Shown here one piece after another: positions 1-62,206 of a DNA stretch of 62,206 bases. This stretch comes from Mesoaciditoga lauensis cd-1655R = DSM 25116 (GTDB lineage Bacteria > Thermotogota > Thermotogae > Mesoaciditogales > Mesoaciditogaceae). The notes below the pieces were generated by a model. It saw only the letters and a list, made by a program, of their open reading frames with translations, made no database searches and was not told the origin of the DNA. The stretch is taken from contig NZ_JQJI01000010.1 in NCBI RefSeq assembly GCF_000745455.1, forward strand, positions 1-62,206, written 5' to 3'. Position numbers and translations under genes: made by a program. Position 1 is the first letter of the stretch. Each line of letters starts with the position of its first letter.

Positions 1-280
1 CAAACTTCACCGTAGCTTCTTCTTGTTCAGGTGTCATCTTGAAGTTGTGACCTTCGTAGTGTTCGTACCTTAAACCGGATATGCCAAACAATTTGTACCT
101 TTCAACCGTGTTCCTTGCAAAGCTTTCTGAAATCAATAGAGCTTCACATATGTCTTTGTATTTCCATCCCTTGGCCCATAGAATGACGCTGTTAATCCTA
201 ACAGCTGTTTTCTTATCTTTTGTTTTCCTGTGAAGAGCCATGAGTTCTCTTATTTCTTCATCCGATAATTTTTTCTCCAT
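1..280 (-). mobile_element. IS630-type transposase, N-terminal part (runs off window)
   Basis: Reading the minus strand from an ATG at 278-280 gives an open frame to base 1, beginning MEKKLSDEEIRELMALHRKT and continuing through IRINS-like VILWAKGWKYKDICEALLIS and RNTVERYKLFGISGLRYEH. This is the helix-turn-helix region typical of IS630/Tc1-type transposases (pattern of leucine-rich helices, 'GWKYKDIC...S..FARNTVERY..FGISGL'). Only about 93 residues are present, so the DDE catalytic domain lies outside the window and intactness cannot be judged. Family assignment rests on recognising the HTH pattern, not on catalytic residues. An IS630 element would duplicate a TA dinucleotide, so it is not an obvious source of the 7-bp duplications seen at the small elements in this window. 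Confidence 0.7.
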
Positions 281-380
281 GTTTATATCTTACCACAATA
301 TTGCTTTTTTGAATTGGGTTGAGTATAAGATCATCATCACCTCTTTAATTATTCGGAAAGATCGCTTATTTTGATCATGA

Positions 381-415
381 AAAATGGCACACGTTAAGTG
401 TGCGTGTGCCATTTT
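381..415 (-). terminator. Intrinsic terminator after ppdK
   Basis: A 13-bp inverted repeat (AAAATGGCACACG at 381-393 and its complement at 403-415) lies just past the ppdK stop codon at 430. On the minus strand the stem ends in a short T run, giving a standard Rho-independent terminator. Confidence 0.8.
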
Positions 416-429
416 ATTTCAAATGTATC

Positions 430-3090
430 TCAGTCATTCTTCTTTGCTTCGACAACAGCTTGAGCTGCGGCTAACCTCGCTATTGGTACCCTGTAAGGAG
501 AGCAGCTCACGTAATTCAAGCCTATTTCATTCACTATCTTTATCGAAGCCGGGTCTCCGCCATGCTCACCGCAAATACCAAGTTTGAGTTCTGGCTTGAC
601 ACTTCTTCCTTTTTCTTTGGCCATTCTTACAAGTTCTCCAACCCCATCTTTGTCCAACGTTTTAAATGGATCCACTTTCAAGATTCCTTTATCGAGATAA
701 TCTTTAAGGAATTTACCGCTGTCATCTCTACTGAATCCAAACGTCATCTGAGTAAGGTCATTGGTTCCAAATGAGAAGAAATCAGCTTCGGCTGCAATTT
801 GATCTGCGGTAACAGCTGCGCGAGGAACTTCTATCATCGTTCCGACGAGATACTTGAGATCCACTCCGCTTTCTTTGATAAGTGCATCTGCAGTTTCCAC
901 GATGATGTTCTTGACGTATTTCAACTCGTTGACATGTCCAACTAGTGGAACCATTATCTCTGGGATGACTTCGATATTCTCTTCTTTCTTCAATTCGATG
1001 GCTGCCAGGATGATGGCTTTAGTTTGCATGACCGCTATTTCTGGGTAAGTGATCGCCAAGCGGCATCCTCTGTGCCCCATCATTGGATTGAATTCATGGA
1101 GAGATTCGACTATTTCTTTAACTCTTTCAAAGCTTATGCCCAAGTCTTTGGCAAGTTTCCTCTGTGCTTCTTCCTCTTTTGGAAGGAACTCGTGAAGAGG
1201 CGGATCTATGAGCCTTATGGTAACTGGCAATCCTTTCATTTCCCTGAAGAGGCCCTTGAAATCCTCTTTCTGCATTGGAAGGAGTTTGTCAAGTGCTTTT
1301 TCTCTCTGTTCCTTCGTTTCAGAAGCGATCATTTCACGCACAACCGGGATCTTTTCGTTATCGAAGAACATATGTTCCGTTCTGCACAATCCGATCCCTT
1401 CTGCACCAAAAGCCCTTGCCACTTTGGCATCCCTTGGGATATCCGCATTGGTTCTTACACCCAATTTTCTTATCTCGTCGGCCCATTCAAGAATGGTGGC
1501 AAGATTTCCTTCGAGTCCTTGTGGTTTTATGGCTTTTATATTCCCAAGGAAAACTTCTCCGGTTGAACCATCAATGGAGATCCAATCTCCTTCTTTAACG
1601 GTTATATCACCAACATGAAATTCCTTTTTCTCTTCATCAACTTCTATGGCTTCGCATCCAACAACGGCGCACTTGCCCATTCCTCTTGCGACAACCGCTG
1701 CGTGTGAAGTTCTTCCGCCTCTTGCGGTAAGAATTCCCTGAGCGGCAACCATTCCGGCAACGTCTTCAGGAGAAGTTTCAGGTCTAACCAACACAACAGG
1801 TTCCTTTTCACCGAGCTCTTCAGCCAATTTGGCAGAGAAAACTACCTTTCCAGAAGCCGCACCTGGAGAAGCGGGAAGGCCCTTGGCTATTAATCTCTTT
1901 TCCTCAATTGCTTTCTTCTTTTCATCAGGAACGAACATCGGATGGAGAAGCTGGTCGACATGATCTGGAGTCACTCTCATGACGGCTTCTTCTTTGGTGA
2001 TGAGTCCTTCGTTCACCATATCCACAGCTACCTTAACAGCTGCCATTGCCGTTCTCTTAGCAGATCTTGTTTGGAGCATGTAAAGCTTTCCTCTTTCAAC
2101 GGTGAACTCAACATCCTGCATGTCCCTGTAATGTTTTTCAAGGATATCGAATATTCTAAACAATTCGTTGTACGCTTCTTCGGAAACTTTCTTCAAACCT
2201 TCCAAACTTTCAGGCGTTCTTATACCGGCAACAACATCTTCACCCTGTGCATTTCTCAAGAATTCTCCGTATCTCCTCTTTTCGCCGGTAGAAGGATCTC
2301 TTGTAAACGCAACACCAGTTCCGCTCGTGTCGCCCATATTACCGAATACCATCGAAACAACACTTACGGCCGTTCCAAGAAGGGCGTCTTCCGGAATGTG
2401 ATTGAGTCTTCTGTAGTCAACTGCCCTTTTGTTCATCCATGAGCCAAAAACGGCATCTATGGCTATCCACAGCTGTTTCATAGGATCCTGCGGGAATTCT
2501 TTTCCTTCCCTCTTGTAAAGCTCCTTATATCGTTCCACAAGTTCTTTAAGATCCTCAACTGTCATTTCCGTGTCAAGTTTTATCCCACGTTTGGCTTTTA
2601 TAGCCTCTATTTCCTGTTCGAATTTCTTGTGCTCGATTCCAAGTGCCACATCTCCGAACATCTGAATGAACCTTCTGTAAGCATCGTAAGCAAATCTTTC
2701 GTTGTTCGTGAGCTTTGCCAACCCCAGCACGCTTTGATCGTTTAATCCAAGGTTCAAAATCGTATCCATCATACCGGGCATCGATATGGCGGCACCAGAT
2801 CTAACAGAAACGAGAAGGGGATCTTCCACGTCTCCAAATTTCTTACCCGTTACTTTTTCAAGTCTTTTCAAATGTTCTTCTACTTCTTCCCTTAATCCCT
2901 CCGGATACTTTTGGGAGTGTTTGTAATAATAATCACATACTTCTGCACTTATGGTAAATCCAGGCGGAACGGATATGCCCAAATTCGTCATTTCAGCCAA
3001 ATTGGCTCCTTTCCCGCCTAATATGTCTTTCATTTTTGCATTTCCTTCAGCTTTTCCTTCTCCGAAAAAGTATACGTACTTCTTCGACAT
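430..3090 (-). CDS. ppdK: Pyruvate, phosphate dikinase
   Basis: Interconverts pyruvate + ATP + Pi and phosphoenolpyruvate + AMP + PPi in the cytoplasm, linking glycolysis and gluconeogenesis. The 886-residue protein has the usual order: N-terminal ATP-grasp nucleotide domain (GGKGANLAEM near residue 27), central phosphohistidine swivel domain with the catalytic His in GGRTSHAAVVARGMGK, and a C-terminal TIM-barrel PEP domain ending with the catalytic Cys in GICGEHGGDP. The PPi-type Thr-Ser-His signature separates it from PEP synthase. An upstream in-frame start (3123) exists, but ATG 3088-3090 is preceded by GGGAGGTG at good spacing and gives the normal MSKKYVYFFGEG start. It lies 58 bases after rplT, beyond a terminator, and probably has its own promoter. 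Confidence 0.97.
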   Translation of the reverse strand: MSKKYVYFFGEGKAEGNAKMKDILGGKGANLAEMTNLGISVPPGFTISAEVCDYYYKHSQKYPEGLREEVEEHLKRLEKVTGKKFGDVEDPLLVSVRSGAAISMPGMMDTILNLGLNDQSVLGLAKLTNNERFAYDAYRRFIQMFGDVALGIEHKKFEQEIEAIKAKRGIKLDTEMTVEDLKELVERYKELYKREGKEFPQDPMKQLWIAIDAVFGSWMNKRAVDYRRLNHIPEDALLGTAVSVVSMVFGNMGDTSGTGVAFTRDPSTGEKRRYGEFLRNAQGEDVVAGIRTPESLEGLKKVSEEAYNELFRIFDILEKHYRDMQDVEFTVERGKLYMLQTRSAKRTAMAAVKVAVDMVNEGLITKEEAVMRVTPDHVDQLLHPMFVPDEKKKAIEEKRLIAKGLPASPGAASGKVVFSAKLAEELGEKEPVVLVRPETSPEDVAGMVAAQGILTARGGRTSHAAVVARGMGKCAVVGCEAIEVDEEKKEFHVGDITVKEGDWISIDGSTGEVFLGNIKAIKPQGLEGNLATILEWADEIRKLGVRTNADIPRDAKVARAFGAEGIGLCRTEHMFFDNEKIPVVREMIASETKEQREKALDKLLPMQKEDFKGLFREMKGLPVTIRLIDPPLHEFLPKEEEAQRKLAKDLGISFERVKEIVESLHEFNPMMGHRGCRLAITYPEIAVMQTKAIILAAIELKKEENIEVIPEIMVPLVGHVNELKYVKNIIVETADALIKESGVDLKYLVGTMIEVPRAAVTADQIAAEADFFSFGTNDLTQMTFGFSRDDSGKFLKDYLDKGILKVDPFKTLDKDGVGELVRMAKEKGRSVKPELKLGICGEHGGDPASIKIVNEIGLNYVSCSPYRVPIARLAAAQAVVEAKKND

Positions 3091-3129
3091 ATTTACACCT
3101 CCCGTTTCAATCTGTTTCAACAACGTTTC

Positions 3130-3159
3130 AAAAAAAGAGTACCGCTCATTATTGAGCGG
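3130..3159 (-). terminator. Intrinsic terminator overlapping the end of rplT
   Basis: CCGCTCA / TGAGCGG (3142-3148 and 3153-3159) forms a 7-bp stem with a 4-base loop, followed on the minus strand by TACTC and a run of T (3130-3136). One arm of the stem is made from the last codons of rplT, whose stop is at 3149-3151. It ends the infC-rpmI-rplT transcript. Confidence 0.75.
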
Positions 3160-3508
3160 ACAAGTGCTTCTTGGCTATTTCAACATATGAATCAAACATT
3201 TGCGGATCTGAAACAGCCATATCTGAAAGCATTTTTCTGTTTATTGCCACGCCGGCAAGATTTAAACCGTGTATAAGATCGCTGTACTTTAATCCGGCGT
3301 TCCTGGCTGCGATGTTAATTCTTGTGATCCACAAAGATCTCATATCTCTCTTTTTAACTTTTCTACCTTCGTAAGCGTAAATGCCAGCACGCATGGTTGA
3401 TTCTTTTGCCAATCTGTATCTTGTTCCTCTTGCACCACGGTACCCTTTTGCGGCCTTAAGAATCTTGTTATGTTTTCTTCTCTTAACCGTACCTCTTTTA
3501 ATTCTCAT
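3149..3508 (-). CDS. rplT: 50S ribosomal protein L20
   Basis: A 119-residue basic protein beginning MRIKRGTVKRRKHNKILKAAKGYRGARGTRYRLAKES, the unmistakable L20 N-terminus, with the usual length for the family. It binds 23S rRNA early in 50S assembly and in several bacteria represses its own infC-rpmI-rplT operon. The start is between ATG 3506-3508 (canonical MRIK) and an in-frame TTG two codons upstream (3512-3514) that sits at a better distance from GAAGG; the ATG is kept for family consistency. It follows rpmI by 19 bases. Confidence 0.97.
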   Translation of the reverse strand: MRIKRGTVKRRKHNKILKAAKGYRGARGTRYRLAKESTMRAGIYAYEGRKVKKRDMRSLWITRINIAARNAGLKYSDLIHGLNLAGVAINRKMLSDMAVSDPQMFDSYVEIAKKHLSAQ

Positions 3509-3527
3509 TATCAACTCACATCCTTCG

Positions 3528-3725
3528 TTAAATTCCTAGAGCTCTTCTGATTCTTCTCTTATCTCCAGATTGGAGTTGTGACTCAACATCCAATCTTCTT
3601 TTGCGCGAACCGCTTTTGTGATAATTCTTGTGGCTTCTATTGGCACAAGCGTGTAATATCTTTCCATTCTTGGTAACTCTAAAACGTTTCGCCACGCTCT
3701 TGTTCGTTTTGACTTTGTTCTTCAT
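3528..3725 (-). CDS. rpmI: 50S ribosomal protein L35
   Basis: A 65-residue basic protein (MKNKVKTNKSVAKRFRVTKN...HKNYHKSGSRKRRLD...RIRRALGI) matching L35 in length and composition. It overlaps the end of infC by four bases (the ATG lies in the infC tail), so it is probably translationally coupled. It is a structural component of the large ribosomal subunit and the middle gene of the conserved infC-rpmI-rplT operon. Confidence 0.97.
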   Translation of the reverse strand: MKNKVKTNKSVAKRFRVTKNGKILHACANRSHKNYHKSGSRKRRLDVESQLQSGDKRRIRRALGI

Positions 3726-4255
3726 TTTTTATCCTCCTCCTTGGCGGAAACCTTTTTCGGTCTTAAGCCCATTCTCATGTCTCTTCCTTCAAGCACTGGT
3801 GGAGAATCTACTTCGGCTATGTCTTGAAGGTCTTTTGCTATACGATCAAGAATTTCTTTTCCTTTATCCGTAAAGGCCATCTCACGACCTCTGAACATTA
3901 TCGTTATCCTTACCTTGTTCCCACTTTGCAAAAATCTTTTAACATGCGATAACTTCGTTTGATAATCGTGTTCGTCTATTTTCGGTCTGAACTTCATCTG
4001 TTTCAAAACGCTGCCACTTACCTTGTTTTTCTTCTGCTTTTTGCTTTGCTCATACATGTATCTTCCAAAATCCATGATTTTACACACCGGGGGTCTTGAA
4101 TTGGGAGATACAAGCACAAGATCCAGGCCATACTCTTTGGCTTTTCTCAATGCTTCTTCTTTTGAAACGATTCCAAACTGGCTACCCTCGGGCCCAATCA
4201 ATCTCACTGTCGAACTTCTAATTTCCTCATTTTTTAACGGCCCTGTTTTTTTAAT
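3722..4255 (-). CDS. infC: Translation initiation factor IF-3, probable ATT start
   Basis: IF-3 binds the 30S subunit, prevents premature 50S joining and proofreads the start codon. The 177-residue product has the N-domain (NEEIRSSTVRLIGPEGSQFGIVSKEEALRKAKEYGLDLVLVSPNSRPPVCKIMDFGRY) and C-domain (KFRPKIDEHDYQTKLSHVKRFL...GREM). No ATG suits the family N-terminus. The only good Shine-Dalgarno, GAGGAG, lies 8 bases before ATT at 4253-4255, giving IKKTGPLKNEE. A GTG at 4262-4264 overlaps that Shine-Dalgarno, and a GTG at 4297 would read through the attenuator hairpin. An ATT start is the known E. coli infC autoregulatory device. It is the first gene of the operon with rpmI and rplT. Confidence 0.93.
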   Translation of the reverse strand: MKKTGPLKNEEIRSSTVRLIGPEGSQFGIVSKEEALRKAKEYGLDLVLVSPNSRPPVCKIMDFGRYMYEQSKKQKKNKVSGSVLKQMKFRPKIDEHDYQTKLSHVKRFLQSGNKVRITIMFRGREMAFTDKGKEILDRIAKDLQDIAEVDSPPVLEGRDMRMGLRPKKVSAKEEDKK

Positions 4256-4272
4256 GTTTATCACTCCTCTAC

Positions 4273-4299
4273 AAAAAAAATTGGATGGCAACGCCACCC
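4273..4299 (-). promoter_or_regulatory. Transcription attenuator in the infC leader
   Basis: On the minus strand a GC-rich hairpin (GGATGGC 4283-4289 pairing with GCCACCC 4293-4299, one G-T pair) is followed at once by AATTTTTTTTG and then, about ten bases later, the infC Shine-Dalgarno. This is an intrinsic terminator inside the leader. An alternative stem upstream (about 4351-4373) could compete. In Bacillus the same operon is controlled by premature termination through ribosomal protein L20. The structure is visible; the ligand is inferred. Confidence 0.7.
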
Positions 4300-4400
4300 T
4301 TTTTCTTCACTGAAGAAAATCATTTCAATTCCCTTAAATAAAAAACATCTACCTCTTCCCCGTAGGTGGAGGTGAGAAGCGGTGGCTTCTACTTTTACGC

Positions 4401-4476
4401 TGGTGGGCCATGCAGGGTTCGAACCTGCGGCCTACTGATTAAGAGTCAGTTGCTCTACCAGCTGAGCTAATGGCCC
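4401..4476 (-). tRNA. tRNA-Lys (anticodon CTT)
   Basis: The reverse complement folds as a complete cloverleaf: acceptor GGGCCAT/ATGGCCC, D-arm GCTC...GAGC, anticodon stem ACTGA/TCAGT with loop CTCTTAA (anticodon CTT), T-arm GCAGG-TTCGAAC-CCTGC, discriminator A and encoded CCA. It reads the AAG lysine codon. It lies about 100 bases upstream of the infC attenuator in the same direction. Confidence 0.97.
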
Positions 4477-4573
4477 CTTTTGTTGACGGTAATATTCTAC
4501 AACAAAACCATCACTATGTCAAGAGTAAATGGTTAGTGATGAAGATTCTTCGCGCACATCGAAAATCATCTTA

Positions 4574-4893
4574 CTCATCTTGTGCATCAAGTTTAAGAAA
4601 TCAATTGGAAAGTTTTCGGTATTGAAAGTCAAGAGGAAAAATGAACCCTCCTCTCCAACTTCGTTGGCTCTCTCCTCCCAGTCTTAGGAGGAAATTCAAC
4701 AGAGTCGCTTTTCAAATAATTAAAAGCTCTGCCTCCGCATGCGGGGGAAGTGTCAGCAGAGCCATTTCTATAAGAAGTCTGCCCCCATTTATGGGGGGAA
4801 GTGACGGCGAAGTCATTTTTCTATATAAAAAGTCTGCCCCCACTTGTGGGGGAAGTGTCAGCAAAGCTGACGAAGGGGGTTCCAAGTTTTGAT
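4574..4893 (+). repeat. Dispersed repeat family B, copy 1
   Basis: Begins with CTCATCTTGTGCATCAAG, close to the terminal repeat of family A, continues with TTTAAGAAATCAATTGGAAAG, and ends with three tandem, diverged units of roughly 50-60 bp. Each unit holds a CCCCC/GGGGG hairpin followed by AAGTGWCRGC and AAGCYGAC. Related copies lie at 48143-48340 and, inverted, 60668-60911. The reading frames across it are artefacts of the repeats. The rest of 4478-5306 also holds a family A fragment and no gene. Confidence 0.75.
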
Positions 4894-4989
4894 ACAAGGC
4901 TAAAGAGAAGGGATAACGAATCTTACTCTATCATTTGATGTTTCTGTCAAAGCACACGAAACACCACACGAGATGCAAAAAACAAATAA

Positions 4990-5191
4990 AAGCTTTTTCA
5001 TCCCCTCGGAATACCTGTCAGAACATATGAGCTTTCCATCTGGAAAAAGGAGCGAATTCGTTCTGACAGAACTTCGAAAAAAATTGCCTTCACCGCTTGG
5101 AAAGCGGATTCTAAATAAAAATGTTGTATTCAGTGCTTGAATGTTCTCATCGAGAAGTCGATAACTTTCGTAATCTTCGTGCACAAGATGA
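4990..5191 (-). repeat. Dispersed repeat family A, truncated inverted copy
   Basis: Matches the reverse complement of the 362-bp element at 42349-42710: CTGTCAGAACATATGAGC, then CTGACAGAACTTCGAAAAAA, CCGCTTGGAAAGCGG and the end CGTGCACAAGATGA. The central nested hairpin (GAGGCACGCTCAG) is missing, as in the short copy at 28762-28917. The end towards 4990 is not defined. Confidence 0.7.
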
Positions 5192-5309
5192 AATTAAGCA
5201 TTAACAATGCCTTGTGACATTAACACATATAATGATATCTTAGACAAAAATTCTCTTTTACGTGCTATTATTGTGGTAAATCATGCTTATATCAAAGAAG
5301 GTGGAAATG

Positions 5310-6395
5310 ATGAATAGGGAAGAAGATGTAAGTGCAAAAATAGAGAGTTTGAGAGACTACATGGCTCAGCGTGATGCAAAAGGCGTGGTTATAAAGAGCA
5401 TAGAGAATTTTTCCTGGGTAACTTCAGGTGGGCGTTCTTACATAGCTTTATCGGATGTGGAGGGAAGCGCTGTCGTTTTTATAACCAGAGACGCGGCTTA
5501 TATAGTATCGAAAAACATAGAAGCAAAGAGATTGGAAAACGAAGAAGTAACGCGGAATTTCACCATCGTTGAATATCCCTGGTACACTAAAGTTGAAGAC
5601 ATGATCTCGAAGATTTCAGATGGATGCGAAATTTTATATGAAGACGAACCCAATTTTAGAAATTTTCTTTTTCATTCCAGGCTTAAATTAAGCGATTACG
5701 AACAAGAAAGATACAAAATCGTTGGCTTGAAAAGTACCCAAGCTTTGGAAAGGGCCATGAAATCTTTTTCTCCGGATATGACTGAAATAGAAGCGAAATC
5801 CAAAATTGAAGGGGAGCTCTCCAAAGAAGGATTGGATACGTTGTTGGTGCTGGTATTTGGTGACGAAAGTAGGAGTCTTTACAGACACAACCTACCACGT
5901 GAGATAAAACTAGGTGATAGATGCATAGCATCTGTTTGCGCCAGGAGGTTTGGTTTGGTAATTTCGACAACGCGAACCATAGAGTTCAAAAAAGACGAGA
6001 AATTCGAAAATCAACATGAAATCAATGCCCTTATAGACGCTGAGATCATAAATTCTTCTTTTGAAAAATCCCTTATTTCCCAGATCTTCTTTGATATAGA
6101 GAATATCTACAATTCTCACGGTTACCCGCAAGAATGGCAACTTCATCACCAGGGTGGAGTAACGGGATACAGAACGCGGGAATTCGTCGCCATTCCTCAC
6201 TTTCCATTTCAAATAGAAGACGGAATGGCCTTGGCGTGGAATCCAACCATCACGGGGACGAAGTCGGAAGACACCTACATTCGTACCCCAAACGGGATGG
6301 TGTTGATCAGTGCCGATGAAAAAAGCGACTGGCCTTATCTTGAATTCAACGTCAACGGCAAAACGTACAAACGCCCCGGCATTCTTAAGATTTAG
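5310..6395 (+). CDS. M24 peptidase-like (aminopeptidase P fold) protein, catalytic residues apparently lost
   Basis: A 361-residue cytoplasmic protein with a creatinase/prolidase-type N-domain (RDAKGVVIKSIENFSWVTSGGRSY) and a pita-bread C-domain. The Asp metal ligands expected in DxGaxxxGYxSDxTR are replaced: the region reads VCARRFGLVISTTRTI. The His motif reads LHHQGGVTGYRTREF, as I recall from a non-canonical M24 subgroup. Hydrolysis by the usual dinuclear metal centre is therefore doubtful. The start is ATG 5310 or 5307, both behind AAGAAGGTGG. The gene is monocistronic and its 3' end overlaps the 3' end of fliI by 11 bases on the other strand. Function unknown; the fold assignment is fairly safe. 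Confidence 0.75.
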   Translation: MNREEDVSAKIESLRDYMAQRDAKGVVIKSIENFSWVTSGGRSYIALSDVEGSAVVFITRDAAYIVSKNIEAKRLENEEVTRNFTIVEYPWYTKVEDMISKISDGCEILYEDEPNFRNFLFHSRLKLSDYEQERYKIVGLKSTQALERAMKSFSPDMTEIEAKSKIEGELSKEGLDTLLVLVFGDESRSLYRHNLPREIKLGDRCIASVCARRFGLVISTTRTIEFKKDEKFENQHEINALIDAEIINSSFEKSLISQIFFDIENIYNSHGYPQEWQLHHQGGVTGYRTREFVAIPHFPFQIEDGMALAWNPTITGTKSEDTYIRTPNGMVLISADEKSDWPYLEFNVNGKTYKRPGILKI

Positions 6396-7713
6396 CCTCT
6401 TGAGCTAACTTTTTCAGCATCTCAAGAGTTTCCTCAAATGGAGCCGGATCGTCTACAGCTTGTTTGAGGAAATTTTCTATTTTGTCGTGCATTTCTATGG
6501 AACGATCTATCTTTGGATCTGTTCCCTTTTTATAAGCGCCAACGCTTATCATGTCTTTAACCGAGTTGTAAGTTGACATGAGATCTCGTAACGTCATCGC
6601 GCTTTGTACGATTTCTTTATCCACAACCGATGGCATGACCCTGCTAACACTTTTGAGAACATCTATTGCGGGGTAATGGTTGGCGTTTGCCAGATCACGC
6701 GTTAAAACTATATGCCCATCCAATATACCTCTTGCCGTATCGCTTATGGGTTCGTTTATATCATCGCCTTCAACAAGAACCGTGTATATGCCCGTTATGG
6801 ATCCTTTATCTGAATTTCCAGCTCTTTCTAATATCTTTGGAAAAAGCGCAAAAACACTTGGAGTATATCCGCGGGTGGCTGGCGGTTCTCCCACGGCCAG
6901 TCCCACTTCCCTTTGAGCAAGTGCAAATCTCGTTAAAGAATCGACCATGAGCAAGACGTTCTTTCCTTGATCTCTAAAGTACTCCGCTATGGCTGTTGCG
7001 GTGAATATGGCCTTCACCCGCACAAGTGCTGGCTTATCACTCGTTGCCACAACAACAACAGAACGTTCTATCCCACTTCCCAAATCTCTCTCAATGAATT
7101 CCCTGACTTCCCTTCCACGCTCTCCAACCAAACAAATGACATTCACATCTGACTTGGCGTTTCTTGCAATCATTCCCATAAGCGTGGATTTTCCGACACC
7201 GCTTCCGGAAAATATTCCTATCCTTTGGCCTTTTCCTATGGTCAAAAAAGCGTCTATGGCTCTTACACCAACAGGAAGAGGTGTTTTTATCATCTTTCTT
7301 TTTATGGGATTTGGTGGAGGCGCGTTCAAAGGATAAGAGTCATACAGTGGCAATGGTCTTCCATCTAATGGCATCCCCAGGCCATCTATTACCCTACCTA
7401 AAACACTACTTCCTACTGGAACTGAAAGTCTCTCTCCGGTGGCCCTGATGGAGGCTCCTATTGATAATCCTTCTGTATCACTCAAAGGCATCAATATAAC
7501 TTTGTTTTCTTTAAAGCCAACGATCTCAGCAAGAACCTTTCCATAAGTCGATTCTATTTCACACAATTCTCCCAGCGGGGCGTTCGGACCAATGGACTCT
7601 ATCGTTAAACCCACCACTTTATCTATACGCCCCATCACGCTCCACAACGCTCCATCTTCCACATCGTTTTTGATTTTGTTCAGCATATCTTTGATAATTT
7701 CCATTTTTTTCAT
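6385..7713 (-). CDS. fliI: Flagellum-specific ATP synthase FliI (type III export ATPase)
   Basis: Energises export of flagellar subunits through the type III apparatus. The 442-residue protein has an F1-beta-like N-domain, Walker A GSGVGKST near residue 170, the GERGREVREF segment, Walker B VLLMVDSLTRFALAQREVG and the FliI-type GEPPATRGYTPSVF loop, which separates it from true ATP synthase subunits. It is the last gene of the run starting at 11017 and no other flagellar gene is visible here. It follows the SHOCT-like gene by 12 bases. The lone setting next to non-flagellar genes is odd, although the sequence looks intact. Confidence 0.92.
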   Translation of the reverse strand: MKKMEIIKDMLNKIKNDVEDGALWSVMGRIDKVVGLTIESIGPNAPLGELCEIESTYGKVLAEIVGFKENKVILMPLSDTEGLSIGASIRATGERLSVPVGSSVLGRVIDGLGMPLDGRPLPLYDSYPLNAPPPNPIKRKMIKTPLPVGVRAIDAFLTIGKGQRIGIFSGSGVGKSTLMGMIARNAKSDVNVICLVGERGREVREFIERDLGSGIERSVVVVATSDKPALVRVKAIFTATAIAEYFRDQGKNVLLMVDSLTRFALAQREVGLAVGEPPATRGYTPSVFALFPKILERAGNSDKGSITGIYTVLVEGDDINEPISDTARGILDGHIVLTRDLANANHYPAIDVLKSVSRVMPSVVDKEIVQSAMTLRDLMSTYNSVKDMISVGAYKKGTDPKIDRSIEMHDKIENFLKQAVDDPAPFEETLEMLKKLAQEAKS

Positions 7714-7725
7714 ATTCTTAACTCC

Positions 7726-8073
7726 CTAACGTTCCACGTAAATATCCACCGTTTCGTCCTTCGTTTCAACGTGAATACCGCTCTCTTCTATTTCTTCCAA
7801 ATCGAAATCCATTCCCTTCGAGGCACCGAATTTCCTTAAAAACCCATCTGCTATTCCAAGTGGGATCGTGATGTTAGCGGCTTCTCCATTTTTATTTTTG
7901 GGTGTAACGTGAATTACGAGTTTTCCCTTTTTTCTTCCAACTTCCCGTGCGTTTCGCAAGTTCTCCCCTTCTTTTTTCATGCACAGTGCTTCTATCAAAT
8001 CAACCGCTTCTTCAGAAGTTATCGTACCATCTTTTGCCATATTTATAACATGTAAAATGGAATCCTTATCCAC
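7726..8073 (-). CDS. Small SHOCT-like protein of unknown function
   Basis: A 115-residue protein. Its N-terminus (DSILHVINMAKDGTITSEEAVDLIEAL) is a short helical motif like the 'G.IT.EEA..LL..L' ends (SHOCT-type) of bacterial envelope-stress proteins. The remainder (KGKLVIHVTPKNKNGEAANITIPLGIADGFLRKFG...ESGIHVETKDETVDIYVER) looks like a small beta-rich domain. The start is GTG 8073, 8 bases after AGGAGG; an upstream GTG overlaps the Shine-Dalgarno. Similar helical tails occur in the DUF4097 and DUF2089 proteins of the same operon, so the three probably interact or share ancestry. No function is assigned. Confidence 0.75.
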   Translation of the reverse strand: MDKDSILHVINMAKDGTITSEEAVDLIEALCMKKEGENLRNAREVGRKKGKLVIHVTPKNKNGEAANITIPLGIADGFLRKFGASKGMDFDLEEIEESGIHVETKDETVDIYVER

Positions 8074-8085
8074 AAAAGCCACCTC

Positions 8086-9318
8086 CTATACTTCCCTTAT
8101 TCCTGGCACCAGGTACATGAATAATGAACCGAATGTTACCATGATACCAAGTGCAAGAAATATTATGGAGTTAGTCAAAATCGCCGATACCCATCCGATC
8201 AATGCAAGGGATACCGGCTGCAAAACGGTTCCAGCCGTTGTCAAGACGCTGAAAACTCTCCCACGTTTTTCATCCGGAATGATTCTTTGTAAAACGACCA
8301 TGAAAAGCACATCCGAAATCGATACACTAGTACCTATAAGAAATGAAAACACCAAAAACATCACGAAATTTGAGGCGAAACCCATGATTGAAAAAAGTAC
8401 TCCTGCCGCGAGCATGTTCAAAATTATCACGTTATGCTTCTTTTTTAGTTCTGGAAGAATCGAAAGTAATCCAGCTCCGATTATCATTCCCAGCGCGAAT
8501 GCACTGACAACATATCCAAGTTCCAACGCGCCAAGATGGTAAATGACCTTAACTTGTTTTGCTATAAGGATGTCGACTGGTGCAAAAGCAAAATTTAAGA
8601 GCGATGCTATTATCATGGTCCAAAATATCATCTTTTTGGCATATGTGAATTTCAGTCCCTCTTTAAAGTCGTGCAAAAAGGATTTTACCTTTTCGCTTTT
8701 TCTAAATCTCTGTTTGAAATCTATGAATATCTCTGTAAATGCTGAGATGAGAAATGATATTCCGTTCAAAGCAAACACAAAAAATGTACCCAAAAACCCA
8801 ACTAACACCCCTCCAATTGCCGGACCTATTATTTGAGTGAACTGCATGCCAGTTTGAAACAAACTGTTAGCTCTTGTTAAATGTTTATCGGGAACGATGT
8901 TCGGAATAGTAGCCTGCAACGATGGCCTAAAAAATGCAGCTCCAATCCCCATGAGAGCGGATATAAAATATATCCAAAAAGTGGTCAATTGATTTGTATA
9001 CGCAAGGTATGCCATCCATAATATCAACACGCCCCGTAACGCATCAGACAACACCACGATGGCTTTTCTGCTTATTCTATCGACGAGAACTCCGGCAAAC
9101 GGCCCGATTGCTGCCACTGGAATCATGTTGGAAGCGAACATCCATCCTATAACGATGCCTGATTGATTGGAAGGAAATTTTTCCATAATCCACCACATCA
9201 AAGCTATGTACTGGATGGAGTTCCCAACGGCAGAAACTATTTGCCCAAACCATAGAAGTACGTAATTTTTGTTAAAAAGCTTTTGCGGAATTTCCACGGC
9301 ATTTTCGTGTTCAGACAT
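8086..9318 (-). CDS. MFS transporter (DHA3-type drug/efflux family)
   Basis: A 410-residue, roughly 12-helix membrane protein (NYVLLWFGQIVSAVGNSIQYIALMWWIMEK at the start; cytoplasmic loop GPFAGVLVDRISRKAIVVLSD matches the MFS motif between helices 2 and 3). This N-terminal layout is typical of the efflux group that includes macrolide and siderophore exporters. The substrate cannot be read from sequence. It follows the small membrane protein gene by 22 bases and precedes the SHOCT-like gene by 12, so it belongs to the DUF2089-led operon, which suggests export in response to an envelope or drug signal. Confidence 0.88.
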   Translation of the reverse strand: MSEHENAVEIPQKLFNKNYVLLWFGQIVSAVGNSIQYIALMWWIMEKFPSNQSGIVIGWMFASNMIPVAAIGPFAGVLVDRISRKAIVVLSDALRGVLILWMAYLAYTNQLTTFWIYFISALMGIGAAFFRPSLQATIPNIVPDKHLTRANSLFQTGMQFTQIIGPAIGGVLVGFLGTFFVFALNGISFLISAFTEIFIDFKQRFRKSEKVKSFLHDFKEGLKFTYAKKMIFWTMIIASLLNFAFAPVDILIAKQVKVIYHLGALELGYVVSAFALGMIIGAGLLSILPELKKKHNVIILNMLAAGVLFSIMGFASNFVMFLVFSFLIGTSVSISDVLFMVVLQRIIPDEKRGRVFSVLTTAGTVLQPVSLALIGWVSAILTNSIIFLALGIMVTFGSLFMYLVPGIREV

Positions 9319-9340
9319 TTATCCCCTCCACCGATATGAG

Positions 9341-9664
9341 TTAGTCCTTCCAAAAATCAAACCTCTCTCTTCTTTTGAAAAGCATCTGAAGACCTATCGC
9401 TATTAGATATGAAGCTATGAAAGCCGCAAACGTTTGCCCATTAGTCATGGTTATAACGAAAACTCTTACAAAGAGAAAGATGGCAAATAGGATTCCGCCT
9501 ATTCCTATTAAATTCCCCTTTACCAACTCTCTTACGCCTTCAACTCCAAATAGTATTGCGAAAAACACTCCCACCATCATTCCTAACGTCACGTTCATCA
9601 TCCCAAAAATGGACAAAAAGCTTAACACACCTATCAATATTAAAAATACCGAAAAAGCTTTCAC
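9341..9664 (-). CDS. Small polytopic membrane protein (LiaI/DUF5668-like)
   Basis: A 107-residue protein with about four hydrophobic helices (FSVFLILIGVLSFLSIFGM, LGMMVGVFFAILFGVEGV, GIGGILFAIFLFVRVFVI, FAAFIASYLIAIGLQMLF) and a basic, charged tail KRRERFDFWKD. Such proteins accompany DUF4097 proteins in LiaI-LiaF-type stress loci. It begins at a GTG that overlaps the end of the DUF4097 gene by four bases, indicating translational coupling. Likely an envelope sensor or membrane partner; this is inferred from context. Confidence 0.7.
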   Translation of the reverse strand: MKAFSVFLILIGVLSFLSIFGMMNVTLGMMVGVFFAILFGVEGVRELVKGNLIGIGGILFAIFLFVRVFVITMTNGQTFAAFIASYLIAIGLQMLFKRRERFDFWKD

Positions 9665-10653
9665 TTTTCATCCTCCTCATCCAAAAATTTTTCTATTTCT
9701 TCTTCAGAATATCCCATCGTTTTCATGAGTTCCGAGATCTCTTCTTTTGTCGCTTTCCTTTCCTTCATGATATCACGTAACATCGTTTTGGTTTCATCGT
9801 TTTTGGAGGTGAACCCAAAATCTTCCTTAGTTTCATCATCATGGTCTTCAAACGCAATTTCTAGGTCTCCAGAAACGCTTTTGAAATTAAAAATTGATGC
9901 GGGATTTTTGTCGGTGTTGAAAGAAAGGTTTTTTGCTTTGCCTTCAATCACCCTTTCCCCCATTTTCACTTTCCCGCTTACGGTTGAAAAGTCCACCTGT
10001 AAAGACGGCTTAGAGGAAAAGAATATCTTTGCATCACCTGAAATCGTCTTGATGTTCAACCGTTCAAATGAAGGATCTATTCCATCTATTTTCACGTTCC
10101 CTGATACCGAATGAATAACGGCTTCAGAAAAGGAACCCTCTTTTAAAGATACACATCCTGAGATACAACGGATTTCTAACTTTTTCATATCGGCTAACTC
10201 GCTGATTTTCACATCTCCGCTTGTTGTTTTTGCTTCAACGTCTCCACATTTTCCACCTGTGATGTTCAAATCTCCCGAAACACTCGTTACTCTTATTGCT
10301 TTTAAAGATACGTCACTTATACGAACATCACCAGAAGTGCTCTTCACGGTCAAAGTGATTCCCTTTGGAACTTTTATAGTAGCGTTTAAAACTCTAAATG
10401 AAGGAAAGACCGTTCCAAAAAATGAAATTGAAAAAGCTTTTTTCTTTAAAAAGAAAACATCCATCACATCACCATGATTTTCTACGATCGGTTTGTACTC
10501 TTCTACCTCGCTCTTAAAACCTGACAGTTCCACCTCCATGTCCAATGCATTTTCATTCCAAGAGAGAAAATTCATATCTGTGGAAATGGAATGAAAAATT
10601 ATCTCTCTCACATTGGGCGTACTTTCAAAATGAAAGCTCTTAGTCGTTTTCAT
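9661..10653 (-). CDS. DUF4097 beta-repeat protein with SHOCT-like tail
   Basis: A 330-residue protein with a long ladder of short beta repeats marked by SGD/SGN turns (VKSTSGDVRI, VTSVSGDLNI, AKTTSGDVKI, IHSVSGNVKI, IKTISGDAKI, FSTVSGKVKM, FKSVSGDLEI), the DUF4097/YvlB-LiaG signature. The C-terminus (MLRDIMKERKATKEEISELMKTMGYSEEEIEKFL) is a SHOCT-like helical hairpin. No signal peptide or membrane helix is seen, so it is probably cytoplasmic or bound through the neighbouring membrane protein. It overlaps the DUF2089 gene by 14 bases and the next gene by 4. Probably a scaffold or sensor in envelope stress; the exact role is unknown. Confidence 0.85.
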   Translation of the reverse strand: MKTTKSFHFESTPNVREIIFHSISTDMNFLSWNENALDMEVELSGFKSEVEEYKPIVENHGDVMDVFFLKKKAFSISFFGTVFPSFRVLNATIKVPKGITLTVKSTSGDVRISDVSLKAIRVTSVSGDLNITGGKCGDVEAKTTSGDVKISELADMKKLEIRCISGCVSLKEGSFSEAVIHSVSGNVKIDGIDPSFERLNIKTISGDAKIFFSSKPSLQVDFSTVSGKVKMGERVIEGKAKNLSFNTDKNPASIFNFKSVSGDLEIAFEDHDDETKEDFGFTSKNDETKTMLRDIMKERKATKEEISELMKTMGYSEEEIEKFLDEEDEK

Positions 10654-11017
10654 CTTTTTTCATCCCCTTCAACATGGATATAGCCTCACTGGCGCTTATT
10701 TGACCATCTTTCAATTTCTCCAGGATTTCTCGTTCGCTCGCTCTTTCTTCATCTTCCACATCGTATCCCAACGCCTTGACTATCTCATTTAATCGATTTC
10801 TCGCAGTGGGATAGGAAATACCCAGTTCCTTTTGAACTTCACTCAAATTTCCACGATTCTTCAAAAAAATCTTGACAAAATCCATTTGTTCTTTTGAAAG
10901 AGCAAAAAGCCCATCTATTTCAAACCTTCCAGTAACTCCCGTACCGCATACGGGACACTTCAAAGCCACCACATCCATTTTGTGCCCACATGAAGGGCAA
11001 CGGGTTACAAGTGCCAT
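10640..11017 (-). CDS. DUF2089-family transcriptional regulator
   Basis: A 125-residue protein: N-terminal zinc ribbon CPSCGHKMDVVALKCPVCG (two CxxC pairs), a helix-turn-helix (FVKIFLKNRGNLSEVQKELGISYPTARNRLNEIVKALG) and a C-terminal SHOCT-like motif (ILEKLKDGQISASEAISMLKGM). This is the DUF2089 layout. ATG 11015-11017 follows TAGGAG at good spacing; the TTG at 11041 is less likely. It is the first gene of the operon. Its promoter (11094-11122) carries a palindrome at the -10 box and three AAATCAAA boxes, consistent with autoregulation. The DNA target is inferred, not shown. Confidence 0.88.
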   Translation of the reverse strand: MALVTRCPSCGHKMDVVALKCPVCGTGVTGRFEIDGLFALSKEQMDFVKIFLKNRGNLSEVQKELGISYPTARNRLNEIVKALGYDVEDEERASEREILEKLKDGQISASEAISMLKGMKKDEND

Positions 11018-11056
11018 TCGATCATCTCCTAACGATTCCAATACTTTTTGAATCGA

Positions 11057-11106
11057 AAATCAAATTATTTAAATCAAACTTCAATTTTATTGAATTATAA
11101 ATCAAA
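11057..11106 (-). promoter_or_regulatory. Three AAATCAAA boxes at the DUF2089 promoter
   Basis: AAATCAAA occurs at 11057-11064, 11071-11078 and 11099-11106 (TTTGATTT on the transcribed strand). They bracket the palindrome at 11080-11094 and run from the -10/spacer into the leader. They may be regulator half-sites, or may reflect local AT richness. Confidence 0.4.
11080..11094. promoter_or_regulatory. Palindromic operator TTCAA-N5-TTGAA
   Basis: A perfect 15-base palindrome (TTCAATTTTATTGAA) that shares its last base with the -10 hexamer of the minus-strand promoter. The same arms in the same position relative to TATAAT occur at 62086-62100 upstream of the UbiA-family gene. Confidence 0.6.
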
Positions 11107-11122
11107 AATTTTTACTTGTCAA
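11094..11122 (-). promoter_or_regulatory. Sigma-A-type promoter of the DUF2089 operon
   Basis: On the minus strand TTGACA (11117-11122), 17-base spacer, TATAAT (11094-11099): both hexamers match consensus. Transcription would start near 11087, about 70 bases before the DUF2089 ATG. Confidence 0.85.
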
Positions 11123-11164
11123 GAAAAATTTTGACAAAATCCCAACACATCTCTAATACAAAGG

Positions 11165-11421
11165 TTGAAAAATCAACGGATGTGTTGAGAAAGCGAAGCA
11201 CTCACGGGTGAGTTGTCTGAGCGTGCCTCATATTTTGAATTTTAAGATAGAAAAAAGAGCGAATCCGTTTTGACAGAACCTCGAAAAAATTGCCTTGACC
11301 GCTTGGAAAACGGGTTTTAAATCAAAAAGAATTGTATTTCAATTGTTGCTCACATGTTCTCATAGAAAATTTTTCTAATGTCTCTTGTAATACCTTTCGT
11401 AATGTTCACGCACAACATGAG
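11165..11421 (-). repeat. Dispersed repeat family A, inverted copy
   Basis: Contains AAGCACTCACGGGTGAGT, TCTGAGCGTGCCTCATATTT, AGAGCGAATCCGTTTTGACAG, CCGCTTGGAAAACGG and the terminal repeat GTTCACGCACAACATGAG ending at 11421. The end near 11165 is truncated. It fills most of the 491-base gap between the divergent DUF2089 and Rrf2 genes; the rest holds their promoters. Confidence 0.8.
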
Positions 11422-11444
11422 GAGTTATAAAGTAACAATAGATA

Positions 11445-11472
11445 TTGAAAAGTTGACCATTTAGGTTATAAT
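11445..11472 (+). promoter_or_regulatory. Promoter of the Rrf2-rubredoxin operon
   Basis: TTGAAA (11445-11450), 16-base spacer, TATAAT (11467-11472), 36 bases before the ATG of the Rrf2 gene, whose Shine-Dalgarno is GAGGTG. It begins 23 bases after the end of the inverted family A element. Confidence 0.7.
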
Positions 11473-11508
11473 ACAAGAAAGTGATACGAATAAGTTTGAG
11501 GTGATTTA

Positions 11509-11949
11509 ATGTTAGATCTTTCAACTAAAAGTGCTTATGCTACCCGTGCCGTCTATGAATTATCGCGTGCTTGGAACAAGGGAATTAAAAAACTGACCTT
11601 GAAGGAAATCGTTGAAAAACAAGATGTTCCCTCTGATTACATGGAAAAACTTCTTTTTAACTTGAAAAAAGTTGGCATAGTGAAGACCATTCGCGGGAAA
11701 AACGGTGGATATGCGCTAAACAAGGAACCAAGCGAAATAAGAATTTCGGATGTGGTATTAGCTTTAGAAAATCCAATAAAAAGGTTGAATTGCATTCATA
11801 CAAAAAACAACGGAAAAAGATGCAACAATTTTGAGGAATGTTCTATAAAGTACATTTGGGAAGAAGCTTACAATGCGATGGTAAATACTTTTTCCAAATA
11901 CACGTTCCAAGATCTTGTGGAGATGGAAAAAAGGAAAATTAAAAGATGA
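11509..11949 (+). CDS. Rrf2-family transcriptional regulator, probable Fe-S sensor
   Basis: A 146-residue winged-helix protein: MLDLSTKSAYATRAVYELSR, wing KLLFNLKKVGIVKTIRGKNGGYALNKEPSEIRISDVVLALE, and a cysteine cluster C-x9-C-x5-C (CIHTKNNGKRCNNFEECSIKYIW). This is the IscR/NsrR/RsrR layout that usually ligates an Fe-S cluster. It heads an operon with an unknown protein and rubredoxin, so oxidative, nitrosative or iron stress is the likely signal. It overlaps the next gene by four bases (ATGA). The regulon beyond this operon cannot be seen. Confidence 0.92.
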   Translation: MLDLSTKSAYATRAVYELSRAWNKGIKKLTLKEIVEKQDVPSDYMEKLLFNLKKVGIVKTIRGKNGGYALNKEPSEIRISDVVLALENPIKRLNCIHTKNNGKRCNNFEECSIKYIWEEAYNAMVNTFSKYTFQDLVEMEKRKIKR

Positions 11950-12380
11950 AAAGCATGTTTTTAGACAGGAGCAAAGATTTTTTTGAGATCCTTGCTTTTG
12001 AGAAAAGTAAATGGGCTGATTTCTACTTTGAATATATCAAAAACGCTCCGAGTGCTTTTTCGCTTTATCACAAAGCCATAGGACTGACAGATGAAAAGAT
12101 TCGTGAACGTCTGCTTTCGTTTGAAAGAAGATTTTTGGACAAGTGTTACCAATCCATTTCATCCCTTGCACCTTACGAGTACGAAACAGCGAGAAAAGTC
12201 GTTGAACTTTCAAAAGAGAAGGATTTAACTCTGTCTAAATTGAAAATCTACATAGTTGGGGCACTTGATTTTGATGCTATTTACAAGTTAGATGAAAATA
12301 GAATTTTCATCGATGTTTTAGTGCTTTCTAAAATGGGGTTTTCTAAGCTTCCAGAATTGGTGATTGAAGAGTTAAGCTAA
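11946..12380 (+). CDS. Unknown protein between Rrf2 regulator and rubredoxin
   Basis: A 144-residue, mostly helical soluble protein (MKSMFLDRSKDFFEILAFEKSKWADFYFEYIKNAPSAFSLYH...SALAPYEYETARKVVELSKEKDLTLSKL). No signal peptide, no membrane segment, one cysteine (near residue 61) and no visible metal motif. It overlaps the Rrf2 stop by four bases and is 33 bases before rubredoxin, so it is co-transcribed and probably part of the same stress response. I do not recognise a family; a diverged ferritin-like or helical scaffold is possible but the usual ExxH pairs are absent. Confidence 0.7.
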   Translation: MKSMFLDRSKDFFEILAFEKSKWADFYFEYIKNAPSAFSLYHKAIGLTDEKIRERLLSFERRFLDKCYQSISSLAPYEYETARKVVELSKEKDLTLSKLKIYIVGALDFDAIYKLDENRIFIDVLVLSKMGFSKLPELVIEELS

Positions 12381-12413
12381 TTCTGGACATTTTCAAAATA
12401 AGGAGGGAAAAAG

Positions 12414-12587
12414 ATGTCCGAAGATATGAAAAAATACGTTTGCACTTTGTGTGGCTACATTTACGATCCAGAGAAAGGTGATCCAGATAATGGCATCGAA
12501 GCTGGTACGCCATTTTCAAAATTACCAGACGATTGGGTATGCCCCGACTGTGGGGCTCCAAAAGATGCCTTTGAACCTATGGAATAA
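12414..12587 (+). CDS. Rubredoxin
   Basis: A 57-residue protein not reached by a 60-residue cut-off. It has both iron-binding loops, [12 protein letters not shown] near residue 8 and [11 protein letters not shown] near residue 41, with the intervening [19 protein letters not shown] typical of rubredoxins. The single iron in four Cys ligands carries one electron, commonly to rubrerythrin, superoxide reductase or flavodiiron proteins in anaerobes. AGGAGGG lies 6 bases upstream of the ATG. It is the last gene of the Rrf2 operon and is followed by a terminator. Confidence 0.97.
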
Positions 12588-12614
12588 GTATTTATTTTAT
12601 TAATTTTAAAACTA

Positions 12615-12642
12615 CAAAAGGCTCCCTTAAAGGAGCCTTTTG
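12615..12642. terminator. Bidirectional terminator between rubredoxin and htrA
   Basis: CAAAAGGCTCC / GGAGCCTTTTG forms an 11-bp stem with A and T flanks on both sides, lying between the convergent rubredoxin and HtrA genes. Confidence 0.88.
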
Positions 12643-12665
12643 TATCGGAGTAGGGTAAGCTGAGT

Positions 12666-14078
12666 TTACTTGTTAAAGATCACAAGCATTTCCATTCCTT
12701 GTGAATAAGCAGTTAATGCAACCGTATGGCCTTTCTTTATCTTGCCGTAAACATTTTCAAAATCCTTCAAAGACGAAATTTTCCGGTTATTCACGGTCAT
12801 TATAACATCTCCTGGCTGCAAACCCGCCATGGCGGCTGGGCTCGACGGATCAACATCTATTACCACTACACCTTTTATGTTAGAAGGGAGGGAGTATTTC
12901 GCTATGTAAGCATCATTCAAATCGGCTACTTTGAAACCATCAGCTTCATACGAAGATGACAATTGAAATACTTTTTGCGATGAAAGCACCACTTTAAGAG
13001 TTAAATACTTGCCATCACGGTAGATCTTCACACTTACGGTATCTCCCGGTGCATATTGATGAATTGTGCTAACCAGTTTATCAGCACTTGTGATCTTGAT
13101 GCCGTTGAGTTCCACTATGACGTCTTTTATTCTTATTCCAGCTTTGGCAGCTCCTGAGTTTGGTACAACACCGACAACAAGAGCACCTGTTATATTCCCG
13201 AGCCCTAAATTCTTGGCCAAGTCGGATGTTAAATTCCTAACTTGTACTCCTAAGTAACCAGAGCCTTCGCCTTTCATAAGTCTCGAAACGAGGGTCTTAG
13301 CGGTGTTTATGGGAATGGCAAAGCCCAAACCCTGTCCTTGAGAAGGACTTATTATTGCCGTGTTTATCCCTATGACCCTTCCATGAATATCTACCAAAGG
13401 TCCTCCACTGTTTCCCGGGTTGATGGCAGCATCCGTTTGAATCATGTTGTAGTAATAGCCGTTTCCATCTGGTTTGGGAACTTCTCTGTTAATAGCGCTT
13501 ACTATTCCACTCGTTACAGTGTAATCAAGACCAAAAGGATTACCTATTGCTATAACGTACTGACCAACTTCCACTTTGTTGGAATCTCCCAAAACGGCAG
13601 CTGGGAATTTTGTTCCGGCAGGAGCATCTATTTTTATCACAGCGAGATCGTTGGTCGGATCTCCTCCTAAAACCTTTCCTTTGTATTTCTTACCGTCCAA
13701 TAAAGTTATTTCAGCTTCCTTAGCGGTACCAACCACGTGATAATTCGTTAAGACGTATCCCTTACTATCGAAAATAATTCCAGATCCCAAACTCTCAACT
13801 TGTTCTTTTTGCTGCGGACCCATTCCAAAGAACTGCTTGAAGAACGGATCGTTAAAGAACGGATTAACGGATGTTTGCACCGTTTTATGAACAACTATTC
13901 GCACGACTGCCGGTGATACCGCTTTTGCGACTGCGATAACGGGGCTTTTTACATTTGGATTGAGATACCCGTAACTTGGCGTTGTTGCTGCAATATTGCT
14001 CTCTCCAGCTGCAAATGTGAAAACGCCTAACAACGCGATCAGGGTCACTGCTACTAAGGTATTCCTTACTCTTTTCAT
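12666..14078 (-). CDS. htrA: HtrA/DegP-family serine protease
   Basis: Envelope protease/chaperone. The 470-residue protein has an N-terminal signal/anchor (LVAVTLIALLGVFTFAAG), a trypsin-like domain with the triad His114 (LTNYHVVG), Asp144 (DPTNDLAVI) and Ser224 (NPGNSGGPL), then two PDZ domains (about 260-355 beginning GYLGVQVRNL and 380-470). It acts outside the inner membrane on misfolded proteins. The start is ATG 14076-14078, 7 bases after AGGAGG; a GTG two codons earlier is possible. It stands alone, flanked by a terminator and, upstream, a repeat element. Confidence 0.95.
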   Translation of the reverse strand: MKRVRNTLVAVTLIALLGVFTFAAGESNIAATTPSYGYLNPNVKSPVIAVAKAVSPAVVRIVVHKTVQTSVNPFFNDPFFKQFFGMGPQQKEQVESLGSGIIFDSKGYVLTNYHVVGTAKEAEITLLDGKKYKGKVLGGDPTNDLAVIKIDAPAGTKFPAAVLGDSNKVEVGQYVIAIGNPFGLDYTVTSGIVSAINREVPKPDGNGYYYNMIQTDAAINPGNSGGPLVDIHGRVIGINTAIISPSQGQGLGFAIPINTAKTLVSRLMKGEGSGYLGVQVRNLTSDLAKNLGLGNITGALVVGVVPNSGAAKAGIRIKDVIVELNGIKITSADKLVSTIHQYAPGDTVSVKIYRDGKYLTLKVVLSSQKVFQLSSSYEADGFKVADLNDAYIAKYSLPSNIKGVVVIDVDPSSPAAMAGLQPGDVIMTVNNRKISSLKDFENVYGKIKKGHTVALTAYSQGMEMLVIFNK

Positions 14079-14178
14079 ACGCACACCTCCTAATTTTTTG
14101 GTTTTCTTACAACTCCAAAAAATTTGACGGAGAAATATGAAAAGAAGTTCAAATCATGATTTACAGTTATCTCTTAAA

Positions 14179-14553
14179 TTAAGAATTCATGTTGTGCGTG
14201 AACATTACGAAAAGTTTACAAGAGACATTACAAAAATTTTCTATGAAAACATATAAGCAGCATTTAACAACACTTTTTGATTTAAAACCCGCTTTCCAAG
14301 CGACCAAGGCATTTTTTTCGAAGTCCTGTCAGAACGGATTCGCTCTTCTTTCCGTCTTCTTAATTCAAAATATGAGGCACGCTCAGACATTCATCCATGA
14401 GTGCTTCGCTTTCTCGGTACGTCCTGTGCCTCTCAACCTCATATTTTGAATTCTCAACCGGCGAGCTCATATGTTCTGACAAGTACTTCGAGGGTGAGGT
14501 TTAATCCCTTTTTGAAATGCTTTGTAACATTGACGCACGATGTGAGTTAAGAA
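14179..14553 (+). repeat. MITE-like element, family A, full-length with 7-bp target duplication
   Basis: The element spans 14186-14546 (361 bp), flanked by exact 7-bp repeats TTAAGAA at 14179-14185 and 14547-14553. The ends are inverted repeats (TTCATGTTGTGCGTGAACAT and, reversed, CTCACATCGTGCGTCAATGT). Inside are nested inverted repeats: CGAAGTCCTGTCAGAAC with GTTCTGACAAGTACTTCG, and TTCAAAATATGAGG with CCTCATATTTTGAA. No real protein is encoded. It occupies the gap between htrA and the CoA-transferase genes. Confidence 0.88.
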
Positions 14554-14606
14554 GCAATATAAAACATCAGAGAACAACTCTCTTTTCACTACTTACTATT
14601 AACTTC

Positions 14607-15257
14607 TTACACTTTCATCGTTTCCACTTTTTCCGGAATGATAAGGTGAGCATCTGTATTTTGAACAACTTCTTCAACGGTTGTGTCAGGTGATATTTCC
14701 TTAAGCAGCAATCCATCTTCAACTGGTTTTATGACGGCCAATTCCGTTACGATAAGATCCACTCTTCTTGTGGAAGTCACCGGCAAAGTGCATTTTTTGA
14801 CTATTTTGGGATGCCCTTTTGCCGTGTGAGTCATGGCTATGATGACTTTCTTTGCACCCGTTACCAGGTCCATGGCTCCACCCATGCCAGGCACCATCTT
14901 CCCTGGAATCATCCAATTAGCGAGATGGCCTTCCTCATCAACTTGTAAACCACCAAGCACGGTTACATCCAAGTGTCCACCCCTTATCAGACCAAACGAA
15001 ACGGAACTATCAAAGCATGCTGCGCCAGGAAGAGCAGTGACGAATTTTCCGCTTGCATTTGTCAGGTCTGGGTTCTTGTTCGTTTCAGATGCTTCTGGTC
15101 CCATGCCGATTATTCCGTTTTCAGATTGAAAAAAAACGGTTATTTCTGGGGGAATGTAATTGGAAACCAAAGTTGGAATGCCTATTCCCAGATTAACAAC
15201 GTCCCCATCTTTAAGCTCTTGAGCCACTCTTTTTGCTATCAAAGTTTTAGCGTCCAT
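14607..15257 (-). CDS. atoA: 3-oxoacid (acetoacetate/butyrate-type) CoA-transferase, subunit B
   Basis: Transfers CoA between acyl-CoAs and acetate or acetoacetate. The 216-residue subunit carries GIGIPTLVSNYIP, the catalytic glutamate in FQSENGIIGMGP and GAMDLVTGAKKVIIAMTHT. ATG 15255-15257 lies 8 bases after GGGAGG; an alternative ATG (15263) overlaps the atoD stop as ATGA. It is the second half of a two-gene enzyme with the upstream gene. In lysine-fermenting anaerobes such enzymes activate acetoacetate or butyrate, which fits kal and kce elsewhere in this window. Confidence 0.93.
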   Translation of the reverse strand: MDAKTLIAKRVAQELKDGDVVNLGIGIPTLVSNYIPPEITVFFQSENGIIGMGPEASETNKNPDLTNASGKFVTALPGAACFDSSVSFGLIRGGHLDVTVLGGLQVDEEGHLANWMIPGKMVPGMGGAMDLVTGAKKVIIAMTHTAKGHPKIVKKCTLPVTSTRRVDLIVTELAVIKPVEDGLLLKEISPDTTVEEVVQNTDAHLIIPEKVETMKV

Positions 15258-15259
15258 TT

Positions 15260-15913
15260 TCATTTCCTCCCTTCCACCACAACGTAGTCAACCAAAACAT
15301 GAGGCGTATGGACTTCCTCTGGAGGAATAGAGCCTGTTGGAACTATTTCCTCAACTTCAGCTATCACAACATCCGCGGCCATGGCCATAAGTGGATTGAA
15401 ATTTCGGGCAGTTAAAGAGTAATAGAGGTTCCCCAAATAATCAGCTTTTTTTGCCTTTAAAAGTGCAAAATCTGCATGAAGTGGCAATTCCAGCAGGTAT
15501 TTTTTTCCGTTTACCTCGATAACTTCTTTGCCGTCTTGAACCAGCGTTCCAACGCCTGTAGGCGTTAATATTCCACCCAATCCCACACCGGCGGCACGAA
15601 TTCTTTCCGCAAACGTTCCTTGGGGAACGAGTTCAACTTCCAATTCTTTGTTTATCATCTGTCTTTGAGTCTCTGGATTTGTTCCCATGTGAGACGTTAT
15701 GAGTTTCTTTACCAGCTTTGCGACTATGAGTTTTCCAATGCCCGTTTCCGGAAAAGCTGAATCATTGGAAATCACCGTGAGAGCCTTTTTACTCTCGCTC
15801 ACCAATCCATCCATCAACTCTTCCGGGGAACCAAACCCCAAGAAACCCCCTACCATTATGGTGGAGCCTTCTTCTATCATATCGATGGCTTCTTTTAGAT
15901 CTATGATCTTCAT
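15260..15913 (-). CDS. atoD: 3-oxoacid CoA-transferase, subunit A
   Basis: A 217-residue subunit with the CoA-binding motif [16 protein letters not shown] and [32 protein letters not shown], characteristic of AtoD/ScoA. It pairs with the overlapping downstream subunit B gene. It is 48 bases downstream of wtpC and may be co-transcribed with the tungstate transporter. The start ATG 15911-15913 has no adjacent Shine-Dalgarno; GGGGGAAGG lies 30 or more bases upstream, separated from the start by a hairpin (15921-15945). Confidence 0.93.
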   Translation of the reverse strand: [217 protein letters not shown]

Positions 15914-15920
15914 ATCGTGC

Positions 15921-15952
15921 GGTCAACGCTTTTTTAGCGAGGACCTTCCCCC
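15921..15952 (-). promoter_or_regulatory. Shine-Dalgarno followed by hairpin before atoD
   Basis: On the minus strand GGGGGA (15947-15952) is followed by GGTC-CT-CGCT-AAAAA-AGCG-TT-GACC (15921-15945), then seven bases and the ATG. Folding the hairpin would bring the Shine-Dalgarno within about 9 bases of the start. Confidence 0.45.
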
Positions 15953-15961
15953 TTTCTGTTT

Positions 15962-17011
15962 TTATTTTAAAATATGAACGGCTGTGGCTTTGAATTCAAC
16001 GTTTATTTCATCTCCAACTTTTAATTCCAATCTTTCAAGTGATCCTTTCGTTACAAGGGATAAGATATCAAATCCTACGTTTATCATAATTTCAAAGATA
16101 GGACCTTTTTTTACAATGTTTTGGATCTTCCCATTGAACACATTTCTTGCACTACTTTCGAATTTCTCTTTTGTTAGGATAACATCTTCTGGTCTCACAA
16201 AAATGTAAACGCTTTCTCCTTTTTGAAAGTTTCCAACCCCGACGATTTCCTTTTCTTTTACTTTTACGGTTAAGATTTCGTCTTTGTTTTCTTCTACCAC
16301 TCCCTCCAAAATGTTAGAAGGCCCGAAGAGATCGGCTATGTTCTTTGACGCTGGTCTGTAAAATATCTCTTCACTTTTTCCAATTTGGGCAATCCTTCCA
16401 TTTTCCACCACGGCTATTCTATCTCCAACCACAGAAGCTTCGCTTTCGCTGTGAGTTACAAAGATGGCAGGTTTTCGGATCTTTTTCAAGATTTCTTTTA
16501 TCTCTTTGTCTATGCGAAGTTTCTCCCTTGCAGAAAGAGCCGATGTTGGTTCATCGAGAAAAACTATCAAAGGATCCGTTACAAGCGTTCTTGCCAGTGC
16601 CACCTTTTGTTTTTCCCCTCCACTTAGAGTTGGTGGGAACCTGTGTAAAAGATGCTTAAGCTGGAAAATCTCTATAATATCGTTGAGAAGTGGTTTGGAC
16701 ATCTTTGAATATTTAAGACCGTATTCTATGTTTTTTTCCACCGTCATGTGGGGAAAAAGTCCCAAATCCTGGAATATGAATCCAATTCTTCTCTTTTGAA
16801 CGGCGAGCGAGGTAACATCCCTTCCAAAAATCTTTATTTTTCCAGATTCGAGAGGTATGAATCCCGCAATCATCTCCAAAATTTTGGTTTTTCCAGCACC
16901 GTTATCACCTAAAATTACCAGCACCTCGTTCTCTTGCACGAAAAATGAAACATCTCTTACCTTGAAATTTCCAATCGATGCCTTCAGATTTTCAACTTCG
17001 AGGGCCTTCAT
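15962..17011 (-). CDS. wtpC: Tungstate/molybdate ABC transporter, ATP-binding protein
   Basis: Powers oxyanion import. The 349-residue protein has Walker A GDNGAGKTK (near residue 35), Q-loop FIFQDLGLFPHMTV, signature LSGGEKQKVALAR, Walker [14 protein letters not shown], the switch His in FVTHS, and a C-terminal TOBE region (from about 240) of the type that binds molybdate or tungstate in this family. It overlaps wtpB by four bases. Assignment to Wtp/Mod rather than sulfate rests on the WtpA neighbour. The 48-base gap to atoD shows no terminator. Confidence 0.88.
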   Translation of the reverse strand: MKALEVENLKASIGNFKVRDVSFFVQENEVLVILGDNGAGKTKILEMIAGFIPLESGKIKIFGRDVTSLAVQKRRIGFIFQDLGLFPHMTVEKNIEYGLKYSKMSKPLLNDIIEIFQLKHLLHRFPPTLSGGEKQKVALARTLVTDPLIVFLDEPTSALSAREKLRIDKEIKEILKKIRKPAIFVTHSESEASVVGDRIAVVENGRIAQIGKSEEIFYRPASKNIADLFGPSNILEGVVEENKDEILTVKVKEKEIVGVGNFQKGESVYIFVRPEDVILTKEKFESSARNVFNGKIQNIVKKGPIFEIMINVGFDILSLVTKGSLERLELKVGDEINVEFKATAVHILK

Positions 17012-17790
17012 TTTCTTTCTCCCAATGAAAACCTAAGGGTTAAGAATATAGCCAAACAGATCAACAACAAGTAAGCCGCAATTGCGGCGGACGTATTCAA
17101 GCTGTATTGGGTAAAAGCGTCATAAATTTTCACCGGTGCCGTCATGGGATAGTATGCTAAAATCACAACCGCTCCAAATTCCGAAATGGCTCTTGCCCAT
17201 GTGAGCATAAAGCCGGAAAATATAGCACTTTTGGAAAGTGGGAGGTAAATATCTTTAAAAATGGAGGACATCGGAGCTCCCAATGTCATGGCCGATTTCA
17301 CCAAAGAAGATTCCACTTTCTTAAACCCCTCTCTGGCAGAACTAACGGTGTACGGAAGGGAAACAAAAAGCATGGCTAAAACGATCGCCACGCGTGTTCC
17401 CGTCATTTTAAAACCAAAAGAATTGTAAAATATCGACCCTATTATTCCTTTTCTCCCTATGATGAACAAAAGCGCTATGCCAACAACGGTGTGAGGAATG
17501 GCGAGAGGGAGATCTACAAGTGTTTCAACAACTTTTTCGAACTTGCCAAACATTCCTTTGGACATCAAAAATGCGGTCGGAATACCAATTACAAGAGCTA
17601 TTCCAGCGGTTGCAAGTGAAAGGGAAATGCTGTTCCATAAAGAGATCAAAACGCTTTTATCTTTTATAACCGATATAGTACTGGGGTTCAAAAAAAACAC
17701 AAGGCGTATCAACGGAAGAAGTATGAAAAACAACACCATCATAGCGATGGAAAAGAAAATTAAATACAACGCTTTATCACTTTTTGACAT
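17008..17790 (-). CDS. wtpB: Tungstate/molybdate ABC transporter, permease
   Basis: A 260-residue membrane protein with about six helices (LYLIFFSIAMMVLFFILLPLI; LATAGIALVIGIPTAFLMS; AIPHTVVGIALLFIIG) and the cytoplasmic EAA-type loop, SAMTLGAPMSSIFKDIYLPL, which contacts the ATPase. The gene overlaps wtpA by 14 bases and wtpC by 4. It forms the channel of the Wtp importer in the cytoplasmic membrane. Confidence 0.9.
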   Translation of the reverse strand: MSKSDKALYLIFFSIAMMVLFFILLPLIRLVFFLNPSTISVIKDKSVLISLWNSISLSLATAGIALVIGIPTAFLMSKGMFGKFEKVVETLVDLPLAIPHTVVGIALLFIIGRKGIIGSIFYNSFGFKMTGTRVAIVLAMLFVSLPYTVSSAREGFKKVESSLVKSAMTLGAPMSSIFKDIYLPLSKSAIFSGFMLTWARAISEFGAVVILAYYPMTAPVKIYDAFTQYSLNTSAAIAAYLLLICLAIFLTLRFSLGERK

Positions 17791-18727
17791 ACTCGAGTAT
17801 CACCTGTGCCACCTCTTCTGGAAGCTTGCTTATCGCAACATTCGATTGAGGAATTATGGGCGGTTGTCCACTTTCTTCGAATATTTTTCTTCCTTTTTGG
17901 CTTAACAAAAAAGCGAGAAATTCCTCTGCCAATTTTTTGTGAGGAGCGTTTTTTGGAATGGTTATCCCGTAAATTATAGGTTTTCCAATTACCTTTTTTT
18001 CTCCACTTAAAGTTAAAGTTGCTTGAGAGTAGAATTGCGCATATTTTTGAGAGCCAAAATTCAATTGGTCTGGAAGTAAAAGATATTTCAGGTTGTTTTG
18101 TTTTGCCACCGAAAGATATTCAAAAGCGTAATCCAATTCCCCGCTTTCCAGGCCGGCGATAAGTGCAACTGACTTTGGCTTTATATTGTTTAACGGACAA
18201 GATTCCACAAGTTTCCGGGATAAGTTGGGAATTTTGTAGTATTTTTCAGCGAGTTCGAACATCAAACGTGTCCTGTATCCACATGGATCAAGGTTTGGAT
18301 TGGAAAAGCCAAATTCCACATCTCGTTTCATCAAAACATCATACCAATTTTGCTGATTTATTTCATCGGCGTATTTGCTGGAAGAAGTGTAAGCAATGAC
18401 AAGCTGATTAGTCGCAAACTTCACGTACCAATCGGCGAATTTCGGAACAAGGTATTGAGGTAACAATGAATAATCTGCCACAGCGATGATATCGGCTTCT
18501 TTCCCGAGCTGGGTGACCATTCTCATGATCTTGACACTTCCGTTTGATTCATCATCAAAAGATATCTTTTGTCCGTATTGTTCGGCAAAGGCTTTTTCAA
18601 CTTGCCGAATAGGCACTGTTAAGCTTCCCGCATGAAGTATCACCAGGGTTTCAGCGAAAGTCGAAAAAGCAAAAAAAGAAGACAACATCACGATACTTAT
18701 TAACAACAAAGTTTTTGTTATTTTCAA
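17777..18727 (-). CDS. wtpA: Tungstate/molybdate-binding protein
   Basis: The extracytoplasmic binding protein of the importer. The 316-residue sequence begins with a signal peptide (MKITKTLLLISIVMLSSFFAFSTFAE) and the WtpA/ModA pattern LVILHAGSLTVPIRQVEKAF...DDESNGSVKIMRMVTQLGKEADIIAVAD, with FGFSNPNLDPCGYRTRLM later; these match archaeal-type WtpA more than ModA. The best start is TTG 18725-18727, 8 bases after AAGGAGG. The upstream GTG at 18748 is part of a stem (GTGAAA/TTTCAC) that places the Shine-Dalgarno in a hairpin loop. Tungsten supply fits the moeA and moaB genes next door. Confidence 0.9.
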   Translation of the reverse strand: MKITKTLLLISIVMLSSFFAFSTFAETLVILHAGSLTVPIRQVEKAFAEQYGQKISFDDESNGSVKIMRMVTQLGKEADIIAVADYSLLPQYLVPKFADWYVKFATNQLVIAYTSSSKYADEINQQNWYDVLMKRDVEFGFSNPNLDPCGYRTRLMFELAEKYYKIPNLSRKLVESCPLNNIKPKSVALIAGLESGELDYAFEYLSVAKQNNLKYLLLPDQLNFGSQKYAQFYSQATLTLSGEKKVIGKPIIYGITIPKNAPHKKLAEEFLAFLLSQKGRKIFEESGQPPIIPQSNVAISKLPEEVAQVILEYVKK

Positions 18728-18821
18728 GTGAAACTCCTCCTTTTTCACGCTTTTAGCTTTTCTTTGTTTTCATGAAAATTTGAACTTTCTCACCCACTTC
18801 GTTGACTTTCTTCTCCCCCTT

Positions 18822-19000
18822 TCGAAACACGTGCCAGCACTTATGAACTCGCCATCTGAAGACTCTAAAAACGAGGTTGGGAAACACACGGATGTGTTGA
18901 GAAAGCAAAGCACTCACGGACGAGTGTCTGAGCGTGCCTCGTTTTTTGAGTCGTAAGATGGATAAAAGAGTGAATTCGTGCTGGCTGGGTTTCGAAAAAC
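18822..19000 (-). repeat. Dispersed repeat family A, diverged inverted fragment
   Basis: Contains AAAACGAGGTTGGGAAACAC, ACGGATGTGTTGAGAAAGC, AAGCACTCACGG and TCTGAGCGTGCCTCGTTTTT: the central hairpin of the element, in the version with AACGAGG instead of ATATGAGG, also seen at 47518-47941. Terminal repeats are missing. It lies in the 362-base gap between wtpA and moeA; I see no promoter or riboswitch there that I can support. Confidence 0.65.
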
Positions 19001-19089
19001 AATTGTTAAGCACTAAAACGTTTTTTAGCATGTACACTTTGTCAAAGAACAGAAAATTAAATCTTTTACTTTTCAACACATCAAAAGTC

Positions 19090-20310
19090 TTACGATATGA
19101 AAAAGAACTTTACCTTTTCTCCCTTTTGGATGTGCTCCACATCTTTTGGGGCCAGGAAAAAACCGTCTGCTTTTGAAAGAGAAGTGAAATCGCCAGAACC
19201 GTTGTACTTCAGATACTCTATTCTAATGGCCCCTTCATCCGCCTTCACCTTGCAAGGAATGAAGTGCAGCCTATCTTTCTTTTTCTTGAAATCAAATTCC
19301 ATAACACCTTCCAAAATCATGGGAGTAATTCCAGAAGTTCCTAACATCTTTTCGATCGTCTTTTTTACGAACAAATTGAAGACGTTGTAAGTGGAAACGG
19401 GATTTCCAGGCATTCCAAATATCCACTTCTTTTTTCCGTTCTCTTCTATAGTTGCCAATATGGTGGGTCTTCCAGGCTTTATGGCCATCTTTTTCACGAG
19501 TACTTCTGCGTTTAAACCGTTCAAAACTTTTAAAGTAAGATCTTTATCTCCGGCGGAAGATCCGCCCGTTATCAAAATGATGTCATCGCGTTCAAGGCCC
19601 TTTTTCAAAGCTTCTCTTATCGCTTTTTCATCATCTTCAACCGTTCCGAGGTCTTCGTGTTCTTGGTGTATTTCTTTTATCTGGGAAAAGAGAGCGTACT
19701 TTGAAGAGTTTCTTATTTTTCCCTCTGTTCGCTCTTCATCTATATCGATCAGCTCATCTCCGGTGGATATGATACCTATCTTTATTTTTCTTTTCACTTT
19801 AACGTTTTTCATTCCAAGAGAAGCCAGCAAATTCACAACTTTTGGGGTTATGCGGGCTCCTTTTTTAAGAGCCACTTCTCCTTTTTTTAAGTCTTCTCCC
19901 TTTAACGCTATGTTGTAAAAGCGACGTGGAATTTTAAGCAATTTTATCTTTCCGTCTTTCTCTTCGCACTTTTCGAATTCTATTACCGTATCGCAAGGCT
20001 CAGGCACTTTTCCCCCCGTCATTATTCTCACACATTCGCCTATTTCCAAATCCACCTTTTCCGGGTGTCCAGCCAAAACGATGTTTTTAACTTTGAAAAT
20101 AGGCTCTTTCATCTTTTTCAAGTCATCTATTCTGAAGGCGAATCCATCCATTGCCGATCTATTGAATGGTGGAAAATTCTCATTAGAAATGATGTCTTCA
20201 GCATTTACCCTTCCAAGGGAATCCAAAAGTTTCACGCTTTCAACTTCATTTATCTCTTTTACTCCATTTAAAACTTCCATTGCTTCGTCAAAATCAGTCA
20301 TTTCCGCCAT
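19090..20310 (-). CDS. moeA: Molybdopterin molybdenumtransferase MoeA
   Basis: Inserts molybdate (or tungstate) into adenylylated molybdopterin. The 406-residue protein has the MoeA N-terminus (NFPPFNRSAMDGFAFR), the central MIMTGGKVPEP-like CVRIMTGGKVPEPCDTVI, the MPT-binding domain IGIISTGDEL...SSKYALFSQI and ITGGSSAGDKD, then the nucleotide-proximal MPGNPVSTYNVF, and a short C-terminal beta domain. It is the last gene of the long chain starting at rlmB, two bases after moaB, and faces the wtp operon across a repeat. It therefore works with the tungstate importer. Confidence 0.95.
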   Translation of the reverse strand: MAEMTDFDEAMEVLNGVKEINEVESVKLLDSLGRVNAEDIISNENFPPFNRSAMDGFAFRIDDLKKMKEPIFKVKNIVLAGHPEKVDLEIGECVRIMTGGKVPEPCDTVIEFEKCEEKDGKIKLLKIPRRFYNIALKGEDLKKGEVALKKGARITPKVVNLLASLGMKNVKVKRKIKIGIISTGDELIDIDEERTEGKIRNSSKYALFSQIKEIHQEHEDLGTVEDDEKAIREALKKGLERDDIILITGGSSAGDKDLTLKVLNGLNAEVLVKKMAIKPGRPTILATIEENGKKKWIFGMPGNPVSTYNVFNLFVKKTIEKMLGTSGITPMILEGVMEFDFKKKKDRLHFIPCKVKADEGAIRIEYLKYNGSGDFTSLSKADGFFLAPKDVEHIQKGEKVKFFFIS

Positions 20311-20312
20311 AT

Positions 20313-20813
20313 TTACTCCTCCTTGGCAAGGTCAAGTTTTTCTCCCCTTAAGATTTTTATTCCGTGAACCAACTGATCCACGACAACTTCAAGGTTTTCT
20401 CTCACACCCTTTGGACTACCGGGAAGATTTACTATCAGAGTGCCTTTTCGTATTCCGGCAATTTCTCGAGAAAGTACAGACAGGGGGGATTTTTTGAAAG
20501 AGAAAATTCGCATAGCTTCTGGAATTCCAGGCACCTCTTTTTCTATGACAGCTTTCGTTGCCTCAGGAGTAACATCCCTTGGACTAAAGCCGGTTCCACC
20601 AGTCGTGAGGACAAGATCAACTTTTAAATCGTCACAAAAGTATTTCAACCTTTCTATTATCATGTCCTTTTCATCTGGAACCAAATCGTACGCGATTACT
20701 TCACCTATCTTTTTCACCATTTCCCTTATGACCAACGAGCTCGTGTCCTTTCTTTCACCACGTGAACCTTTGTCACTGATCGTCAATATGGCAATTTTGA
20801 TCAACAAGATCAC
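20313..20813 (-). CDS. moaB: Molybdenum cofactor biosynthesis protein MoaB/MogA
   Basis: Adenylylates molybdopterin before metal insertion. About 160-166 residues with IKIAILTISDKGSRGERKDTSS, the DLVLTTGGTGFSPRDVTPEAT motif (GGTG substrate loop) and NLPGSPKGVRENL, as in MoaB/MogA. The start is uncertain: GTG 20811-20813 or TTG 20802-20804 gives an N-terminus close to the family; the gene overlaps the upstream HAD gene by about 30-41 bases. It lies two bases before moeA. Confidence 0.93.
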   Translation of the reverse strand: MILLIKIAILTISDKGSRGERKDTSSLVIREMVKKIGEVIAYDLVPDEKDMIIERLKYFCDDLKVDLVLTTGGTGFSPRDVTPEATKAVIEKEVPGIPEAMRIFSFKKSPLSVLSREIAGIRKGTLIVNLPGSPKGVRENLEVVVDQLVHGIKILRGEKLDLAKEE

Positions 20814-21642
20814 TCTCTTTCAAAATGAAATTGTGAACGGCATGGGCGAACCCATTTTCATCGTTTGTGTGAGTTACGAATTCCGCCATTTCTTTTATTT
20901 CTCTTGGAGAATTTCCCATGGCTATCGGATGGGAAACCAGTTGGAGAGCCCCCACATCGTTGTAGCTGTCTCCTATGAAAGCAGCTTCATCGTAAGACAA
21001 GTCATAATAGTTAAGAAGAAAATCCATAGCCGTCTCTTTTCCGCAATTCCTTCCTATAAATTCGACGAAGACTTCTTCACCTAATATCGTGTCGATGATT
21101 ATCGTCATCTCGTTTTTATATATATCGGAAAGTTCAGAAATCACCTTTTTTACTTCTTTAAGCGGACCAACCCACGTAATGCCAGCCACATCTCCTTTTA
21201 CTTCTTTGAGCACATCTTTCACTTTTTGCATACGAGGGGAATTTCTTTTAAAGTAATATGCGAATTTTGAGTGCGCTGGAACATCCATTTCGTGAATTAT
21301 ATCCGGAACGTTTAAAAAGTCTTTTGTAACAAAGCAAAAGAAATCATATATTCTTGCTTTTTTTATCACTTCATGAGCCATTGTGGCATCGAGAAGAACT
21401 TCTCTAAGCACTTTGTTGGATTTAGAAGTCGTGATGTAAGCTCCGTTTTGAAAAACGGCAGGGATATCACTTCGTATGTTTTTAAGATATTCGCGTCCTG
21501 AAATCCAACTTCGACCGGTAAAGATGGTAACCTTTATTCCTTTATTTTCCATAGCTTCGATAGCTTTGGCGTTTTCGTCTGTTACCATCTTTTCGGAATT
21601 CAAAAGCGTACCATCTAAATCTACTCCCACAAACTTTATCAA
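20773..21642 (-). CDS. HAD-superfamily phosphatase, Cof type
   Basis: A 289-residue cytoplasmic hydrolase. Motif I FVGVDLDGTLLNSE holds the nucleophile and acid Asp residues, TGR in VTIFTGRSW is motif II, the motif III/IV Asp pair is in GDSYNDVGAL, and a C2-type cap lies between. The Cof group dephosphorylates sugar phosphates, nucleotides or FMN precursors; the substrate is not readable. It begins at TTG 21640-21642, overlapping the rpiB stop as TTGA with AAGGAG upstream, so it is coupled to rpiB. That neighbour suggests a sugar-phosphate substrate, but this is weak evidence. Confidence 0.88.
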   Translation of the reverse strand: MIKFVGVDLDGTLLNSEKMVTDENAKAIEAMENKGIKVTIFTGRSWISGREYLKNIRSDIPAVFQNGAYITTSKSNKVLREVLLDATMAHEVIKKARIYDFFCFVTKDFLNVPDIIHEMDVPAHSKFAYYFKRNSPRMQKVKDVLKEVKGDVAGITWVGPLKEVKKVISELSDIYKNEMTIIIDTILGEEVFVEFIGRNCGKETAMDFLLNYYDLSYDEAAFIGDSYNDVGALQLVSHPIAMGNSPREIKEMAEFVTHTNDENGFAHAVHNFILKESDLVDQNCHIDDQ

Positions 21643-22079
21643 CGATTTTCAAACTCCTTTATCTCATCGACTCTTCTTTGATGTCGGGCACCAGCGAATT
21701 CTGTGCTCAAAAAAGTGTCTACCGTTTCTTCGGCGAGCGTTGGCCCCATCAATCTTCCTGCCATCACAAGTACGTTCGCGTTGTTGTGAAGCCTTGCATA
21801 TTTTGCCATTGTGGGATAAAGGCACAAAGCTGCGTAGATACCTTTGAATTTATTCGCCGCTATCGACATGCCCAAACCGGTACCGCACATCAAAATACCG
21901 TAGTCTGCTTTTCCTTCCAAAACATCTTTTGAAACTTTTTCTGCGAAGATGGGATAATCAACGGAATCTTCTGAATGCGTTCCTTCATCCAACACTTCTA
22001 CCCCCTTAAACCTTAAATATGCCGCTATATGTTCTTTGAGGGCAAAAGCCGCATGATCGCTTCCTATTGAAATTTTCAT
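21639..22079 (-). CDS. rpiB: Ribose-5-phosphate isomerase B
   Basis: Interconverts ribose-5-phosphate and ribulose-5-phosphate. The 146-residue protein has MKISIGSDHAAFALKEHI, the catalytic-site segment YGILMCGTGLGMSIAANK (Cys and Thr of the anion hole), ARLHNNANVLVMAGR and a C-terminal GARHQRRVDEI typical of RpiB. It overlaps its neighbours by four bases on both sides and has GAGGTG before the ATG. Close relatives (AlsB, LacA/B) are possible but the motifs favour RpiB. Confidence 0.94.
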   Translation of the reverse strand: MKISIGSDHAAFALKEHIAAYLRFKGVEVLDEGTHSEDSVDYPIFAEKVSKDVLEGKADYGILMCGTGLGMSIAANKFKGIYAALCLYPTMAKYARLHNNANVLVMAGRLMGPTLAEETVDTFLSTEFAGARHQRRVDEIKEFENR

Positions 22080-22396
22080 TTGATCACCTCTTCCAATTTG
22101 TCGTAAAACGCGAATAATTTATCAAGGTTCGTCATCTTCATAACGCGTTTGATTTGAGATGAAGCTCCTACAATGCTCACCGAACCGCCGTTAAGCCTTG
22201 CATCTTTTTGCAAAGCTATAAGAGTACCCAACCCTGAACTGTCTACGTAACTGACGTTGGTCAAGTCTATGATTATGTTGGAAGTGCCAGAAAGAATTCT
22301 CTTCCTAACTTCTTCCTTAAGGCTTCGAGATGTTTCAACGTCGAAATCGCCTTCTGGAGAAACTACCAAATATTTTCCTTCACTCTTAAATTCCAT
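22076..22396 (-). CDS. STAS-domain anti-sigma factor antagonist
   Basis: A 106-residue single STAS domain (MEFKSEGKYLVVSPEGDFDVETS...NIIIDLTNVSYVDSSGLGTLIALQKDARLNGG), with the phosphorylatable Ser in the YVDSSGLG motif as in SpoIIAA/RsbV/BtrV. It would bind and release an anti-sigma kinase when dephosphorylated, but no RsbW-like kinase or sigma factor is seen nearby. ATG 22394-22396 is chosen over a GTG at 22411; either overlaps the ABC permease gene. It is coupled to rpiB by a four-base overlap. Confidence 0.9.
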   Translation of the reverse strand: MEFKSEGKYLVVSPEGDFDVETSRSLKEEVRKRILSGTSNIIIDLTNVSYVDSSGLGTLIALQKDARLNGGSVSIVGASSQIKRVMKMTNLDKLFAFYDKLEEVIK

Positions 22397-23990
22397 TTTC
22401 AAAAGGATCACCCCAATCTAATTTCTTCACTTTTTTAATTGTGAATATTATAAACACAAACTCAACGGAAATGGGCAAAATCAAAAACAGCAACGCCTTA
22501 ATTCCTTGGCTGAAGTTGAGGAAGCTGATATTTCCTTTGAAGTAAATGTAAATGCTTTCCGCTGAAACACATGCCGCTGATAGAAATCCAATTGCTGTCG
22601 AAAGCAACCCGCCATTCAAATTGAGAGGTCTTCTTACCCCGCCGCTTGGATTTGGCCATTTAGTAACGGCGTACGCTCCAAAAAAAGCCGTTGCCACAAA
22701 TGCCGGAAAAGACAAAGCCAAAACCAACAACGCATACCAGATTCCGCCTAAAAACATCGATATCGCCAGGAAAGTTAGAGCCAACACGGACATATAAACA
22801 GATACAACCGTTAACACTTTTGCCCATAACATCAAGTTCTTACCGATTGGAAGGGTTTTTAAAACCCATTCGGATTTCACGTCTATCGAAACCAACGATG
22901 CCATAGATATTATAAGATAAGTTGAAGCCATAAAAACGCCTGCAAGTTCTCCCGTCATAAAAATATGTGGATTGGAAGTGCTGGGCAACACGAAAATGAA
23001 CGGAAAAACCGCCGGATACAACACCATGAAAAGTATAGATGGTTCCCTTTTCAACATCTTTATTTCCTTCGTTATCAAAGTGAGAAAAACTCCCTTGGTT
23101 TTGTAAACCTTAAAGGCTTTTTTCCTGCTCGATGTGGACTTAACGTTGGAAACGCCGGTGAGTAAAGAGTTTTTGGACAAGGCAAATGAAATTCCGAAAA
23201 GAACCACGGAAGCGCCTATTAAAAGCGAAGAATAAAGATAGCTTCCCTTTATCCCATTCAAAAACCATGTGGAAGGCCATAATGGAAAGTTCACCTTAGA
23301 GACGTAATTTGCAAGCGCTTGGCGAATGTTTTGTGATTTAAAGGCCGGCATGGAAGTGATATTCATCATCAAGTACGCCAAGGCTAGGGTTACTATGCTT
23401 GAAAAGAACATGAACCTCTTCGTTCCACTTTTTGAAACAAATTTTGAAACCGCCAACGATATAAAACCAGATATTCCAGCACAAAACAAAACGTAGAAAA
23501 CGTACAAAAGAAGGGAAAGCGTGATAGCATACCAGCTCATTTGCGAAACGTTTGCGTATGCCAAAAAAATCGGAATGAAAAACAAGGCCGGGAAAGTACC
23601 TTCCACAAGTGTTTCCAGAACTTTAAAATAAAATATGGCAGTCTGTGGCAAAGGAAGTGTTAAAAGATATTCCACATCTTCACTCATAAACACGTTTAAA
23701 ATAACCGACGGGGTGTCTATGAGTACGACAAGTGCCAACACTCCCAACAAGGATATCTCCAAAAACAGATCAGCCAAAGATATGCTTCCAAAGGTAATTT
23801 GCGAGTATCCGCTGAAAATTTCTTTCATAAAGAAGTATCCCGGTATTCCAAACGAAGCTCCTATGATGGTAAACATCAAGATGAAAAAAATCAAGCTCTG
23901 TCCTTTTCTTCCACGCCTCTTTGGAATGTTTGCCCACATCAAGAACCTGTATTTTAGGAGTATGGAAAGGCTTTTTGAAAATGAATTCAT
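22386..23990 (-). CDS. ABC-2-type exporter, membrane subunit
   Basis: A 534-residue membrane protein with about 12 hydrophobic segments, including GQSLIFFILMFTIIGASFGIPGYFFM and a C-terminal half starting LITKEIKMLKREPSILFMVLYPAVFPFIFVLP, resembling large multi-helix ABC exporter permeases. It overlaps the upstream ATPase gene by four bases and so forms a two-subunit exporter with it. Substrate unknown; the lack of substrate-binding protein indicates export. It sits amid housekeeping genes in the rlmB-moeA chain. Confidence 0.8.
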   Translation of the reverse strand: MNSFSKSLSILLKYRFLMWANIPKRRGRKGQSLIFFILMFTIIGASFGIPGYFFMKEIFSGYSQITFGSISLADLFLEISLLGVLALVVLIDTPSVILNVFMSEDVEYLLTLPLPQTAIFYFKVLETLVEGTFPALFFIPIFLAYANVSQMSWYAITLSLLLYVFYVLFCAGISGFISLAVSKFVSKSGTKRFMFFSSIVTLALAYLMMNITSMPAFKSQNIRQALANYVSKVNFPLWPSTWFLNGIKGSYLYSSLLIGASVVLFGISFALSKNSLLTGVSNVKSTSSRKKAFKVYKTKGVFLTLITKEIKMLKREPSILFMVLYPAVFPFIFVLPSTSNPHIFMTGELAGVFMASTYLIISMASLVSIDVKSEWVLKTLPIGKNLMLWAKVLTVVSVYMSVLALTFLAISMFLGGIWYALLVLALSFPAFVATAFFGAYAVTKWPNPSGGVRRPLNLNGGLLSTAIGFLSAACVSAESIYIYFKGNISFLNFSQGIKALLFLILPISVEFVFIIFTIKKVKKLDWGDPFENGI

Positions 23991-24745
23991 AGGTTGTTCA
24001 CTATCTCCTTTATCTCATCTTCTCCCGTAAGAGATAAGAATATGTCTTCCAGGGATTCTTTTTTCGCTTTACCTCTTAATTCTTCCAAAGTCCCTTCAGC
24101 TATGAGTTTTCCTTTGTCTATTATTCCTATTCTATCGCACATTTTCTCCGCTATTTCAAGGACGTGGGTTGTCATGAAAATGGCCGCTCCTTCATTTGCA
24201 TATTTCCTAAGAAGCATTTTCAATATCTTGGCACTTTTCGCATCGAGTCCAACTGTTGGCTCATCCAAGAACAAAACCCGTGGTTTCCTCATTAAAACCG
24301 AAACAAGCATGAGTTTCTGCCTCATGCCATGTGAGTAATCACCTATGAATTTTTCCAAAAAGTTCACGTCAAAAGCCTTACAAAGTTCAGAAATTCTTTG
24401 ATTCATATCGCTTTTCTTCATAGAAAAAATCGATCCTATGAATTCCAAAAACTCTTGGCCAGTTAAGTTTTCGTATATACTAGGCTCGTCCGGAACAACC
24501 CCAATTTTCGCTTTAACTTCTAAAGGATTCTTGAAAACATTCATTCCCAATATTTCAGCTTCGCCAGATGTTGGTCTAAGGATGCCGGTAAGCATTCTCA
24601 GAGTGGTTGTTTTTCCCGCACCGTTCGGACCCAAAAAGCCGTATATTTCTCCATTGAACACTTCGAAGCTTACATCATCAACCGCCAGGATATCTTTAAA
24701 AGCCTTTTTTAACTTTCTTGCGATAATGGCTTTTTCCTTTTCCAT
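23987..24745 (-). CDS. ABC transporter ATP-binding protein (exporter type)
   Basis: A 252-residue ATPase: Walker A GPNGAGKTT (near residue 38), Q-loop-region GVVPDEPSIYENLT, a signature of the DYSHGMRQKLML type (SHGMRQ in place of LSGGQ, common in ABC-2 exporters), Walker B RVLFLDEPTVGLD and switch His in FMTTHVLEI. It is paired with the 534-residue membrane subunit. GGGAGG lies before the ATG. It follows dprA by 13 bases in the same operon. Confidence 0.93.
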   Translation of the reverse strand: MEKEKAIIARKLKKAFKDILAVDDVSFEVFNGEIYGFLGPNGAGKTTTLRMLTGILRPTSGEAEILGMNVFKNPLEVKAKIGVVPDEPSIYENLTGQEFLEFIGSIFSMKKSDMNQRISELCKAFDVNFLEKFIGDYSHGMRQKLMLVSVLMRKPRVLFLDEPTVGLDAKSAKILKMLLRKYANEGAAIFMTTHVLEIAEKMCDRIGIIDKGKLIAEGTLEELRGKAKKESLEDIFLSLTGEDEIKEIVNNL

Positions 24746-24758
24746 GTTAGACCTCCCG

Positions 24759-25688
24759 TTACCTTAGCATGTATTTGCCAGCGTTGTCGTACATGACTTT
24801 TCCATCTATTTCCAGAAGTGTAAGTTTTTCATTTAAAGTTGAAGTTTGGATTTTCAAGGCCATTTGCAATTCTTCTATACTTTTTGGTCCCTCTTTTAAG
24901 GTTAGAATTATACGATCGCTTTCTTGATCCTTTGCATCAATTGAAGCATCAGAAAAAGAGAGATATTCAAATTCATTCAACACATCTTCAAAAGATGTTA
25001 CACATTTTGCACCATTTTTTATCAGGTTGTTCGTTCCTTCGCTCGTTTTCGAAAAAATTTCTCCTGGTACCGCAAAGACTTCTCTGCCTTCTTCTAAAGC
25101 CAGTCTGGCCGTTATCAAAGAGCCGCTTCTTTTTGCGGCCTCAACAACTACAACTCCCATAGAAAGTCCGACTATTATGCGATTTCTTTTTGGAAAAGTC
25201 CATTTTTGCGGTTTGGTACCAAAGGGGAATTCACTTATTATGCAACCTTTTTCGGCAATTTCTTCAAAAACGCGTTTGTTGGCTAAAGGATAAACAATGT
25301 CTATTCCATTTCCGAGGACGGCGACCGTTTTTCCAACTTTTAGAGCACCAACATGTGCTGAAGAATCCACCCCATAAGCCAAACCGCTGACGATCGTTAC
25401 TGAGTAGCGTGCCAAATCACGAGCCAAATTCATGGCCACCATTTTTCCGTAAGAAGTAGCTTTTCTTGAGCCCACTATGGCTATTGAGAAATCTTTTAAA
25501 ATGTCCACTCTTCCCTTCGCATACAGAATAAGTGGAGGTTCGTGAATTCGGGAAAGAGCTACTGGATATCTTTCATCCCCTATTGGTATGAGAGTTACTC
25601 CCAATTTTTGCGCCATTTCCATTTCTCTTTCGACTTCTTTAACGTTTGAAGTTTTTAAAACTGAAAAAAGCGCTTCTTCTACTTTCAT
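24759..25688 (-). CDS. dprA: DNA-processing protein DprA
   Basis: Loads RecA on incoming single-stranded DNA during transformation. The 309-residue protein has the DprA Rossmann core (IPIGDERYPVALSRIHEPPLILYAKG; IAIVGSRKATSYGK; VSGLAYGVDSSAHVGAL; GKTVAVLGNGIDIVYPLANKRVF; SEFPFGTKPQKWTFPKRNRIIVGLS; EGREVFAVPGEIF) and a C-terminal winged helix (about 250-309). Its ATG overlaps the mutL stop by four bases. With the repeat-rich genome it suggests natural competence is possible, though no com genes are in view. Confidence 0.95.
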   Translation of the reverse strand: MKVEEALFSVLKTSNVKEVEREMEMAQKLGVTLIPIGDERYPVALSRIHEPPLILYAKGRVDILKDFSIAIVGSRKATSYGKMVAMNLARDLARYSVTIVSGLAYGVDSSAHVGALKVGKTVAVLGNGIDIVYPLANKRVFEEIAEKGCIISEFPFGTKPQKWTFPKRNRIIVGLSMGVVVVEAAKRSGSLITARLALEEGREVFAVPGEIFSKTSEGTNNLIKNGAKCVTSFEDVLNEFEYLSFSDASIDAKDQESDRIILTLKEGPKSIEELQMALKIQTSTLNEKLTLLEIDGKVMYDNAGKYMLR

Positions 25689-27457
25689 CTTCCGAAATAC
25701 CTATCCAATCTTTTGAAATCTAAAGAATAAACCAGAGGCCTTCCGTGAGGACATGACCAAACTTCCAGTTCATCCATTTTTCTCAGAAGTTCATGAATCT
25801 CTTCTGGAGATACCTTTTCTTCACTTTTCACCGCCGCTTTACACGCAAGCGTTGCAAAGAAGCTGTCTCTGGGGTCTTTGGCAAAAGATAAATGAAATGC
25901 CTCTAAAACCTCCACGAATACCTCTTTCCAATCCAAATCCCTCTTTATTTGCGGAACGCCTATTAACTCATCGCCAGACCATTCAAAGCCAAAAGCCCTT
26001 ATTTCCTCTTTTTTCTCTTCGAGAAGTTCTCGTTGAACTTGAGTCAAATTGAGTTTTACAGGTACAACAAGCTTTTGGGAAGTTTTAATGGGATGTTTCT
26101 TGAATTCGTCGTAAAGGATTCTTTCATGAGCTGCATGCATATCCACAAGATACAAAGCACTTTCCGATTCACAAGCTATGTACCTTCCATGAAGTATCCC
26201 CAACACTTTCGATTCGGAAAGGCGTTCTCGTTTAGGGTTTTCTTCACGTGGCAACAACGATTCGTTCCTTCTTTTAAAATCCACCCCCATTTCGAAGGGA
26301 AAGGGATTGTTTGGAGCCCTCTTCTCTTCGCGTTCATTTCCCTGGAAGGATGGCCCTTTGGCAACGGTTGAATTCGTATTTGGTGAAGTGGGTGAATATG
26401 ACGAATCAGAGGTCGAAAAAGAAGAACGAAATGAAGGCTCTTCTTCCACCTTTGAAGGTTCTTCTTGTTGGGGAATATGGAAAACGCTGGGGGAAGCGAG
26501 CGCTTTTTTTACGGCTGAAACCACCATTGAGAATATCTTCGAATTGTCACTGAACTTGACCTCGAGTTTTTGAGGATGAACATTCACGTCAACAAGCTGG
26601 GGAGGCAATTCTATGAACAAAACGGCAGTTGGAAATTCTCCCTTTTTCAAATGTTCCGCGTATCCCGTCTCGATGGCTTTCATTAAAAGACCGCTTCTGA
26701 CATAACGACCGTTGACGAAGATGATCTCATTTGTTCTGTTTTTCTTTCCCACGTAAGGCGGAGACACGTAACCATGGATTCTAACTCCACCAAAAAACGA
26801 ATCCACTTCCACCAGTTCCACATCTGCAAGGACAGATTTTATCTTTCGATCTATCGAAATGCCTTTCTTCATGTTGAATATCTGTTGACCATCTCGGTGA
26901 TAATGAAATTCTACATCGTGCGATAGAATGAATTTTTGAATTATTTCGGTCACCATTCTTGTTTCGACAGAAGCGGAGCTCAAGAACTTTCTTCTTGCGG
27001 GAACGTTGAAAAAGAGATCGGAAACGATTATCCTTGTTCCCTTGCCTTTTGCGACTGTTTTGATTTCCCCAATTTTTCCGCCTATCACTTCTATTGAAGC
27101 TCCAAGTTCACCCGCTTGCGAAGTTTCTATGTGCATCTTTGAAACGGCACCGATAGATGCGAGCGCTTCGCCTCTGAATCCGTACGAGTGTATCTCAAAC
27201 AGATCCTCGAATTTCTTTATTTTAGATGTGGTATGGGGCAAAACGGCTATTTTTAAATCATCGCTAGACATACCAATGCCGTTATCCTCAACGACTATCT
27301 TTGACTTACCGCCGTTGTAAATTTCAACTTTTATCTTATCGGCTTGGGCATCCAAACTGTTTTCTATCAATTCTTTTATCACGGATGATGGGTGATCTAC
27401 AACTTCACCCGCCGCAATCCTTCTTACAACCTCAGGTGGCAATTCAACTATTGGCAC
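25685..27457 (-). CDS. mutL: DNA mismatch repair protein MutL
   Basis: Links mismatch recognition by MutS to strand removal. The 590-residue protein has the GHKL ATPase N-domain (VVRRIAAGEVVDHPSSVIKELIENSLDA; VEDNGIGM; HTTSKI; YGFRGEALASI), a low-complexity linker (about 340-410) and a C-terminal endonuclease domain: DMHAAHERILYDE (residue 439 on, Met for the usual Gln of DQHA), ACKAAVKSEEKV and CPHGRP. It is therefore a nicking-type MutL. GTG is the start, 9 bases after GGAGG, and the gene overlaps rlmB by 14 bases and dprA by 4. mutS is not in the window. Confidence 0.96.
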   Translation of the reverse strand: MPIVELPPEVVRRIAAGEVVDHPSSVIKELIENSLDAQADKIKVEIYNGGKSKIVVEDNGIGMSSDDLKIAVLPHTTSKIKKFEDLFEIHSYGFRGEALASIGAVSKMHIETSQAGELGASIEVIGGKIGEIKTVAKGKGTRIIVSDLFFNVPARRKFLSSASVETRMVTEIIQKFILSHDVEFHYHRDGQQIFNMKKGISIDRKIKSVLADVELVEVDSFFGGVRIHGYVSPPYVGKKNRTNEIIFVNGRYVRSGLLMKAIETGYAEHLKKGEFPTAVLFIELPPQLVDVNVHPQKLEVKFSDNSKIFSMVVSAVKKALASPSVFHIPQQEEPSKVEEEPSFRSSFSTSDSSYSPTSPNTNSTVAKGPSFQGNEREEKRAPNNPFPFEMGVDFKRRNESLLPREENPKRERLSESKVLGILHGRYIACESESALYLVDMHAAHERILYDEFKKHPIKTSQKLVVPVKLNLTQVQRELLEEKKEEIRAFGFEWSGDELIGVPQIKRDLDWKEVFVEVLEAFHLSFAKDPRDSFFATLACKAAVKSEEKVSPEEIHELLRKMDELEVWSCPHGRPLVYSLDFKRLDRYFGR

Positions 27458-28172
27458 TTCTTCTCGCCTCCATCACACGAAATGCCATTATCGCTACGCT
27501 AACGGAAACATTCAAAGAATCCATCTTTCTTGCCATAGGAATGGAAATTTTCCCATCACTTTTCTCTATAAGTAATTTTCTCACCCCATCTCCCTCATTT
27601 CCAAAAATGAGGGCTATCGGTCCGCGAAGATCCATCTTGTCATAAGGAATTCCATCCATTACCGCTGAATAAACCCACACACCTCTTTTTTTCAATTCTT
27701 CAACGCTTCTTGCGAGATTCTTTTCAACGCAAATCGGCATTTTGAAGGCATATCCGGCAGATGTCTTCAAAACCGCAGGCGTGACAGGGCATCCTCCTCT
27801 TTCTGGAATTATGATGAAATCCACTCCCGATCCATACGCGCTTCTTATGATGGCACCGAAGTTATGAGGATCCTGAACTCTATCCAAAATGAGGATAAAG
27901 GGATCATGATCGATTCTTTTTAAAATCTCCTGGGTGTCGCTGTAATTGTATGTTTTAACCTTAGCGGCTATTCCCTGATGATCTTTAGAATGGGAAATCG
28001 CATCCAACTTCTTCTCATCAACTTTTTCTATGGTGATCTTCAGATGTCGAATATGGTTTTCGAGTTGCTTCATCTCTTGCGAAAGATTTTTTGAATCCAC
28101 CATGTAAACTCTGCTAAGATGCACTTTGGCATTAAGAGCCTCTTTTATGACATTTCTTCCGTAAATTATCAT
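27444..28172 (-). CDS. rlmB: SpoU/TrmH-family rRNA 2'-O-ribose methyltransferase (RlmB-like)
   Basis: Methylates a 23S rRNA ribose using S-adenosylmethionine. The 242-residue protein has an N-terminal L30e-like substrate domain (MIIYGRNVIKEALNAKVHLSRVYMVDS) and the trefoil-knot SPOUT domain with motifs LDRVQDPHNFGAIIRSAYGSGVD, ALIFGNEGDGVRKLL and ISIPMARKMDSLNVSVSVAIMAF. ATG 28170-28172 follows AAAGGA. It is the first gene of the ten-gene chain running to moeA. The exact rRNA position (Gm2251 as in RlmB) is inferred from the family. Confidence 0.92.
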   Translation of the reverse strand: MIIYGRNVIKEALNAKVHLSRVYMVDSKNLSQEMKQLENHIRHLKITIEKVDEKKLDAISHSKDHQGIAAKVKTYNYSDTQEILKRIDHDPFILILDRVQDPHNFGAIIRSAYGSGVDFIIIPERGGCPVTPAVLKTSAGYAFKMPICVEKNLARSVEELKKRGVWVYSAVMDGIPYDKMDLRGPIALIFGNEGDGVRKLLIEKSDGKISIPMARKMDSLNVSVSVAIMAFRVMEARRSANS

Positions 28173-28324
28173 CTTTTTTCCTTTCAAATAATCTTTTGAT
28201 TTGTTAAAATTTTCATGTGTGCTTTGTCAAAGTTATCAGAATTTTGCCAATTTAGAATTCGTGAATTTCAAGGCGTTTTTCTTCTAACACATAAGCATTT
28301 TAACATGAAAGGAAGTGTACAAAT

Positions 28325-28738
28325 ATGAACTTCGAAGAAATAAGAGTTGGTGATTTCAAAGAAGTTAGCTCTGTTGTAAGCGATGAAATGGTAAGAACAT
28401 TTGCGAAAATAACTGGTGATAACAATCCTCTTCACTTAGATGAGGAGTTCGCTAAAAAAACAATTTTTAAAAGGAGGATAGCCCATGGAATGTTGGTGGC
28501 CTCCCTCATTTCCAAAGTGTTAGGGCAAGATTTTCCTGGTGCTGGTACGATTTACGTATCCCAAAATGTGAAATTCAGAAAGCCTGTTTACGTGGGAGAT
28601 GAGGTCAAAATACATGTTGAGGTAAAGGGGAAAAACGAAGAGAAACGACGCCTTTATCTCATAACGGATGTTTTTGATGGTGATGTGAAAGTTATTTCAG
28701 GAGAAGCCGAAGTCTATCTTCCAAAAAGTGGTGAATAG
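28325..28738 (+). CDS. phaJ: MaoC-like (R)-specific enoyl-CoA hydratase
   Basis: A 137-residue hot-dog protein with the hydratase-2 motif: the catalytic Asp and His in TGDNNPLHLDEEFAKKT and RIAHGMLVASLISKVLG. Such enzymes hydrate crotonyl-CoA to (R)-3-hydroxybutyryl-CoA. Crotonyl-CoA is the product of the kal-encoded deaminase at 31645-32052, so a role in C4-CoA metabolism is plausible; a role in another acyl-CoA pathway is equally compatible. It is a single-gene unit with GGAAG 9 bases before the ATG, divergent from rlmB. The 28188-28324 gap must hold both promoters. Confidence 0.88.
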   Translation: MNFEEIRVGDFKEVSSVVSDEMVRTFAKITGDNNPLHLDEEFAKKTIFKRRIAHGMLVASLISKVLGQDFPGAGTIYVSQNVKFRKPVYVGDEVKIHVEVKGKNEEKRRLYLITDVFDGDVKVISGEAEVYLPKSGE

Positions 28739-28754
28739 TGAAAAGATAACAATC

Positions 28755-28924
28755 AATCATCCTCAACCTGTGCGTCAATGTTGCAAAGTATTTCAAAAAA
28801 GGATTAAACCCCGCCCTCGAAGTACTTGTCAGAACATATGAGCATTCCCATGTTCTTATAGAGAATTTTTGTAATGTTTCTTGTAATATCTTTCATGATG
28901 TTCGCATACAACATGAGAATCATC
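28755..28924 (-). repeat. MITE-like element, family A, internally deleted, exact 7-bp target duplication
   Basis: The element spans 28762-28917 (156 bp) and is flanked by AATCATC at 28755-28761 and 28918-28924. It keeps both terminal inverted repeats (CTCAACCTGTGCGTCAATGT and GTTCGCATACAACATGAG) but has lost the central 200 bp, joining GTCAGAACATATGAGC to the distal arm. With the following terminator it explains the 336-base gap at 28739-29074. Confidence 0.88.
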
Positions 28925-28993
28925 GCTGTTCATGCAAGAAATGTGCGCTGTCGTCAATGCGAATGCTTATTTTCTTTTCAATTTCAAGAACCT

Positions 28994-29025
28994 AAAAACA
29001 TCCCTTCCCTCATCGGGGAAGGGAT
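28994..29025 (-). terminator. Intrinsic terminator after the envelope-protein gene
   Basis: ATCCCTTCCC (29000-29009) pairs with GGGAAGGGAT (29016-29025), followed on the minus strand by TGTTTTTAGG. It lies about 50 bases after the stop of the gene at 29075-29542. Confidence 0.82.
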
Positions 29026-29074
29026 TTAAGTTAAGTGGGGGAATCAAACTCAAAAAATGTTGAAATTCAAACAA

Positions 29075-29542
29075 TCAGAAACGGTAGAAAAAGCCGGATG
29101 ATGTATCAAGAGCCATTCCGTAATTTGAAACGGCTAATCCTAGAGCTGCATACCACATTATCTTTCCTTCTATGAAATCGCTATCCCAATCGAAAATCAG
29201 AGCCGGCCCTATGAAACCACCAAAAGCGGTGTAATAGGCGAAGCTAACTCCAGCCGAGGCTACAGCTCCCCAATTGATGGCGAGATTTCCGATTTTTTTG
29301 CCTTCGCTGCTTGTACCCATATCAACGCTGTAAATGGTTCCCATTCTCATTCCACCACCGACTATAACTCCTAATGGGAAAGAAAGTCCGGCGTAAGCGA
29401 AAGTTGTATCACTCAAATCAGTCCCTATTGAAATGGCCCCATAACCCGTTGTGTTATAGGTAAATCCGACCATCATGCCACTGAATCCCACCGCACCTAC
29501 CAAAATTGTAAGTATTCCAAGTGCTATTAGACTCTTCTTCAC
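29075..29542 (-). CDS. Small exported, probably outer-envelope, beta-barrel-like protein
   Basis: A 155-residue protein with a signal peptide (MKKSLIALGILTILVGAVGFSG) and a glycine- and aromatic-rich body of alternating hydrophobic strands (VGFTYNTTGYGAISIG, AYAGLSFPLGVIVGGGMRMG, AVASAGVSFAYYTAFGGFIGPALIF), ending in FFYRF. A terminal aromatic residue after alternating strands is typical of outer-membrane beta-barrels. It starts at GTG after AGGAGGG. No family is recognised; it may be part of the outer 'toga' layer if the host is a thermotogan. Confidence 0.65.
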   Translation of the reverse strand: MKKSLIALGILTILVGAVGFSGMMVGFTYNTTGYGAISIGTDLSDTTFAYAGLSFPLGVIVGGGMRMGTIYSVDMGTSSEGKKIGNLAINWGAVASAGVSFAYYTAFGGFIGPALIFDWDSDFIEGKIMWYAALGLAVSNYGMALDTSSGFFYRF

Positions 29543-29645
29543 TCCAATCCCTCCTTTTTTAGATGTTATTAAATTATATCATAAATAATAATAGATTATG
29601 AATGTTACGTGTATAGTTGCACATTTTTCTTAATTTTCTTAACTT

Positions 29646-29676
29646 TTGAGTTTTGTGCAAAACAAAATGATATAAT
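29646..29676 (+). promoter_or_regulatory. Probable promoter of thrS
   Basis: A consensus -10 TATAAT lies at 29671-29676. The best -35 is TTGAGT at 29646-29651 with a long 19-base spacer. No T-box structure is visible in the short leader. Confidence 0.4.
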
Positions 29677-29710
29677 AACGAAAGTTAATTTTGAAATGGG
29701 GTGGTTCGTT

Positions 29711-31645
29711 TTGGTGATTTTGAAATTTCAAGGAAAAGAATACACGGTAGAACCTGCAACTTTAAAGGAAATGGTCAATAAAGCTGGAGTTCCACAAAGC
29801 AATGAAATAATAGGTGGAAAAGTCGGGAAAAAGATCGTCGATCTTTTTTACACTCCACAAGATGGTGAAACGATAGAGCTTTTGAATCTTGAATCTCCAG
29901 AAGCCCCGGACATCTACAGACATACAATGGCTCACATAATGGCGCAAGCTGTTCAAAGACTGTACAAAGATGCTAAATTTGCAATAGGCCCAACCATAGA
30001 AAATGGGTTCTATTACGACATAGACCTTCCACAAACCTTAAACGAGGAAGATTTGAAGCGAATAGAAAAAGAGATGAAAAAGATAATCAAGGAAAATATT
30101 CCTCTTGAGCGTTTCGAAATGAATCCAGAAGAGGCTATTCGTTTTTTTGAAGAAAAAGATCAACCGTACAAAGTGGAGCTTATAAAAGATTTGGTGAACG
30201 ATCTCAACGTTGAAAGCGTGAGTTTGTATCGACAAAAAGACTTCACGGATTTGTGCCGTGGGCCTCATCTTCCATCCACGGGGTTGGTAAAACATTTCAA
30301 ACTTTTAAGCGTTTCGGGAGCCTATTGGCGAGGCGATGAACATAACAAAATGCTTCAAAGGATATATGGAACGGCTTTCTATAAAAAAGAAGACTTGGAA
30401 GACTACCTGCACATGCTTGAAGAAGCCGAAAAAAGAGACCACAGGAAACTCGGACCTCAATTGGATCTTTTCTCCCTTCATTCAGATGTCGCTCCTGGCA
30501 TGATATTCTTTCATCCCAACGGAACCATATTGAGAAGGGAATTGGAGAATTACTGGCGCCAAGAGCATAGAAAAGCTGGATACGTTGAAGTCATAACCCC
30601 TATGGTTATGAGTGAAACGCTGTGGAGACAGTCAGGCCATTGGGATCATTATAGAGATAACATGTACTTCACGGAAAAAGATGGTCAACATTACGCCATA
30701 AAGCCAATGAATTGCCCGGGACACATAATGATATACAAGAGCTCTTCGCACAGTTATAGAGATTTGCCTTTGAGAATGTGCGAATTGGGAACCGTCCATA
30801 GATATGAAAGAAGTGGAGTTGTTCACGGGCTATTTAGGGCACGCGCTTTTACCCAGGATGATGCCCATATATTCTGTACTCCAGAACAGATAGAATCGGA
30901 AATAGTTGGTGTTGTAAATCTCATAGACAAAACTTACAAACTCTTTGGCTTCCCTTATAAGGTAGAACTATCCACGAAACCAGATGACGCCATGGGTTCA
31001 GATGAAATATGGGAAACATCCACGTCCGCTTTGAAAAAGGCGTTGGAGCATCTCGGAATGGATTACCAGATAAACGAGGGAGACGGTGCCTTTTACGGAC
31101 CGAAAATAGATTTCCACGTGCGCGATTCCATAGGAAGGACATGGCAGTGTGCCACCATCCAGCTTGATTTTCTCATGCCGGAAAGATTTGATTTAACGTA
31201 CACCGGTTCAGATAACGTTGAACACAGACCAGTTATGATTCACAGGGTTATATATGGCTCACTTGAAAGATTCATAGGCATATTGATCGAACATTACGCT
31301 GGGGCTTTCCCCACCTGGATAGCGCCTGTTCAGGCAACAGTTTTGCCAATTTCTGATAAGAACGTTGAGTATGCAAAAAAGGTCTTTGAAAAGCTTGAAA
31401 ATGCGGGCATAAGGGCATCGCTTGACGACAGATCTCAGAAAATTGGATACAAAATAAGAGAAGCCCAACTTAAAAAGGTTCCTTACATGCTTGTTGTCGG
31501 AAAAAAAGAAGAAGAAAGTGAAACTGTAGCAGTAAGAATGCGAAGTGGAACCGATTTGGGAACCATGAAAATCGAAGATTTCGTTGAAAAGGTAAAAAAG
31601 GAGATATCCGAAAAATCTCAAAATTCGATCTTTGAGGTGAAATAA
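29711..31645 (+). CDS. thrS: Threonyl-tRNA synthetase
   Basis: Charges tRNA-Thr and edits mischarged serine. The protein (about 644 residues) has a TGS domain ([20 protein letters not shown]), the editing domain with [11 protein letters not shown] and the distal Cys/His, class II motifs ([73 protein letters not shown]), the zinc-ligand MNCPGH, and the C-terminal anticodon domain. A longer frame starts upstream, but TTG 29711 or GTG 29714, just after GGGGTGG, gives the family N-terminus. Its stop overlaps the next ATG (TAATG), linking it to kal and kce. Confidence 0.96.
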
Positions 31646-32052
31646 TGGCATACGAAGACTGGAAGAATCCACCACTTCTGCGCGTGCGAATATCGGAAGC
31701 GGATGTTCATTATGCTGGCGGTTTGGTGGACGGTGCAAAATTGATGCAATTTTTTGGAGATGTGGCCACTGAATTGCTTATAAGAAACGATGGAGATGAA
31801 GGGCTTTTCAGGGCTTACGATATGGTCGAATTTCTTAATCCAGTTCACGCTGGTGATTACATAGAAGTATATGGTAAAATCGTCAGTGTGGGAAGAACAT
31901 CCCGAAAGATGATTTTCGAGGCTTTCAAAGTTATATCCCCTGTTGAAGCGGGAAGTTCGGCTTGTGACGTGCTTGAGCATCCTGTTCTTGTGGCCAAAGC
32001 AAGCGGAACGTGTGTTGTGCCGTTTAACAAACAAAGAAAAAAAGGTGATTAA
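31645..32052 (+). CDS. kal: 3-aminobutyryl-CoA ammonia-lyase (Kal-like)
   Basis: Deaminates L-3-aminobutyryl-CoA to crotonyl-CoA in lysine fermentation. A 135-residue hot-dog protein: [79 protein letters not shown], which resembles the small Kal enzymes of Clostridium and Fusobacterium. The ATG overlaps the thrS stop, with GAGGTG upstream. The gene directly behind it, kce, is the usual partner, which supports the call. A general thioesterase would be the alternative without that neighbour. Confidence 0.85.
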
Positions 32053-32054
32053 CG

Positions 32055-32870
32055 GTGAAAAAATTGATCATCACCGCAGCCGTTTGTGGTGCGGAGGTTA
32101 CCAGAGAACAAACTCCTTACATACCCATAACACCTGAAGAAATAGCACAAGAAGCTTGTTTAGCTAGAAAAGCAGGAGCTTCTATAATACATGTTCACGT
32201 TAGAGATAAAGAAGGCAAACCCACTCAAGATGTCAACGTTTTTAAGGAAGTTGTAAACCTTATTCGTTCCAACTGTCCAGATGTGATAATTCAAGTATCA
32301 ACAGGCGGAGCCGTGGGAATGAGTGCCCAGGAGAGGCTGCAGTCAATTTACTCGAACCCAGAAATGGCAACACTGGATGTTGGAACAACAAATTTTGGCG
32401 ATGATATATTCGTAAACGATTTGCCCTTGATAAGGCTCTTTGCGAAAGAAATGAGCGAAAAAGGCATCATGCCAGAATTTGAATGCTTTGAAATTGGACA
32501 TATTTACAACGCATTGCGCGTCGTAAAAGAAGGACTTATAAAAGGGCATCTTCATTTTGATTTTGTTTTAGGTGTACCTGGTGCATGTCCAGCAGATGTT
32601 AGAAATCTTGTTAGGATGGTAGATTCCATTCCCCAAGATGCAAGTTGGACTGTCGCCGGTGTTGGAAGACATGAATTTCCCATGGCCGCCCATGCTATCG
32701 CGATGGGAGGACATGTTAGGGTAGGCCTGGAAGACAACATATATCTTTCTAAAGGAATTTTGGCAAAGTCTAACGCAGAGTTGGTCAAAAGAGCTGTGGA
32801 AATGGCAAGAGCAATTGGACGTGAAATCGCAACACCAGATGAAGCTAGAGAAATTTTAGGTTTGAAATGA
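32055..32870 (+). CDS. kce: 3-keto-5-aminohexanoate cleavage enzyme
   Basis: Exchanges 3-keto-5-aminohexanoate and acetyl-CoA for 3-aminobutyryl-CoA and acetoacetate. The 271-residue TIM-barrel protein (DUF849/BKACE family) has the zinc-binding HVHVRD, DVIIQVSTGGAVGMSAQERL, TLDVGTTNFGD, PEFECFEIGHIYN, FVLGVPGACPADVRNL and the final His-rich VGRHEFPMAAHAIAMGGHVRVGLEDN. The family acts on several beta-keto acids; Kce is chosen because kal lies 2 bases upstream. It starts with GTG after AAGGTG. Its acetoacetate product is a substrate for the atoDA-type transferase at 14607-15913. Confidence 0.9.
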   Translation: MKKLIITAAVCGAEVTREQTPYIPITPEEIAQEACLARKAGASIIHVHVRDKEGKPTQDVNVFKEVVNLIRSNCPDVIIQVSTGGAVGMSAQERLQSIYSNPEMATLDVGTTNFGDDIFVNDLPLIRLFAKEMSEKGIMPEFECFEIGHIYNALRVVKEGLIKGHLHFDFVLGVPGACPADVRNLVRMVDSIPQDASWTVAGVGRHEFPMAAHAIAMGGHVRVGLEDNIYLSKGILAKSNAELVKRAVEMARAIGREIATPDEAREILGLK

Positions 32871-32898
32871 ACCTTATTTAAAATCAAAACAATTCAGG

Positions 32899-32929
32899 AA
32901 GGAGGTGGCCGTCTAACAAGACGGAAATG
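32899..32929 (+). promoter_or_regulatory. Shine-Dalgarno - hairpin - start codon of yajC
   Basis: AAGGAGGTGG (32899-32908) is followed at once by CCGTC-TAACAA-GACGG (32909-32924), a perfect 5-bp hairpin, then AA and ATG ATG (32927, 32930). The Shine-Dalgarno would be too far away unless the hairpin is folded. Confidence 0.6.
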
Positions 32930-33328
32930 ATGTTTGAAAACTTTGTCGCATTTGCAGATGCATCTGCAAAAAAAGCTGCTCCAACAACCGCAACCAGTGG
33001 AGGTTTTTCCTCTGGGACTATAAGCATGGTCGTGTGGCTTGTTGTTTTGGGAGCCCTTTTCTATTTCATGCTTGTTTATCCCCAGAAAAAGCGCAGTAAG
33101 AGTTTCAATCAAATGATGAGTAATCTCAAAAAAGGAGATACCGTTATAACAATCGGAGGTATCGTTGGAAAAGTTACCGATATCAAAGATAAGACCATCA
33201 AGATCAAAACAGCAGGTAACGATCTTGAAATAACCAAACGTTCTGTTGCATCCATAATGAAAGGTAGCAACAACGGCGGTAACGACGATGGAAACAAAGA
33301 AAACTCGAAATCCGATATCATAAAATAA
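32930..33328 (+). CDS. yajC: Sec translocase accessory protein YajC
   Basis: A 132-residue single-span membrane protein: short N-terminus, membrane helix SMVVWLVVLGALFYFMLVYP, the YajC hallmark PQKKRSKSFNQMMSNLKKGDTVITIGGIVGKVTDIKDKTIKIKTAGNDLEITKRSVASI, and a hydrophilic tail. It associates with SecDF, which follows directly. The start is one of two adjacent ATGs (32927 or 32930) beyond a hairpin. It lies 59 bases after kce. Confidence 0.95.
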   Translation: MFENFVAFADASAKKAAPTTATSGGFSSGTISMVVWLVVLGALFYFMLVYPQKKRSKSFNQMMSNLKKGDTVITIGGIVGKVTDIKDKTIKIKTAGNDLEITKRSVASIMKGSNNGGNDDGNKENSKSDIIK

Positions 33329-33338
33329 TACTGATAAC

Positions 33339-33374
33339 AGGGGGTGTGAAAGGGTTTAGACCCTTCTGAAAATG
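33339..33374 (+). promoter_or_regulatory. Shine-Dalgarno - hairpin - start codon of secD
   Basis: AGGGGGTG (33339-33346) is followed by AAGGGT-TTAG-ACCCTT (33350-33365), a perfect 6-bp stem, then TCTGAAA-like spacer and ATG 33372. The unfolded distance is about 27 bases; with the stem folded it is about 11. Confidence 0.55.
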
Positions 33375-34763
33375 AGAGCAGACAAAATTAGACTGATTTT
33401 TGTTCTACTTATTTTGTTCGTTTCTGTGTTCTTTATGGTGTGGCCTCCTGTTCCCAATGCAAAGAGTCTCGGTCAAAAAATCTTTGGGAACATAAAACTT
33501 GGTCTTGACATAAAAGGTGGTTCAAGATTGGACTACATCATGAAAGGTGCCAAGATAACACCAGAGCTGACCAGCCAAGTTTTAACGGTGTTAAGAAGAA
33601 GGCTTGACGATGCCAACTTCACCGAAGCCGTGGTATCGGCAGTTGGTGAAAACGGAATAAGGGTAGAAATACCTGGTATAAGTGATCCAAAGAAAGCCGA
33701 ATCTTTGATAGGACAAAAAGCGCAACTTTACTTCGCGCAAGTTTTGGATCATGTTACATCTGCCGTGAAACCAGCTCCTAAGATAGGGCTCAACTACGCT
33801 GGTGCGGTGTGGCTAAGATCCAAGAATGCCACCGATGATTGGTATCTTGTCAACAAAAACATCCAAGTTGGCGCTGGTACACTGCAGCTTTCTGGTAACG
33901 ATGTTAAGAACGCAGTTGCCGCTGTCAATACCCAACGCGGTGGATGGAAAATAGATTTGACCTTTGATTCCAAAGGAGCAAAGTTGTTCTTCGAAATAAC
34001 CCAGGCTTTGGTTGGAAAGCCATTGGCCATTGTGATGGACAACTACGTTTTGAGTGCGCCAATAGTTCAAACTGCCATTCAAGGCGGAAGAGCTGAAATC
34101 ACCGGAAACTTCACCTACGATCAGGCTCAAGAGTTGTCCGCGCTTATAAGAAGCGGTAATTTGCCAGTTTCACTTGAATTGACAGAAGAACAAACCTTAG
34201 GGCCAACGCTTGGCTCGGACGTTATAAGAAGAAGTTTGATAGCCGGTATAGTTGGTGTCCTTTTGGTAATGGCCTATATGCTCATCTATTACTTTGGTAT
34301 GATGGGAGTTGTGGCAGATTTGGCACTCCTTTACAACGGCATATTCGTCTTTGGTATGTTGGCACTTACGCATGGAATACTGACATTGCCAGGTATAGCA
34401 GGTATCATTTTGACGATTGGTACCACAGTTGATGGAAACGTCATCATCTTCGAGAGAATAAAAGAAGAAATGAGAACTGGAAAAACCGTTCGTGCGTCCA
34501 TCTCTGCTGGGTTCAACCGTTCAACAGCCGTTATACTTGATGCGAATATCACGACGCTTCTTACGGCATTTGTCTTGTACTACTTCGGTACAGGTTCAAT
34601 AAAAGGATTTGCCGTAACGTTGACCATAGGTATATTGGGTACGATCTTCACATCGTTGGTTTTCTCAAGGTATTTAATCGATCTAGTTGCCCCCACCATT
34701 AAAAACAAATACGCCAAACTCGTAGAACAACCAGAAAGCATTAAAGGGGGTAGAAAAAGATGA
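33372..34763 (+). CDS. secD: Protein translocase subunit SecD
   Basis: Uses the proton or sodium gradient to pull exported proteins from SecYEG. The 463-residue protein has an N-terminal helix, the LGLDIKGGSRLDYIM motif, P1 domain (reduced compared with E. coli), AGSLP-type ALIRSGNLPVSLELTEEQTLGPTLGSDVIRRSLIAG, and five C-terminal helices with the GTTVDGNVIIFERIKEE motif. The first ATG beyond a hairpin is the start. The gene overlaps secF by four bases and follows yajC by 43. Confidence 0.96.
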   Translation: MRADKIRLIFVLLILFVSVFFMVWPPVPNAKSLGQKIFGNIKLGLDIKGGSRLDYIMKGAKITPELTSQVLTVLRRRLDDANFTEAVVSAVGENGIRVEIPGISDPKKAESLIGQKAQLYFAQVLDHVTSAVKPAPKIGLNYAGAVWLRSKNATDDWYLVNKNIQVGAGTLQLSGNDVKNAVAAVNTQRGGWKIDLTFDSKGAKLFFEITQALVGKPLAIVMDNYVLSAPIVQTAIQGGRAEITGNFTYDQAQELSALIRSGNLPVSLELTEEQTLGPTLGSDVIRRSLIAGIVGVLLVMAYMLIYYFGMMGVVADLALLYNGIFVFGMLALTHGILTLPGIAGIILTIGTTVDGNVIIFERIKEEMRTGKTVRASISAGFNRSTAVILDANITTLLTAFVLYYFGTGSIKGFAVTLTIGILGTIFTSLVFSRYLIDLVAPTIKNKYAKLVEQPESIKGGRKR

Positions 34764-35695
34764 AAAGCGTGAATTTTGTTGGACCGAGATACATATTTCT
34801 TTCAATTTCACTTGCAGCTATTGCCCTTTCTCTTGTTTTCATGTTCGTGAAAGGATTCAATTTCGGCGTTGATTTTAAGGGTGGAACAAGCATGACAATT
34901 TCGTTCTCGAAAACCGATATTGCACCATCCCAAGTAAGGGCAATTCTTGAAAAAGCAGACCCTAATTTTGCGTCTGCAAGCATTTCTAAACTTTACAGTT
35001 TGAAATCCAAGAGTTCTACGAGTACAAAAGCAAGAGCTCTCTTTAATGTAACCGTTGGAGAATTCTTCAATGGGCAACAGAAAAGCGATCTCTACTCTAA
35101 GGTCGAAAAGATAGCAGAATCTCAAGGTGTAAATGCAAAACTTGAATCCTTCCAGACGGTTAGTGGATACGCGGCGGCGGGCTTGAGAAAATCTGCCAGC
35201 TGGGCTTCTATAGTGGCTATCATACTCTTGCTCATATACATGGCATTTCGATTCCAGTTCTCTTTCGGTGTTGGTGCTCTTGCATCACTGGTTCACGATT
35301 TGACAATAACAGCCGGGCTGTATTCCATGTTCTGGATAAGATTTGACAGCACCGTTGTCGCAGCGTTGCTGACGTTGCTTGGATATTCTTTGAATGACAC
35401 TGTTGTTGTGTACTCAAGGATAAGAGAAAATCTCAAAAAGATGCGTGGAAAGCCTATGACAGAAATAGTCAACGTTTCCATCAATCAAACGCTGTCAAGA
35501 ACCATAAACACATCTTTCACGACATTTTTGGTGGTTTTCGTTCTTTTGCTTTTCTCAAGTTCTGTGTTAAAACCATTTGCTTTTGGTATGAGCTTTGGTG
35601 TTATCACCGGAACGTATTCATCCATATACATAGCCAGTCCTATTTTGATAGGTTGGTTGGAGAAGCAAAGGAGAAAATCAGCTTTGCGCAGATAA
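34760..35695 (+). CDS. secF: Protein translocase subunit SecF
   Basis: Partner of SecD in the membrane. The 311-residue protein has NFGVDFKGGTSMTISF, a short periplasmic domain, and five helices including LLTLLGYSLNDTVVVYSRIRENL and LSRTINTSFTTFLVVFVLLLFSSSVLKPFAFGMSFGVITGTYSSIYIASPIL, all SecF signatures. It overlaps secD by ATGA, with AAGGGGG upstream, and is followed by a terminator. Confidence 0.96.
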   Translation: MKSVNFVGPRYIFLSISLAAIALSLVFMFVKGFNFGVDFKGGTSMTISFSKTDIAPSQVRAILEKADPNFASASISKLYSLKSKSSTSTKARALFNVTVGEFFNGQQKSDLYSKVEKIAESQGVNAKLESFQTVSGYAAAGLRKSASWASIVAIILLLIYMAFRFQFSFGVGALASLVHDLTITAGLYSMFWIRFDSTVVAALLTLLGYSLNDTVVVYSRIRENLKKMRGKPMTEIVNVSINQTLSRTINTSFTTFLVVFVLLLFSSSVLKPFAFGMSFGVITGTYSSIYIASPILIGWLEKQRRKSALRR

Positions 35696-35718
35696 CAAAA
35701 AATAAAGAGTTCAGAAAT

Positions 35719-35746
35719 AAAAGCGCTCCATATCGGAGCGCTTTTT
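35719..35746 (+). terminator. Intrinsic terminator after secF
   Basis: AAAAGCGCTCC / GGAGCGCTTTTT hairpin with a T run, 24 bases after the secF stop; it ends the run thrS-kal-kce-yajC-secDF or its distal part. Confidence 0.88.
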
Positions 35747-35817
35747 CGTGGTTGACTTTCTTCTCAACATATTTCCATGTTTTTCAACCTCGTTTTATAA
35801 GATTTTATTAGATGTAA

Positions 35818-36015
35818 CTCATGTTGTGTGCGAACATCATGAAAGATATTACAAGAGACATTACAAAAATTCTCTATAAGAACATGTGAGCAACATTTGA
35901 CAAGGCTTTTTGATTTAAAACTCGCTTTCCAAGCGATCAAGACAATTTTTTTCGAAGTCCTGTCAGAACGGATTCGCTCTTCTTTCCATCTTACAATTCA
36001 AAATATGATGCACAT
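35818..36015 (+). repeat. Dispersed repeat family A, right half missing
   Basis: Starts with the complete left terminal repeat CTCATGTTGTGTGCGAACAT at 35818 and continues through CGCTTTCCAAGCGATCAAG, TCGAAGTCCTGTCAGAACGG and ATTCAAAATATGA, then breaks off into unrelated sequence. The remainder of the 687-base gap to the ABC operon holds AT-rich sequence, including a stretch at 36020-36060 similar to 55134-55170, and the ABC operon promoter. Confidence 0.75.
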
Positions 36016-36182
36016 CAAGAGTTTTTACTAGCGTTTTGCTAATCACTTAATACTCGCGCACGTGATGAACTTCTAATTTGAAGATAATCAAAGCAAATCA
36101 AAAAAAATGATGTAATGCGAATATATTCAAGTATAAAACTGGTTAAATGCTTAATATTCCTTAATATTCACTTTAATTGTAC

Positions 36183-36211
36183 TTGACAAAAACTCTGATT
36201 CTGCATATTAT
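36183..36211 (+). promoter_or_regulatory. Promoter of the oligopeptide-type ABC operon
   Basis: TTGACA (36183-36188), 17-base spacer, TATTAT (36206-36211). It gives a leader of about 165 bases before the binding-protein gene. Confidence 0.8.
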
Positions 36212-36223
36212 AAGTGAGTATTG

Positions 36224-36235
36224 TTGTACGTACAA
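36224..36235. promoter_or_regulatory. Palindromic operator at the ABC operon promoter
   Basis: TTGTACGTACAA, a perfect 12-base palindrome beginning 13 bases after the -10 box, that is around +6 to +17, a usual place for a repressor site. The regulator is not in view. Confidence 0.5.
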
Positions 36236-36382
36236 TATAGCATGTAGCAGACTTGTAAAAAACAAATTGAAGTATAAAAAAAGAAACTGCTATGTTGAAT
36301 TTGGTGCGACAATAAAAAGAAAAAAGGATAGATTTACCTCGGCAAAATGCCGAAAATTTTAAGAAGGGGGAGGTTTCAAAAA

Positions 36383-38149
36383 ATGAGAAAGGGCCTTTTT
36401 GTGATCATGCTGGTACTTACACTTACCAGTGTGATAGCGCTAGCAGCATCATGGCAACCGTTGGCTTTGAACAAAGCGATGTTCCAATCAGAAGGTAAGT
36501 ATGGAGGCACGCTTACTCTACGCCTTAGCTCAGAGCCAGAATCATTTAACTATTATGGAACATTGAGTGGAGCGGCTTATACAATCGATGGTTTTCTTTT
36601 CAGCCCACTTGTTCAGCTTGATCCTATTACCAAGCAGATAGAGCCAGCTCTTGCCAAAAGTTGGAAAGTTTCCGAGGATGGGAAAGAGGTTACTTTTTAT
36701 TTGAGGCATGTAAAATGGTCAGATGGTGTTCCGTTTACAGCCGATGATGTGATTTTCACAATGAATTACGTGGTTATGAATCCGAATGCCCTCGGAAACG
36801 AGGTCGCGAGGTTTACCATAAACGGTAAGCCGATAGTTTGGAAAAAAGTGGACGACTACACGGTGAAGGCGATCCTTCCATCTTCGTATGGCGCGTTCTT
36901 CATGGTTTTGACTCCCGCTTTGATAATGCCCAAACATTCACTTGCCCAATATCTTCCCGCTTTCAATCCAAAAGTTAAAGATCCATCTGCGTTTAACAAA
37001 GCATGGGGAGTGGATACCGATCCTTCTAAGATACCATCTACAGGTCCATGTATACTCGAAAAGTACGTGACTGGACAAAAAGTGGTTCTTAAGAGAAATC
37101 CAAACTTCTGGGAAACCGATCCATGGGGTAACAAACTTCCATATGTTGATAAAGTGGTCTTCTTGATCGTTAAAAATCCGGAAACAGCATTGGCTATGTT
37201 TGAATCTGGACAATTCGATTGGATCAGCATCTCACCTGGAGATTTCCCATATCTCAAACAGAAAGAGCTTAACGGAGCTCCTTTCAAAGTGTACAATGCT
37301 AAATCCATGAACCCAACTCCCAGCCCTATTCATATTGCATTTAACTTTGATGTAAAAGATCCGGATCTTCATGCTTTGTTCAACAATCTTTCTTTCAGAG
37401 AGGCGATGGAATACGCAGTTGATAGAGATAGAATCGTCAATGAAGTTTACAACACCCTTGCATCTCCTCGTGTAGGTCCGGTACTTCCTGGCACATACTG
37501 GTACGATCCAAAGGTTGAAAAGATAGCAAGAAAGTTCAATCTCAAAGCGGCTAACGGTATTTTGGATAGTTTAGGCCTTAAGATGGGTCCTGACGGAATA
37601 AGAAGATTCCCAGATGGAAAGAAAGTTGAATTTGCGCTTTTGACCAGAAGCAATTCTCCGATATACTCTGGTATAAGCATGATATTACAAGAAGATCTCA
37701 AGAAGGTTGGAATAAAAGTAGATATCCAACCATTGAGCGTCAGCATTGCTTACCAGAAAGCACTCGCTGCCAATTACGAAGTGGCTCTCCTTGCCTTTGG
37801 AGATCAACCAGATCCACAGTTGAGAAAAGCCATATGGCAACCTGGAAACCCACTTTACTACTCTCATCTTTCCACGCTAAACAAAAAGGAGCACAAACCA
37901 GTATTTAGCAACATGTACTGGTGGGAAAAGGTAATATGGAATGATTTTGAAAAAGGTCAATCCACAATGGATCAAAAGGTCAGAAAAGAATACTACGATG
38001 AGTGGCAAGAAGTATACGAAACCATGTTGCCGTTCATATTCATTTGCAAAGGAAACAGTTTGATGGCGGCTAAGAAAGATCTTGGCAACTTCTTCAAAAA
38101 CAAAGATGGAATCATAGTTCATTCTGCGCTTACAGTTTACTTCAAGTAA
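36383..38149 (+). CDS. Family 5 oligopeptide-type ABC substrate-binding protein
   Basis: A 588-residue exported binding protein: signal peptide MRKGLFVIMLVLTLTSVIALAAS, then GGTLTLRLSSEPESFNYYGT, the family pattern LAKSWKVSEDGKEVTFYLRHVKWSDGVPFTADDVIFTMN, and further lobes to YFK. The start is ATG 36383 after GGGGGAGG. Such proteins bind peptides, oligosaccharides or cell-wall muropeptides. The operon context (four transporter genes, then peptidoglycan-recycling genes beyond an inserted element) makes muropeptides or murein peptides a plausible ligand. It is followed by a terminator that would favour high expression of this gene over the membrane subunits. Confidence 0.9.
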   Translation: MRKGLFVIMLVLTLTSVIALAASWQPLALNKAMFQSEGKYGGTLTLRLSSEPESFNYYGTLSGAAYTIDGFLFSPLVQLDPITKQIEPALAKSWKVSEDGKEVTFYLRHVKWSDGVPFTADDVIFTMNYVVMNPNALGNEVARFTINGKPIVWKKVDDYTVKAILPSSYGAFFMVLTPALIMPKHSLAQYLPAFNPKVKDPSAFNKAWGVDTDPSKIPSTGPCILEKYVTGQKVVLKRNPNFWETDPWGNKLPYVDKVVFLIVKNPETALAMFESGQFDWISISPGDFPYLKQKELNGAPFKVYNAKSMNPTPSPIHIAFNFDVKDPDLHALFNNLSFREAMEYAVDRDRIVNEVYNTLASPRVGPVLPGTYWYDPKVEKIARKFNLKAANGILDSLGLKMGPDGIRRFPDGKKVEFALLTRSNSPIYSGISMILQEDLKKVGIKVDIQPLSVSIAYQKALAANYEVALLAFGDQPDPQLRKAIWQPGNPLYYSHLSTLNKKEHKPVFSNMYWWEKVIWNDFEKGQSTMDQKVRKEYYDEWQEVYETMLPFIFICKGNSLMAAKKDLGNFFKNKDGIIVHSALTVYFK

Positions 38150-38157
38150 TAAACTCA

Positions 38158-38193
38158 GTGCGAGAAGGCTTGAGAGCCCTCTCGCACTTTTTT
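38158..38193 (+). terminator. Intercistronic terminator after the binding-protein gene
   Basis: GTGCGAGA...TCTCGCAC with an inner GGCT/AGCC extension (one A-C mismatch), loop TGAG, then CTTTTTTT-like tail. It lies between the binding protein and first permease, whose Shine-Dalgarno follows directly, so partial read-through must feed the rest of the operon. Confidence 0.8.
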
Positions 38194-38206
38194 GGAGGTG
38201 TTTAAA

Positions 38207-39175
38207 ACGTTTTCTTACATAGTTAGACGACTGCTCATAATGATACCGATGATGTTCGCAATTTCTATCATCTGTTTTATAGTTGTGAAATTAGAACCGG
38301 GAAGCTACATAAGCCAATATATGGATAATCCTCGTGTTTCAGTTGAAACGGTTATTCAATTGAAAAAAACGCTTGGGTTGGATAAGCCAGCCGTAGTGCA
38401 GTATTTCATGTGGTTGAAAGAGGTGTTGAAGGGTGATTTCGGATATTCTTTTGCTTATCAGATCCCAGTGTCGAAGTTGATCTGGGATAGAACAGGATGG
38501 ACACTGGTCGTTTCACTGTTTTCGATGTTATTCACTTGGGTAATAGCCATACCATTAGGCATATATTCCGCCCTTCATCAATATGAAGTGGGAGACTATA
38601 TCGCAACTGTATTGGGCTACGTAGGGCTTTCCATTCCGGATTTTTTCTTTGCCGTTTTGCTGATGTATCTCATGCTACAAGCTGGCAACACCTCGATTGG
38701 TGGTTTATTTTCGCAACAATTTATAGGTGCGCCGTGGAGTATGGCAAAGTTTATAAACATGCTTCAACATATATGGCTTCCAACCGTCGTTATAGGAACG
38801 AGCGGTATTGCTGGACTTATGAGGGTCATGAGGAACAACATGTTAGATGTGTTGAATTCTCCCATGATAGTATCTTTGAGAGCAGCCGGATTAGGGGAAA
38901 AGAGCATAACATGGAAACACGCTGTGAAGAATGCGATAAATCCAATGATCACAATCGCTGGCATGTCGCTTCCCGCTTTGTTCAGTGGAACCATTATCGT
39001 TTCCATCATTTTGAACATCCCCACTATGGGACCTTTCTTCTACAATGCACTTTTAAATCATGATGAGTATCTTGTTATGGCATTTTTGCTCATGCTTGGG
39101 TTACTTCTTCAAATAGGAAATCTTATCGCCGACATATTGTTGGCGGCTGTTGACCCAAGAATACGGTACTCTTAA
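38207..39175 (+). CDS. Oligopeptide-type ABC transporter permease 1 (DppB-like), apparent ACG start
   Basis: About 322 residues, six membrane helices, N-terminus FSYIVRRLLIMIPMMFAISIICFIVVKLEPG, which matches the canonical DppB start (M-F-x-Y-I-x-R-R-L). In that register the initiator codon is ACG (38207-38209), exactly 8 bases after GGAGG. The in-frame TTG at 38192 has no Shine-Dalgarno and the GTG at 38198 lies inside it. The EAA loop SLRAAGLGEKSITWKHAVKNAINP is present. It forms the membrane channel with permease 2, 15 bases downstream. Confidence 0.88.
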   Translation, partial: TFSYIVRRLLIMIPMMFAISIICFIVVKLEPGSYISQYMDNPRVSVETVIQLKKTLGLDKPAVVQYFMWLKEVLKGDFGYSFAYQIPVSKLIWDRTGWTLVVSLFSMLFTWVIAIPLGIYSALHQYEVGDYIATVLGYVGLSIPDFFFAVLLMYLMLQAGNTSIGGLFSQQFIGAPWSMAKFINMLQHIWLPTVVIGTSGIAGLMRVMRNNMLDVLNSPMIVSLRAAGLGEKSITWKHAVKNAINPMITIAGMSLPALFSGTIIVSIILNIPTMGPFFYNALLNHDEYLVMAFLLMLGLLLQIGNLIADILLAAVDPRIRYS

Positions 39176-39190
39176 TCAAGGAGGAATAAG

Positions 39191-40297
39191 ATGTCAGAGC
39201 AGAAAATATTAACCCAGAGGCAGAAGATGGTCCACGCCTTTTTCAAAAATAAATTAGGACTCATTGGCATGGTAATCCTCACGGTTTTGTATTTACTCGT
39301 CATATTCGCCGGCTTTATTTCTCCTTATAACATGACAACAATGCACAATAATTACATATACATCCCTCCTGTTCATATCCACTTTTTCGATAGAGAAGGA
39401 CATTTTCACATGGTGCCCTTCGTTTATGGCTTAAAACAAGTACGCAATCCGGTCACTTTTGCCATGGAAAGAAAAATCGATTTCACCAAGAGATATCCAA
39501 TTCATTTCCTTGCAAAAGGAGAAGAATGGAGCTTTTTTGGCTTGTTCAAGTCGAACGTTCATTTATTTGGCCTTGGACCTGATGCAAAGATGATGCTGGC
39601 TTTGTTTGGAACGGATAAATATGGACGTGATCTTTTCAGCAGAGTGCTGTACGGCGGACAAGTTTCGATGAGTGTTGGGTTGATAGGTGTTGCCATCAGT
39701 TTGGTTTTAGGAGCGTTGATTGGCAGCATCTCTGGATATTTTGGAGGAACCGTTGACCTGATAATTCAAAGGTTGATAGAGTTGTTAATGTCTTTTCCCC
39801 GATTACCGTTGTGGCTGGCTTTGAGTATGATAATCCCTCCATCGTGGCCAAGCACATGGGTGTATTTTGGGGTCGTTACCGTTCTTTCTTTCCTTGGATG
39901 GATGGGAGTGGCACGTGTTGTAAGAGGAATGGTTTTAAGCTTAAGAGAAAGAGAATTCGTACTTGCCGCAAAACTTGTGGGGCAAAGCAATTTGAGAATA
40001 ATTTGGAGACATATAATCCCGAACGTTATGGGATATCTCATAGTTGTTGCGACGTTATCGATTCCTGGAATGATCTTAGGTGAAAGCGCTCTGAGCTTCC
40101 TTGGATTGGGTATTAAAGAGCCAATGGCCAGTTGGGGATTATTGCTTTCTGGAGCGCAAAGCATAAGCTCGATCGCACTTTATCCGTGGTTGATGATTCC
40201 GGGCATATTCATCGTCATCACCGTTTTGGCTTTCACATTCTTGGGAGACTCCTTGAGAGACACGCTCGATCCATACAAAGTGGCAAAGAGATCGTAG
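39191..40297 (+). CDS. Oligopeptide-type ABC transporter permease 2 (DppC-like)
   Basis: A 368-residue membrane protein: first helix (GLIGMVILTVLYLLVIFAGFI), then an extracytoplasmic insertion of about 85 residues rich in His, Phe and Tyr (about 45-130) before the conserved GTDKYGRDLFSRVLYGGQVSMSVG, and the EAA loop FVLAAKLVGQSNLRIIWRHIIPNVMG. Most DppC/OppC proteins are near 300 residues; the insertion could contact the binding protein. AAGGAGG precedes the ATG. Second of the two channel subunits. Confidence 0.92.
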   Translation: MSEQKILTQRQKMVHAFFKNKLGLIGMVILTVLYLLVIFAGFISPYNMTTMHNNYIYIPPVHIHFFDREGHFHMVPFVYGLKQVRNPVTFAMERKIDFTKRYPIHFLAKGEEWSFFGLFKSNVHLFGLGPDAKMMLALFGTDKYGRDLFSRVLYGGQVSMSVGLIGVAISLVLGALIGSISGYFGGTVDLIIQRLIELLMSFPRLPLWLALSMIIPPSWPSTWVYFGVVTVLSFLGWMGVARVVRGMVLSLREREFVLAAKLVGQSNLRIIWRHIIPNVMGYLIVVATLSIPGMILGESALSFLGLGIKEPMASWGLLLSGAQSISSIALYPWLMIPGIFIVITVLAFTFLGDSLRDTLDPYKVAKRS

Positions 40298-40307
40298 GAG
40301 GTAGAAA

Positions 40308-41306
40308 ATGAAGCTGCTTGAGATAAGAAATTTGAGGACGTACTTCGACACGCTAGATGGAATCGTTAAAGCTGTAGATGGGGTTTCTTTCGACGTTGAT
40401 AAGGGGGAAATAGTTGCGATCGTTGGTGAAACCGGCTGTGGGAAAAGCGTAACGGCACGTAGTATAATGCGGCTCTTGCCTAAAAGCGCTAAGATCAGTG
40501 GCGAGATTTTGCTAAATGGAGAAAACATTTTAAAGATGTCGCCCAAAGAGATGGAAAAAATTCGCCAGAAAAGAATATCCATGATCTTTCAGGAACCAAT
40601 GACGGCTTTTGACCCACTTTACACGATTGGTCAACAATTCACGGAAATCCTTCAAAAGCACGAAAAAATGTCGAAAGCCGAGGCGTACGAAAAAAGCGTA
40701 CAGATGCTTGAACTCGTTGGAATTCCGGAGGCCAAAAAAAGGGTTGATGAGTATCCACATGAATTCAGTGGCGGAATGATTCAGAGGGCGATGATAGCCC
40801 GTGCTTTGCTCAACAACCCAGAACTTGTTATAGCCGATGAGCCCACGACAGGGTTAGATGTGAGTATTCAAGCGCAGATAATAAACGTCATTGCTGATAT
40901 ACAAAAGAAATTCAAAACATCCACGATACTTATCACTCACGATATGGGTGTGGCTGCGGAATTGGCAGATAAGATAATTGTCATGTATTCTGGAAAGATA
41001 ATGGAGCGTGGCGACTTGGGAGAGGTTATCTCCTCACCGCTTCATCCATATACGGAAGGTCTTATAGCGGCTATTCCGAAATTGAATACGCAAAAGGGTG
41101 AAAAACTTCACGCCATTCCAGGAATGGTTCCAAGCCCTTACGCCCTCCCGAAAGGATGTCGATTCCATCCAAGATGTTACGCAAAGATGGATGAGTGTGA
41201 GAAAAAGGAACCGCCATACGTCGAAGTTCTTCCCGGAAGGTTTGTGGCATGTTGGAAGGTTTTGAAAGAGAAAGGAGCGTTACTCAACCATGAGTCTTCA
41301 AAATGA
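40308..41306 (+). CDS. Oligopeptide-type ABC transporter ATP-binding protein 1 (DppD-like)
   Basis: A 332-residue ATPase: Walker A GETGCGKSVTARS (near residue 40), Q-loop MIFQEPMTAFDPLYT, signature FSGGMIQRAMIARAL, Walker B LVIADEPTTGLDVSIQ, switch His in LITHDMGV. The C-terminal oligopeptide extension with a cysteine cluster (GCRFHPRCYAKMDECEKKEPPY) is typical of DppD/OppD, which binds an Fe-S cluster in some members. AGGAGG precedes the ATG. It overlaps the next ATPase gene by 17 bases. Confidence 0.94.
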   Translation: MKLLEIRNLRTYFDTLDGIVKAVDGVSFDVDKGEIVAIVGETGCGKSVTARSIMRLLPKSAKISGEILLNGENILKMSPKEMEKIRQKRISMIFQEPMTAFDPLYTIGQQFTEILQKHEKMSKAEAYEKSVQMLELVGIPEAKKRVDEYPHEFSGGMIQRAMIARALLNNPELVIADEPTTGLDVSIQAQIINVIADIQKKFKTSTILITHDMGVAAELADKIIVMYSGKIMERGDLGEVISSPLHPYTEGLIAAIPKLNTQKGEKLHAIPGMVPSPYALPKGCRFHPRCYAKMDECEKKEPPYVEVLPGRFVACWKVLKEKGALLNHESSK

Positions 41307-42294
41307 AGTAGGCACGAAAGAGATCATGAAGATAGAAGATGTGAAAATGCATTTTCCGGTAAGGAAAGGGATCTTTAGGCAAGTTGTTGGCTATGTTAAA
41401 GCGGTTGATGGCGTATCCTTGACGCTAACAAAAGGAGAAACTTTCGGAATTGTTGGGGAATCAGGCTCAGGTAAAACGACTTTAGGACGAGTTATCGTCG
41501 GGCTTTACCACCCAACAGGGGGAAAAGTTTGGTACGTTAACGATACGGGCAAATACGACATTTCAAGCGGAAAAATTCCGTTAAGAGTAAGACAAAAAAT
41601 CCAAATGATCTTTCAAGACCCTCTCTCCTCATTGGATCCACGTTTTACCGTGGAAAAGGCGTTACGTGAAGGGCTGGAGATTTCGAAGGAATACGATAAA
41701 AATAAAATGAGAGACTATCTTTCGGAGTTGTTAAAAGAAGTGGGACTATCTCAGGATTATTTTGGGCGCTATCCCCATGAGCTTAGTGGTGGTCAGCGTC
41801 AGAGAATATCCGTCATTCGAGCTATGTCTATGAAACCGGAAGTGGTAGTTTTGGACGAGCCTACATCAGCGCTGGATGTTTCGGTTCAAGCTCAAACGGT
41901 GAACTTACTTCAAGATTTTCAAGAAAAGTTTAACCTCACATACGTTTTCATAACTCATGATATTTCGCTCGCTAAATATCTATCCAACAGGATAGCCGTT
42001 ATGTACCTTGGAAGAATAATGGAAATGGCTGAAAGCGAAGAACTTTTCTCAAATCCGCTTCATCCATACACAAGGGCCCTTCTTGAATCCTTACCGCGCT
42101 TTGAAGCAAGAAAGGATGAGAAAGGTAAAAAGAAAACGTTGACCGGCGAAGTACCAAGTCCAATTAACATTCCAAGTGGATGTAGATTTAGAACACGTTG
42201 TCCTTACGCCACCGAAAAATGTGAAAAGGTTGAACCAAAACTTATTGACGTTGGAAATGGTCATAAAGTAGCATGCCATCTTTATGAAAAGTGA
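41290..42294 (+). CDS. Oligopeptide-type ABC transporter ATP-binding protein 2 (DppF-like)
   Basis: A 334-residue ATPase: [23 protein letters not shown], Walker [14 protein letters not shown]-loop [16 protein letters not shown], signature [15 protein letters not shown], Walker [17 protein letters not shown], switch His FITHDISL, and the C-terminal [20 protein letters not shown] cluster of DppF/OppF. It is the last transporter gene. After it come 47 bases and then a MITE-like element that separates it from nagZ. Confidence 0.94.
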
Positions 42295-42341
42295 AGAATC
42301 GGATTTTTATTTTGAAGTTTGAAAAATAATCCTCTTTTAAA

Positions 42342-42717
42342 TAAAGGACTCATGCTGTGCGTGAACATTACGAAAGATATTACAAGGGACATTACAAAAA
42401 TTTTTTATGAAAACATGTGAGCAACATTTGAGTACAACGTTTTTGATTTAGGATCCGCTTTCCAAACGGCCAAGGCAATTTTTTCGAAGTCCTGTCAGAA
42501 CGGATTCGCTCTTTTGTCCGTCTTTCAATTCAAAATATGAGGCACGCTCAGACACTCATCCGTGAGTGCTTCGCTTTCCCGGCACGTCCTGTGCCTCTCA
42601 ACCTCATATTTTGAATCTTCAGACGGGGAGCTCATATGTTCTGACAAGTACTTCGAAGGTGAGATAATCCTTTTTTTGAAATGCTTTGTAACATCGATGC
42701 AGATGATGAGTAAAGGA
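42342..42717 (+). repeat. MITE-like element, family A, full-length reference copy
   Basis: Element 42349-42710 (362 bp), flanked by exact 7-bp repeats TAAAGGA at 42342-42348 and 42711-42717. Terminal inverted repeats: CTCATGCTGTGCGTGAACAT at the left, GTAACATCGATGCAGATGATG near the right end. The centre is a nested hairpin (TTCAAAATATGAGG...CCTCATATTTTGAA around CACTCATCCGTGAGTG). The right copy of the duplication, AAAGGAG, serves as the Shine-Dalgarno of nagZ. Confidence 0.9.
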
Positions 42718-42725
42718 GTGTTTTT

Positions 42726-44324
42726 ATGAAAAATCTTATCGAAAAAACGCTTGATTCCATGAGCCTTGAAGAAAAAATTGGACAAGTGGTGATATGTGGT
42801 TTTTACGGCACTACACCGTCTAAAGAAATAGAGACTTTGATTCGGAAATACCACCTGGGAAATGTGATACTTTTCAAGAGAAACATCGAAAACCCGGAAC
42901 AATTGAGAGAACTCACGTTCTCACTTCAAGAAATGTCAAAAATTCCTCTTTCTATAGCTGTGGATCAAGAAGGTGGAATAGTTACCCGTCTTACGGAGCC
43001 GTTTACCACTTTTCCAGGAAACATGGCGACGGCGGCAACCCAGGATGTTCATAACGCTTACCTAACTGGATTGGTAATGGCTAAAGAGATGCGGGCCGTC
43101 GGAATAAATTGGGATCTTGCCCCCGTCGTTGATATCAACGATTTACCTCAAAATCCAAGTATTGGAGTGAGAAGCTATTCCGATGACCCTGAAATTGTCG
43201 CCAGATTCGCTTCTGAATTCGTGAGAGGAATCCATGATGGAAAAGTTGCAGCCTGTGCGAAGCACTTTCCTGGAAAAGGACACAGTGCAAAAGATGCGCA
43301 CTTGGAAATGCCAACTGTTGATAGAGACATGAGAACGTTGGAAAAAATAGAGTTATATCCATATAGGGAATTGATGAAAGTGGGAATTGATTCCATAATG
43401 CCCTCTCATGTTTATTATCCGGCCTTGTGTGAAGAAAAAAATCTTCCAGCCACTCTTTCCAAAAATGTAATGATTGACTTGTTAAAAAACAAGATGGGAT
43501 TCAAAGGCGTGAATGTTACCGATGACCTTGAAATGGGTGGAATAACCAACTCTTTGTCTGGTAGCGAAGCAGCATGGATATCCTTCAAAAATGGTGCGGA
43601 CGTTGTTATGATGTGCCACACTTTCGAAGAACAAGTGAAAACTTTTGAAAAGATCAAAGAAAAAGTATTGGATGGTTCGATCAGCATGGAAAAACTCAAC
43701 GACTCCGTGCGAAGAGTGCTTGAAATGAAAATGAATATTGGACTTTTTGACGGGCCGCTTGCAATAGAAAACGAAATTGGTGATGAAAGTTCCTTAGAAA
43801 TAGCAAAAGATATCGCGAGAAAATCCATAACGCTTTGTAAAAACGAAAGTGGACTGGTTAAAAAGATAATGAAAAAGCCGTTGATGGTAGTTTTTCCGAC
43901 AAGCATGGCGTTGGTAAAAGTTGAAGAAAGCGAAAAACAAAAGGTGCTTGAAATAGAGCGAGTGCTGAAAAAGCATTCTCACTTTCCCGTTACAAGCATT
44001 GGTATCTCTCCAAAGCCAACAAAAAATGAGATAAAAGAGGTTATATCCAAAGTAAGAGAATTCAACGGCAATGTGCTTTTATGCACCTTAAATGCTCACA
44101 TAGTAAGTGAAGAAAGGGAATTGGTGGAAGAGATGGTTTTGTTGAAACCAGATAAAACCCTTGTTGTTGCTTTGAGGAACCCTTACGATTGTTTTCTAAA
44201 AGGCGTAAAAAATTCTGTGGCGCTTTACAATTACTCTCCTCTTTCGCAGCGTGTTTTTGCCGAAATGTTGGTTAATGGTGAAAAGTTCACCGGGAAATTG
44301 CCCCTGCTTCATTGGAGAACTTGA
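42726..44324 (+). CDS. nagZ: Glycoside hydrolase family 3, NagZ-type beta-N-acetylglucosaminidase
   Basis: Removes N-acetylglucosamine from peptidoglycan fragments. The 532-residue protein has the GH3 NagZ signatures PLSIAVDQEGGIVTRL, the His/Asp loop ACAKHFPGKGHSAKDAHLEMP and the nucleophile Asp in GVNVTDDLEMGGI, plus a roughly 200-residue C-terminal domain (from about 340) as in longer Gram-positive NagZ proteins. No signal peptide is seen, so it acts in the cytoplasm. AAAGGAG upstream of the ATG is made by the target duplication of the inserted element. It is the first gene of a four-gene recycling set. Confidence 0.93.
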   Translation: MKNLIEKTLDSMSLEEKIGQVVICGFYGTTPSKEIETLIRKYHLGNVILFKRNIENPEQLRELTFSLQEMSKIPLSIAVDQEGGIVTRLTEPFTTFPGNMATAATQDVHNAYLTGLVMAKEMRAVGINWDLAPVVDINDLPQNPSIGVRSYSDDPEIVARFASEFVRGIHDGKVAACAKHFPGKGHSAKDAHLEMPTVDRDMRTLEKIELYPYRELMKVGIDSIMPSHVYYPALCEEKNLPATLSKNVMIDLLKNKMGFKGVNVTDDLEMGGITNSLSGSEAAWISFKNGADVVMMCHTFEEQVKTFEKIKEKVLDGSISMEKLNDSVRRVLEMKMNIGLFDGPLAIENEIGDESSLEIAKDIARKSITLCKNESGLVKKIMKKPLMVVFPTSMALVKVEESEKQKVLEIERVLKKHSHFPVTSIGISPKPTKNEIKEVISKVREFNGNVLLCTLNAHIVSEERELVEEMVLLKPDKTLVVALRNPYDCFLKGVKNSVALYNYSPLSQRVFAEMLVNGEKFTGKLPLLHWRT

Positions 44325-44325
44325 A

Positions 44326-45237
44326 ATGCGTGCCGTTGGAATAGATGGTGGAGGAACTCATACGAGATTTGTCCTCTATGACGAAAAGGATGGCATTTTA
44401 AACTCGGTGGAGATAAATTCTTCAAGCAATTACCATCTTGTAGGAGCCAAAAAGGTCAAGGAAACTTTTGAAGAAGGGATAAAACGTGTTTCAATGGGAT
44501 TTGGCTTTGATACCGTGGGAGCCGGATTAAGTGGCGTAGATAGGCCGGCCGACAAGAAGGTGATGTTTGAAATTTTTGAGGAGATAGGCGTAAAAGACTT
44601 TGCAATTTCCAACGATGGAATAACCGCCTTATGGGGTGCAACCGGTGGAGTAGGCGTGTTGATGATAGCGGGCACGGGGTCACTTGTCATAGGTAGAAAT
44701 TCCGACGGAGAAGTGCATAGGGCCGGTGGATGGGGATATATGTTCGACGAATACTGTGGGGGATTTTGGTTTTCAAATCGTGCAGCGGTAGCGGCACTTG
44801 AAAACAGGGATGGCATTGGACCCGAAACGACGTTAAGGCAAAGACTTGTGGAATTCTACAATTTGAACTCCATAGAAGAGATCATTTACCTCTATTACTC
44901 AAATTTTGAAAAGTCCAAAATCGCATCCGCTGCCAAACTTGTTTTTGAAGAGGCGCTAAAAAAGGATAAAGTGGCCGTTCAAATAGTGAAATACGGTATA
45001 GAGAAATCCATGAAGATGATAGAAGCCGTTGAAAAGAGATGTGGGTTTGCTGGGAATTTTGCCTTCTCTTACACTGGCGGCCTCTTTAACTCCGAATATT
45101 TTCTTGAAAAAGTAAAAGAAGGCTTCAGAAATTCATTTCCAAAGGGACGATTCATCATTCCGAAATTTGGAGCGGATGTGGGAGCAGCCTTAATGGCAAT
45201 AGATTCGTGGAGGAAAAAACATGAAAAGGTTAGATGA
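44326..45237 (+). CDS. BadF/BcrA-type sugar kinase, probably N-acetylglucosamine (or MurNAc) kinase
   Basis: A 303-residue ASKHA ATPase: phosphate-1 motif MRAVGIDGGGTHTRFVLYDE, VGAGLSGVDRP, phosphate-2 region IAGTGSLVIGRNSDG, then GGWGYMFDEYCGGFWFSNRAAVAAL and the adenosine motif YTGGLFNSEYFLEKV. This matches the BadF/BadG family, which includes GlcNAc kinase and MurNAc kinase. It lies one base after the nagZ stop, so free GlcNAc or MurNAc released by NagZ is the expected substrate. It overlaps the next gene by 17 bases. Confidence 0.88.
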   Translation: MRAVGIDGGGTHTRFVLYDEKDGILNSVEINSSSNYHLVGAKKVKETFEEGIKRVSMGFGFDTVGAGLSGVDRPADKKVMFEIFEEIGVKDFAISNDGITALWGATGGVGVLMIAGTGSLVIGRNSDGEVHRAGGWGYMFDEYCGGFWFSNRAAVAALENRDGIGPETTLRQRLVEFYNLNSIEEIIYLYYSNFEKSKIASAAKLVFEEALKKDKVAVQIVKYGIEKSMKMIEAVEKRCGFAGNFAFSYTGGLFNSEYFLEKVKEGFRNSFPKGRFIIPKFGADVGAALMAIDSWRKKHEKVR

Positions 45238-46279
45238 GCTTTTCAAAGAAGCCGTTGATGATGGGATTTTTCCAGGTGCCGTTTTACTTGTTGGAGATTC
45301 AAAAAAGATCATCTTTCAAAAAGCCTATGGTTATCGTTCCGTTAAGCCAAGAAAAGAGAAGAACGATGTCAACACGATATACGATTTGGCATCAATGACA
45401 AAGGTTATAGCCACAACGCCAGCTATTATGAAACTTGTTGAAGAAGGGGAAATAAGCCTGTACGATCGAGTGCACTTTTTTGTGGAAGGTTTTGACACTC
45501 AGGAAAAACAAGACATTCGTGTGTGGCATCTTTTGACTCATACTTCCGGCCTTCCTCCGTATTCAAATGCATGGAAAAGGAAAAAGGGCAAAAAGGAACT
45601 GCTTGATGTGATCAACCTTACAAAACTGGAGAATCCGGTCGGGAAAAAGTATGTCTATTCTTGCTTGAATTTCATAACGCTCATGGAAATTGTGGAAAAA
45701 GTGATATCTAAAAGCTTTGATGATTTTCTGAAAGAACAAGTTTTTGCTCCGCTTGAAATGAAACACACCTCTTTTACGCCACCCAAAGAATGGTTGCCTC
45801 AAATTGCACCAACTTCAAAAAGAAAGGGAAAGATCCTTCGAGGAGAAGTGGATGACGAACTGGCATACTATCTTGGGGGAGTAAGCGGAAACGCGGGACT
45901 TTTTTCCACCGCTGAGGATATTTATAAATACGCCAAGATGTTGCTGAATAAAGGAAAGTACAAGGGTAAAAAGATCTTTTCAGAGGCAACGATAAACGCT
46001 TTTACCGCCGAATCGTTTTCAAACGGTGCTATTCGAAGGGCGCTTGGATGGGATATGAAATCTTACGCAAGCTCATGTGGGGATCTCATGAGCGAAAAAG
46101 CTTATGGTCATACGGGCTTTACAGGGACTTCTATATGGATAGATCCAGTTTACGATGTTGTGGTGATCCTTCTTACGAACAGGGTTAATGTCAGTAGAAG
46201 AAAAAACCTGGAAAAAATCATAGAATTCCGACCTAGGTTGCACAATTACGTGTTAAGCCATCTTGGAGAGTTAAATTGA
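45221..46279 (+). CDS. Beta-lactamase-fold serine hydrolase, AmiE-like N-acetylmuramoyl-L-alanine amidase candidate
   Basis: A 352-residue protein of the class C beta-lactamase/PBP fold: nucleophile in ASMTKV (SxxK, near residue 63), second motif around YVYSCLNF (YSxLN), third motif YGHTGFTGT (HTG in place of KTG). Bacillus YbbE/AmiE, which lies next to nagZ in the mur operon, has this fold and removes the peptide from MurNAc. The present gene sits between the kinase and anmK, so the same role is likely. No signal peptide, so it is cytoplasmic. It overlaps both neighbours. Confidence 0.82.
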   Translation: MKRLDELFKEAVDDGIFPGAVLLVGDSKKIIFQKAYGYRSVKPRKEKNDVNTIYDLASMTKVIATTPAIMKLVEEGEISLYDRVHFFVEGFDTQEKQDIRVWHLLTHTSGLPPYSNAWKRKKGKKELLDVINLTKLENPVGKKYVYSCLNFITLMEIVEKVISKSFDDFLKEQVFAPLEMKHTSFTPPKEWLPQIAPTSKRKGKILRGEVDDELAYYLGGVSGNAGLFSTAEDIYKYAKMLLNKGKYKGKKIFSEATINAFTAESFSNGAIRRALGWDMKSYASSCGDLMSEKAYGHTGFTGTSIWIDPVYDVVVILLTNRVNVSRRKNLEKIIEFRPRLHNYVLSHLGELN

Positions 46280-47421
46280 AGATAATGGATAAGCTTTTGA
46301 AAATAGTTCGCAAAAAATGTAGAACCGTTGTTGGCATGATGTCTGGTACATCGGTTGATGGACTTGATCTTGCAGCTGCAAGAATTTGTGGATGTGGTCG
46401 GCAAACAAAAGTTGAAATACTAAAAACCGAAAAGATAGATTATCCTTCTCCATTGAGAAAAAAGATTTTAAATTCCATGAGAGAAGATGCAAAAGTGCGT
46501 GAAGCCTGCCCACTTGATTTTGAAGTGGGCACTTTCTTTGGAAAATGTGTCAAGAAATTTGTAAGCTCAAATGAGTTAAGGGTGGATGTAATCGCAAGCC
46601 ACGGTCAAACCATATATCATCACCCCCATTCTGATAGCTCTTTTGCCTGTACACTTCAAATTGGTGATGGCGATCTCATAGCTACTGAAAGTGGCATCGT
46701 AACCATTTCTGATTTTAGAATAAAAGACATGGCATATGGAGGTGAAGGGGCCCCACTGGTTCCTTATGTGGATTATCTGCTGTATTCAAGCGAAGGAGAG
46801 TCGATCGCTCTTAACAACCTGGGAGGAATATCCAACGTTACGTACATTCCAAAAGGTGCCCGTGAAGATGAAATAACAGCTTTCGATACAGGCCCTGCGA
46901 ATGCGTTGATCGATGTTGCCGTTTCAAATTTTTTTGGAATTGCCTTTGACGAAGATGGAAAATTTTCTTCTAAAGGTCATATTAACGAGAAGGCTTTTGA
47001 AGCCCTGAAAAAAAGGGAGATGCCGTACATTTCCCGTACGCCTCCAAAATCAACTGGTAAAGAAGTTTACAACGAACATTACATCGCTGAGTTTATGAAT
47101 TTGGACCCTTATGATGTTCTTAGAACGCTTGTTGAATTCACAGCATGGACGATTTGGGAATCTTACAGAAGGTACATAATTCCCAACGGACTTGATAGAA
47201 TTGTGCTAACAGGTGGAGGAGTCATGAACCAAACACTGGTGAAAGCATTGAGAAGGTATTTCAAAGGCATTCCGGTAGATATAGCCGGAGACTGGAAGTT
47301 CAGAGAAGCTAAAGCATTTGCCGTGCTTGCAAACGAGCTTTTGTGTTCGAACCGCGCAAATATCCCTCATATTACAGGCGCTTTTTCTAAGGCATTCCTT
47401 GGAAAAATTTCTTTGCCGTGA
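46276..47421 (+). CDS. anmK: 1,6-anhydro-N-acetylmuramic acid kinase
   Basis: Opens and phosphorylates anhydro-MurNAc to MurNAc-6-phosphate. The 381-residue protein has VVGMMSGTSVDGLDLA, IASHGQTIYHHP, GGEGAPLVPYVDYLL, LNNLGGISNVTYIP, AFDTGPANALIDVAV, and VLTGGGVMNQTL, the full AnmK motif set. The start is TTG 46276, with GGAGAG upstream and overlapping the amidase stop as TTGA, or ATG 46285. It completes a NagZ-kinase-amidase-AnmK set; the MurQ etherase needed next is not in the window. Confidence 0.95.
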   Translation: MKIMDKLLKIVRKKCRTVVGMMSGTSVDGLDLAAARICGCGRQTKVEILKTEKIDYPSPLRKKILNSMREDAKVREACPLDFEVGTFFGKCVKKFVSSNELRVDVIASHGQTIYHHPHSDSSFACTLQIGDGDLIATESGIVTISDFRIKDMAYGGEGAPLVPYVDYLLYSSEGESIALNNLGGISNVTYIPKGAREDEITAFDTGPANALIDVAVSNFFGIAFDEDGKFSSKGHINEKAFEALKKREMPYISRTPPKSTGKEVYNEHYIAEFMNLDPYDVLRTLVEFTAWTIWESYRRYIIPNGLDRIVLTGGGVMNQTLVKALRRYFKGIPVDIAGDWKFREAKAFAVLANELLCSNRANIPHITGAFSKAFLGKISLP

Positions 47422-47510
47422 CATCATTTTTTACCTTTTTCGCCGCAAGTACAGAACAAAACATCATTTCTTGTTCCCATAAAAAATGAAAAAGAGCCTC
47501 TCTCTGGATC

Positions 47511-47948
47511 TTTCTAACTCATGTTGTGCGTGAACATTACGAAAGGTATTACAAGAAGCATTAATCTCCCTATGAGAACATGTGAGCCACATTTAAACAC
47601 CGCTTTCCAAGTGGTCAAGACATTTTTTCGAAGTCCTGTCAGAACGGATTCGCTCTTTTACCCATCTTACGACTCAAAAAACGAGGCACGCTCAGACACT
47701 CGTCCATGAGTGCTTCGCTTTCTCAACACATCCGTGTGTTTTCCAACCTCGTTTTTATGGGTCTTCAGAGGGAAAGCTCATATGTTCTGACAAGTACTTC
47801 GAGGATTAGATTTAATTTCTTCTTGATTAGCTTCGTGCTTTGTGGTTGCTTTTCACGCGTTTTTAGTCTCATTTTAGTTAATTTGGTTGTTTGCAGTGTT
47901 TGGTATCGATGATGCTTTTTAACATCAACGCACAATGTGAGCTTCTAA
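47511..47948 (+). repeat. MITE-like element, family A, enlarged copy with near-exact duplication
   Basis: Element 47518-47941 (424 bp) with TTTCTAA before (47511-47517) and CTTCTAA after (47942-47948), 6 of 7 matching. Terminal repeats CTCATGTTGTGCGTGAACAT and CATCAACGCACAATGTGAG. The centre carries AACGAGG arms; the right arm has about 60 extra bases near 47815-47915. This and the next two repeats fill the 1,188-base gap between anmK and the giant lipoprotein gene. Confidence 0.8.
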
Positions 47949-47949
47949 A

Positions 47950-48054
47950 TTCAAAAATGTTGTATTCAAATGTCTCTCACATGTTCTCATAGAACGCTTT
48001 TGTTTCTTGTAACGCCTTTCGTGATATTCACATGGTGTTCACACACAAGATTAG
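47950..48054 (-). repeat. Dispersed repeat family A, terminal fragment
   Basis: TCTCACATGTTCTCATAGAA, TTTCTTGTAACGCCTTTCG and GTTCACACACAAGATTAG match the reverse complement of the left third of the family A element. It directly abuts the enlarged copy. Confidence 0.6.
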
Positions 48055-48142
48055 TTGTTGACAAATTGTTGTTTTTGTTTTACAATTATCAAAATAAGAA
48101 AATGAACTTCCTTCGTTCAAATTATGCAAGTCGAATTAAGAA

Positions 48143-48340
48143 CTCACGTTGTGCGTGAAGATTAAGAAATCAATTGGAAGGCCGTCGGTGTTAAAAACTA
48201 AGAGGGAAAAGGGAAGTCTCCGTGCCATTTTATGGATATTTTGTCCCCATTTGGAGGGGAAGTGACGGCGAAGCCATTTTATAATAAGAAGTCTGCCCCT
48301 GCGTGCGGGGGAAGTGTCGGCAAAGCCGACAAAGGGGGAT
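48143..48340 (+). repeat. Dispersed repeat family B, copy 2
   Basis: Starts CTCACGTTGTGCGTGAAGAT, then TAAGAAATCAATTGGAAGGC, and two tandem units with CCCC/GGGG hairpins (GAAGTGACGGCGAAGCC; GTCTGCCCCTGCGTGCGGGG; GAAGTGTCGGCAAAGCCGAC). Family A-like terminal repeat at the left. Similarity to copy 3 continues about 25 bases further left. Confidence 0.75.
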
Positions 48341-48489
48341 ACGAGACTAACTTCTCACGCTACGAATGACTTCTCAATTCTGGTTGAATTCAAAAAGGCC
48401 AGCTTAGGATCATAAGACTTTGTTGAGCCAATTAGAATACCTTGATGGCACTCTTGAAAGCAATTTCCAACGATTTAAGCTATATTCAA

Positions 48490-48516
48490 AGGCTTGAGAT
48501 TTTAATATTCAAGCCT
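48490..48516. repeat. 8-bp inverted repeat upstream of the giant lipoprotein gene
   Basis: AGGCTTGA (48490-48497) and TCAAGCCT (48509-48516) are perfect inverted repeats with an AT-rich 11-base loop, about 95 bases before the start codon. No T run follows on the plus strand, so a regulatory site is more likely than a terminator. Confidence 0.4.
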
Positions 48517-48609
48517 GCATAATTTGAGCTTCAAAAACCATCTAAATTCTTTACGAAGATAAAAGAAAACACAATGGGAAGGGCATATTTTAAACTAGGA
48601 GGCTTACCT

Positions 48610-51600
48610 ATGAAGAAAAAGAAAGTGTGGTTTTTGGCGTTAACAGCTAGTGTAGCGGTTTTACTGCTTTCAGGGTGTTTTCTCTTCTTACCTCCCTCAC
48701 CTACTAATTTGCAAGCCACTGCTATCAGCACTTCTACCATTCATCTTGAATGGAACGGCTCAGCTGACAAATTTTTAATTTACAGAACGGATTCTTTAAG
48801 TGAGCAGTTTGAAAAGCAAACCGAGGTTTCTTCCAATTCGTATGAGGACAAAGGGCTATTGCCAAATACGACTTATTATTACAAAATAAAAGCTAAAAGC
48901 GGATCGCAAAATTCAGCCTTTTCCGACCCTGCTTCTGCTAAAACTTTTGCGCTTAAATACAAGCCTCCTTTTTTAAAAATTTCCAGTTCTTCTACTGAAG
49001 ATGTTGACGTATCCTGGGCAAATCCGGAGGGAAAATATACCCTTCTCCTTTTCAAAAGCTCATCGCCTGACAGTGGATTCACAAGAATTTCTACTTTGAC
49101 CTACCAAAACAACGAATACGTGGATAAAGATGTGCAACCAAACACGATTTATTATTACAAGGCCAAAGTGTACAACGCACAAGGAGAATCTGATTTTTCC
49201 ACACCTCTAAAGGCTATGACAAAGCTCTTAATTCCAACAAATCTTCGTGAAGTATCAACTACTCCCGGAAGCGTGGAACTTGAATGGGATTACGCATCTG
49301 AACTCTATGACGGATTTTACATTTACCGTTCAAACAGCTCAACTGGAACTTATACTAAAGTTGCGTACAGCGGAAAAAAGACGTTTACGGATACACCCCT
49401 TCACCATGCGACCACTTATTTTTACAAAGTTAGCGCTCTTTATCTTACAGAAGAATCATCCAAAAGCTTGGCTATTTCTGTCATCACAAAGCAAGAAAAA
49501 CCGTTCAATCCCTCATCGCTTTACGTGAACAATCTCACGTACAATTCTGTAACTTTGAAATGGAAAGACAACTCCGATAACGAAAAAGGTTTTGTCGTTT
49601 ATCGCTCCAGCACAAATTCTGTTTTTACTCAGATTGCCACTGTTGCAGCCAATACAACAACGTATACCGATTTGAATCTTACTCCGAACCAAACGTACCA
49701 ATACGAAGTTTTGGCTTACAATGAAATCGGCGACTCTCCGTTCAGTAACGTCATAAAAGCTGTTCCACGCCTTTTGGCACCAATTTTAAGCATCACATCA
49801 TCGGCGACACATGATATAAGTCTCTCATGGAGTGAAGCTGCCACGGGAGTCGTGGGATTCAAACTTTACAGATCAGAAGATGATTTGAACTTTATGCAAA
49901 TATCCACCTTTTCAAAAGATCAATTAACGTACACCGATGGCAATTTGGAAGCCTCAAAAACTTACTATTATGAGATGAGAGCCTATAATTCATCTTGTGA
50001 ATCTGGTTATTCCAACGTTGTGAAAACCATGACCACTCCGGTTCAAATTGCTTCCAATACCAGCGTGATGAACACAGAAGATATAGAAGAGTCGGTTTCA
50101 ACGGTTGAAGATAACGGAGCGGTGATAAAGTTTTCAGATCCAAGGTATGCAATCCTTAAGAAAGGTGACTTTTTGGTTGCCCCCATAACAAATAAAACAC
50201 CGAATGGTCTTTTAAGAAAAGTGGAATCTGTTACCAAGGAAGGAAGCCAGATAATTGTTACATCCACACCTGTTCCCTTAACGGATGTTGTGAAAAATGG
50301 AAACGCGGAATTTTCTGCAACTGTGATGATAAGTTCAGCCCAACCTACGGTAAAAACAGAAAGCGTTAAAGTCATGGATAAGAATGTTAATTTTAGTATA
50401 CCTATCTACGATGAAGATGGGAATCCTTATACCACGGACGATCAAATAACGCTTAAAGGTCATTTCGGTCTTAGGTATCATTGCAGTCTCAGCCTGGATA
50501 TAAGCTGGCATAAGGTGAAAAAATTCAAATTCTCAAACACTTTTAAATTCGACAACAGCTTGAGTCTTGTGGCAGAATCTGGTTTGGGATTGGGATATGG
50601 TAACGCATCCATTAATGGTATATCAACGTCAATTGCCACTGTCGATTTTGAACCAATTGAATTTTCTATAGGCCCGGTTCCCGTTGTTATATATCCTGTA
50701 TTAGATGTATCAGCTGGTGTGGAAGCTGGAAATGCTCCTTTGAACATCAACACGGGATACAACTACACTCTTAAATTAACTGCGGGAGCTAAATATACTG
50801 ATGAAGATGGATGGAACAGTATTGGTAAGTTGGATAATGATTTCAACGCTTATTTCAACCAGAACTATGGTGGTTCAACTACTTATGACGTAGATGCGTA
50901 TTTAGAACCAGATCTTTATTTTTACATCTATGGAGTAGTTGGCCCATATGTATACATTCAACCATCCCTTGAGTATAATCAGAACAACTCACGAGGAGAT
51001 TGGCTTGATCTTTACGCCAATTTGGATGCTGGAATAGCTTTAGACATAAAAGGGTTGGATAATCTTATTGGAACCCCAAGTTACAGTCTTTACAACAAGC
51101 AATGGAGAATATACTCTAAATTCCAGAAGCCGGCAACACCTACAGATTTAACTTTAAATCTTATCAAAAATTCAATTTCTGGGAGATATAATAACGTGGC
51201 ACTTAATTGGAAAGATAAACCTAAATTCGCGGATGGTTTTGAAATAAGAAGGGGTTACGACGACAAAAATTACGAAAAGGTTGCCACAGTGTCAGTTGAT
51301 AGTCGAAGCTGGATCGATAAGCCCTCTAAAGATGGAAATTTCTACTACGAGATACGCAGTTTTTATCAGAAGTATGGAAAAACGTTTTATTCCGGTTGGG
51401 AAAAAGCGAACAAATTAATTTTGTATCCGCCCAGCCGCTTGAACATACGGAATATAATTGGAAGCTATGCCACACTTCAATGGGAAAATCTTTCAACGAC
51501 GGCAACCGAATGTGTGTTGACGAAAAACAATACGCCAATTGCCACTCTTTCGGCTAATACAAATACTTTTACGGACTCAGGATTGAAAGATGGACACACT

Positions 51601-54534
51601 TACAACTACGTAGTTCATGCCATTTACAAAGATTACGACTCTCCTTCTGATACCTTGACGTACAATCTTCCACCTCCAGCCCCCTACGATTTGAAGTATA
51701 CATGGGAACAGAATGGAGATGTACTACATTTTACATGGAAAGAGCCTGATTGTCCCAACACGGGAAATGACGTTGATTTCCATATTTCAGGTTCTCTTGA
51801 CGGCAAGAATTACACATCATTAGGCGTTCAAAAAAATAAGGAATACGATTTAATAACATCTGATAATTACTTGAATCACTATTTCTACAATCGTCCTTAT
51901 TACTTCAGAATTGAGGCAAGAGATAAATATGGGAGCTCAAAATATGTAGTTACAATAGTACCAGCTCGGCCAGATAACTTCAAAATGAACACCGTAACTG
52001 CGACGTCTGCAACTCTCACATGGACATTGGAAGATATCAATTTGCCATCTCAGGATGGGATCAAAATATATGAATATGAAAATGATGAAAATGTTCAAGT
52101 TGCCGATCTTCCAAAAGACGCAACATCTTGCGTAGTGGAAGGTCTTCAACCAAACACGTATTACACGTTTAACATAAAATCGTACAACACTTATGGTGAA
52201 TCTTTCCAGGCAACTACAAAATTTTGGACTGAACAAATTCCTCCTTTGACTCCAATCATTTTGAATGCCACTTCCAATTCAGATTCACCAGGAAATTCGG
52301 AGATAACGTTGGAAATCAAAGATACCTCTCCGGATCTCACAAGCGAATTTGAAATTTTCAGGACGTTGGATGGTACAACCGCTACATTAACCGTTGCAAA
52401 AACGTCTGGTTCGGATATTATCAACTGGACAGATCATGAACTATACGCAAATGCGACTTACACGTACAAAATAAGGGCCATGAATACGGATCATTATTCA
52501 AACAAATATTATTCTGGTTTTTCTTCTAACTGTTTGATAAAGACGCCAGATATCACTCCACCAGCTCCTACGAATCTTCGAATCACGTCTTCTTCCACAT
52601 CGGAAGTGGATTTGAGCTGGGATTGGTCGAATGAGAGTTCTCCGCATGTCAATCTATATGGGTTCAAGATCTTGCGTCAGGAAATAGGCGGTGAAGCAAC
52701 GGTAATAGCAAATGTGGATGCAAGTGCAAGAAGCTACGCAGATGTAAGCGTGGAAAAAGATGATTCGTACAATTACTTCGTTTGGTCTTACAACGAAGTT
52801 GGAACGAAAACGTCGAACACCATTTCTGTGGACACTTCCACCGAACCTTTAAAAGCCGCCTATGACTTGAAACCAAACTCGGTGGTAGCTCCTAACACAG
52901 ACGTGGAGCTGAGCTGGAAATCTTCCGAAACGCATGTTATGTACACAATTAGTTTAGATGGTGGAGGGCAAGGGTTTATTGGATATTTCTCTCCTGATCC
53001 GAAGACGGCCACTCATTTGACGATCCCACCGCTTAGCGAAGGCTATTACACTTGGACTGTTGAATCCTACACTATAAATCATAACAGAACGGCGGAGTCA
53101 TCTCCCATGACCTTTGTGGTGGGCGATAGGACCAGTGTAAAGCCTGCTTACAACTTAGAACCAAATGGAATAACCGTTTCTACATCAACTGTAAGATTGA
53201 GTTGGGAGTCGACTGAGACGTCACCTGAATTTGAAATCACGCTCACTTCGAAAAAGGGTCGAATTTTAGACATCAGCACGTCGGACAAATTTTTGGACGT
53301 ACACCTACCATCTTCTGGTTTCTACACATGGTCGGTTACAACTGTAGTTGGAGGTTCAAGCTCGCTCCCAAGTGTTGCATATTTCACACTCCAACAAGTG
53401 AACCCTCCTTACAATTTAAGTCCAAATGCCACAATTCTCAGTGCCACTTCTGATGTTACACTTACTTGGGAATCCACAGAAGATTCACAGGCAACGACGG
53501 TATTTAACGTTACGCTTAATGGACCAAATGGTCTTACAAAAAGGAGCACAACCACTCAAAACAAATACTGTAACTTTGGTATTTTAGGCCCAGGCTATTA
53601 CACATGGACGGTCACCGCTTCGCGTGATGGATACTGTTCGCTTCCGAGTACCCTTGCATTTTTCACAGTGGAAGGTTCTCCAGCGGCCGCTTACGATTTA
53701 AGTCCAAACGGTGAGACATTCACATCATCGTCGGTAACTTTAAGCTGGAAATCGGATGAATCTAGTGTTACTTTCACCGTCGAGCTTGGAACTTTGAGTA
53801 ATAGCAATAGAATTGCAAGTCTAGTGAAACATGCTGGAAGCGCAACATCTTGTGAAGTTTCGTCTTTAGAGAATGGAAACTACTGGTGGGAAGTTATAAG
53901 CAGAAATAGCGTGGGAGAAAGTACCTTATCTTCACCGGCTTATTTTACCATTGGAGCACCGGCACCAGCATACAACCTCTCTCCAAACGGCTCTTCGCTT
54001 TCTCCGAATACGGATGTAACCCTCACCTGGGATTCCACACAATCGAATGCACTCTTCATAGTGACCTGTTTTGATCCTATGGGAACACTTATTGCCACTT
54101 TGACATCAGACAGTAAGTCTTACAACATAGGACCGGTTAGCACCCTTGGAATTTACATATGGAGTGTGACAACACGAGTGGGAGTGCTTTGCTCGAATCC
54201 AGCTACAGCTCAATTCGTAGTGGAAAACCCACTTTCACCTGCTTACAATTTAAATCCAAGCAACACGACCATAACTTTAAATGCTACTACTGATCACACG
54301 TTCACGTGGGATTCCACAGAAACAAATGCCACATACACGGTTTATCTTGCAACTTTCACGCCACCAACTATTCCAACTAGTTACACAGAAGTCGCCTCGA
54401 ATCTAAGTGGAACTTCTGTCAATGTGAATATTGGTCCTAATCATTATTACGCGTGGTATGTAAAAACGTTTAAAAACGGAATTACAGTGTCTTCAACAGT
54501 GTCAACTTTTGTTGTTAATCAGTCTATTCCATGA
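48610..54534 (+). CDS. Giant multi-FN3/Ig-like-repeat lipoprotein
   Basis: A 1,974-residue surface lipoprotein. Signal peptide MKKKKVWFLALTASVAVLLLSGC with lipobox L-S-G-C (Cys23). Five FN3 domains follow (starting near 27, 119, 213, 304, 392), then a non-FN3 beta-rich region (about 477-839), six more FN3-like domains (about 840-1415), and six Ig-like repeats of about 90 residues (starting near 1416, 1510, 1598, 1692, 1785, 1875), each opening AYxLxPN...VxLxWxSxE. No enzyme motif is visible. Probably an adhesin, glycan-binding or cell-surface scaffold. The start is ATG 48610, 7 bases after AGGAGG. Monocistronic, flanked by repeats upstream and a terminator downstream. Confidence 0.9.
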   Translation: MKKKKVWFLALTASVAVLLLSGCFLFLPPSPTNLQATAISTSTIHLEWNGSADKFLIYRTDSLSEQFEKQTEVSSNSYEDKGLLPNTTYYYKIKAKSGSQNSAFSDPASAKTFALKYKPPFLKISSSSTEDVDVSWANPEGKYTLLLFKSSSPDSGFTRISTLTYQNNEYVDKDVQPNTIYYYKAKVYNAQGESDFSTPLKAMTKLLIPTNLREVSTTPGSVELEWDYASELYDGFYIYRSNSSTGTYTKVAYSGKKTFTDTPLHHATTYFYKVSALYLTEESSKSLAISVITKQEKPFNPSSLYVNNLTYNSVTLKWKDNSDNEKGFVVYRSSTNSVFTQIATVAANTTTYTDLNLTPNQTYQYEVLAYNEIGDSPFSNVIKAVPRLLAPILSITSSATHDISLSWSEAATGVVGFKLYRSEDDLNFMQISTFSKDQLTYTDGNLEASKTYYYEMRAYNSSCESGYSNVVKTMTTPVQIASNTSVMNTEDIEESVSTVEDNGAVIKFSDPRYAILKKGDFLVAPITNKTPNGLLRKVESVTKEGSQIIVTSTPVPLTDVVKNGNAEFSATVMISSAQPTVKTESVKVMDKNVNFSIPIYDEDGNPYTTDDQITLKGHFGLRYHCSLSLDISWHKVKKFKFSNTFKFDNSLSLVAESGLGLGYGNASINGISTSIATVDFEPIEFSIGPVPVVIYPVLDVSAGVEAGNAPLNINTGYNYTLKLTAGAKYTDEDGWNSIGKLDNDFNAYFNQNYGGSTTYDVDAYLEPDLYFYIYGVVGPYVYIQPSLEYNQNNSRGDWLDLYANLDAGIALDIKGLDNLIGTPSYSLYNKQWRIYSKFQKPATPTDLTLNLIKNSISGRYNNVALNWKDKPKFADGFEIRRGYDDKNYEKVATVSVDSRSWIDKPSKDGNFYYEIRSFYQKYGKTFYSGWEKANKLILYPPSRLNIRNIIGSYATLQWENLSTTATECVLTKNNTPIATLSANTNTFTDSGLKDGHTYNYVVHAIYKDYDSPSDTLTYNLPPPAPYDLKYTWEQNGDVLHFTWKEPDCPNTGNDVDFHISGSLDGKNYTSLGVQKNKEYDLITSDNYLNHYFYNRPYYFRIEARDKYGSSKYVVTIVPARPDNFKMNTVTATSATLTWTLEDINLPSQDGIKIYEYENDENVQVADLPKDATSCVVEGLQPNTYYTFNIKSYNTYGESFQATTKFWTEQIPPLTPIILNATSNSDSPGNSEITLEIKDTSPDLTSEFEIFRTLDGTTATLTVAKTSGSDIINWTDHELYANATYTYKIRAMNTDHYSNKYYSGFSSNCLIKTPDITPPAPTNLRITSSSTSEVDLSWDWSNESSPHVNLYGFKILRQEIGGEATVIANVDASARSYADVSVEKDDSYNYFVWSYNEVGTKTSNTISVDTSTEPLKAAYDLKPNSVVAPNTDVELSWKSSETHVMYTISLDGGGQGFIGYFSPDPKTATHLTIPPLSEGYYTWTVESYTINHNRTAESSPMTFVVGDRTSVKPAYNLEPNGITVSTSTVRLSWESTETSPEFEITLTSKKGRILDISTSDKFLDVHLPSSGFYTWSVTTVVGGSSSLPSVAYFTLQQVNPPYNLSPNATILSATSDVTLTWESTEDSQATTVFNVTLNGPNGLTKRSTTTQNKYCNFGILGPGYYTWTVTASRDGYCSLPSTLAFFTVEGSPAAAYDLSPNGETFTSSSVTLSWKSDESSVTFTVELGTLSNSNRIASLVKHAGSATSCEVSSLENGNYWWEVISRNSVGESTLSSPAYFTIGAPAPAYNLSPNGSSLSPNTDVTLTWDSTQSNALFIVTCFDPMGTLIATLTSDSKSYNIGPVSTLGIYIWSVTTRVGVLCSNPATAQFVVENPLSPAYNLNPSNTTITLNATTDHTFTWDSTETNATYTVYLATFTPPTIPTSYTEVASNLSGTSVNVNIGPNHYYAWYVKTFKNGITVSSTVSTFVVNQSIP

Positions 54535-54563
54535 TTAACGCTGATAAAAAATAAGAATACATA

Positions 54564-54590
54564 AAAACCCCTTCAATTGAAGGGGTTTTT
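54564..54590. terminator. Bidirectional terminator between lipoprotein gene and tmRNA
   Basis: AAAAACCCCTT / AAGGGGTTTTT forms an 11-bp stem around a 5-base loop, usable from both strands by the convergent lipoprotein and tmRNA genes. Confidence 0.9.
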
Positions 54591-54611
54591 AAATGCCTTT
54601 TAGGACTTTCC

Positions 54612-54966
54612 TGGTGGAGACGACGGGAATCGAACCCGTGTCCGAAGTGCGCACGCCATGAACATCTCCGAGCGCAGTCCATGTTTTAATGTCGCACCTT
54701 CACCCGCATGGACACGGTTGAAGATGCCAAGTTCCCTTGAATTTCCCCTTGCAGCCGGGAACAATTCTGCAAGGGTAAGATTGGATCTTTGACGCTTTAC
54801 CCGCTTCTCCAATCAGAAAGCGGAAAGCGGCTGCTATTTTCTATTAAGCAGCGAGTGCGTAATCATTATTGACGTTTATTTTTGTTTCCGCCTTTTTCAC
54901 GAGGAGGCAGACACCCTCGGCTCGCTTTTCATGTTTTGCGCACCCCGTCGAAACCATTTCGTCCCC
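54612..54966 (-). ncRNA. ssrA: Transfer-messenger RNA (tmRNA)
   Basis: Rescues stalled ribosomes and tags the nascent protein. The 355-base RNA starts GGGGACGAAATGGTTTCGACGGG and ends with a T-arm (GACACGGGTTCGATTCCCGTC), acceptor TCGTCTCC and encoded ACCA; the ends pair GGGGACGA with TCGTCTCC. The tag frame ends in DYALAA-stop (stop at 54844-54846). The most likely resume codon by position is GTC (54871-54873), after AATAAAC, giving VNNDYALAA; GCN is usual. A longer in-frame reading (AETKINVNNDYALAA) cannot be excluded. A possible -10 (TAAAAT, about 54974-54979) lies just upstream. Confidence 0.96.
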
Positions 54967-55154
54967 ATTGGTATTTTAACACAAATCGCTTGCGTATTGA
55001 CTCTCGACATAAACTGAATTTAGGGGATCAATTGGAGCTTTTGCCCCTACCTTCCTTATCGTAGACTTAATCTGCTTTTATTTATGTCATGCCGTACTTG
55101 ATACGGCATCTTATCCTCAAATTTGGCGCGTATCAGGAGTTTTATCAGTCTTTG

Positions 55155-55630
55155 CTAATCACTTATCACTGAGTTCAAAACATCGAGTACTTCTTCCACA
55201 TGGCCTTTCACCTTTACTTTACGCCAGATTTTCACCACATTTCTATTTGGATCTATTAAAAATGTGCTTCTCTCAACCCCCATGTATTCGTGACCATACA
55301 TCTTTTTCTTTTTCCAAACGTCGTACCTTTCCAAGACTTCATGTTTTTCATCGCTAAGTAACGTGACTTTCAAGTCATTTTTTCTATGAAAGATCGATGT
55401 TTTTTGGTAGAATCCGGGCTTACTCCTATTATCGTACAGTTGAGTTTTAAGAAATCGGATATCTTTTCACTGAAACCGATAGCTTCTTTTGTGCAACCCG
55501 ATGTGTTGTCCTTGGGATAGAAAAAGAGGACTATCCACTTGCCTTTAAAATCATGCAAACACACTTCCACATCATCTTGAGATGGCAAGCAAAAATCAGG
55601 CGCTTTTGCTCCACTTTTAATTTCTTTCAT
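55155..55630 (-). pseudogene. bcp: Thioredoxin-dependent peroxiredoxin (Bcp/PrxQ) with a frameshift
   Basis: Two adjacent minus-strand frames together encode one complete Bcp. 55370-55630 gives MKEIKSGAKAPDFCLPSQDD...FFYPKDNTSGCTKEAIGFSE, holding the peroxidatic Cys in GCTKEA, up to SPDSTKKHRSFIEK. The next frame (55155-55373) continues LKVTLLSDEKHEVLERYDVWKKKKMYGHEYMGVERSTFLIDPNRNVVKIWRKVKV. The break is in a run of six A (transcribed strand; 55378-55383): seven A would restore EKNDLKVTLLSD. It may be a sequencing error, a recent mutation or a site of slippage. It is the last gene of the glpX-SDR-bcp operon, 15 bases after the SDR gene. Confidence 0.85.
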
Positions 55631-55645
55631 GGTCGTTACCTCTTT

Positions 55646-56416
55646 TCACATGGATTTCACATATCCACCGTCCACTCTCAAAGTTACGCCGGTTATGTAA
55701 CTCGCCTTTTCTGAAAACAGGAAAGCCACCGCATTCGCTACTTCTTCTGGCTGAGCCAACCTTTTTACGTCCGTTTTTTCGGCGATGCTTTTCTCCACTT
55801 CTTCAAAAGATATGCCTCGCGCTTTGGCCGTGTCTTCAAAAAGCTGTTTGACTCTCTCCGTTAAGGTATAACCTGGTGCCACGCAATTAAAAGTAACTCC
55901 ATCTGACGCATGCTCGACGGAGAGGCTTTTCATAAGCCCTTCAACCGACATTCTTATGGAGTTGGACAGCAACAAACGTGGAATAGGCTCAAAAACTGAG
56001 ATGGACGTTGACGCCACCACTCTCCCCCATCCCTTTCTTAGCATGGGATCAAGGAAAGCATTTATCAGGCGTACGGCGCTCATCAGTGTCAATTCGCAAG
56101 CGCTAAGCCAATCTTCATCCTTTAAATCTTCGATCTCACCCGGCTTCGGACCTCCGGTATTTATGAAAAGCATATCCACATCTCCAACTTTTTCTTTCAG
56201 TGATTCCACATCTGCTGCTTTTGAAAGATCCACGTTGTGACCTCTCGCTTCTATTCCGTATTTATTCACCAAATCTTTTGCCACATCTTCGCTGTTATGT
56301 CTTGCCACTATCTCCAAATTCACGCCTTCAATGGCTAACGCTTTTGCAACTGCTCTTCCAATGCCGCGTGTCCCTCCTCCTATCAATGCCCTTTTCCCTT
56401 TTATTCCTAAATCCAT
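55646..56416 (-). CDS. Short-chain dehydrogenase/reductase-like protein, atypical catalytic residues
   Basis: A 256-residue Rossmann protein with the cofactor motif ALIGGGTRGIGRAVAKAL (GxxxGIG), FINTGGPKPG in place of NNAG, and the C-terminal YITGVTLRVDGGYVKS. The usual Ser-Tyr-Lys centre is altered: after STSIS the YxxxK position reads LLLSNSIRMSVEG, so both Tyr and Lys are missing. A subgroup of SDR proteins with LSN..R is known to me. NADPH-dependent reduction should therefore not be assumed. AGGAGG precedes the ATG. It lies between glpX (18 bases) and bcp. Confidence 0.85.
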   Translation of the reverse strand: MDLGIKGKRALIGGGTRGIGRAVAKALAIEGVNLEIVARHNSEDVAKDLVNKYGIEARGHNVDLSKAADVESLKEKVGDVDMLFINTGGPKPGEIEDLKDEDWLSACELTLMSAVRLINAFLDPMLRKGWGRVVASTSISVFEPIPRLLLSNSIRMSVEGLMKSLSVEHASDGVTFNCVAPGYTLTERVKQLFEDTAKARGISFEEVEKSIAEKTDVKRLAQPEEVANAVAFLFSEKASYITGVTLRVDGGYVKSM

Positions 56417-56434
56417 AAATCAGCCTCCTTTCTT

Positions 56435-57403
56435 TTATCTATCGAGTTTCACATCGATTCCCAAGCTTTTGAGCGCTATCGTTTTATATTTAAGATCGTG
56501 AAAGGCTTCAACTTTTCTTATCGTGTGGGTTTTCGAGCGCATGGCAATGGTGTAGGTTATGGCATGGTTTTTGGCATATCTGACGCCTTTTAAAAGATCT
56601 CCATCGGTAACTCCCGTTGCAGCGAATACCACATTTTCTCCGCCTGCCAAATCTTCCGTTAGATACACTTTATCAACATCCAGCTCTTTTATCTTGTTCT
56701 TTTCTTCTTCGCTTGGATGAAGCTTCACTTGGATTTCTCCTCCCAGCGATTTTAACGCTGCAGCGGCAAGTACGGCTTCCGGGGATCCCCCTATTCCCAT
56801 GTAAAGATTTACACCACTTGCCGGTAGTGCACTGGCTATCGCGGCGGCGATATCTCCATCACTTATAAGCTTGATGCGAGCTCCCACTTTTCTGATGTCC
56901 TCTATAAGTTTTTCATGTCTGGGCCTGTTTAGTACAACCACTGTTAATTCGTTCATATCCAGCCTGAGTACAGCCGCGGCAATTTTCAGATTCTCTCGCA
57001 CGCTGGCATTTATGTCTAACTTTCCTTTCAATTCTGGCCCACAGGCAAGTTTTTCACAGTAGAAAGTGGGTAAAGAAGCTAATTTTCCCTTTTCGGCAGC
57101 TGCCATAACGGCGATTGCATTCGGCAAACCGTTTGCAACAAGTCTTGTTCCGTCTATTGGATCTACCGCTATATCCATTTCCGGCGCTTCTTCCGACCAA
57201 TTCCCAACCCTTTCTCCTATGTAGAGCATGGGTGCTTTGTCTTTCTCTCCTTCACCTATGACCACTGTCCCTTTGACATCCACCAGTTCCAACATTCCCC
57301 GCATCGCATCAACTGCCGCTTGATCAACCATTTCTTTGTTACCTAATCCCAGATACTTACTCGCATTCAAGGCCGCAGCCTCGGTAACGCGAATAAGTTG
57401 CAA
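56435..57403 (-). CDS. glpX: Fructose-1,6-bisphosphatase class II
   Basis: Hydrolyses fructose-1,6-bisphosphate to fructose-6-phosphate in gluconeogenesis. The 322-residue protein has GTVVIGEGEKDKAPMLYIGERVG, the metal-binding MDIAVDPIDGTRLVANG, ISDGDIAAAIASALP and GIGGSPEAVLAAAALKSLGG, the GlpX signatures. It starts at TTG 57401-57403 with AAAGGA upstream. It heads a three-gene operon. Together with ppdK at the other end of the window it indicates growth on non-sugar substrates such as amino acids. Confidence 0.95.
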   Translation of the reverse strand: MQLIRVTEAAALNASKYLGLGNKEMVDQAAVDAMRGMLELVDVKGTVVIGEGEKDKAPMLYIGERVGNWSEEAPEMDIAVDPIDGTRLVANGLPNAIAVMAAAEKGKLASLPTFYCEKLACGPELKGKLDINASVRENLKIAAAVLRLDMNELTVVVLNRPRHEKLIEDIRKVGARIKLISDGDIAAAIASALPASGVNLYMGIGGSPEAVLAAAALKSLGGEIQVKLHPSEEEKNKIKELDVDKVYLTEDLAGGENVVFAATGVTDGDLLKGVRYAKNHAITYTIAMRSKTHTIRKVEAFHDLKYKTIALKSLGIDVKLDR

Positions 57404-57461
57404 AGTGATTTCCTTTCCTCCTTAAAGAAAATGAAAAACCACTTTTAAAGCGAATTTAAGG

Positions 57462-57699
57462 TGATTTTTTTCGAAGTCCTGTCAGAACGGATTCGCTCTT
57501 CTTTCCATCTTACAATTCAAAATATGAGGCACGCTCAGACACTCGTCCGTGAGTGCTTCGCTTTCTCGGCACGTCCTGTGCCTCTCAACCTCATATTTGT
57601 GAATCTTCAGATGGAGAGCTCATATGTTCTGACAAGTACTTCGAGGGTGAGATTTAATGCCTTTTTGAAATACTTTTTAACATTGACGCACAATGTGAG
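57462..57699 (+). repeat. Dispersed repeat family A, left end truncated
   Basis: From TTCGAAGTCCTGTCAGAACGG through the central hairpin (ATATGAGGCACGCTCAGACAC; CTCAACCTCATATT) to the right terminal repeat CATTGACGCACAATGTGAG ending at 57699. The left third is missing. It accounts for half of the 471-base gap upstream of glpX; the other part is the next fragment. Confidence 0.8.
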
Positions 57700-57752
57700 T
57701 CATAAAATGAAATGGCCAAACAGTAACATCTGGAATTCTTCGAGCTCTTTTA

Positions 57753-57865
57753 TTCATCTTGTGCACGAACATTACAAAAAGGTATTACCGAGAGAATAAG
57801 CAACATTTGAATACGACGTTTTTGATTTAGTCCCCGCTTTCCAAGCGACTAAGGCAATTTTTTTC
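57753..57865 (+). repeat. Dispersed repeat family A, left-end fragment
   Basis: TTCATCTTGTGCACGAACAT, AAGCAACATTTGAATACGACG, CGCTTTCCAAGCGACTAAGGC and AATTTTTTTC: the left third of the element, ending nine bases before the acyltransferase stop codon. Together with the preceding truncated copy it could be one element rearranged at an internal break. Confidence 0.65.
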
Positions 57866-57874
57866 AAAATCCTT

Positions 57875-58942
57875 TTAGAATATAATTGAATAAACTTTTT
57901 TATTCCAATTCCAAACGCTTTTGACCGTTATGAAAAGCAAGGTTACGGAGATAGAAAATCCTATGAAATTTATCCACAAGGTACTTCTTTGAGTTAAAAC
58001 AGGAAAAATAGAAATGGCGAGAACGAGCGTTCCTGCATCAAAGAAATCGTTGGCAAGGTATATACCAAACGTGTGTCTACCGTACATCCCAAAGAGCTTA
58101 GATAAAAACATAAATTTCTGAGATACTATGTACCCTATCCTTAAGCTTACCGGCAACGCCAACGTATAATAGACAAAACCAAGCGGCCCTAACAACGGAA
58201 CGCCAGGTTGGTACTTTGCCGGCATGAAGTAAATTTCCAACACGGCTGCAATGTAGGCAAACAAAGCGAGCATTTTTACAGATCTGGGAAGAGGTTTCCT
58301 CCAGTACATACCCCGCTCTTTGACGGTTTTAAATGTATACATACCCCAGATGTAAAAGAAAATCCATGCCAAAGGGTTTCTCAAACCAGCTAAAAGTGGG
58401 ACCAATTCTTTTCCAAAATAAAAAGGTATGTAGTATATCGAAGACCAAGCCAACATGGCTATAAAAAATGGAGGCAGAAGTTTTTTCAGCTGTTTCGCGC
58501 TCATATCCGCGAAAAGTGGAGTTAACGCGTAAAAAATGAACAAGACAAACAAGAAGTAGTAAGAGGTAGCAGCGTCTCCCAAAGCATACTTTTCTAAAAT
58601 TTCTTTCCACCCCAATTTTATTCCAAAGTGTGAACCGACTACACCTTCCGCAATTATATACAGCGTTGACCAAATAAGATAAGGCGGAAGAAGCAAACGG
58701 ATTCTGGATGTGATGAAGCGTTTTTTGTTTCTTTGAGCGGTTCTTATGGAATAATAACCAGTTATGAAATAAAAAAGTGGTATGACTATTCCTGCCATTT
58801 TCGCAAGTGAAAATCCAATAGCAACGGCTTCTTGATATCCAAATGTATCCACATGGTAAAAGAGAGTGTGTGAAAGGACAACCATCATTATGGAAAACCC
58901 TCTTAAGATGTCAAACTCACCAAACCCGGATTTTGAACTCAT
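57875..58942 (-). CDS. Acyltransferase 3 family membrane protein
   Basis: A 355-residue, roughly 10-helix protein. The N-terminus FGEFDILRGFSIMMVVLSHTLFYH has the family's conserved Arg and the catalytic His (SHTLF), followed by PLFYFITGYYSIRTA and the RRLLPPYLIW-like SRIRLLLPPYLIWSTLY. Such enzymes O-acylate surface polysaccharides, peptidoglycan or lipids. GGGGG precedes the ATG. It is the last gene of a three-gene operon with a polytopic protein (3 bases) and an SMR-type protein, which suggests decoration of a surface glycan. Confidence 0.88.
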   Translation of the reverse strand: MSSKSGFGEFDILRGFSIMMVVLSHTLFYHVDTFGYQEAVAIGFSLAKMAGIVIPLFYFITGYYSIRTAQRNKKRFITSRIRLLLPPYLIWSTLYIIAEGVVGSHFGIKLGWKEILEKYALGDAATSYYFLFVLFIFYALTPLFADMSAKQLKKLLPPFFIAMLAWSSIYYIPFYFGKELVPLLAGLRNPLAWIFFYIWGMYTFKTVKERGMYWRKPLPRSVKMLALFAYIAAVLEIYFMPAKYQPGVPLLGPLGFVYYTLALPVSLRIGYIVSQKFMFLSKLFGMYGRHTFGIYLANDFFDAGTLVLAISIFPVLTQRSTLWINFIGFSISVTLLFITVKSVWNWNKKVYSIIF

Positions 58943-58945
58943 AAC

Positions 58946-60205
58946 TTAAGCCCCCGAAAACATATTTTTTATGCCCTTTATCGTTGCGGGAAGCATGAAT
59001 ATGTAGGCAGGCATAAGTATTCTTACCTCTTCTACCATCCCACCAATAAGATCTATTACGATAAAAATGCCCAACGCTATCAACGTTCTTTTATAGAAAG
59101 AATCTTTGAAAAGCTCTCCAATAAACAAAAATTCTACATTGAAAAGAGCTAAAACGTAAACATACGCCCATGGATTGGTTAAATTGTATATTAAATTGGA
59201 AAGAGGATAATTGTTGGGAGCACTTGGAAAAAGAACAAGCATAAGAAATGCCATAACTGCAAATGGGATAGCGCACAACACTATACCATATATGATTTTC
59301 AATTTTTCACGGTAGGCTTTTTCTTTGAAAAAATGGTTTGCCAGATAGATCAAACCTATGAACAGCATCTGATCGGCGCGCGCAAACGAGCCAATAGTTA
59401 TCAAAATAATCAACCACTTAACGCTCACATCTTTTACAACCATATAGAAACCGATGGTTACAAGCATAAGAGCCAACGCACTTTCTGGTGCGGTTACATT
59501 AAAAGTCAAACCCAGGGTTGCAGAAAACAGCAAAAGCCCCACAAAAGCGTATTTGTAATCGACAAACCTTATTAAGATCAAAAACAGGAAGAGCATTGTG
59601 ATGATGAGATATATGAATTCGCTCGTTATGGCACCGTTAACCATTGAATACTCATACGTACCTGGCTCATCGACGTTAAGAAAGCCGGGAAAAATCGTGT
59701 TTAACACCCTAAAGGTTGTAGAACCAGCAGTTTCCACCTTTTCGTACCAATTTACAGTGGGAGCAATGAATAAAAAGAAGAAACGGTACGTTGGAGACAC
59801 CCCCAACTTTACCAAGGCATTTCTTAAATAATCAACTGCCATTTTATTGAAATCCTTTTGAGAGGGAAACAGCTTAGCAACGCTACTTTTTTGTGGGCTC
59901 AAAAGTGTTTTGAAGAAGTCGTCTGTTTTTAAACCATTTTCAACGATCTCTCCCATATCGTCTCTCCATGGAAGAGCAAGATGACGAAAAACGAATTGCA
60001 CGAGGATAGGTTGCAAAATTCTATATTGAAAGGGAGCAAAACTTTTGCCTATAAGAGTTATATCTGTTCCCATCACGTACGTATACTTGGTAAACTCTCC
60101 TACTCTGCTGTAAAAAGTCCAATTGTTTATACTTGTGAGAATATAGGAAAATGAAATTATGAACACGATGAGAAAAAGCACGATTTTCCTTTTTCCTTGA
60201 GGCAT
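58946..60205 (-). CDS. Polytopic membrane protein, possible GT-C-type glycosyltransferase
   Basis: A 419-residue protein with an N-terminal helix, a long first loop (about 30-150, containing GTDITLIGKSFAPFQYRILQPILVQF) and about nine further helices. The size, the large first extracytoplasmic loop and its neighbours resemble GT-C enzymes that use polyprenyl-phosphate sugars, but no clear DxD is visible, so this is a guess. AGGGAGG precedes the ATG. It follows the SMR-type gene by 19 bases and precedes the acyltransferase by 3. Confidence 0.6.
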   Translation of the reverse strand: MPQGKRKIVLFLIVFIISFSYILTSINNWTFYSRVGEFTKYTYVMGTDITLIGKSFAPFQYRILQPILVQFVFRHLALPWRDDMGEIVENGLKTDDFFKTLLSPQKSSVAKLFPSQKDFNKMAVDYLRNALVKLGVSPTYRFFFLFIAPTVNWYEKVETAGSTTFRVLNTIFPGFLNVDEPGTYEYSMVNGAITSEFIYLIITMLFLFLILIRFVDYKYAFVGLLLFSATLGLTFNVTAPESALALMLVTIGFYMVVKDVSVKWLIILITIGSFARADQMLFIGLIYLANHFFKEKAYREKLKIIYGIVLCAIPFAVMAFLMLVLFPSAPNNYPLSNLIYNLTNPWAYVYVLALFNVEFLFIGELFKDSFYKRTLIALGIFIVIDLIGGMVEEVRILMPAYIFMLPATIKGIKNMFSGA

Positions 60206-60224
60206 AAGTTTCCCTCCCTATTCC

Positions 60225-60575
60225 TTAAGTTCTAGAAATCATCCATATACCGGCTATCATCAACAGTATTCCCGCTAACCTAAGCAATGATAGATGTTCT
60301 GAAAAGAGGAAAAATGACACGGTTATTATTATTAGGAAACCGCCTGTGGTCATAATAGGATATGCCAAACTGAGATCTAATTTGCTAAGGACTATTGCAT
60401 ATCCTCCAAATGCTAAACCAAAGCACATGATGCCCAACCATATTTTCCAATTGGTAAGAGCGTAAATTGCAAGAGAAGAAAAATTCTTTGATGGGGCGTC
60501 TTTCATGGCATACTTTGCCAATATATTTCCAGTCGCATTTAAAGTAAGCGAGACAACAAGCAAAATCCAGTACAT
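60225..60575 (-). CDS. Four-helix SMR/DMT-family membrane protein (ArnE/F-like)
   Basis: A 116-residue protein with four membrane helices (WILLVVSLTLNATGNILAKYAM; IWLGIMCFGLAFGGYAIVLSKL; LAYPIMTTGGFLIIITVSFFLF; LLRLAGILLMIAGIWMI). The Glu essential for drug export in EmrE helix 1 is absent (NATGN), so a flippase role for lipid-linked sugars, as in ArnE/ArnF, fits better with its glycan neighbours. CGGAGG precedes the ATG. It is the first gene of the operon. Confidence 0.78.
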   Translation of the reverse strand: MYWILLVVSLTLNATGNILAKYAMKDAPSKNFSSLAIYALTNWKIWLGIMCFGLAFGGYAIVLSKLDLSLAYPIMTTGGFLIIITVSFFLFSEHLSLLRLAGILLMIAGIWMISRT

Positions 60576-60667
60576 CTAAATTCCTCCGTTCGAAATCAAC
60601 TTTCAAGAGTTTAACACAAAATGTAGCCTCTCATTTATTGTGATACGATTTTTTCTTATGAGGTTAC

Positions 60668-60911
60668 CTACCCCTACGCCGGCTTCACCTCCAATTCCCC
60701 CGCAAGGGGGGGCAGACTCATTGTAGAAATGGCTTCGTCGATACTTCTTATGCACATAGGCAGGCCTTTTAATTTGAAAAGCAACTTTCTTGATTCTCCT
60801 TCCAAAACTGGGAGGAGTGGCAACGTAGTTGGCGAGGAGGGTTCATCTTTTCTTTTGGTTTCAATGCCAACGGCTTTCCAACTGATTTCTTAATCTTCAC
60901 GCACAATCTTA
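60668..60911 (-). repeat. Dispersed repeat family B, copy 3 (inverted)
   Basis: The reverse of copies 1 and 2: CCCCCGCAAGGGGGGGCAGAC, ATGGCTTCGTCGATA, GGAGGAGTGGCAACGTAGTTG, TTTCCAACTGATTTCTTAAT, then CTTCACGCACAATCTTATTC. Only one full GC hairpin unit remains. It fills about half of the 521-base gap 60576-61097; the rest is AT-rich with no gene I can support. Confidence 0.75.
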
Positions 60912-61097
60912 TTCAATTCGATTTGCATAATTTGAGTATGAAAACACCCTATAAAATACGTAAGAACAGAGCTAACGGCACTTTTTCTTACTACTTACGA
61001 CTCACTTCTCAAGATAAAATGTACATTTTCATCTTTTTCAAAGATCTCTTTTCTACATCGAATTGAATCATTACTTTCACACGCTAAGAGATAAAAA

Positions 61098-61997
61098 TTA
61101 CTTTATGTACAGGAACAAAATCACGCTTACAAACCAGGCGAGCACGGAAGAAATTATTCCCCAATCTTTTATCACGATTTCTACCGGATCTCCACCTTCG
61201 CTTTTAACGTATATTATGTACAAATAGCGGAATAAACCGTATATCACCCACGGCACGGTATAGACAAGATTAGCCGTTCCGAATTTCGCAACCACTGCCG
61301 GATCAATTGTGTAAAGAGAATAAAAAATGATGGTAGTTGCGACCGTTACGGTGATCATTTCATCTACGAATCTTTCATTGTACAACGACAAAACTTTCCT
61401 ATGATCCGAAGCGTTTTCGCCAAGTGAGACTATTTCATGACGTCTTTTTGCAAAACCTATAAATAAAGATATGGAAAAAGTGGTAAGTAACATCCAATTC
61501 GAAAGATGGACATTCGTCGCAAAAATTCCAGCCAGGATTCTTAGAACGAATCCTGTTGCTATTATCATGACATCTATTACAACCAGCTCTTTAAGATAAA
61601 GAGTATAGAAGAGGTTCATCACCACGTAAGAAGCCGTTATCGCCGCCACGTAGGAATTCATAGGATAGGAAAGTCCTACTGCCACAAGTAACAAAAATGT
61701 GAAGAGAATCCAAGCAGATCTAACACTTATCCTTCCAGTGGCAATGGGACGGTTTTTCTTTATTGGATGGTTTCTATCAGATTCTCTATCATGTATATCG
61801 TTGAAAACATATACGGCACTTGCTCCAGCGCAAAAGAAAAGAAAAGCCAAAACATTTGAGAATAACTCTTTTGAATTCAAAAGTTTTAGCGAAAAAATGG
61901 CTGGTGCAAAAACAAAAGTGTTTTTTACCCAATGTGACGGACGTATGAGTTTTACGTAGTCCTTTACCAAGCTTGATGTCAAATTCGATCTCTCCAT
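61098..61997 (-). CDS. UbiA-family prenyltransferase, decaprenyl-phosphate phosphoribosyltransferase-like
   Basis: A 299-residue, roughly 8-helix protein. It begins LVKDYVKLIRPSHWVKNTFVFAP and has the prenyl/Mg site YVFNDIHDRESDRNHPIKKNRPIATGRIS, close to the NDxxDxxxDRxHPxKxxRPIAxG pattern of DPPR synthases rather than of quinone UbiA enzymes, and a second site IGFAKRRHEI. It would link phosphoribose to a polyprenyl phosphate, a first step to ribose or arabinose surface polymers. The start is ATG 61997 (no Shine-Dalgarno) or TTG 61980-61982 (6 bases after GGAGAG). The promoter is at 62100-62128. Confidence 0.85.
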   Translation of the reverse strand: MERSNLTSSLVKDYVKLIRPSHWVKNTFVFAPAIFSLKLLNSKELFSNVLAFLFFCAGASAVYVFNDIHDRESDRNHPIKKNRPIATGRISVRSAWILFTFLLLVAVGLSYPMNSYVAAITASYVVMNLFYTLYLKELVVIDVMIIATGFVLRILAGIFATNVHLSNWMLLTTFSISLFIGFAKRRHEIVSLGENASDHRKVLSLYNERFVDEMITVTVATTIIFYSLYTIDPAVVAKFGTANLVYTVPWVIYGLFRYLYIIYVKSEGGDPVEIVIKDWGIISSVLAWFVSVILFLYIK

Positions 61998-62085
61998 GAT
62001 TTATTTTTTAAAAACGACACAAACCGATTGACTTTAAACGTATTTTCCTAATTTTTCAAATTTGATATTAAAAAAAGAAGTTAAA

Positions 62086-62100
62086 TTCAAGCATCTTGAA
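62086..62100. promoter_or_regulatory. Palindromic operator TTCAA-N5-TTGAA at the UbiA-gene promoter
   Basis: TTCAAGCATCTTGAA is a perfect 15-base palindrome (arms TTCAAG/CTTGAA) overlapping the end of the -10 box. The ten bases TATAATTCAA are identical to those at the DUF2089 promoter. Confidence 0.6.
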
Positions 62101-62128
62101 TTATAGCACGTTCCGTGATGCCTCAAAA
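62100..62128 (-). promoter_or_regulatory. Promoter of the UbiA-family gene, -35 inside the terminal repeat
   Basis: On the minus strand TATAAT (62100-62105) is preceded at 17 bases by TTTTGA (62123-62128), which is part of the first 21-bp repeat. A poorer alternative -35 is TTGAGG at 15 bases. The -10 is strong, the -35 weak. Confidence 0.5.
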
Positions 62129-62206
62129 TAAAATCTACAGGAAGTAGCATTCGTTGCCTCAAAATAAAATCTACATTTGTGATTTGACGGAATCGAGACG
62201 CCTCCT
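62119..62206. mobile_element. Tandem 21-bp repeats, probable end of an IS21-like or similar element
   Basis: TGCCTCAAAATAAAATCTAC plus A occurs at 62119-62139 and again at 62155-62175, 36 bases apart, and the window ends with a further CGCCTCCT. Repeated transposase-binding sites of about 20 bp just inside a TG end are typical of IS21-type ends. The element body lies beyond the window, so this rests on the repeats alone. Confidence 0.5.

Follow-up and report, generated by a model that had tools for sequence, protein, structure and literature searches.

The window analysed here, a stretch of 62,206 nucleotides from Mesoaciditoga (Thermotogota), carries yajC, secD and secF in that operon order. 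In the leaders of yajC and secD, a strong Shine-Dalgarno (SD) sequence lies far from the start codon and the spacer between them can fold into a hairpin. The elements of the two leaders are as follows.

32899..32907, + strand: yajC SD, AAGGAGGTG (sequence; 16S rRNA 3' end in the same genome)
32909..32924, + strand: yajC spacer hairpin, CCGTCT-AACA-AGACGG, 6 bp (folding; comparison of five genomes)
32930..33328, + strand: yajC coding sequence, conserved second ATG to stop (Pfam YajC; start conservation)
33339..33346, + strand: secD SD, AGGGGGTG (sequence; anti-SD of 16S rRNA)
33350..33365, + strand: secD spacer hairpin, AAGGGT-TTAG-ACCCTT, 6 bp (covarying hairpin in nine Mesoaciditogaceae; another in Kosmotogaceae)
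33372..34763, + strand: secD coding sequence (Pfam SecD domains; start aligned across the phylum)

In yajC, AAGGAGGTGG at 32899-32908 directly precedes the stem. A preliminary description of the locus had placed this stem correctly but gave it five base pairs, whereas it has six (CCGTCT/AGACGG). Two ATG codons follow. The first, at 32927, is replaced by GCG in the relative G005, by ACT in G009 and by ATA in G007, and the second, at 32930, is present in all five genomes compared; we therefore took the second ATG, five bases beyond the 3' end of the hairpin (32924), as the start of yajC. Measured from GGAGG, this start is 24 nt away, or 8 nt once the hairpin is subtracted; the corresponding values for the first ATG are 21 nt and 5 nt. 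Folding would shorten the gap, as had been proposed. The secD stem of 6 bp lies where it had been described, with three bases between the SD and the stem and CTGAAA between the stem and the ATG at 33372, and the spacing of 27 nt, 11 nt with the hairpin subtracted, agrees with the earlier reading. The loop of this hairpin contains an in-frame TAG (33357-33359), and the yajC stop lies 10 nt 5' of the secD SD. The 3' end of the genome's own 16S rRNA is ordinary and contains GGATCACCTCCTTT, so the SDs of yajC and secD are complementary to it, the latter using one G-U pair. No in-frame ATG, GTG or TTG stands at an ordinary SD distance in either gene, and an upstream in-frame start was excluded by the sequence.

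Folding predictions made the local hairpin the dominant structure of the yajC leader, folded up to 75 °C and leaving the SD largely open. Against shuffled spacers, the secD fold reached p=0.034 and the yajC fold, with the spacer taken up to the second ATG, p=0.004; in short stretches the z values were -2.3 for yajC and -2.1 for secD, and longer stretches were unremarkable. These single-sequence results are modest, and the weight of the argument rests on comparison, that is, on conservation across genomes, changes on both sides of the stems and the rarity of the arrangement elsewhere.

Across five genomes, all 12 columns of the yajC stem are invariant and 8 of the 9 other spacer columns vary (Fisher p=4e-5, a value that ignores the relatedness of the genomes). 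This hairpin is confined to the Mesoaciditoga clade; Athalassotoga and every other family seen have an ordinary SD, for example GGGAGGAATAACTTAAGTG. For secD, leaders were inspected in some 65 Thermotogota genomes, and the spacer hairpin was found in 9/9 intact Mesoaciditogaceae loci (that of G006, cut by a contig end, was left out), both genomes of f4, a sister family, and all 15 Kosmotogaceae examined. Conservation of the stems in related species, proposed earlier as a check, was thus borne out by three families at secD and by the invariant yajC stem. That two neighbouring genes for one complex share the arrangement, as had been emphasized, is real, but the yajC case belongs to one clade and the secD case is much wider. 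By inspection, families f2, f5, f7, f8, f9, f10 and f11 have ordinary secD spacing.

The stem sequences of secD are unrelated between families. The Mesoaciditoga clade has AAGGGT/ACCCTT and AAAGGG/CCCTTT; Athalassotoga has AAGGCC/GGCCTT, AGGCC/GGCCT and GGGCC/GGCCC; f4 has stems of the ACTCAG(CC) type; and Kosmotogaceae have TGTCCGA/TCGGGCA, TGTCCGT/ACGGGCA and TGTCCT/AGGACG, together with longer forms. The total spacing in Mesoaciditogaceae (f1) and Kosmotogaceae (f6) is 22-35 nt, and the effective spacing is 4-12 nt with a mean of 9.8. In the two f4 leaders (L106 of G013 and L107 of G012), whose hairpins are longer, with an 8-10 bp stem or a 12-nt loop, the effective spacing is 16-17 nt and exceeds that of the other groups. 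The fit is therefore imperfect, given these f4 values and the 4 nt of G017.

The pairing within these stems was examined column by column. The MAFFT alignments A1 and A2 put the 3' arm in the wrong place because loop lengths differ, and the arms were therefore aligned in register by hand. With registers set in this way, on sequences that are few and related, 95% of cells were paired in Mesoaciditogaceae secD, with three pairs changed on both sides, and 98% in Kosmotogaceae, with two such pairs. The covariation score was matched by 3/500 shuffles in Mesoaciditogaceae and 0/500 in Kosmotogaceae; the shuffles do not model relatedness, so the counts are to be read as support and not as probabilities. 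When the partners were shifted to slid registers, no pairs changed on both sides were left and the covariation score fell away. Since relatives keep the pairing while the letters change, the hairpins are probably real and used.

In a tree of 31 SecD sequences, the trait requires at least two changes, one in (f1+f4) and one in f6. Long branches meet in this tree and a motif filter had removed 13 of 44 sequences, for which reason one origin of the secD hairpin followed by several losses is also possible. Among 51 secD loci of other phyla, 23 had an ordinary SD, 24 had no SD and 4 had a far SD; the two far-SD loci whose hairpin is stable are probably matches inside genes, and the hairpin was rejected as a general trait of bacterial secD.

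The predicted favoured fold of the leader is the hairpin in yajC, whereas in the secD of the window it is not the hairpin described earlier but a structure in which the SD itself is paired with the 3' arm of that hairpin.

33338..33368, + strand: secD alternative fold, CAGGGGGU (33338-33345) with ACCC 33360-33363 and UCUG 33365-33368 (minimum-free-energy fold)

The predicted energies of the alternative and the local hairpin are -12.5 and -6.6 kcal/mol at 37 °C and -5.7 and -3.2 kcal/mol at 60 °C, where the gap is about 2.5. In isolated RNA the local hairpin has a predicted probability of about 0-0.01 at 37-65 °C, and the SD has a predicted unpaired probability of 0.02-0.07. Leaders that sequester the SD are exemplified by T4 gene e, pchA and RNA thermometers, and Mesoaciditoga secD resembles them in that its SD can pair with downstream sequence. 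These energies, the low accessibility of the SD and a yajC stop only 10 nt before it would speak for a regulatory switch, off when the 3' arm is bound to the SD and on when it is bound to the local 5' arm, with the balance tipped by the ribosome terminating on yajC, by 30S binding or by warmth. Unlike in such leaders, however, the pairing is not conserved. When the leaders of relatives were folded, the alternative was not retained outside the Mesoaciditoga clade, within which it is strong in G000, G005 and G009 and weaker in G007 and G008; it is absent or weak in yajC, whose SD is largely open, and in other families. In Athalassotoga and Kosmotogaceae, predictions leave the secD SD mostly or half unpaired, so that SD sequestration is not the conserved element of secD, and we regard the switch as an unlikely explanation. 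An RNA thermometer at secD was rejected on the same unconserved pairing and on the prediction that the SD of the window's own secD retains about 74% pairing at 80 °C. Together with a yajC hairpin predicted to persist to 75 °C, this leaves the temperature control that had been suggested for these leaders without support.

To see how common the arrangement is, 862 kb, about 40% of the genome in stretches, was scanned with simple uncurated ORF calls (817 genes) for a strong SD found only at 14-42 nt together with a hairpin in the spacer whose predicted energy was -6.5 kcal/mol or lower. Such a far SD was the sole one in 18 of the 817 genes, of which five carried a qualifying hairpin (1.28 expected by shuffling): yajC, secD and the genes for a CoA-transferase A, a FakA-like protein and a 1292-aa Ig-like lipoprotein. 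Ordinary strong-SD genes of the genome have a spacing mode of 7-8 nt. Far strong SDs without a hairpin also occur, although many of these may reflect miscalled genes or starts. Blind scanning of 400 kb of Athalassotoga returned secD as its sole match, 400 kb of G018 (Kosmotogaceae) returned five including secD (1.99 expected), and 200 kb of a control genome, G056 of f8, returned none. These counts make the design a rare one, which extends beyond Sec genes and is not general across the phylum. Since three non-Sec genes carry it, Sec-specific regulation is weakened, and the translocation-sensitive control raised earlier finds no support; the gap between yajC and secD is also too short to encode an arrest-peptide leader gene.

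One of the non-Sec leaders, a third case of the design, lies in the same window.

15921..15945, - strand: CoA-transferase A hairpin, GGTC-CT-CGCT-loop-AGCG-TT-GACC (scan, folding, Pfam)

Its SD, AAAGGGGG, is at 15948-15955 and its ATG at 15913-15911 on the - strand, and the hairpin reduces 34 nt to 9. G005 retains this stem, with two both-side changes (inner CGCT/AGCG to GTCT/AGAC), and relatives other than G005 lack it and have ordinary spacing. The lipoprotein gene (L252:2760-2800, G000:C24) has AAAGGAGGTG and a stem TCCTGGT/ACCAGGA that ends at the start codon. The TCCTGG/CCAGGA pairing is retained throughout the family, with ATG, GTG or TTG as start codon in relatives; the AGGA of the 3' arm lies six bases 5' of a second conserved ATG, an alternative start, so that two starts may compete. 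In the FakA-like gene (L238:15229, - strand; G000:C1:155229), GGAGGTG is followed by an 8-bp hairpin, CTCACGTT-AAA-AACGTGAG, and then GTG. This stem is kept in the genus and in G005 and G009, weak in g3 and absent in Athalassotoga; G008 has an in-frame ATG within what was once the spacer. An ABC-permease gene of G018 (Kosmotogaceae; L170:16410-16452), which has many paralogues, shows AAGGAGGTG, a 9-10 bp hairpin CTTTCTTCAT-TAA-ATGAGGAAAG and ATG; CTCCTTTC in this leader could alternatively pair with the SD.

Read directly from the sequence are the SD, the spacer hairpin, the start codon, the lack of a normally placed start and the conserved pairing. From these we infer that the ribosome would initiate on the folded hairpin and that initiation would depend on it, and we consider it quite likely that the yajC and secD leaders are hairpin-accommodated ('split') ribosome-binding sites. 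The anti-SD of the 30S subunit would pair with a strong SD 22-35 nt 5' of the start codon, and the spacer would fold into a hairpin of 5-10 bp that is left protruding, bringing the SD and the start codon to about 7-12 nt apart and the latter into the P site. Compensating changes and near-ordinary effective spacings argue for the structure-dependent initiation originally suggested. In Mesoaciditoga secD, the SD would stay mostly hidden until the 30S subunit, or the ribosome ending yajC, displaces its pairing, whereupon the freed 3' arm could form the bridging hairpin; such a partner exchange upon ribosome binding is possible, given that in the fold predicted to be favoured by the isolated RNA the 3' arm is bound to the SD.

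The closest precedents come from phage T4. According to PMC3014915, which cites Nivinskas 1999 and Malys & Nivinskas 2009, a hairpin reduces the SD spacing of gene 38 from 22 to 5 nt. The same paper gives a reduction from 27 to 11 nt for gene 25, confirmed by DMS probing and reporters, and states that structure-destabilising mutations in these genes reduce initiation and that the hairpin occurs in close relatives only (PMC3014915). The leaders studied here likewise combine a strong, too-distant SD with a spacer hairpin (24 to 8 nt in yajC, 27 to 11 nt in secD) that close relatives keep and distant ones replace by ordinary spacing. They differ in belonging to chromosomal cellular genes, several per genome and retained across families, in being known from sequence comparison and, for secD of the Mesoaciditoga clade, in having a competing fold that hides the SD. 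In E. coli thrS, as PMC3936740 reports from Sacerdot et al., the site is split and a protruding hairpin is accommodated by the ribosome; the deleted hairpin domain (-48 to -14) is flanked by a distal single-stranded stretch on one side and by the proximal site on the other (PMC3936740). A ribosome-accommodated hairpin thus interrupts the binding site in both cases, but the thrS hairpin as described there lies upstream of the start region, whereas those of yajC and secD lie between SD and AUG. A search of open-access literature returned only the T4 and thrS cases, and no report of the design in cellular genes.

The thrS example and the recurrence of a hairpin at secD in separate families could also point to a site for a protein or other factor controlling yajC and secD translation, with the spacing as a side effect. 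Loops and stems vary between and within families, however, the yajC and secD hairpins have no sequence in common, and unrelated genes show the design, which makes such a site quite improbable. That the hairpins are incidental or tolerated insertions, with the AUG used with distant or no SD contact, would suit the modest single-sequence fold statistics but is hardly credible in view of the both-side changes, the invariant yajC stem and the recurrence at secD in three families. Among other candidates, a repeat element was rejected (the yajC stem is found once in the genome), as were a known RNA family (Rfam gave no match except a meaningless one) and an intrinsic terminator (a U-run is missing 3' of both stems).

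Bridging of the spacer by a ribosome-accommodated hairpin therefore remains our preferred reading. A more far-reaching version, which we hold to be doubtful, is that secD gained a bridged site at least twice within Thermotogota, that the class makes up about 0.6% of the sampled Mesoaciditoga genes and that in Mesoaciditoga secD the SD and the bridge compete for one arm, with 30S binding to the SD triggering bridge folding. The kind of site is known experimentally from two T4 genes; here it is seen conserved, with compensating changes, in cellular chromosomal genes, repeatedly at secD. A gene finder tuned to an SD 5-13 nt upstream would be misled at such starts, and the alignments offer natural material for testing how the space between the SD helix and the P site accommodates a hairpin. 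The finding suggests that ribosomes of some bacteria routinely accept spacers that are folded.
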